Below, one piece after another: positions 1-32,426 of a DNA stretch of 32,426 nt. The stretch is from Alphaproteobacteria bacterium (lineage in GTDB: Bacteria > Pseudomonadota > Alphaproteobacteria > UBA6615). Numbering within the stretch: the first letter of the stretch is position 1; each line of letters opens with the position of its first letter. The notes below the pieces were generated by a model. It did not search any database. It saw only the letters and a list, made by a program, of their open reading frames with translations, and had not been told where the DNA came from. Position numbers and translations under genes: made by a program. The stretch spans positions 1 through 32,426 of the forward strand of contig PBMH01000025.1 in NCBI GenBank assembly GCA_002722515.1, read 5' to 3'.

Positions 1-67
1 CAGGCTTCTTCGCCGCAGGCTTCTTCGCCGCAGGTTTTTTCGTCGTTTTCGTAGTCGATTTCGCCAT
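1..67 (-). CDS. N-terminus of a Lys/Ala-rich protein (MAKSTTKTTKKPAAKKPAAKKP...), truncated by the window edge; possibly a CarD-type regulator by synteny with fdxA
   Basis: ATG at 67 on the minus strand, open to the window edge; PAAKK repeats. The CarD suggestion is synteny only. Confidence 0.5.
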   Translation of the reverse strand, partial: MAKSTTKTTKKPAAKKPAAKKP

Positions 68-266
68 TTCTAGTTCCGTTACCTGCCTACCGGAACGTCG
101 CAAAACCGCTTGAGAATCGCGATTCTACCGCGATTTGAATCGGTTATATCTGTTTCGGCGTAGAATCTAAAAACAAGGGACGGCGACAGCCATCCCTCGA
201 GTGTCCAATATTATAACAGGAAATAAGCTATTTTGGTAGGCGGCAGCCCAATTCGGACGCTGACGC

Positions 267-608
267 CTAGTCGCCGCTTCCCGGATTGGCACTGAAGTAC
301 TTTTCAAACTTCCCTTCTTCGGACTTTAAAGTCTCCGCATCGGGGTCCTCGTCCTTCTTAGCCGTGATGTTAGGCCACTTGCCTTCGGAATATTCCCGGT
401 TCAACTCAAGCCACTTCTCAGCCTCGGGCTCAACATCAGGAATAATGGCCTCGGCCGGACACTCCGGCTCGCACACACCGCAATCAATACATTCATCAGG
501 ATGGATCACGAGCATATTTTCACCCTCGTAAAAACAATCGACAGGACAGACTTCCACGCAATCCGTGTATTTGCACTTGATGCAGGCTTCAGTAACAACA
601 TACGGCAT
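267..608 (-). CDS. fdxA: Ferredoxin family protein (FdxA-like, 3Fe-4S/4Fe-4S)
   Basis: [55 protein letters not shown]. Start set at internal ATG 608 (MPYVV) rather than the longer ORF start. Confidence 0.93.
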
Positions 609-648
609 CTTTGGTATTTCCTTCTTGCCAAACTTCCCGAACAAGGAC

Positions 649-1107
649 CTATGAGGCCTCATCCTGCCTCTCAAGAACCCGTTTCCGAGCGTCCCCACTC
701 TCACGATCGCTAACGTAGATTAGGCCCGCGACGCGTCGCAACAAATTTGCTTCATGGTCGTGGATCTGACCATCGGCGCAGACCACTTCCCATAGCATCT
801 CAATCATCCGAATACGTTCCCCGGGAGTGAAAGCATCCTTTACTCGCCGGGCGAACCCGTAAACCTCGACCAGGTCCTCCGTCGCGGCGTCGGCGGCCAC
901 CAATAATGCCTCGGTGTCCGCGTTATCTAGCTCGAACCGGTCGCGCAGAAGCCTGCCGATCAGCACCCGTTCACCGTCATTATAGTCATCATCCATCCGG
1001 GCTGCCTCGACAAGAAGTGCTGCCGCAGCAAGCTGCAGTTCGTCGGGGCCGTGCTTAGAATCAGCTGTGCCACCAGCTGAAAACATGGATTTCAATCGAT
1101 CAAGCAT
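649..1107 (-). CDS. TerB-like (tellurite resistance TerB domain) protein
   Basis: [13 protein letters not shown]...[27 protein letters not shown]...[30 protein letters not shown] is a TerB-like pattern. Confidence 0.8.
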
Positions 1108-1196
1108 TAGTCCTCCTCGGTCGCGTCTCCTTACACGGGTCACAGCGTGCGGACAACCAAGAGCGACGTGAATCACGTCACGACTGATCGGGTTGA

Positions 1197-1607
1197 TCAG
1201 CCGTCACGTAGCCGGTCGGTTTCTCTCCTCTCTCGCTTTGTCGGACGCCCCGATCCCGGCTCACGCTGCGCGACGCCGGGCAGCTCCGACTTGCGCGACA
1301 ACACAGGCGGAGACATATCCTGATACAACAGCGCCGCCTCGGGCGCCGATCCGCGCCGGCCCGTGAGCGCCACAATCCGAATGACCCGGATGTGGGAACC
1401 TAGCGAGAATGTCAGGATATCACCAACCCGCACCGACTGGCTCGACTTGTGGACTGGCATCTTGTTCAAACGCACCTTACCCGCTCGGCACACGGCCGTC
1501 GCAAGACTGCGAGTCTTGAAAAATCGTGCATACCAAAGCCATTTGTCGAGACGCAGAGATACCGGTGCGAAATCTGAGCGCGCGGAGTGCGACGTGGCTT
1601 CAGTCAA
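1197..1607 (-). CDS. RNA-binding S4 domain protein (Hsp15-like)
   Basis: LRLDKWLWYARFFKTRSLATAVCRAGKVRLN...VRVGDILTF S4 signature; overlaps the helicase start by 4 nt. Confidence 0.88.
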   Translation of the reverse strand: MTEATSHSARSDFAPVSLRLDKWLWYARFFKTRSLATAVCRAGKVRLNKMPVHKSSQSVRVGDILTFSLGSHIRVIRIVALTGRRGSAPEAALLYQDMSPPVLSRKSELPGVAQREPGSGRPTKRERRETDRLRDG

Positions 1608-4144
1608 GGCCCACGACCCTTGAGCACGGACAGTGCTGCAAAGGGTGAATCGGGATCAAAAGATGATTTTGGCCTACCTGGTTTCGCGTTTCCCTTTTTT
1701 TTCATCTGATTACCCCGGTGTTTCGCAGAGGCACGGCGCTTCGGCGCACGGCGCGTAACCTTGATTAAATTATTCTCCTCGCGCACAGCATAGCCGAAAC
1801 TCCGAATCATTCGAGCAAACACGTCGACCGTCACATCGATCCGTGAAAGAAGATCCGAGCTAACCGTGAACTCCCCGGCCTTGGTCCCACGCCGGATGGC
1901 CGCCATCAGGCGCTCGAGTTCATCTGCACGCACTGCCACCGGGCCCGCCGGGCAAAACCCAAGCGCCAGATACCAGCCATCATCTACCAGTTCGCTACGC
2001 GACACAGCCGTGGCGCCACCGTCCGGCAGCGCAGAGGCTGACACTGCATCGCTAGTCCAGATGCAGTATAGCATCGCCTTAAGTTCCATGACCCGGCCCT
2101 TGAGCAGGGCCGCCAGATAGGCAGACGTGATGCCAATCCGAACGCCGGCCTTCGCCAGTAACTTGCGTTCGTCATCGGTGAGATAGTTAGCCGGGTCATC
2201 GCCCTTGACCCGCGGAGCGCAGCCCAACCCCTCGCTCAGCCGAAACGCAAGCCCGCGAGCCGGACCAGAGAATTTTGCTTGTCCAAGCGCGAACAGCGGC
2301 GAAAGTTCAGCTCTCAGGATTGTCTCAAGCCATTCCTGCAACCGTAGTCGAACGCGCTCGCGCAGCGGCGCATCAAGTAGGTCACTGGGCAGAACCTCGA
2401 CTAACGGGTGTAGAATGTCAGTCCCGGCAAGCAGCCGGGCGACCGGAGCGCCTTGCCAAACGATCTGAGCCGCTTTCCGATCCAGTGTGAAGGCCCCGTC
2501 ATTGGATCCAGAAAACTCTGCGATCCGGGCACCGGTTGCCTCGCGAATAGCCCGATTGGCTGCCGCCATCAGGCGCGAGCTTGCCGCAACCTCGTCGTCC
2601 ACTGGGACGAAGCGAAAACCGTCAAACCGGCCCACCTCTTCTCCCTCAACAGTGACCATTCCGTCGGTCGACAATCCTGCCAATACCTTGTCTTTCTCCC
2701 GCAGACCCCGGGAAATTACCGATGCCTTTCGGTCGACAAACCGCCGCGTCAAACTTTCATGGAGTGCATCGGACAGTTTGTCTTCAAGGGACCTAGCCCT
2801 GCCCTGCACCTCGTCTGGATCGTCGATCCAGGAACGCCGATGGGACAAATAAGACCAAGTTCGTACGCCCGAGATTCGCGCCATCAACGTATCAATATCA
2901 CCATCGACACGATCAAACTGCCCCATCGAACGTTCAATCCAGTCCGCCGGGATACGGCCTGCATCGGCCATCAAAAACCGATAGGTGCGTGCGACGAGGC
3001 GGGGATGATTACCCGACAGATCGCCGCTAAAGTCGGGAATCTGACAAACGTCCCACAAGATACGTACCGCCTCAGGATTCGTTGCCATCGCCTTGATGTC
3101 GTCATGCTCGCGCACCGCCAGCAGCGCGTTATAATCATCTGTCGGCGGTGCCCGGCGCAGCACCTGCTCGGGTGGTGGGGCATCGAGACTGCGTTTGAGT
3201 GCATCCACAGAACCAAAGTCTAGGTTATTGTTGCGCCAGAAAATATTCAACACGGGATCGAATTCGTGCGCCTCAACGGCGGTGACAAGATCTGGTTCGA
3301 AGGGATCAAGGCCGGCCGTCGGACCGAAGGTTCCGTCCTCCGTGTATCGGCCCGCACGACCGGCAATTTGTCCGACCTCGCTGGGAGACAGGTGACGAAA
3401 CCCATGGCCGTCGAACTTAGTCATCGCCGAAAATCCAACATGGGTGATGCCCATGTTGAGGCCCATGCCAATGGCATCCGTCGCAACCAGATAATCAACC
3501 TCACCCGCCTCGTACATCTCCACCTGGGCGTTTCTAGTCCGCGGGCTTAGCGCTCCCAACACGATCGCCGCACCCCCCCGTTGGCGGCGCAGCAACTCGG
3601 CTAACGCATAGACATTCGCGGCTGAGAAGGCGACAACTGCACTACGCGGCGGCAAACGCGTAAGCTTACGAAAGCCGCAGTATTCGAGATTCGAAAATCG
3701 TTCACGACGTTCGATTTGCACATCAGGAATCAGCCGTCGAATGATAGGCGCAATGGTTTCTGCGCCCAGAAGCATTGTCTCCTCGCGGCCGCGCGCGCGC
3801 AGCAACCGATCAGTAAAGACGTGGCCACGCTCGGGATCGGCGCAGAGTTGAATTTCGTCGATCGCCAAAAAATCCACCGAGCGATCCTGCGGCATAGCCT
3901 CTACCGTGCATAAAAAGTAGCTTGGGTTTGCTGGAACAATGCGTTCTTCACCAGTAATCAGAGCCACTGATCCGACTCCCTTGAGCCGGACCACCCGGTC
4001 GTAATTCTCGCGCGCCAGCAAACGCAGTGGAAACCCAATCATCCCGCTCGCATGGCCGAGCATGCGGTCGATGGCGAGATAGGTTTTGCCAGTATTGGTG
4101 GGCCCGAGAACGGCTTTAACGAGACGCTGGCGGTGAACTAACAT
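1604..4144 (-). CDS. SUV3-like DEAD/DEAH-box RNA helicase
   Basis: VLGPTNTGKTYLAIDRML Walker A; FLAIDEIQLCADPERGHVFTDRLL; GQIAGRAGRYTEDGTFG. Confidence 0.9.
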   Translation of the reverse strand: MLVHRQRLVKAVLGPTNTGKTYLAIDRMLGHASGMIGFPLRLLARENYDRVVRLKGVGSVALITGEERIVPANPSYFLCTVEAMPQDRSVDFLAIDEIQLCADPERGHVFTDRLLRARGREETMLLGAETIAPIIRRLIPDVQIERRERFSNLEYCGFRKLTRLPPRSAVVAFSAANVYALAELLRRQRGGAAIVLGALSPRTRNAQVEMYEAGEVDYLVATDAIGMGLNMGITHVGFSAMTKFDGHGFRHLSPSEVGQIAGRAGRYTEDGTFGPTAGLDPFEPDLVTAVEAHEFDPVLNIFWRNNNLDFGSVDALKRSLDAPPPEQVLRRAPPTDDYNALLAVREHDDIKAMATNPEAVRILWDVCQIPDFSGDLSGNHPRLVARTYRFLMADAGRIPADWIERSMGQFDRVDGDIDTLMARISGVRTWSYLSHRRSWIDDPDEVQGRARSLEDKLSDALHESLTRRFVDRKASVISRGLREKDKVLAGLSTDGMVTVEGEEVGRFDGFRFVPVDDEVAASSRLMAAANRAIREATGARIAEFSGSNDGAFTLDRKAAQIVWQGAPVARLLAGTDILHPLVEVLPSDLLDAPLRERVRLRLQEWLETILRAELSPLFALGQAKFSGPARGLAFRLSEGLGCAPRVKGDDPANYLTDDERKLLAKAGVRIGITSAYLAALLKGRVMELKAMLYCIWTSDAVSASALPDGGATAVSRSELVDDGWYLALGFCPAGPVAVRADELERLMAAIRRGTKAGEFTVSSDLLSRIDVTVDVFARMIRSFGYAVREENNLIKVTRRAPKRRASAKHRGNQMKKKGNAKPGRPKSSFDPDSPFAALSVLKGRGP

Positions 4145-4503
4145 GACCCAAGCATCGCCACTACAGCAATCGATTGCAACCGAGCAGACAACCTGAGCGG
4201 GATAGAACTAACTTTGACCAATCACGCGCAACGACGTCACCATCCAAATCACCCGACACCAAAGCGGCTATCGTCAGAAATAACATCGTTATCAATTGCA
4301 AGCGCGATGGATACTCGATGGGCGGCGAGCGACTGATATCAATCGATGTTTTGTAACTAAAAGGTCGTGCGCATCACCTCTATAAACCTCTTTGCGGGGC
4401 CGGTCCTTTGCCCCATGAAAGACGCGCATAACAGCGCTATGCTGGGAACAGAAATATGGTTTCCTTGCCCGCACCCCTCAAATCGACTAACGGTGACGAC
4501 CCA

Positions 4504-7179
4504 TCAGGCGGCATCCAGCATGTTACGCAGCACATACTGAAGAATGCCACCGTGGCGATAATACTCCACCTCATCTAGCGTATCGATCCGACACAGCAGT
4601 TCGACCTCACGGGTAGTGCTGTTCTCATAGGTAATCGTGCAACCAAGTGTCGTGCGCGGCTCAAGACCGTTGGCGACGCCGACGATATTGAACACCTCAC
4701 GGCCCGTTAGTTCCAAGGTCTGACGGTTCGTGCCCTCGGGGAACTGCAGTGGCAGAACGCCCATGCCAACCAAATTCGAACGATGAATACGCTCAAAACT
4801 CTCAACTATCACAGCCTTCACACCCAAAAGTCGTGTGCCTTTGGCCGCCCAGTCGCGCGAGGATCCGGTACCATATTCGCGACCACCGATGACAACCAGC
4901 GGCACTTTCTCATCCTGGTAACGAATAGCGGCGTCATATATCGACATCTGTTCACCCGACGGATAGTGAATTGTCTCACCACCCTCGGTACCCGGGGCCA
5001 TCTCGTTGCGGATTCGGATGTTAGCGAAAGTGCCCCGCATCATGACCTCGTGATTGCCGCGCCGAGAGCCGAAGGAGTTAAAGTCGATTGGTCGCACTTG
5101 GTGCATCTTCAGATAGTCGCCCGCAGGCCCGTCTTCCTTGATCGAACCGGCCGGCGAAATATGGTCGGTTGTCACGCTGTCGGCGAGAATGGCCAGCGGC
5201 CGCGCGCCGATCACGTCGGACATCTCACCCGGCTCGGGCGCAATGTCCTCAAAGAAGCTGGGATGGCGAACATAGGTCGAGCCGTCATTCCACTCATAGG
5301 TTAGGCCCGTCGAGGTTTTTATTTTCTGCCATGCGGTGTCACCCGCAAAGACATTGTCGTAGCGCTTGCGAAACATCTCGGCAGTTAGGACGTTATCGAG
5401 AATTTCCTGCACCTCGACATTACTCGGCCAGATATCCTTGAGGAAAACGTCATTACCGTCGGGGTCCTGACTTATCGGATCATTGTAGATATCGACGACC
5501 ATCGAGCCAGCGAGCGCATAGGCAACCACCAGCGGCGGCGAAGCCAGATAGTTAAGCTTGGTGAGCGGATGCACCCGGCCCTCGAAGTTCCGGTTTCCCG
5601 ATAGGACCGCGCCCACGCCGATGTCACCGTTGACAATTGCCTCGTGTATCTCCGGTTTCAGCGGACCAGAGTTGCCAATACAGGTGGTACAGCCGTAGCC
5701 GACCAGATCGAAGCCAACCTCATCGAGATAGGGTTGTAGGCCCGCAGCCTCTAGATAATCGGTAACCACCTGGCTGCCCGGCGCAAAAGACGTCTTCACC
5801 CATGGCTTGCGTTCGAGGCCGCGCTCGCGCGCCTTTTTCGCGACCAGACCAGCAGCGACCAGTACCGATGGATTTGAGGTATTGGTGCAGCTCGTGATGG
5901 CAGCGATCACTACATCCGCCGGCGAAATATCGAAGTCCGAACCTTCGACCGAGGTAGCCGTGCCCGCGCCCATGTCCTCTAGGGCCGTTTTGGCAGAAGA
6001 CACCATGTCGGACAGGGCCACGCGATCCTGCGGACGCTTCGGGCCCGCGAGTGAAGGCTCGACAGTTGAAAGGTCGAGTGAGAGCGTATCAGTAAAGACC
6101 GGATCCCATTCACCTTTTATGCACCACATGCCCTGTGCCTTAGCATAGGCCTCAACCAGCGCAACGCGCTCGTCACTCCGTCCAGTGAAACGCATGTAAC
6201 GCAGCGTCTCCTCGTCGATCGGAAAAATACCGCAGGTTGCACCATATTCCGGCGCCATATTCGAGATCGTCGCGCGATCGGCTAAGGTAAGATTGTCGAG
6301 ACCTTCACCATAGAATTCAACAAACTTGCTAACCACTCCCTTGGCACGAAGCATCTGGGTCACCGTCAGCACCAGGTCGGTGGCGGTCATGCCCTCCCTG
6401 AGCTCTCCGTCGAGGCGGAACCCAATCACCTCGGGCACCACCATTGAAATTGGTTGCCCAAGCATCGCTGCCTCGGCCTCAATGCCGCCCACACCCCAGC
6501 CCAAAACACCAAGGCCATTGACCATCGTAGTGTGACTGTCGGTACCAACCAGCGTGTCGGGATAGGTAATGGTCCTGCCATCTTCTTCGGCGGTCCAGAC
6601 CGTCTGAGCTAAATATTCCAGGTTGACCTGATGGCAAATGCCTGTGCCCGGCGGAACGACACGGAAATTATCGAACGCGCCCTGCCCCCAGCGCAGAAAC
6701 TCGTAGCGCTCGCCATTGCGCTCAAACTCAAGTTCAACATTTTTACCGAATGAATCTTCGTCGCCGAAATGATCGACCATCACCGAATGGTCAATTACCA
6801 GGTCAACTGGCGAGAGTGGATTGATAAGTCGTGGGTCGGCGTCAAGTTCATCCACCGCATCACGCATCGCCGCAAGATCGACGACGGCAGGCACACCAGT
6901 GAAGTCTTGCATCAGGACGCGCGCGGGCCGATACGCGATCTCGCGCGACGATCGCTGCTCTTTCAGCCAGTCGACAAGCGCTTGGGCATCGTCGGTCGAG
7001 ACAGTACGGCCGTCCTCGTAACGGAGCATGTTTTCCAGCAACACCTTCAAGGAATAAGGGAGGCGCGATACGTCGCCGAGTTTCTCCGACGCTGCTTCGA
7101 GGCTAAAATAGTCATAGCTCTGGCCCGCAACTTCGAGGGTGCGGCGGGTCTTCAGGCTGTCCTGGCCAGTAACGCTCAT
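4504..7179 (-). CDS. acnA: Aconitate hydratase AcnA
   Basis: Full-length aconitase motifs: [79 protein letters not shown]. Start chosen at MSVTGQD because of GGAGAG ribosome-binding site spacing. Confidence 0.96.
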
Positions 7180-7539
7180 GGACATTCTCTCCTTCCCGTA
7201 AACGGTATCCATCTGGTGATCCGGAAGCTGGCGTGCGGGTGGAGACCCAGACCACACCAATTCGAGCGGTTATAGGTCAAACACCTGGTGTGTCCAAGCT
7301 TCAGCGTATCAAAAAACTTTTTTAATCCGCCTAAGAGGAAGCGACCTTAGAAATATAGCTCCTGAGAGAATGTGCTGCGCCACCAACATCTGAGAGTTGC
7401 GCAGAGGATATCCAAGCCTGCTGCGCAACGTCAGCCTGTTTTATTTGGTGCTAATAGTGTCAACGGAGAGGTAACAAAAAACACATTTCCGCCCCATTAC
7501 AAACCACCTCTCGCCAATCTGAGCCCTCATATTAAAGCC

Positions 7540-7663
7540 TGACCAAGAGCATCCTCTTTAAAAAGCTTTTGGTCAGCCTCCGAAACATCAGCCTGATCCC
7601 ATGCGGGTCAGCGCTGATCCAGGCCCCTAAAGGCCGCCGGCCCCCCCAACCGGCGGCCTTTTT
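7540..7663 (+). ncRNA. Candidate structured intergenic RNA ending in an intrinsic terminator
   Basis: TGACCAAGAGC/GCTTTTGGTCA stem (7540-7550/7565-7575), GCCTGATC/GATCCAGGC-type stem, then a GC-rich terminator hairpin with a T-run. No coding gene directly upstream on + explains it. Confidence 0.35.
7629..7663 (+). terminator. Rho-independent terminator
   Basis: AAAGGCCGCCGG-cccccccaa-CCGGCGGCCTTTTT: 12-bp stem followed by a T-run on the + strand. Confidence 0.85.
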
Positions 7664-7879
7664 GTGTCACATAGAACAGTGTCTCCGGCTCCACCCTATA
7701 AACGATATCCTGCTGGTCAGGAAAACCCAGCACATCAAATTTCCACTATTCATCGGCCATCAGCCCATTGCGTAGCCACAATACGTAATTAAGTCTCGCT
7801 CCCGACGTACGAAAACATGATCGGCAGACGCCCAACACTTTGCTAAATTCGTGCTATCCCCGCCGTCGAGGGAACCAAC

Positions 7880-8548
7880 TTGACGACGAGCAGACGAGGA
7901 CACGTGCAAGGTCTCATCACACATAAGCTTAGCTGCATCCGCGGTGAACAGTCCGTCTTCACTGGACTCGATATAGCGGTGAACCCGGGGCGCGCATTGC
8001 TACTTTCGGGACCCAATGGCAGTGGCAAGTCCAGCCTTCTGAGGATACTCGCTGGACTCCTGCCACCCGCAACCGGGCGTATCGACTGGGAGGGAACGAA
8101 TATCGCAGCCGACCAAGACGCACACCGTGCGCGTGTCGCCTATATCGGCCATGAAGACCCGTTAAAGCCGAACTTGACCGTTATGGAAAACCTCTCCTTT
8201 TGGGCCCGCATGTACGGTTTCGATCCCAACATTGAACCCGCCCTCTTCCAGTTTTCCATCGAATCCCTGGCTGGGGTGCCAGTGAAATATCTTTCGGCTG
8301 GTCAACGCCGCCGTACGACACTTGCCCGTCTCGCGCTCGGCCAGAATTCAGAGGCAGGACCGGCCTTGTGGCTGCTCGACGAACCAGGGGCGGGCCTCGA
8401 CCGGGGGGCGGTGGCGATGCTCGCCAACACTATCCTGGCGCATCTCTCGAACGAGGGCGTGGCAATAGTCTCAACTCATGGCGACCGACTCGACGAGTTA
8501 CTCGCGGAGCATGCCGATTCATTCGACATGCGCAAGCTTTCGACATGA
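7880..8548 (+). CDS. ccmA: Heme ABC exporter ATP-binding protein CcmA
   Basis: GPNGSGKSSLLRILAGLL Walker A, LSAGQRRRTTLARLAL signature, LWLLDEPGAGLD Walker B; TTG start at 7880; followed by ccmB. Confidence 0.93.
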   Translation: MTTSRRGHVQGLITHKLSCIRGEQSVFTGLDIAVNPGRALLLSGPNGSGKSSLLRILAGLLPPATGRIDWEGTNIAADQDAHRARVAYIGHEDPLKPNLTVMENLSFWARMYGFDPNIEPALFQFSIESLAGVPVKYLSAGQRRRTTLARLALGQNSEAGPALWLLDEPGAGLDRGAVAMLANTILAHLSNEGVAIVSTHGDRLDELLAEHADSFDMRKLST

Positions 8549-9210
8549 TTGGGATTGCCCTCCTCGTCCGACGCGACCTCCGACTCGCCTTCCGCGGCAG
8601 CACCGACGCAATGATGAGTGTGATCTTCTTCATCCTAGCGGTGATCCTGTTTCCATTCGGGGTGGGCTCAGATATCAAGATTCTGCCGCATATCGGGGGC
8701 GGCATCATCTGGGTAGTTGCGCTACTGGCGGCATTACTTTCGTTAGATCGCATGTTTGCAGCAGACCATGATGATGGCAGCCTCGATCTACTTTACCTGT
8801 CTCCGGTCTCGCTCGGGCAGCTCGCGCTGGCCAAGGCTTTAACTCACTGGCTAACGAGCGGCGTACCACTGCTGTTCGCCGCGCCTATCCTGGCCCTGTT
8901 TTACAATCTGCCCGAGGCAGCTCTCCTGCCGCTTCTGTATACAATGCTACTGGGAACACCGACCCTCAGTCTGGTCGGGGGAATCGGGGCTGCAATCACG
9001 CTGGGGGCTCGTCGCGGCGGCGTCCTGCTGGCTCTGCTGCTGCTACCACTCTATATTCCCGTGCTTATCTTTGGCGCCAGCGCGTTGGATGGTGCCATTG
9101 CAGGACGCGACATCGGACCCCAATTCATGATTCTAGGCGGATTTCTTCTCGCCGCACTCGCCCTCGCCCCATGGGCAACAGCGGCTGCGCTGCGCTACGC
9201 GATCGACTAA
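8545..9210 (+). CDS. ccmB: Heme exporter protein CcmB
   Basis: MIGIALLVRRDLRLAFRG... polytopic membrane protein; ATG overlaps the ccmA stop (ATGA); position in ccm cluster. Confidence 0.92.
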   Translation: MIGIALLVRRDLRLAFRGSTDAMMSVIFFILAVILFPFGVGSDIKILPHIGGGIIWVVALLAALLSLDRMFAADHDDGSLDLLYLSPVSLGQLALAKALTHWLTSGVPLLFAAPILALFYNLPEAALLPLLYTMLLGTPTLSLVGGIGAAITLGARRGGVLLALLLLPLYIPVLIFGASALDGAIAGRDIGPQFMILGGFLLAALALAPWATAAALRYAID

Positions 9211-9234
9211 ACTGCGCCCAATCAAAGAACGGAT

Positions 9235-9960
9235 GTGACTTTGCTTCATCGCTTTGCAAGCCCAGCTCGTTTCTCCCGGATCGCCACCCGGGTCCTGCCT
9301 TGGTCAGTGGCTCTAACCGGACTTCTATTCGTTGCCGGTATTTACTTCGCTTTGTTCGCATCACCCGCCGACTATCAGCAGGGTGAGACCGTGCGCATTA
9401 TGTACGTGCATGTCCCCTCGGCCTGGATGGCCATAGCCTGCTATATCTTCATCGCCGCAATGAGCGCAATCTCGCTGATCTGGAAGCATCCGCTAGCGGA
9501 CGTTGCCGCGCGGGCTGCAGCCCCACTCGGGGCCGCCTTCACGTTAATTGTACTAATCACCGGCAGCCTATGGGGTAAACCCACCTGGGGCACCTGGTGG
9601 GTCTGGGATGCGCGGCTGACTTCGGTGCTGATCATGTTCTTTCTCTATCTCGGCCACATCGCACTAACGCACGCCTTCGACAACCCCCAGCGCGGCGCCA
9701 AGGCCGCCGCAATGCTGGCCTTAGTTGGGTTCATCAATATTCCAATCATCAAGTTCTCAGTTGACTGGTGGAACACGCTGCATCAACCCGCCAGCCTGAC
9801 CCGTCTCGACAGGCCAGCAATCGACCCAGGCATGCTGACGCCATTGCTACTGATGGGGCTCGCCTTCATGGCTTATTTTGTCACGATGCTGCTAATCCGC
9901 ATGCGGGCAGACCTCAATGCCGCCCGAGCTCGGGCCCGGCAGTTGTCTGCCGCCGAATAA
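9235..9960 (+). CDS. ccmC: Heme exporter protein CcmC
   Basis: WGTWWVWDARLTS tryptophan-rich WWD motif, multiple TM segments; GTG start. Confidence 0.94.
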   Translation: MTLLHRFASPARFSRIATRVLPWSVALTGLLFVAGIYFALFASPADYQQGETVRIMYVHVPSAWMAIACYIFIAAMSAISLIWKHPLADVAARAAAPLGAAFTLIVLITGSLWGKPTWGTWWVWDARLTSVLIMFFLYLGHIALTHAFDNPQRGAKAAAMLALVGFINIPIIKFSVDWWNTLHQPASLTRLDRPAIDPGMLTPLLLMGLAFMAYFVTMLLIRMRADLNAARARARQLSAAE

Positions 9961-10078
9961 TTACGTTTGCGTGTATAGATAAGTGGTAGGCAAAGTTAAT
10001 CGAGATCGTGTTTCTCTCGGCGAGACAGCAAGCTCAATTAGGGCACTTTCATTGTTTTAAGAAACCGAGACCCGTATC

Positions 10079-10459
10079 GTGAAACCTCTGATTGTTCCGG
10101 CCCTACTCTCCGTTCTGACCGTTGCCGCACCGAGTGTCGTCCTCGCGCAGGATCTCGCAGCAGGCAAAAAAGTGTTCCGCCGCTGCAACGCTTGCCACAC
10201 CCTCGAAGAAGGCGGCACAAACAAAGTAGGCCCCAATCTCTGGAACATCTTCGGTAGCACCGCCGGCACCCGCACTAATGGCTTCAAGTATTCCAAAGCG
10301 CTGAAATCATCCGGGATTATCTGGGACGACTCAACGATGTCGGCCTATCTTGAGAATCCTCGCGGGACGGTGCCAAAGACACGCATGAGCTTCATCGGCC
10401 TAAAGAAGGCCGATCAACGTGATGCCGTAATCAACTATCTGAGGAGTGCGACCCGCTAG
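10079..10459 (+). CDS. Class I c-type cytochrome with signal peptide
   Basis: Signal peptide MKPLIVPALLSVLTVAAPSVVLA; CNACH heme motif; KTRMSFIGL distal Met region; GTG start at 10079. Confidence 0.9.
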   Translation: MKPLIVPALLSVLTVAAPSVVLAQDLAAGKKVFRRCNACHTLEEGGTNKVGPNLWNIFGSTAGTRTNGFKYSKALKSSGIIWDDSTMSAYLENPRGTVPKTRMSFIGLKKADQRDAVINYLRSATR

Positions 10460-10637
10460 ACCATGTGACGAAACGACACCGCGCGCCCTAGCCTTGCCGG
10501 TCGGTCGTTCCCATATAAATGGCAACGTGGCGCGATTTGGTTAAACTAAACTCCGACGTTAAACCTAGCCGGCTTAAGTTAACCGATTTTTATATCCCGC
10601 ACCTCGCCGCGCGTTTGACCATGATGGTTCCGGAAAC

Positions 10638-10838
10638 GTGGAAGACCTTGCAGAATTCTTAAATATGGGCGGTCATGCTGCATTCGTCTGGCCCGCACTG
10701 GGAACAGCCGCAGCGATCCTGTCGATCATGGCAATCTCCAGCGTCCAGCGACTGCGCCGGAGCGAAATAATCCTGCGCACATCTGAGGCATCCACACCCG
10801 CCCGCCACCAGCGGGCCAAGATAGAGCCCGGCACATGA
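10638..10838 (+). CDS. ccmD: Heme exporter protein CcmD (small)
   Basis: MGGHAAFVWPALGTAAAILSIMAISSVQRLRRSE is CcmD-like; lies just before ccmE; GTG start at 10638. Confidence 0.82.
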   Translation: MEDLAEFLNMGGHAAFVWPALGTAAAILSIMAISSVQRLRRSEIILRTSEASTPARHQRAKIEPGT

Positions 10839-11278
10839 AGCGGAAACACCGACGTCTCCTCTTCGTCGTGGTCTCACTAGGGTTACTGGGTTCGGCCGCC
10901 GCGCTAATCCTGAACACGGTCGAGGACAGCCTCATCTTCTTTTACACACCCTCCGATCTGGCTGCACGTCCGGCTGCACCGGACAACCGGTTCCGCCTAG
11001 GTGGTCTAGTCGAGAAGGGTAGCGTTCGCAGCAAGGGCAAAACCACATTCTTTAACGTCACAGACATGAACAGAACAATCTCGGTAATCTATACAGGTGT
11101 CCTGCCAGACCTATTCCGCGAAGGACAAGGTGTAGTCGCCGAGGGAACACTCGACCCGGATGGTCGCTTCACGGCCAGCCAGATTCTAGCCAAGCATGAT
11201 GAAACCTACATGCCTAAAGAGGTCGCCGACGCCCTGAGCAAGAAGGGTCGATGGCGTGAGGGGAAATCCGGGAAATGA
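10835..11278 (+). CDS. ccmE: Cytochrome c maturation heme chaperone CcmE
   Basis: RFRLGGLVEKGSV, VVAEGTLDPDGRFTASQILAKHDETYMP with heme-binding His. Confidence 0.95.
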   Translation: MKRKHRRLLFVVVSLGLLGSAAALILNTVEDSLIFFYTPSDLAARPAAPDNRFRLGGLVEKGSVRSKGKTTFFNVTDMNRTISVIYTGVLPDLFREGQGVVAEGTLDPDGRFTASQILAKHDETYMPKEVADALSKKGRWREGKSGK

Positions 11279-13284
11279 TTGCAGAGATCGGCCAGTATGT
11301 TCTGATCATTGCACTTGTACTTGCGGCCATTCAATCGGTCGTACCACTTTGGGGTGCGGCGCGTGACGAAGCTAGATTGATGGTAGTCGGCGACCGATCG
11401 GCGATCGCCCAGGCGGTCGCCCTGCTTATCGCATTCGCAGCGCTAACACATGGTTTCATCACGTCGGATTTTTCGCTAACAGTAGTGTTTCAGAATAGCC
11501 ACTCCCTAAAGCCGATGCTCTACAAGGTGAGTGGGGTGTGGGGAAACCATGAAGGTTCAATGCTGCTCTGGGTTCTGGTTCTGGCGCTTTTCAGTGCCAC
11601 CGTCGCGATCTTTGGACAGAACCTGCCCCCAACGCTGAAGGCCAGGGTCCTCGCAATTCAAGCGATGATTGGTTTTGCCTTCCTCGCCTTCATTATTTTC
11701 ACGTCGAACCCTTTCGCGCGGCTTAGTCCGGTACCACTTGACGGCACCGGCCTCAACCCGTTGCTGCAGGATCCCGGTCTCGCCTTCCACCCGCCGCTGC
11801 TCTATCTTGGCTATGTCGGCTTCTCTATGGCGTTCTCTTTCGCAATCGCCGCCCTGGTCGAGGGACGCGTTGATGCGGCATGGGGCCGCTGGGTCCGCCC
11901 TTGGACGCTCGCAGCTTGGGCTTTTCTGACCGGCGGCATCGCGTTGGGCAGCTGGTGGGCTTATTACGAACTAGGTTGGGGTGGTTGGTGGTTCTGGGAC
12001 CCAGTCGAGAACGCTAGCTTTATGCCATGGCTGTTCGGTACTGCGCTGCTACATTCGTCGGCCGTGGTCGAGAAGCGTGATACCCTGAAAAGCTGGACCA
12101 TCCTTCTCGCTATTCTAACTTTCTCCATGAGCCTTCTGGGAACCTTCTTGGTCCGATCCGGTGTCCTTACCTCCGTACACACCTTCGCAACTGATCCCGA
12201 GCGCGGCGTCTTCATACTTGCTATTCTCGCAATTGCCATCGGCGGCGCGCTAATTCTTTTTGCGTTGCGCGCACCCGGCATGAAGGGTGGTGGCCTGTTC
12301 GCCCCGGTCAGCCGTGAGGGTGCGCTGGTTGCCAACAACATGCTGCTAACACTCGCCGCGGTTACGGTTCTACTCGGTACTCTTTATCCACTGATACTAG
12401 AGGCCCTGTCCGGCGGCCAGTCCCGGGTCTCGGTCGGCCCACCGTTCTTCAACGCCACCTTCAGCCCAATCATGGTACCTCTGGTGCTGCTGGTCGCGCT
12501 GGGGCCGTTTCTGGCCTGGAAGCGCGGCAATCTGCGCATGGCATTCGGAAAACTAGTCCCGGCAGCAATCGGCGCATTCCTGGCGATCATTATCACATAC
12601 CTCATGGTGCCCGGTGGCCCCGCGCTCGCTCCCCTAGCGATGGGCCTCGCCGCATGGCTAGGAATTGGTGCGATTTCCGAGTGGAGCGGCCGTATCAGGC
12701 TGTTCAGATCTCACCCGAGAGACGCGCTGCGGCGAATTCACGAACTGCCTCGATCCGCCAGCGGGATGACTATGGCACATCTCGGCCTCGCCGTAATGAT
12801 CGTTGGAATAACCGGCTCGTCAGCCTGGCGCGCAGAGTTAGTTACCACCCTAGTCCCCGGACAAACCGCCGAGGGCCCGGGCTATGCCGTAACCCTGGAG
12901 TCTGTCATCGAGGGCCGCGGCGCCAACTATATTTTTGAACGCGGCACCCTCCTGATTACCGACGGTGGTCGGCCTGTCGCTAAACTGAACACGGAGCGGC
13001 GTTTCTTCCCCGTTGCCAACCAAACAACGACCGAGGCCGGTATTCGTACAACCATTTTTGGCGATCTCTACGGCGTAATCGGCGAGCGGGGACGCACGCC
13101 TGAAACAGCCGACGCCTGGACCGTAAAATTCTTCGTGAACCCTCTGGTGCCCTGGATCTGGCTCGGGGCCATGTTGATGGCGGTCGGCGGATTCCTGTCC
13201 CTGAGCGATCGGCGACATCGCGTCGGCGCGCCGCGCCGCGCAGCAACGGCCTTAACGAAACGGGTTCCGGACTCAGCCGAGTAA
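11275..13284 (+). CDS. ccmF: Heme lyase subunit CcmF
   Basis: GVWGNHEGSMLLW, WAYYELGWGGWWFWDPVENASFMPWL (WWD), 669 aa polytopic. Confidence 0.96.
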   Translation: MIAEIGQYVLIIALVLAAIQSVVPLWGAARDEARLMVVGDRSAIAQAVALLIAFAALTHGFITSDFSLTVVFQNSHSLKPMLYKVSGVWGNHEGSMLLWVLVLALFSATVAIFGQNLPPTLKARVLAIQAMIGFAFLAFIIFTSNPFARLSPVPLDGTGLNPLLQDPGLAFHPPLLYLGYVGFSMAFSFAIAALVEGRVDAAWGRWVRPWTLAAWAFLTGGIALGSWWAYYELGWGGWWFWDPVENASFMPWLFGTALLHSSAVVEKRDTLKSWTILLAILTFSMSLLGTFLVRSGVLTSVHTFATDPERGVFILAILAIAIGGALILFALRAPGMKGGGLFAPVSREGALVANNMLLTLAAVTVLLGTLYPLILEALSGGQSRVSVGPPFFNATFSPIMVPLVLLVALGPFLAWKRGNLRMAFGKLVPAAIGAFLAIIITYLMVPGGPALAPLAMGLAAWLGIGAISEWSGRIRLFRSHPRDALRRIHELPRSASGMTMAHLGLAVMIVGITGSSAWRAELVTTLVPGQTAEGPGYAVTLESVIEGRGANYIFERGTLLITDGGRPVAKLNTERRFFPVANQTTTEAGIRTTIFGDLYGVIGERGRTPETADAWTVKFFVNPLVPWIWLGAMLMAVGGFLSLSDRRHRVGAPRRAATALTKRVPDSAE

Positions 13285-13288
13285 CACC

Positions 13289-13837
13289 ATGCGCCAACTT
13301 ATCATCATTCTACCTTTAGCGGTATTCGCGGCCCTGATCGGCCTCATGGCATCACTACTCACGGATGAAGAACGCAATAACAACCTTTCACGCCTGCCCT
13401 CGCCGTTAGTTGGCAAGCCGGCGCCAACAATCTCGCTGCCGGCGATCGCAGCCAATGTACCGGGCGGCCTCTCAACCACCGACCTCCAAGGGAAAGTGTC
13501 GATAGTCAACGTATTTGCGTCCTGGTGTACACCCTGCCTAGCCGAACACCCATTAATCACGAGGCTCGCGACCGAGGGAGCTCGAGTCTACGGCATCAAC
13601 CACCGCGACGAGGCCGCCGATGCCATCACCTGGCTGCGGCGCTACGGGAACCCGTATGCCGCTATCGGTTTCGACGCCGACGGCCGCGCGTCACTCGAGT
13701 GGGGGGTGACGGGAGTGCCCGAAACATTCATCATCAGTGCCGACGGCATGATTGTATACAAGCTCGCTGGGCCAATCACGCCCGAGGCGCTGGACAGAAA
13801 GATTCTTCCGATACTGCGTGAGTTAGAGGGCGGATGA
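13289..13837 (+). CDS. ccmG: Thiol:disulfide oxidoreductase CcmG/DsbE
   Basis: Thioredoxin-like VNVFASWCTPCLAEHPLI, GVPETFIISADG. Confidence 0.94.
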   Translation: MRQLIIILPLAVFAALIGLMASLLTDEERNNNLSRLPSPLVGKPAPTISLPAIAANVPGGLSTTDLQGKVSIVNVFASWCTPCLAEHPLITRLATEGARVYGINHRDEAADAITWLRRYGNPYAAIGFDADGRASLEWGVTGVPETFIISADGMIVYKLAGPITPEALDRKILPILRELEGG

Positions 13838-14448
13838 GGCAGACCACAATTTTTTTATTAGCCGCCACGCTGACCTGCCTAATAGACATCACAGTATCTG
13901 TGGCAGTGGAGCCTGACGAGGTGCTCGACGACCCGATGATCGAAAACCGGGCCCGTGAAATATCTTCCGAACTGCGTTGCGTCGTTTGCCAGAACCAATC
14001 CATCGATGATTCCGACGCGGACATCGCACGTAGCATGCGCCTACTCGTTCGCGAACGTCTGTTAGCCGGCGACAGCGATGATCAAGTAATCGGATATATT
14101 GTAGCCCGCTACGGCGATTTCATTCTGCTCCGGCCACCGTTCCAGGCTAACACTCTGGCCCTGTGGCTCACGCCACCTATCATGGCGATAGTGATCGCCG
14201 CCGTCGCGTTGCTCTACTGTCGGACCTATCAGAGAAGGCGCATTAAGGACACGAGGCCGCACCGCCTCTCGCTTGCCGACCGCAGAGAGCTTGAGGCGTT
14301 GGTGAACCGGTTCGCTGCCGTGAACCTCGCCCCATCACCGCACAACAGTCTAAGCAACGAAATCAAAGAGGGCCTGAACCCGCGCGACCCGGACGCAAAC
14401 ACCGGTGAAGGGAAACCGAACGGCGATGGGACGCCCCGGCCAGCATGA
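13834..14448 (+). CDS. ccmH: Cytochrome c maturation protein CcmH
   Basis: ELRCVVCQNQSIDDSDADIARSMR LRCxxC motif. Confidence 0.95.
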   Translation: MRQTTIFLLAATLTCLIDITVSVAVEPDEVLDDPMIENRAREISSELRCVVCQNQSIDDSDADIARSMRLLVRERLLAGDSDDQVIGYIVARYGDFILLRPPFQANTLALWLTPPIMAIVIAAVALLYCRTYQRRRIKDTRPHRLSLADRRELEALVNRFAAVNLAPSPHNSLSNEIKEGLNPRDPDANTGEGKPNGDGTPRPA

Positions 14449-15404
14449 CGTTCTGGTTAGCCCTTGCCGCGGTCAACCTTTGTCTAGTCACCTGGATTAT
14501 CTGGCCACTGTTCCGCTTGAACGATACCGACACGGAGCGTGCCGCGTATGAGGTTACCATCTATTATGATCAGTTGCAGGAACTCGATCGAGATCGCGCG
14601 CGTGGACTGATCGACGAAACGCAAGCGGACTCGGCGCGGCGTGAAATAGAGCGCCGGTTGCTTGCGGCAGGCCGCGCCACCGAGCTAAACCGCAAACCAA
14701 AGGTCAAAAGTCACCTAGCGCTGACGGCCTTTCTAATCACCTTGGTACCGTTCTGTAGTATAATTCTATATCTTTATCTCGGATCGCCCGGTGTGCCAGA
14801 TGTCCCCTTCGCCGCGCGCAGCGCACCCCCTCGTGCAACCAACGGAATCATCGCGACCGCGAACGCACAGCTACAAGAGGCAGAGGCACGAACGATCGCA
14901 ACGCCCGAGGATGCGCAAACCTGGTTCGACCTAGGCCGCCTGCGGCTGGTCGCCAGAGACATTAGCGGCGCCGAAACCGCCCTAGCCCGAGCCCGGGTGC
15001 TCGACCCCGCCCGCCCCGAGATCGCCTCGGCCCAAGGCGAAGCGCTAGTCCAGCTCGCCAACGGGCTGGTCACGCCAGCCGCGAGGGCAGCTTTTACGAC
15101 GGCACTAAAGGGGAATTCTGGCGACCCGCGCGCCCGCTACTTCCTCGCACTGGCCGACTATCAATCCGGTCGCAAACATGAGGCGCTTGACGCCTGGTCA
15201 GCGCTCGGCGGGGACACCCCGGTCGATGCGCCATGGCGGCCGACCGTTCTGGCCCGAGTGATCGACACCGCACGCGAGCTTGGCCATGACCCGGCCAACT
15301 GGCTACCAACCAAGGTTACGCCGGAGAGCGGCCCACAAGGTTCAAACAGCGACAACATCTCCACGATACAGAATCTAAACGACACGGAAGTCTCGGACCG
15401 CTGA
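14445..15404 (+). CDS. ccmI: Cytochrome c maturation protein CcmI (TPR)
   Basis: N-terminal TM plus YYDQLQELDRDRARGLIDETQADSARREIERRLL; TPR-like repeats; overlaps ccmH by 4 nt. Confidence 0.9.
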   Translation: MTFWLALAAVNLCLVTWIIWPLFRLNDTDTERAAYEVTIYYDQLQELDRDRARGLIDETQADSARREIERRLLAAGRATELNRKPKVKSHLALTAFLITLVPFCSIILYLYLGSPGVPDVPFAARSAPPRATNGIIATANAQLQEAEARTIATPEDAQTWFDLGRLRLVARDISGAETALARARVLDPARPEIASAQGEALVQLANGLVTPAARAAFTTALKGNSGDPRARYFLALADYQSGRKHEALDAWSALGGDTPVDAPWRPTVLARVIDTARELGHDPANWLPTKVTPESGPQGSNSDNISTIQNLNDTEVSDR

Positions 15405-15407
15405 TAA

Positions 15408-15830
15408 ATGGACAGCTTATTCAACCTCATTCGGCTCAGTATTGCCGTTGCCGCCGCCATTGCTATTATCATCGGTCTCTATCGTGGCCTGCGCTGGCGG
15501 TTTCCAAGACTAAGCACGTTCCGCGCTAGGCTAATCATCGGATTGGGTGCAGTTGTACTTATCTCCATCTCAACGAACCGCCTGACGACCAGCGACGCCC
15601 AGTGTCTTGCCCATGAGAATACTGTGCTGCTGCGCGGCGAACGTATTATCAATTTTCGCCAAACCGAGATCGAACGACCTGCCCGCACGATAAACTCACC
15701 GCAATATACGAATGTTCTGGAATCCTGCACATTTCTGGCCCGGTACTGCCCCCTAGACAGCGCTATCAAGACCAGCATAAGGGCAGACAAACTCTGTGAC
15801 CTCGCCGCCGCAGGCGCGCCTTTAAACTAG
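15408..15830 (+). CDS. Hypothetical membrane protein, 140 aa, immediately downstream of ccmI
   Basis: Two hydrophobic N-terminal segments; four Cys in the C-terminal half; begins 3 nt after the ccmI stop. Confidence 0.7.
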   Translation: MDSLFNLIRLSIAVAAAIAIIIGLYRGLRWRFPRLSTFRARLIIGLGAVVLISISTNRLTTSDAQCLAHENTVLLRGERIINFRQTEIERPARTINSPQYTNVLESCTFLARYCPLDSAIKTSIRADKLCDLAAAGAPLN

Positions 15831-15868
15831 ACCCTGGAAGAACCGTGATGTCAGCGCCTGGATCAGGA

Positions 15869-16654
15869 CTATTTCCCGGTAAAGAATGGCTTGCGCTTCT
15901 CTGTGAACGCCGTGCGGCCCTCGATATAGTCTTGACTAGCGAAACAAGCAGCCACCTGAGCCTCGCACAGTGCCGTATCGCGATCGGCCGGCGGCTTTAG
16001 ATTTTCTTGTACGGCGGTTTTCACCGCCCGGATCGTCAATGGTGCGTTACCGGCAATGCGGCTGACATAGTCGTCGCAGAAATCTGTTAGCTCTGCGCGA
16101 GGCACAACGCGATTGATTAGCCCCATTGTCTGCGCTTCGTCAGCGTCGAACTGGCGCGCAGTATAGAAAATCTCCATCGCGAAGGACGGACCGACGATCT
16201 GCATCAACCTCTCAATCCCCGGCGCGGCATAGCCCAAGCCGAGCTTGGCAGCTGGAACTGCAAAGCGCGAATCGTCCGATGCGACGCGAATGTCGCAGCA
16301 TAGGGCTATGGCCAGCCCACCGCCAATCGCATAGCCGCCGATACGGGCAATGGTCGGCATCGGTGCCTGGGTCAGGACGTTCTGAAAATCGGCAACAGCC
16401 GCTCCATAATCGGCTACGGCATCGACGGTGTCCCGTTCCTCGCCGAACTTCGAGATGTCAGCGCCTGCAACGAAAGCCTTCTCGCCCGCACCCGTCACGA
16501 CAACGACCCGCACACCCCCGTCACAGAAATCTCGAATTACAGCAGCGCCATCGCGCCACATTTCCAGCGACATCGCGTTATGCCGGTCGGGGTTGTTAAA
16601 AGTTAGGTAGCCGACACCTTCTTCACAGCGGCTGAGAATACGGTCAGTGGTCAT
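15869..16654 (-). CDS. Enoyl-CoA hydratase/isomerase family protein
   Basis: KAFVAGADISKFGE, ARIGGYAIGGGLAIALCCDIRVASDDSRFAVPAAKLGLGYAAPGIERL crotonase signature. Confidence 0.93.
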   Translation of the reverse strand: MTTDRILSRCEEGVGYLTFNNPDRHNAMSLEMWRDGAAVIRDFCDGGVRVVVVTGAGEKAFVAGADISKFGEERDTVDAVADYGAAVADFQNVLTQAPMPTIARIGGYAIGGGLAIALCCDIRVASDDSRFAVPAAKLGLGYAAPGIERLMQIVGPSFAMEIFYTARQFDADEAQTMGLINRVVPRAELTDFCDDYVSRIAGNAPLTIRAVKTAVQENLKPPADRDTALCEAQVAACFASQDYIEGRTAFTEKRKPFFTGK

Positions 16655-16734
16655 TCTTTTTCTCCTGGCCGTTTCATCGACCTTTGAATTGAATCACGGC
16701 AACGAAAATTCGTACTGCGACGATTGCATCAACC

Positions 16735-17493
16735 TCAATCAATATAGAGCGGGTGCAATTCTAGAAAGTCTGAAACCCGCGATCCGGGGTAATAGGTTGC
16801 CGCAAATGACGGGCGGGCCTGGAAACGCCGGTACCACTCACCCACACGGGGGTAATTAGTCTGCCATATTCCCTCAAGTCCGAGGTCAACCATGCGATCA
16901 ATCGCTGGAATTACCAGCACATCGGCCAGGGTAAACTGATCCCCTAGCAACCAGGGACCGTGTTTGAGTGCGGCGTGCATGCGCGAACAGGTGTCGTCGA
17001 GCTGACCGAGCGCAATATCAACATCCTCGCGGCTAAATCCGGTAGGCTTACCCATGCGCTGAAACATCTCCCTACGCACTTTTCGGACATTCATCTGTTC
17101 AGCCTCAAACCGTGCCTGGTCAAGACCTTTGAAACGATAGAGAAACGCTCGATTGAATGAAGGCACGCGAATTGCTGGAACCGTTACCTCCTCGGCAAAA
17201 TGCATCCACGCCCGCATTCGGGCACGCGCGACCACATCCTTGGGCGTCAACGCGACACCGGGATATTGTTCATCCAAATACTCACAGATCACACTCGACT
17301 CCAGAATCACGTTATTTCCGTCAAGGAGCGTCGGCACAACACCGTTCGGGTTGAGTTTGAGATAGTCCGGCTTGAGTTGATCCTTGTCCCCCAAATTTAG
17401 AAGCACGGTCTCGAAGGCCAGCTCCTTCTCAGCCAAGACCACGCGCACCTTCTGGCTGCAAGTAGAGTGATGGGCGTGATACAGTGTGAGGAT
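16735..17493 (-). CDS. Glutathione S-transferase family protein (start extended to ATC)
   Basis: Extending upstream of the ORF-track Met gives (I/M)LTLYHAHHSTCSQKVRVVLAEKELAFETVLLNLGDKDQLKPDYLKLNPNGVVPTL, a GST N-terminus; GGAAGG lies 6 nt upstream of ATC at 17493. Confidence 0.82.
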   Translation of the reverse strand: MLTLYHAHHSTCSQKVRVVLAEKELAFETVLLNLGDKDQLKPDYLKLNPNGVVPTLLDGNNVILESSVICEYLDEQYPGVALTPKDVVARARMRAWMHFAEEVTVPAIRVPSFNRAFLYRFKGLDQARFEAEQMNVRKVRREMFQRMGKPTGFSREDVDIALGQLDDTCSRMHAALKHGPWLLGDQFTLADVLVIPAIDRMVDLGLEGIWQTNYPRVGEWYRRFQARPSFAATYYPGSRVSDFLELHPLYID

Positions 17494-17550
17494 GTCAGAC
17501 CTTCCGGGTTCTATAATTTAAGTGCTGGAAAATTACCTATCCACCTGACG

Positions 17551-18531
17551 CTAGGCGAGCGCTTCAACCAGCAGTTCGTAGGAGCGCACCCGAGCAGCGT
17601 GATCCCAAATCGCCGCCACAACCATCAGCTCATCGGCTCCGGTTTCCTTGATCATTGGTGCAAGCGCAGCCCCGATGGTCTCTGGAGTACCGTAAAAGGA
17701 ACAGCCCAGCATCGCAGAGGCCTGGGCCTTCTCCATGGGCGACCAGAATGTCTCGATGTCGTCGACGGGTGGCGGCAATTGACCCCGTGTGCCGCGAACC
17801 ATGCGCGTAAACTGCTGTTGCGGAGAGGTGAATAGGCGTCGTGCCTCGTGCTCGGTCTCCGCGATAACGATATTACACCCAACCATTACATAGGGTTCCG
17901 CGAGTTGATCGGAGGGTTCAAATTTCTCGCGATAAATCGTGACTGCCTGCGTCAACGCCTGCGGGGCAAAGTGAGAAGCAAACGCATAAGGCAGACCCAG
18001 TATGGCTGCAAGCTGAGCCCCATACAGACTTGAGCCAAGTATCCATAATGGCACGTTGGTGTCCTCGCCGGGAATTGCGTGAAGCACCTGCTCCTCTTGT
18101 CGCGGACCCAGCAAAGCCCGCAGTTCAACCACGTCCTGCGGAAAATTCTCCGAAGCGCCGGGGCCACGGCGGAATGCCTGCAGGGTGCGCTGATCGGTGC
18201 CCGGAGCGCGGCCAAGACCGAGGTCAATGCGACTTGGGAAGAGCGTCGCCAGTGTTCCAAACTGCTCGGCTATCACCATGGGCGAATGATTGGGTAGCAT
18301 CACGCCACCCGCCCCCACTCGGATAGTCTTCGTGCCCGCCGCGACATGACCGATACATACCGATGTGGCTGCACTAGCTATACCAGCTAGATTGTGATGC
18401 TCCGCCAGCCAGAACCGCTTGTAGCCTGCTGCCTCCGCATGCTGGGCGAGGTCGCGGGCATTGGCCAGTGCGTCGGTCGGAGCAAAACCCTCACCAATAT
18501 AGGCAAGGTCGAGGATCGAGAGTTGAACCAT
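17551..18531 (-). CDS. LLM-class flavin-dependent oxidoreductase (luciferase-like)
   Basis: [12 protein letters not shown]..., [74 protein letters not shown]. Confidence 0.94.
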
Positions 18532-18595
18532 AAGAACACCTTAGCGCAAGCCTGTGCAAATAACAGATGCGCCGCAAACCGGCGGAAATTTAGGG

Positions 18596-20044
18596 CTAGA
18601 TAGCTTTCAGCTTCCGATACGCGAACAACACCATCCTCAAAAGCAAAACCCCGTGCCGGAAGCGGGAAATCTGCGTACTTCCGTAGGAACGCTCCCGATA
18701 GCGCACCGGAACCTCTCGCAGTTTGAGGTCGAGCTTGGCAGCCCCGAAAATCAGGTCGAAATCGCCGAACGGATCGAAGTCCCCGAAATAGTCACGGTTG
18801 CGGGCTAACTTCTTGTAATTAACCCGACTCATGCCCTTTGTGCCGCACAATGTGTCGGTATAGCGCTGGTTCAGAAGGTAGGTGAAGATCACAGCGAATG
18901 TTCGATTAGCCCAGTAATTCAGAAAACGCATCGCCTGCTGTTCCATCGGATATATCATGCGGGTACCGTTGACGAACTCCGCCTTGTTGGAGTTGAGGGC
19001 ATTGTAGAATTTCGGCATGTCCTCGGGTGGGACAGTGAGGTCCGCATCGAGTATGAACAGAAGATCATTCGTCGCAATATCAAAACCAGCGCGCACGGCA
19101 TCGCCCTTCCCTTTTCCAGGCTGCTGGATGGCGACAATATTCCGATCCGGATAGGCGCCCTTCACCCGCAGGACTTCATCCCAAGTCCCGTCCTCGCTGT
19201 TTCCTTCCACAAAAATAATCTCGAGTTCATTGCAAAATTTGGGCATCCGGGTGATAGCCGCCTCTATATTGCCGCGCTCGTTTCGACAGGGAATGACAAT
19301 CGATGTGGACATCGAGCGCGTTTCCTTCGAATCCGGCAGCCGGGCGACTACATAGTGTCGTAGGCATAGCTGCCGGATTAGCGGTAGCGGTGCAATATAT
19401 CTGTTAATTAGGGAACCAAGACCCCAAAGAGCGAATGGCATTATCAGGCGACGCTCCAGATGCACACGCTCGAAATCACTCATCTCCAACGAGTTCACTA
19501 TATCGTCTATCGACAGCCAATTTAGTGACGGGTGAGGCATACGCTTTGAAAGCATTTCGGCTAGCGAAAGGATCGGTTCCCAGAGATGAGAAAAATAGGT
19601 GATAACAATCCGGGTCTGGTCGCCGCAGACCGATTTGAGCTGGTCCATAAAGGCTTCGCAGTCGTAAAGAAAACCGAGCGTGTCAGGAACGATCACATAG
19701 TCGAAGACACCGGTCAGCCGGGATAGAGTTGCGGGGTCTTGCAAATCTGCCTCGATAAACTCGAGATTGGGATAGTCTGCCTTGGCGATGGCGATCATAT
19801 CCGGGCTGACGTCGATGCCAACCCCCACTGCGGGCTTCAGCTCGGCAAGCAGCTTCCCAGTGCCGCAGCCCAATACCAGGACCCGCTCATTCTCGGGAAT
19901 AAGATACTTCAGATACTCATAGTCTTGCTTGTAGAAATAGCTGTTGCGCGAAATCCAGTCATTGCGTTTGCACGCAATCCGGTTCTCCCATCGCTGAATC
20001 CCATCTCGATGGAGGTCCTTGCCTGACACGGCATCCGAACTCAT
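18596..20044 (-). CDS. Bifunctional SAM-dependent methyltransferase / family 2 glycosyltransferase fusion
   Basis: N-terminal VLVLGCGTGKLLAELKPAVGVGIDVSPDMI (class I MTase motif I); C-terminal STSIVIPCRNERGNIEAAI...LLFILDADLTVPPEDMPKFY (GT2). Confidence 0.9.
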   Translation of the reverse strand: MSSDAVSGKDLHRDGIQRWENRIACKRNDWISRNSYFYKQDYEYLKYLIPENERVLVLGCGTGKLLAELKPAVGVGIDVSPDMIAIAKADYPNLEFIEADLQDPATLSRLTGVFDYVIVPDTLGFLYDCEAFMDQLKSVCGDQTRIVITYFSHLWEPILSLAEMLSKRMPHPSLNWLSIDDIVNSLEMSDFERVHLERRLIMPFALWGLGSLINRYIAPLPLIRQLCLRHYVVARLPDSKETRSMSTSIVIPCRNERGNIEAAITRMPKFCNELEIIFVEGNSEDGTWDEVLRVKGAYPDRNIVAIQQPGKGKGDAVRAGFDIATNDLLFILDADLTVPPEDMPKFYNALNSNKAEFVNGTRMIYPMEQQAMRFLNYWANRTFAVIFTYLLNQRYTDTLCGTKGMSRVNYKKLARNRDYFGDFDPFGDFDLIFGAAKLDLKLREVPVRYRERSYGSTQISRFRHGVLLLRMVLFAYRKLKAI

Positions 20045-20054
20045 TCAAAAACCC

Positions 20055-20207
20055 TCACTCATCCACCTCTACAACACTACCCTTAGGGTTAAACTTCATT
20101 CCTATATTGCTCGTTGTACAAATTACAAACTTTTCGACGGTTTGGTTTTCAACGATTACGCCCATTGACCCAGTAGACATGTAATTTTCTTCGGCCCGAA
20201 TATGCAT
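20055..20207 (-). CDS. Candidate small protein (50 aa) directly upstream of the MTase-GT gene
   Basis: MHIRAEENYMSTGSMGVIVENQTVEKFVICTTSNIGMKFNPKGSVVEVDE; TTAGGAAA precedes ATG 20207; stop is 10 nt before the MTase-GT start. Below the ORF-track cutoff. Confidence 0.4.
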   Translation of the reverse strand: MHIRAEENYMSTGSMGVIVENQTVEKFVICTTSNIGMKFNPKGSVVEVDE

Positions 20208-20503
20208 TTTCCTAATCCACTTCTCGGCCCAAGCATGCCGATCAAAACCAGCGGGCAGGTGACGATATCAGAGCCAATAGCAAACGCGGGGTTGGGTATC
20301 CCAATACTCGTCTCCGCCGCTATATGCATTATAGCCATCGGAAAACAGCACCAAAACAATAGATAATCCAGGTCTTCTATACGAGGGCTTGCCGTCGAAT
20401 GCGCGAACCCCGTAACCTATTTAATGTCACCAAAACAGCATGGCCGACCGCGCGGAACCATGATGTTTCAGACAACAAACGCAGTTTCTGAGGAAAAATT
20501 CGT

Positions 20504-21280
20504 ATGATCTACGACGTCCGCACATATCGGCTTAAGCCACGCAATATCCCACAGTTTCTAGAGGGCTTCGAAGCCGCATATGAGAACGGCCGCAAACAGC
20601 TCTCGCCGCTGGCCGCGATATTCATCACCGAGGTGGGGCCACTAAATGAGATTATCCATATCTGGCCCTATGAAGACCTAGCCGAGCGCGAGACCGTGCG
20701 CGCCGAGGCTGTGAAGTCAGGTGTCTGGCCGCCGGACATCAACGCCATGATCCACAAAATGACGGTAGAGGTGTTTAAGCCCTTTCCATTTATGGCCAAA
20801 TTTCTGAGCGGCGAGTACGGACCCCTATTTGAATACCGGGAGTACACCGTAAACGCGGGCACAATGCCCGGCATAATAAACGGCTGGGCCGACGCCATCG
20901 AAGCACGGAACTCCTTATCACCCTGTGCCATGGCGATGCACACAGAAATTGGCAGCCTCAACAAATATGTTCACATATGGCCCTACAAGAGCTTCGAGCA
21001 TCGCGAGAAAGTGCGCACGGAGAGCGTTCGCTCGGCTGTCTGGCCCCCCAAGGGTTCGCCCAAGGGTGCAATCATCACGCAAGATAACAAGTTGATGCAC
21101 GCGGCACCATTCTCACCGTTGCGTTACGCGACGTGCCAACAACGGTGTGGGCGCCGCGTTGAACTAATACTCACTAAAGCGACGGAACAAAGCCTTCAAC
21201 ATCTGTCATCTTTAATCGGTCGGAATACTAGTTTAACGCAACCGTTGTTGTGGCAATCTCATCAGGAACGGCCACCCTAA
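20504..21280 (+). CDS. NIPSNAP family protein with two tandem NIPSNAP-like domains and an atypical C-terminal tail
   Basis: MIYDVRTYRLKP...FITEVGPLNEIIHIWPYEDLAERETVR and repeat FEYREYTVNAGTMPGIINGW...HTEIGSLNKYVHIWPYKSFEHREKVR. Confidence 0.88.
   Translation: MIYDVRTYRLKPRNIPQFLEGFEAAYENGRKQLSPLAAIFITEVGPLNEIIHIWPYEDLAERETVRAEAVKSGVWPPDINAMIHKMTVEVFKPFPFMAKFLSGEYGPLFEYREYTVNAGTMPGIINGWADAIEARNSLSPCAMAMHTEIGSLNKYVHIWPYKSFEHREKVRTESVRSAVWPPKGSPKGAIITQDNKLMHAAPFSPLRYATCQQRCGRRVELILTKATEQSLQHLSSLIGRNTSLTQPLLWQSHQERPP
21134..21255. repeat. Imperfect long inverted repeat (MITE-like)
   Basis: TGCCAACAACGGT + GCGTTGAACTAATACTC (21134-21146, 21156-21172) versus GAATACTAGTTTAACGC + ACCGTTGTTGTGGCA (21223-21239, 21241-21255). 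Confidence 0.6.
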
Positions 21281-21348
21281 TATGCCCACGCGCAATTTAG
21301 GCATGATCTCGACCATGCATACGATCACCCGGCGAAGGAGAATAGCCT

Positions 21349-22206
21349 ATGCGTAATGGCCGAACGCCAATCATAGACGCGCAGGTACACGCCTACGAGG
21401 CTGATCGCCCCGGCCGGCCATGGGCGGCCCCGCTCACCGGGCCGCCGTCGGCCAACGGCGCAGAGATGGTCGCCGCAATGGACACCGTCGGCGTCGACGG
21501 AGCTATCCTAGTTTCGGCCTACACCATGTACCGCTATGATCCAAGCTTCGTGCTAGAGGTGCAGGATCAGTACCCCGGTAGGTTTGGTCTGGTCGCGCCA
21601 TTCGACGCGGGTGACCCCGCATCCAGCGACAAGATCGACGACTGGGTATCCAGCGAAGGAACCGTCGGCATTCGCCTGCTCCTCGCCCATGGTATATCTG
21701 ACGGAGCTGGAGAATCTGGTATTGCGCGACTGCTCTCCGCTGCCCACCGGCACAACGCACCTGTCAACGTCTACTGCACTGAGCGGCACGCCCAGGTTGC
21801 GGAGATAGCCAAGCAATTCCCAGGTGTCTCGCTGATTGTAGACCACATGGGCCTCGTACAGCCATTCTATCCACCAGTCCCCAGTGACGGCTGGGCGGCA
21901 CTACCCGATCTGTTGGCACTGGCCAGCTATGAAAATGTGAGCGTCAAGATCAGCGGTGCGGGCACATTGGCGCAAACGCCATTTCCGTTCGCTGATATCT
22001 ACGAGCCCATAAACCGGATCCTAGATGCCTTCGGCGTCGGGCGTTGCATGTGGGGTACGGATTGGACGCGAGCAGTGGAGCTCTTGACTTACGAAGAGGG
22101 AGTTGAAGCCTTCCGCGTTGGCGACTGGCTGTCTTCTGGTGACCGTACCGCACTTATGGGGGGCAATGCCGCACGGATTTATGACTGGTCGCCTAGCGCA
22201 GGATGA
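21349..22206 (+). CDS. Amidohydrolase-2 family (TIM-barrel) hydrolase
   Basis: IIDAQVHAYEADRPGRPW, GVDGAILVSAYTMYRYD, LIVDHMGL, RCMWGTDWTRAV; GAAGGAG ribosome-binding site upstream. Confidence 0.9.
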   Translation: MRNGRTPIIDAQVHAYEADRPGRPWAAPLTGPPSANGAEMVAAMDTVGVDGAILVSAYTMYRYDPSFVLEVQDQYPGRFGLVAPFDAGDPASSDKIDDWVSSEGTVGIRLLLAHGISDGAGESGIARLLSAAHRHNAPVNVYCTERHAQVAEIAKQFPGVSLIVDHMGLVQPFYPPVPSDGWAALPDLLALASYENVSVKISGAGTLAQTPFPFADIYEPINRILDAFGVGRCMWGTDWTRAVELLTYEEGVEAFRVGDWLSSGDRTALMGGNAARIYDWSPSAG

Positions 22207-22336
22207 TTAGCACGCAAGTAGACGGACCATTGGAACCTTTCGGTGGCCAGGAGCACCGCTTAGGCCGCGAGCGAAACGCCAATTCCTGCCATTCCCTGGT
22301 AATACCGAACGAAAAAACAAAGTCGCATCAACAACA

Positions 22337-22507
22337 TTAAGGGGATACCAATAACGACAAATCGGACCCCGGCGCCACTTCACCAAAAACCAGAATCTCT
22401 GAAGCGAGCCCAAGAAGGTAGTCGGCTGACTCGTCAGTCACATCGAGTTCTGCGGCGCGTATTTGAAGAAGCGCTGCCACTAATGTTGGATCGTAAAAAT
22501 TTTCCAT
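22337..22507 (-). CDS. Candidate small protein (56 aa)
   Basis: MENFYDPTLVAALLQIRAAELDVTDESADYLLGLASEILVFGEVAPGSDLSLLVSP; GGAGAAAAA upstream of ATG 22507. Below the ORF-track cutoff. Confidence 0.4.
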   Translation of the reverse strand: MENFYDPTLVAALLQIRAAELDVTDESADYLLGLASEILVFGEVAPGSDLSLLVSP

Positions 22508-22724
22508 TTTTTCTCCTATTGTCAGCAGTCAGTACGCGCACTTGCCAGCCTCAGATCACCGTGCCGTCGGTTATTGGTTATTGAAAAATATGGTAGTGAA
22601 GTGCTTCTAAAGCGAACCCATCTCTGGGCCCTCCAGTACATTCTCGGATTATTTCGGTCTATCCACTTTCCACTGAGGAAATGTGATCTCAGCTGACGTC
22701 GACCGAAGTGCCGGGCTCTTATCT

Positions 22725-24521
22725 TTACGGAATGAGCGGAAGCATCAGGTAAGCCGCGCGCACGGGACCTGAATGTAAGGTCACATTGTTATCGAATATC
22801 TTTTTCGGCCTATCGCGCGGATCATCGTGCAGAAACGGCCCGCAACCGGTCAGCGGCTTGGCGAAGTTCGACAGCGTGAACGGGTCGTCCTCTGTCTTGG
22901 CGCCCGGCCAGACATAGTCCTTCCCACGCACGGTAAGCGCGAGGCGATACCCAGCCGGCACAACGATTCCGGTCGGATGCAGATCAATATCGAGTTCATA
23001 GACTGAACCGGGCCTAAGTGGCTGTTTCTCGTCGTGGCTGTGCCACGGCCAGTACGGCTTCGACTTCTTCGGGTCTAGCTTGCGGTGCGAGGCGCGCAGC
23101 CAGCCCTGCGCGATCGGCGTGTGCGGATCTACCGTTCCCTTGAACGTAACCTCCGTCAGGTCGGGTGTGAACAGCCGCAAGACAAGAAACATGTCAGCAT
23201 CGATGGTATCCGACGAAACAAACAACTTAGCTGCAATCGGTCCGCACAGCTCCGTATCAACCTGCATCGGCGGCATCGTGAATGTAATTCCATCACTGCT
23301 CATCGCCTTGTAGGCGATGTTAGCGTTTTTCGTCACCTTCCGTTTCGCTAACGTCATGTTCTCTGGGTCGAGATAGAACTTTGTCCACTTGGTACGCTTT
23401 AGCGGCCATTCGTTCTCGCCACGCAGCGCGACACGCTCGCCCGGCCGGCGCACATTGAGCATCACCTTCGGCTTTCGGTTCCAACCATTTTTCTCACCCT
23501 TCAGGAAATAGCCAAAAAACTGCTTCTGCAGGTCACGACCGTAAGGCGTGTAGAAATGCGTCCAATGCTCCAGACTGTGACACTCCAGCCATTTCTGCTT
23601 CGACCCGGCCTGTAGAAAACCGACATAATTTCCGCGAGGATGCAGCGGCTGGCCCGCCCAGCTCGCACAACTCAATAGCGGCACCTCGATCTTCGAGAGA
23701 TCGGCAGTGCGCTCTGCATAAAACGGGTCATTTTCCAGCGGGCGCGAATAATAGTCGCGGTCTAGATCAGAACGGTTTTTCTTGAGTTCCTTGTCGGAAA
23801 CCGAGGCCGGGCCCGCCGCCAGTTCGCCCGTGACGCGGCTCTTGTGGCCGCGCGAACCAACGCCGTGCTGCACCGTCTTGATTTGCAGGTTGTACCAGTG
23901 CCCCAGGAAGCTGGTGTAGATACCGCCATGGTGAGAAAGCTCGCGGTAGAAGTCACTGAAGCCTTCCCAGACGCACATCGCCGCGAGGTGCTTAGGTCGC
24001 AGAGCCGCAACCTGCCACTGATTGACCGCATAGTACGAAATTCCTGCGAGCCCAACCTTGCCGTTTGACCACTCCTGCGCACCCGCCCACTCGATACAAT
24101 CATGGAAGTCCTTGGTCTCGCGCGGCGACCAGTGGTCGATATTACCGGGCGAACGACCTGCGCCGCGGCTATCGACACGCACACAGACATATCCGTCGGG
24201 CACCCATTGCTCGGGGTCGACAACCTCCCAGCTCTGGTGGATGTTAGTCGAGTCTGCGATCGCGTCAGGGTGTTCCGCCGAGAAGTTTTCCCAAACGCTC
24301 GGATAACCGTCCTGGATGGCGAGGTCCTTGGCATAGGGACCGTGCGACAGGATTACCGGGTAGTTCGCTACCTTTCGAGGCCTATAGACATTGGCGCGAA
24401 GCACAAGTCCATCATCCATCTCGATAGGTACGTCGAAATCGATTCGCATGCCGTCGCGCACTTGGCTCCACGACCCGTCCTTGGCCTTTTTCTTCGGCCT
24501 GCGTAGCCCCATCTTTGCCAT
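22725..24521 (-). CDS. CocE/NonD family hydrolase (X-Pro dipeptidyl-peptidase S15-like)
   Basis: DGLVLRANVYRPRKVANYPVILSHGPY, VCVRVDSRGAGRSPG, GKVGLAGISYYAVNQWQVAALRPKHLAAMCVWEG. Confidence 0.93.
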   Translation of the reverse strand: MAKMGLRRPKKKAKDGSWSQVRDGMRIDFDVPIEMDDGLVLRANVYRPRKVANYPVILSHGPYAKDLAIQDGYPSVWENFSAEHPDAIADSTNIHQSWEVVDPEQWVPDGYVCVRVDSRGAGRSPGNIDHWSPRETKDFHDCIEWAGAQEWSNGKVGLAGISYYAVNQWQVAALRPKHLAAMCVWEGFSDFYRELSHHGGIYTSFLGHWYNLQIKTVQHGVGSRGHKSRVTGELAAGPASVSDKELKKNRSDLDRDYYSRPLENDPFYAERTADLSKIEVPLLSCASWAGQPLHPRGNYVGFLQAGSKQKWLECHSLEHWTHFYTPYGRDLQKQFFGYFLKGEKNGWNRKPKVMLNVRRPGERVALRGENEWPLKRTKWTKFYLDPENMTLAKRKVTKNANIAYKAMSSDGITFTMPPMQVDTELCGPIAAKLFVSSDTIDADMFLVLRLFTPDLTEVTFKGTVDPHTPIAQGWLRASHRKLDPKKSKPYWPWHSHDEKQPLRPGSVYELDIDLHPTGIVVPAGYRLALTVRGKDYVWPGAKTEDDPFTLSNFAKPLTGCGPFLHDDPRDRPKKIFDNNVTLHSGPVRAAYLMLPLIP

Positions 24522-24783
24522 AACCAGGCACCCTGTATCGTTTATCTAAAGACTGGTGAACGATATCATCTCCACAAGCGAATGTGAGAAAATTTGGTGG
24601 TACTTCAATGCAGTAGGAAACTCGTCTCCCGTACAGCGCACGGCGCAACCTAACCAATCGCACCCGGTGCCGCAGGACAAGGGACGACTGCAAATCTATA
24701 AGATCTGGAAACGCCGGACAACTTGGCAAAGCCGCCCGGACATGAGACGAACCGAGGCGGAACCGATTCGATTCAAGGAGAAA

Positions 24784-24859
24784 TGGTGGAGCCGAGGGGA
24801 ATCGAACCCCTGACCTCTACGGTGCGAACGTAGCGCTCTCCCAACTGAGCTACGGCCCC
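24784..24859 (-). tRNA. tRNA-Ala(CGC), left copy
   Basis: GGGGCCGTAGCTCAGTTGGGAGAGCGCTACGTTCGCACCGTAGAGGTCAGGGGTTCGATTCCCCTCGGCTCCACCA folds as a cloverleaf; anticodon loop TTCGCAC; CCA encoded. Confidence 0.95.
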
Positions 24860-24869
24860 ACCGATGCCG
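24784..24869. repeat. Left 86-bp direct repeat (tRNA plus 10 bp flank), one mismatch to 28024..28109
   Basis: Only difference is G at 24822 versus T at 28062. Confidence 0.95.
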
Positions 24870-24881
24870 GAAACCGTCGCC

Positions 24882-25481
24882 TCAGTCGGTCTGCGATTCC
24901 GCGCGCAGGCTCTCCATCAACAATTCAGTGTTGCGGATCAGCATCGCCCGGTAGCCCGCCCGGCTGACCAGCTTGGGATCGATCGCGTAGGCGGCGTGAA
25001 TGCCGACCAGCAGGCTGTGGATCGTGCCGGCCGCCTCGAACGCGCGTTTCCTGTCCACGCCCGTTTCCTTCATGATCTCGTCACGGATGAGGTTGCGGAC
25101 ACGCGCGTGATACGACGCGTAGACAGACGACGTATCCTTGTCGCTCCGGCCGTCGATCATCAGCTTCAGGAAGAACTCCGCAACGACCGGATCCCGGAAC
25201 CGGTCGTCGAGGCGTTTGACCAGTTCCATGACATTCTCGAACCGCTCCTCGGGCAGCGAACCCCATACGCGCTTGCGGCTTTCCTCGAGACAGACCTGCA
25301 ACAGCCCAGCCTTGGTCTTGAAATGAAAGAACAGCGTCGCCTGGCTGTAACCGGCGCGCTCGGCAATGCTCTTGGTCGATGCGGCCGCGTAACCGCGTTC
25401 GCCGAACTCCCGGAGCGCTGAGTCGATGATCTTCGCCCGCGCCCTCTCGGGGTTCTTCGAAACGCCTTTCACCCGGGCCAT
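24882..25481 (-). CDS. TetR/AcrR family transcriptional regulator
   Basis: ARAKIIDSALREFGERGYAAASTKSIAERAGYSQATLFFHFKTKAGLL N-terminal HTH; start set at MARVKG (25481). Confidence 0.93.
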   Translation of the reverse strand: MARVKGVSKNPERARAKIIDSALREFGERGYAAASTKSIAERAGYSQATLFFHFKTKAGLLQVCLEESRKRVWGSLPEERFENVMELVKRLDDRFRDPVVAEFFLKLMIDGRSDKDTSSVYASYHARVRNLIRDEIMKETGVDRKRAFEAAGTIHSLLVGIHAAYAIDPKLVSRAGYRAMLIRNTELLMESLRAESQTD

Positions 25482-25602
25482 ACGACTGCAATCCCCTGTT
25501 TTATCGGTGGCACCGACCTTGAAGACAGGCGCCGCGGAATGCAACGCCGGCCGCTCGCCCCGGCGCAATGAACCGCATTGACCCGACCAGATCGGGCTGT
25601 TA

Positions 25603-25634
25603 CTGATTATACACTCAAATAAGTATCTAATCAG
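25603..25634. promoter_or_regulatory. Putative TetR-family operator palindrome
   Basis: CTGATTATACACT-caaata-AGTATCTAATCAG: arms match at 11 of 13 positions; lies in the divergent intergenic region 8 nt before the MBL ATG. Confidence 0.6.
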
Positions 25635-25642
25635 GTAATGCC

Positions 25643-26617
25643 ATGGCCGACAACCTGCAACCCCTACAAGAAGACGACCCCCGTCTCTTCCAAATGGGCG
25701 ATGCCTACGCATTCGCCACCTATCCCGTCTGCGGTGTGGTGTTCACCGACGAAGGTGCGGTCGCCATCGACGGTCCAATGGCCCCGGCCACGGGGCGCCA
25801 GTGGCGCGAATTCATCGAGACCCGCGTGCCCGTGAAGTTTCACATCCTGTGCGAGCACCACGAGGACCACACCGCGTGCTGTTCCGTCCTAGGTGCCGAC
25901 ACGCTGGTCTCCTCGGAAATCACGGCTTTCGAGCTCGCGCGATGTGCGAGCGGCTCGACCGACGACATGCGCCAGACCCTCAGGGGCTGGGGACGCAACC
26001 GCTTCTTCTCCGAAGAACTGGTCGAGGACTACGAGGTTCGCAGGCCGGACATGACCTACGCCGAGCGGCTTTCCTTTACCCTCGGCGGCAAGGACTTCGT
26101 GGTGGTCGAGGCGCCCGGGCACACGCGCGGTTCCTCGATCGTGCATGCCTTGGACGACCGCGTGGCCTTCGTCGCCGATGCCGTGTTTCCCGGCACCTGT
26201 GCCCCGCCGGCCCAGTCCTGCGATCCCTGGGCATGGTTCCGGACTCTCGGCATGCTCGAGGCCCTCGACGTGGACTGGTACGTGCCGGGGCATGGCGACC
26301 CGTTCGACCGGAGCGAACTCGATTCCACCCGGAAAGGCCTGCACACGCTGGTCGATTCCGTCCGCGACTGGAAGCGCCAGGGCTGGTCGCGCGAGCGCGT
26401 CATGGCCGAGGGCGACTGTTTCGACCGTTCACTGCGGAAACCCTACCGGGGCGCCGACGACGTCCCGCCCGGGCTCAAGCTCATCGCACCGAAGATCCAG
26501 GCCGAGAGCCTCGGCGCCGTCTACGACTATCTCGACGAACACCCAGCCGGCTCCCACCGGCGGCATGTCGACGCCGAGGCCAACTACAACGAGATTTTCG
26601 ATCAATGCTCCGCCTAG
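25643..26617 (+). CDS. MBL-fold metallo-hydrolase
   Basis: FHILCEHHEDHTACCSV, VVVEAPGHTRGSSIVHALDDRVAFVADAVFPG, DVDWYVPGHGDPFDRSEL. Confidence 0.88.
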   Translation: MADNLQPLQEDDPRLFQMGDAYAFATYPVCGVVFTDEGAVAIDGPMAPATGRQWREFIETRVPVKFHILCEHHEDHTACCSVLGADTLVSSEITAFELARCASGSTDDMRQTLRGWGRNRFFSEELVEDYEVRRPDMTYAERLSFTLGGKDFVVVEAPGHTRGSSIVHALDDRVAFVADAVFPGTCAPPAQSCDPWAWFRTLGMLEALDVDWYVPGHGDPFDRSELDSTRKGLHTLVDSVRDWKRQGWSRERVMAEGDCFDRSLRKPYRGADDVPPGLKLIAPKIQAESLGAVYDYLDEHPAGSHRRHVDAEANYNEIFDQCSA

Positions 26618-27537
26618 GCTCTGCATACGTCGGCAAGGATGCGCGCGTGGTCGCCCAAGACCACGAACACGACGATTTCGTGAACCTGTCGCGACTGTGC
26701 GACGACCTCGGCGCGCTAGAAAGCCTCGACGACCTGCTCGACCTGCCCGATGACGCGGTCGCGACCTGCATTTCACGCGCGCGCGAGGCGGCGCCCGACC
26801 TGGCGGCAGGGGACGTCGCCCTGCACTGTCCGCTGGTCCGACCGGGACGGGTCCGCGACGGCGGCATCGTCATCGAACATCTCACCCCGGCCTTCGAACA
26901 GATGCGGGACCGGCTGCTGGCGATGGGCACGGAGAAGGCGGCGGACGCCGCCAACGCGCTCGACGCACAGATCGCCACGATTAACGAGCGGCCGTTCACG
27001 ACCGGCGACCGCGACCTCTCGACCCTGTCGGGGCCATTTGACGAGATCATCAACCCGGGCGGCGAGATCGATCTCGAGACGGAACTCGCCTGCGTGATCC
27101 GCAGGGCCGACGGCGGGCAACCGGAGATCTTCGGCTACACGCTCTACAACGACTGGACGCTGCGGGACATGCAGATCGAGGTCTGGCGCGAAACCCGCAG
27201 CCTGTATGGCGGCGCGAAGAACTTCGCCATGTCGAACACCTTCGGGCCGATGGTCGTGCTGGCTAGCGACTGCGGCGATCCGATGCGGCTCGCGATGCAG
27301 GCCGAGGTGAACGGAGAAATCGTGGCGTCGGGCGACCTGTCGGGGGCGGTGCGTACCTTCCCCGAGGCGCTTGAGCATCTCTTCCGGGGCGACGAGATCA
27401 CCAGCCACGAGCTGTTCGGCACCGGCACCATTCTCGGCGGATGCCTGTTCGAACAGGGCAGGAGACTGCCGAAGGACGCAACCGTCCTCCTGAGCTGCCC
27501 CGCCATCGGCGTGCTCGAGAACCGGGTCCGGGGCTAA
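26605..27537 (+). CDS. Fumarylacetoacetate hydrolase (FAH) family protein
   Basis: EIINPGGEIDLETELACVIRRA, GYTLYNDWTLRDMQ, NTFGPMVVLASD, SHELFGTGTILGGCLFEQGRRLPKDATV; start at 26605 overlaps the MBL gene by 13 nt. Confidence 0.87.
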   Translation: MLRLGSAYVGKDARVVAQDHEHDDFVNLSRLCDDLGALESLDDLLDLPDDAVATCISRAREAAPDLAAGDVALHCPLVRPGRVRDGGIVIEHLTPAFEQMRDRLLAMGTEKAADAANALDAQIATINERPFTTGDRDLSTLSGPFDEIINPGGEIDLETELACVIRRADGGQPEIFGYTLYNDWTLRDMQIEVWRETRSLYGGAKNFAMSNTFGPMVVLASDCGDPMRLAMQAEVNGEIVASGDLSGAVRTFPEALEHLFRGDEITSHELFGTGTILGGCLFEQGRRLPKDATVLLSCPAIGVLENRVRG

Positions 27538-27539
27538 TC

Positions 27540-27926
27540 ATGGAGACGTCCGACGACGGGGGGAACGAAGCCCGGGCGAAAGGCCTCGCGATCTACACAG
27601 AAATGTTCGGCGAAGACAGGGCGCGGAAGCGGCTCGAAAGTGACGATCCGGACGAGCAGCGCCTGACCGAACTGTTGCTCGAACACGCCTACGGGTCGAT
27701 CTGGAGCAACACGCGGCTGTCACGCCGGGAGCGCTCTCTCATCACCATTGCCCTGCTGGCCGGCCTAGGCCGCAACGACGAGCTCGAATCGCATATCGGC
27801 GCCGCCCTCAGGAACGGCTGCGAGATGTCGGAACTGCACGAGGTGATGGTCCATGTCGGCCTCTATTGCGGCTTCCCGGCAACCATCAGCGGGCACAAGG
27901 CCCTGAAGAAGTCGGAGCAAATCTAG
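27540..27926 (+). CDS. Carboxymuconolactone decarboxylase family protein
   Basis: YTEMFGEDRARKR...LTELLLEHAYGSIWSNTRLSRRERSLITIALLAGLGRNDELESHIGAALRNGCEMSELHEVMVHVGLYCGFPA; ATG 27540 follows the FAH stop. Confidence 0.93.
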   Translation: METSDDGGNEARAKGLAIYTEMFGEDRARKRLESDDPDEQRLTELLLEHAYGSIWSNTRLSRRERSLITIALLAGLGRNDELESHIGAALRNGCEMSELHEVMVHVGLYCGFPATISGHKALKKSEQI

Positions 27927-28023
27927 GTCGAGGTGAACGTTCCCACATCGCGATCCCGCAGGAACGGATCGGCCGGGCGGTCGGGGTTTTTGCCCGAAAC
28001 CGGGTTGGAATATTCGAGAGGTT

Positions 28024-28099
28024 TGGTGGAGCCGAGGGGAATCGAACCCCTGACCTCTACGTTGCGAACGTAGCGCTCTCCCAACTGAGCTACGGCCCC
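28024..28099 (-). tRNA. tRNA-Ala(CGC), right copy
   Basis: GGGGCCGTAGCTCAGTTGGGAGAGCGCTACGTTCGCAACGTAGAGGTCAGGGGTTCGATTCCCCTCGGCTCCACCA; loop TTCGCAA; identical to the left copy except position 38. Confidence 0.95.
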
Positions 28100-28109
28100 A
28101 CCGATGCCG
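28024..28109. repeat. Right 86-bp direct repeat (tRNA plus 10 bp flank)
   Basis: See 24784..24869; offset exactly 3,240 bp. Confidence 0.95.
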
Positions 28110-28328
28110 AAATCGGCCCGCGCGCACACGCCTACTGCTAGGTACGAGCTTCACGACGCGGCGGAAATATGGGTGCGGGGCCACGCCCCTGTCAAGTCGA
28201 CCGCAGAAACACGTGCATGGTTAAATGACCGCGGCATTACTGGACAGTTGGCCTGTCGCTAGCTAGTCTCAATACCTTACTCACAACCGTTTTCGGCGCC
28301 CTGCGCCGCACCTGCGGATCGAATAAGT

Positions 28329-28625
28329 ATGCCAGAACCCGCTATTCAACCACTCGCTGATCTGATCAGAACGGTCATTGGCCTATACATTTGGGCGATA
28401 ATCATCTCAGTAGTCCTGACTTGGCTTGTGCAGTTCCAAGTGGTTAATACGTCCAACCGTTTAGTCTATCAGATTGGCGACTTCCTCTACCGGATCACAG
28501 AGCCGACGCTGCGACCGATCCGCCAGGTTATCCCGGCGGTCGGGGGTATTGACCTTTCACCGCTTATTCTGATCCTGATCCTCGGATTCCTGCAGCGATT
28601 TATCCCAGCCCTCCTCCTGGGCTAG
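28329..28625 (+). CDS. YggT family membrane protein
   Basis: LIRTVIGLYIWAIIISVVLTWL...ITEPTLRPIRQVIPAVGGIDLSPLILILILGFLQRFI. Confidence 0.93.
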   Translation: MPEPAIQPLADLIRTVIGLYIWAIIISVVLTWLVQFQVVNTSNRLVYQIGDFLYRITEPTLRPIRQVIPAVGGIDLSPLILILILGFLQRFIPALLLG

Positions 28626-28732
28626 ACCTCCTTCTGGGCCCCGCGGTGCCGGCGATGGCCTGAATCCCAAGCCCATGCTAGGGCCAAAGTAAACAAGCGC
28701 ACTGAAACGAGCGGCCGAGCGAGGGCAAGGGT

Positions 28733-29656
28733 ATGACCGACCGACGCAATGACAAGATCATCGATGGAAAGGGTTTTGCCGAGGCCCTGCGCGGACGCAT
28801 TGGCGAGAATGTTGCCATCCTAAAGAAGGATCACGGCCTAATACCGGGCCTCGCTGTGGTGTTGGTCGGCGAAAAACCAGCAAGCCAAATCTATGTACGC
28901 AATAAGGGCAAGGCGGCCGCGGCCGCAGGGATCACCGCAACCGATTACCGCCTAGATACCTCAGCCAGCCAAGCCGAACTCGTGGCGCTGGTCGAGCGGC
29001 TCAACGAGGACCCCGCGGTCCATGGTATCCTCGTGCAGCTGCCCGTACCTGACCAAATCGACCCTAGCGCGGTGATCAACGCAATAGCACCCGGGAAGGA
29101 TGTCGACGGATTCCACGTGATCAACACGGGGCGCCTCGCAACCGGCCAAATGACTGGCCCCGACGCGGCAATGATACCCTGCACCCCGCTCGGCTGCCTA
29201 ATGCTGCTGCAGGACAGACTCGGAAGTTTATGTGGGCTCAACGCGGTCGTGCTCGGCCGCTCCAATATCGTCGGCAAGCCCATGGCGGCCCTGCTTACCC
29301 AAATGAGCTGCACGGTAACAGTCGCTCACTCACGTACTGAGGATCTACCTGGCATCTGCCGCAAGGCGGACATCCTAGTGGCCGCGGTCGGCCGCCCTCA
29401 TATGGTGCAGGCCGACTGGATAAAACCCGGAGCGGTTGTGGTCGACGTAGGGATCAACCGGATCGCATCACCAACACCCGACAACCCCGATTTTATGCGG
29501 CTCGTTGGCGACGTAGATTTCGACGCCGCCCTAAAGAGCGCAGGTGCAATCACGCCCGTGCCGGGCGGGGTCGGACCGATGACCATCGCCTGCCTACTGG
29601 CCAACACGGTCACTGCCGCCTGCCGCCAGAACAGCATAAAACCGCCAGCCTGGTAG
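28733..29656 (+). CDS. folD: Bifunctional methylenetetrahydrofolate dehydrogenase/methenyltetrahydrofolate cyclohydrolase
   Basis: [85 protein letters not shown]. Confidence 0.97.
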
Positions 29657-29660
29657 AGGC

Positions 29661-30014
29661 CTAGATCGCCAGCCGGTAGCGAACAACACCCTTTGCGCGC
29701 GCAGGGTCTGGGACAGGCTTACCCTTACGCAGAACATCTATCTTGCCCGCACGGGCAAGATAGATAGCCTGCTGTTTTACCGTCGATAAATAACGCCGCC
29801 ACAGGTCAGGCGGATCGTTTGCCTTGCGACGACCTTCAGCGACGGCGCGGGCAATGTCTTCGGGCGAAATCGAGTCCCCCAGCTTTGCTGCAGAGAGCTG
29901 GTCCAGAATCGCGGTCGCCACCAGATCAACCGTCCGGTCCTCCGGTACCGCAGCAACATTAGGACTGGAAGGTTCGGCGGTAAAATCCATATTTCCCATA
30001 CCCCTGATTAGCAT
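29661..30014 (-). CDS. DUF3253-like protein
   Basis: IAILDQLSAAKLGDSISPEDIARAVA...DLWRRYLSTVKQQAIYLARAGKIDVLRKGKPVPDPARAKGVVRYRL matches the remembered DUF3253 pattern; the true start may be the internal MGNMDF or MDF. Confidence 0.7.
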   Translation of the reverse strand: MLIRGMGNMDFTAEPSSPNVAAVPEDRTVDLVATAILDQLSAAKLGDSISPEDIARAVAEGRRKANDPPDLWRRYLSTVKQQAIYLARAGKIDVLRKGKPVPDPARAKGVVRYRLAI

Positions 30015-30159
30015 ACACGGATGTTGCTGGGCGACCCTCGTATTCGCAATGAATAATCGCGATATGGTAGCGGTTCTTTAGAATCACCATGGTTGCCAGT
30101 ATGGACTCGTTCCCCACCACCATCCTGTCAACCCACAAGACAATCGATTAGACCGGGAT

Positions 30160-31371
30160 CTAATCCCGTAGCGCGTTTGCAAGGCGCAAGCGGAGTGCCT
30201 GCAGCTTGATGAAACCCTCGGCGTCACGCTGGTCATAGACCTCGTCATCCTCGAAGGTGACATGGTCAAGGGAATAGAGGCTGTTCGGAGACTGCCTGCC
30301 AACTACCACCGCATTACCCTTATATAACTTGAGCCGTACCGAGCCAGAGACCCGCTCCTGGCTCTTGTCTACCAAAGCCTGCAGCATATCGCGCTCCGGC
30401 GCGAACCAGAAGCCGTTGTAGACGAGATTCGCATAGCGCGGCATCAGCTCGTCTTTGAGGTGCATCGCCTCGCGGTCGAGAGTCAACGATTCCATGGCCC
30501 GGTGCGCCGTATGCAAAACCGTACCCCCCGGGGTCTCGTAAACGCCGCGCGACTTCATACCAACAAAGCGGTTTTCGACCAGGTCGAGGCGACCCACCCC
30601 GTTGGCCCCGCCCAGTTCATTTAGCTTAGTGAGCAAGGTGGCCGGGGACATCTTTTTACCGTCGATCGAAATAGGATCGCCGGCATCAAAGCCAATCTCA
30701 ATATAGGTTGGCTTATCAGGTGCATCTTCCGGTGCAACAGTGCGGGAGAAGACCAACTCGTCGGGCTCCTGCCAAGGATCCTCGAGCATTTTCCCCTCAG
30801 CCGATATATGCAGGAGATTCGCGTCGACGGAAAAAGGTGCGTCGCCGCGCTTGTCCTTGGTGATGGGGATCTGGTGCCTCTCCGCAAAGTCGATCAGTTT
30901 CGTTCGCGAGGTCAAATCCCATTCACGCCAAGGTGCAATGACCTTGATGTCAGGATCTAGAGCATAGTAGCCAAGCTCGAATCGCACCTGATCGTTACCT
31001 TTTCCAGTTGCGCCATGGGACACGGCATCGGCACCGGTCGCGCGGGCGATTTCGATTTGGCGCTTTGCAATCAGTGGGCGTGCAATCGAGGTACCCAGAA
31101 GGTAAACCCCTTCATACATAGCGTTGGCGCGAAACATCGGGAAAACATAATCGCGCACAAACTCCTCGCGTAGATCCTCAATGAAGATCTCTTTAACACC
31201 AAACGTCTCGGCCTTGGCCCGTGCGGGTTCGATTTCTTCGCCCTGCCCAAGGTCGGCGGTAAACGTCACCACCTCGCAGCCATAGGTTTCCACTAGCCAT
31301 TTGAGAATGACCGAGGTATCGAGGCCGCCTGAATAGGCGAGCACGACCTTCTTCACGTCACCTGACACCAT
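30160..31371 (-). CDS. argG: Argininosuccinate synthase
   Basis: [91 protein letters not shown]. Start at MVSGDVKK (31371). Confidence 0.97.
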
Positions 31372-31688
31372 GTCTTTGTCCGTTTCGCTACTGCCTAAAT
31401 CGCGGCGAAGTATAGTCCGGCCCAGCCCGGGGGCAAGCGCAGTGAACTCCACGCAGGCCTCACATCAGAACTCAGATCAGCCAAATAATCCGCTTTCCCG
31501 CCAAAGCCACTGGATGGCCTATTGCGATGGTGAGGTCAAACCTAACGAAAAAACAGTGAGCTATGCCCCTTCAATCCAGTGGTATTTAAATCACGGAGCT
31601 AGGGCTCGATGTCCACTTCCCCTGCCCATGGGGCAACAATCAACTGCACCAACAAGAACACAACTGTACGAGGATATTTTTCTAAAAT

Positions 31689-32426
31689 TCAAACAGTGGC
31701 AGATCTATGTGGTCGCTCACTGTCAGACTTCAGCTGGCCGCAGGCAGCCATAATATCCTCACCGCGGGGCGCACGTACAGGCGAGGGATAGCCAGCAGCA
31801 CGAACAATCCCAGCAAAAGCCTCGATCCGTTCGTCGGTCGAACGTTCATAGGGCGAACCCGGCCACGGATTGAAAGGGATCAGGTTGACTTTGGAAGGAA
31901 TGCCAGAGATCAGACGCACCAGTTCGCGCGCATCCGCATCGCTATCATTAATGTTGCGCAGCATTACATACTCAAAGGTGATGCGGCGCGAGTTTCTTAC
32001 ACCGGGATAGTTACTGCAGGCTGCCAAGAGCTCCTCGATCGGGTACTTTCGATTAATAGGGACGATTTCGTCACGCAGATCATTGCGTACAGCGTGCAAA
32101 GAGACTGCAAGGTTCACGCCAAGCTCTAAGCCACAGCGCTCGATTAGTGGAACCACGCCGGCGGTCGACAGGGTAATTCGACGACGCGAGATCGCGATGC
32201 CCGCATCGTCCATAACGATCTTCAGCGAAGCTGAAATATTCTCAAAATTATACAGCGGCTCACCCATGCCCATAAGCACGATATTGCTCAAAAGCCGGGT
32301 TTCATCCTTCGGCGCACCGATTTCAGGCCATTCGCCCAGATCGTCACGCGCCACCATGACCTGACCGATGATCTCCCCCGCTGTGAGGTTGCGGACCAGC
32401 TTCTGCGTGCCGGTGTGGCAGAACGA
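31689..32426 (-). CDS. rlmN: 23S rRNA (adenine(2503)-C(2))-methyltransferase RlmN, N-terminus beyond window
   Basis: [29 protein letters not shown]...[17 protein letters not shown]...[18 protein letters not shown]...[15 protein letters not shown]...[11 protein letters not shown]; open to the window edge. Confidence 0.95.

Follow-up and report, generated by a model that had tools for sequence, protein, structure and literature searches.

A candidate tRNA-targeted gene cassette bracketed by two complete tRNA-Ala(CGC) genes in an uncultured alphaproteobacterial lineage

The 32,426-bp window, by which we mean the whole stretch of DNA analyzed here, comes from a fragmented draft genome of the Alphaproteobacteria (referred to as G000; 58 contigs, 83% complete). 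Across the whole window, ARAGORN predicts exactly two tRNAs, both tRNA-Ala(CGC) and both in the same orientation on the minus strand (Table 1). A repeat finder returns a single direct repeat for the window, 89 nt long at 98% identity and with a spacing of 3,240. A preliminary description of this DNA, made without database searches, had placed two nearly identical complete tRNA-Ala(CGC) genes at the borders of a 3,240-bp unit, and both programs agree with it. Starting at the CCA, a stretch of 86 bp comprising the whole tRNA and 10 bp of 5' flank matches bar one base, just as had been described, and further upstream the similarity is gone within a few bases. The sole mismatch (24822 G, 28062 T) lies at tRNA position 38. 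Infernal scores the two copies at 69.0 and 70.8 bits, which marks both as good tRNAs, and both are full length, in keeping with the earlier remark that the entire tRNA is duplicated and not a 3' fragment of it. A repeat of this kind is far beyond what chance would produce. Since the tRNAs lie on the minus strand, the DNA between them follows the 3' end of the right (28 kb) copy and precedes the 5' end of the left copy. The 5' end of the left tRNA is 22 bp from the stop codon of the neighboring TetR gene, and the leader that is common to the family accounts for only about 15 bp. When the 51 tRNAs of the same genome were used as probes, the only other tRNA fragments in the window or beside the cassette of the relative G001 were chance matches of 12 to 14 nt. 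A 32-amino-acid reading frame in the right junction was considered as a gene truncated by the tRNA and was dropped, as no relative of it turned up in 385 genomes.

TABLE 1 Features of the tRNA-Ala(CGC) unit and its borders, in window positions
Feature	Position	Strand	Remarks
Left tRNA-Ala(CGC)	24784..24859	-	Complete, 76 bp including CCA; C38; without recognizable promoter; ARAGORN, Infernal
Leader of left copy	24860..24874	-	GTTTCCGGCATCGGT (minus strand); resembles leaders of family relatives
TetR-family regulator	24882..25481	-	PF00440 (TetR_N), E=1.8e-16
AT-rich imperfect palindrome between TetR and MBL	25600..25639	.	Putative operator/promoter; recognizable in G001, G022, and G007
MBL-fold hydrolase	25643..26617	+	PF00753 (Lactamase_B), E=7e-9
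FAH-family hydrolase/decarboxylase	26605..27537	+	PF01557 (FAA_hydrolase), E=2e-23; start overlaps MBL end
Carboxymuconolactone-decarboxylase (CMD) family, PcaC-like	27540..27926	+	PF02627
Cargo-side junction, CMD to 3' end of right tRNA	27927..28023	.	97 bp; from sequence
Right tRNA-Ala(CGC), native copy	28024..28099	-	76 bp; A38; ARAGORN, YggT/FolD synteny, identity to tRNA of several relatives
Duplicated leader, right copy	28100..28109	-	10 bp
Promoter of native tRNA, TTGACA-N18-CATATT	28165..28195	-	65-96 bp upstream of right tRNA

Four genes lie between the two tRNAs, and Pfam agrees with their previous reading as TetR, MBL, FAH, and CMD. Their third codon positions are much richer in G and C than the surroundings, as the preliminary description had suspected: GC3 is 0.835, 0.834, 0.865, and 0.837 for the four genes in that order (0.83-0.87), versus a mean of 0.641 for the 18 other genes of the window (standard deviation, 0.035; maximum, 0.701; lowest, about 0.57). 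The composition of the cassette is therefore foreign to the window. Because the starts of the MBL, FAH, and CMD genes overlap or adjoin (25643-27926, plus strand), the three probably form one operon. The FAH protein has PDB relatives among HpcE/HpaG, of the fumarylacetoacetate-hydrolase type, and the CMD protein is nearest to PcaC, scoring 90 bits against TIGR02425, which is under that family's cutoff of 155.7. The MBL protein is distantly related to the SoxH-related quinoprotein-relay hydrolases. Combined with these affinities, the divergently oriented TetR gene and the conserved palindrome point to a small, regulated catabolic operon that is likely induced by its substrate. No integrase is encoded in the 3,240-bp unit according to its open reading frames and Pfam, as had been noted from inspection, and no recombinase, recombination directionality factor (RDF), or arm-type sites were recognized for the unit. 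The 83%-complete genome yielded a single tyrosine-recombinase domain, on a different contig.

The two tRNA copies can be told apart by their surroundings. We compared relatives of the same genus and family and, in 17 of them, inspected the DNA surrounding the best match to tRNA-Ala(CGC). Every one carries a single intact tRNA-Ala(CGC) with A38, like the right copy, and this gene adjoins YggT and/or FolD wherever annotation or search could tell. The promoter motif upstream of the right copy recurs upstream of the tRNA in G001 to G006, G011, G021, G022, and G023 with slightly varying spacing, and its position matches that in same-genus relatives and in most family relatives. No promoter of this type was found upstream of the left copy. 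The promoter, the YggT/FolD synteny, and the A38 shared with the 17 relatives identify the right copy as native and expressed. The left copy is complete and probably either silent or transcribed by read-through from TetR. The resulting polarity is that of a putative tRNA-targeted insertion 3' of the active gene.

Among the relatives, the context of tRNA-Ala(CGC) with YggT/FolD is kept, and the DNA 3' of the tRNA is strongly variable between genomes. In three of them, the cargo found there is unrelated to the window cassette and is closed by a 3' fragment of tRNA-Ala in the same orientation: 23 exact nt plus flank at a distance of 10.3 kb in G006, 23 nt with one mismatch 2.3 kb away in G011, and 18 exact nt 14.4 kb away in G013. 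The cargo of G006 (TetR, a TRAP transporter, an amidase, and a nitrile hydratase) is another regulated catabolic set. A 22-nt probe of the tRNA 3' end, allowing up to 5 mismatches, matched only these three fragments and the tRNAs themselves; the shuffled set gave one match in total. At 4 kb from its active gene, G002 holds the decayed 5' end of a second tRNA copy, together with some 125 bp of 5' flank that resembles the native one; none of 1,000 shuffles was as good. In G012, the tRNA on the YggT side is cut after about 42 nt and an intact tRNA, without the usual promoter, lies 17.7 kb off, with a broken tyrosine integrase between the two. No intact integrase domain was found in the hot-spot stretches of G002, G006, G011, G012, and G013. 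The T-arm sequence of tRNA-Ala(CGC) in G002 (L033), G004 (L035), G012 (L043), and G018 (L046) deviates from that of the other relatives, which suggests that 3' halves of the gene may have been exchanged by past insertions.

Several further observations concern these stretches and the source genome. The G012 island (L043, G012:C3:34000-53900) belongs to a less common type, in which the promoter side holds a 5' fragment of the tRNA and the intact tRNA is at the far end; its broken integrase sits near the intact copy. In G006 (L037, near 11895-11920), the anticodon-loop sequence GTTCGCAA precedes the displaced 3' fragment, as if a longer 3' half might have had its middle deleted. To the left of the unit in the window, a CocE/NonD (S15) hydrolase gene (22725-24521, minus strand) has its closest relatives in G012 (85%), G019 (77%), and G009 (74%) and reaches only 66% within its own genus; it is probably a further acquired gene in the tRNA-Ala hot spot. 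No tRNA genes were found beside its close relatives within those loci. Elsewhere in G000, about 19 tRNA genes are packed into 3 kb (G000:C4:13907-16925, L087), with many anticodons and several duplicating tRNAs that are single elsewhere, an arrangement that resembles the tRNA arrays of phages or mobile elements. Contigs C21, C32, and C35 of G000 end at a tRNA gene or a few dozen bases from one and may reflect strain variation at further tRNA insertion sites.

Close relatives of the MBL gene, or the cassette itself, occur in 4 of 24 family genomes. Among 385 genomes sampled across the class, we found one MBL relative besides that of the window, from the same family, and a pattern scan of GTDB contigs returned only the same three relatives (G001, G022, and G007). 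No MBL relatives were found on plasmids or viral contigs. G022, which belongs to another genus, has TetR-MBL-FAH-CMD at the same locus, at the far end of the interval and 3.3 kb from its single tRNA. As this stretch of G022 is itself 66% GC, the composition of the cassette is not unusual there; it remains foreign by GC3 in G000, G001, and G007. A leader-like stretch after the TetR gene of G022, considered as a trace of a cassette that once touched the tRNA, was not significant (216 of 2,000 shuffles). In G001, the cassette lies on a 6.6-kb contig without a tRNA, and the tRNA locus lies on a separate contig without the cassette.

The MBL gene also sits at a different tRNA in another genus. In a stretch of G007 with 40% GC, MBL and a truncated FAH gene lie directly 3' of tRNA-Arg(CCT), and a piece of this tRNA, from its 3' half, marks their far end. 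Next comes a second unit, which holds transporter genes and ends in another tRNA-Arg 3' fragment, after which synteny with G019 resumes and so delimits the inserted DNA. We dropped a reading in which an element bringing its own tRNA had split the native one, since the DNA on either side of the complete tRNA-Arg matches G019, which identifies that gene as native. The MBL proteins of G007 and the window share 82% amino acid identity, versus 62% for ccmF, 69% for FolD, and 56% for the helicase. This identity and the tRNA-Arg position indicate that the MBL part moved between genera and now stands behind two different tRNA genes.

Taken together, we consider it probable that the locus is a tRNA-targeted gene cassette in an additive flexible genomic island, with the crossover inside the tRNA gene. 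The incoming DNA would have consisted of TetR-MBL-FAH-CMD and one copy of tRNA-Ala(CGC) with a leader of about 15 bp. In the simplest form, we infer a 3,240-bp circle and a single crossover within the resident tRNA-Ala(CGC), together with the direction of transfer. After such a crossover, the right tRNA would keep the host promoter and 5' half and have its 3' end joined to the cassette, and the left tRNA would lie between the cassette, on its 5' side, and the former downstream DNA, on its 3' side. The outcome would be an active tRNA that is preserved and a displaced copy without a promoter. The crossover could be the work of a tyrosine recombinase in trans, which either was later lost or came from another element, or else of homologous recombination at the tRNA. 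Both routes predict an identical product (the homology being about 90 bp), and the sequence cannot separate them. The anticodon loop is one place where integrases cross over (PMC4383910); the lone mismatch of the repeat falls in this loop and proves nothing about the crossover site. The preliminary description had already proposed tRNA-associated acquired DNA, which the single tRNA of the relatives and the foreign composition bear out, and its suggestion of homologous exchange of a tRNA-carrying circle, or of transfer in trans, would be consistent with this anatomy. An arrangement shared by all relatives, which it had named as the sign of an ancestral state, was not seen in the empty-site and presence/absence comparisons, which are between species only (the nearest relatives have about 86% ccmF amino acid identity). 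It had missed the promoterless state of the left copy, the hot spot with similar brackets, and the MBL gene at a different tRNA in another genus.

Several points speak against insertion of a cassette at the tRNA. The comparison offers no strict empty site within the species, and no recombinase, RDF, or arm-type sites were recognized. In integrase islands, the displaced part is a fragment, and a complete copy of the tRNA is uncommon. The G022 cassette with its single tRNA makes old vertical residence possible. The cassette genes could be old residents ancestral to the two genera, in which case the left tRNA would have arisen later and independently, by a local duplication that placed it between the TetR gene and the gene for the CocE/NonD hydrolase. 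The position of the four genes in G022, within the same Amidohydro-tRNA interval, agrees with this, as do the identities of G000 to G001 and G022, which are core-like for the cassette (MBL, 92 and 86%; FAH, 80 and 77%) when set beside ccmF (86 and 80%) and FolD (81 and 78%), so that recent transfer among these three genomes is not supported. However, the cassette is absent from 5/5 other same-genus genomes and from most of the other genus searched, the G001 cassette and tRNA locus are on separate contigs, and the foreign GC3 persists in three genomes. A chance duplication is also unlikely to coincide exactly with the border of the cassette and to have its repeat stop at the CCA. We regard old residence as rather unlikely.

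A special case of insertion at the tRNA, with which our confidence overlaps, is a degenerate tycheposon-like element in which a tyrosine recombinase moved the cargo with a full tRNA at its end and the recombinase part was then lost. The complete tRNA at the border, the tRNA target, and the metabolic cargo would all fit, but the unit has no recombinase, the one match in the recovered genome is on another contig, the 3.2-kb length is below the 4 to 200 kb quoted for tycheposons (PMC10872708), and we found no second element of the same architecture; we hold it to be unlikely. More doubtful still is that the unit could be a minimal recombinase-free mobile circle, made of a complete tRNA and cargo, with the tRNA as its only mobility signal, which enters and leaves the chromosomes of relatives by crossover at the tRNA. 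If so, species of the family could swap catabolic genes without a dedicated integrase. A chimeric assembly in which two strains or species were joined at the tRNA repeat, conceivable for a fragmented draft with several contig ends at tRNA genes, is highly improbable, as the copies differ at position 38 and in both flanks, host-like synteny on both outer sides would call for two false joins, and an intact related cassette occupies the same locus in G022.

Read as a cassette inserted at the tRNA, the locus offers a clean case, in an uncultured lineage, of cargo that is exchanged at tRNA genes and has no integrase, and the relatives display stages in the decay of the bracket, from full copy to half, 3' end, and remnant. 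It also makes testable whether small cargo circles can recombine with nothing more than a tRNA gene as their site.

These features can be compared with known systems. As in classical tRNA islands, the active tRNA is on the 5' side and displaced tRNA DNA lies at the far end in the same orientation. However, the Islander procedure accepts only islands with an integrase and a fragment of the tRNA, and it rejects matches inside a full-length tRNA gene (PMC4383910), whereas the unit in the window encodes no tyrosine integrase and its displaced piece is a full-length tRNA; the locus therefore fails this filter on both counts, which is the main significance of the full-length repeat. Standard island finders with these two requirements would overlook full-length duplicates, so that cassettes of this type may be undercounted. 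Tycheposons have tRNAs at their border, a tyrosine recombinase, and lengths of 4 to 200 kb (PMC10872708). The unit resembles them in its bordering tRNA gene and metabolic cargo but lacks a tyrosine recombinase and is smaller. By the features tested, the locus is neither an integrase-encoding island nor a tycheposon. In additive flexible genomic islands, as described for Alteromonas, "Ca. Actinomarinales," and Methylophilaceae, cassettes are inserted one after another at a tRNA and are marked by direct repeats, and the repeats are parts of the tRNA, 52 nt in Alteromonas and the last 20 nt in Methylophilaceae (PMC4119200, PMC7771536, PMC10872708). The likeness here is close: a conserved tRNA, with the same locus and context in relatives and differing content; variable metabolic cassettes 3' of it; and a direct repeat of the tRNA at the far end of the cassette. 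The difference is that the 86-bp repeat holds the whole tRNA and 10 bp of leader, whereas parts are repeated there. The kind of cassette is thus already known, and its variation is the full-length, promoterless duplicate of the tRNA.
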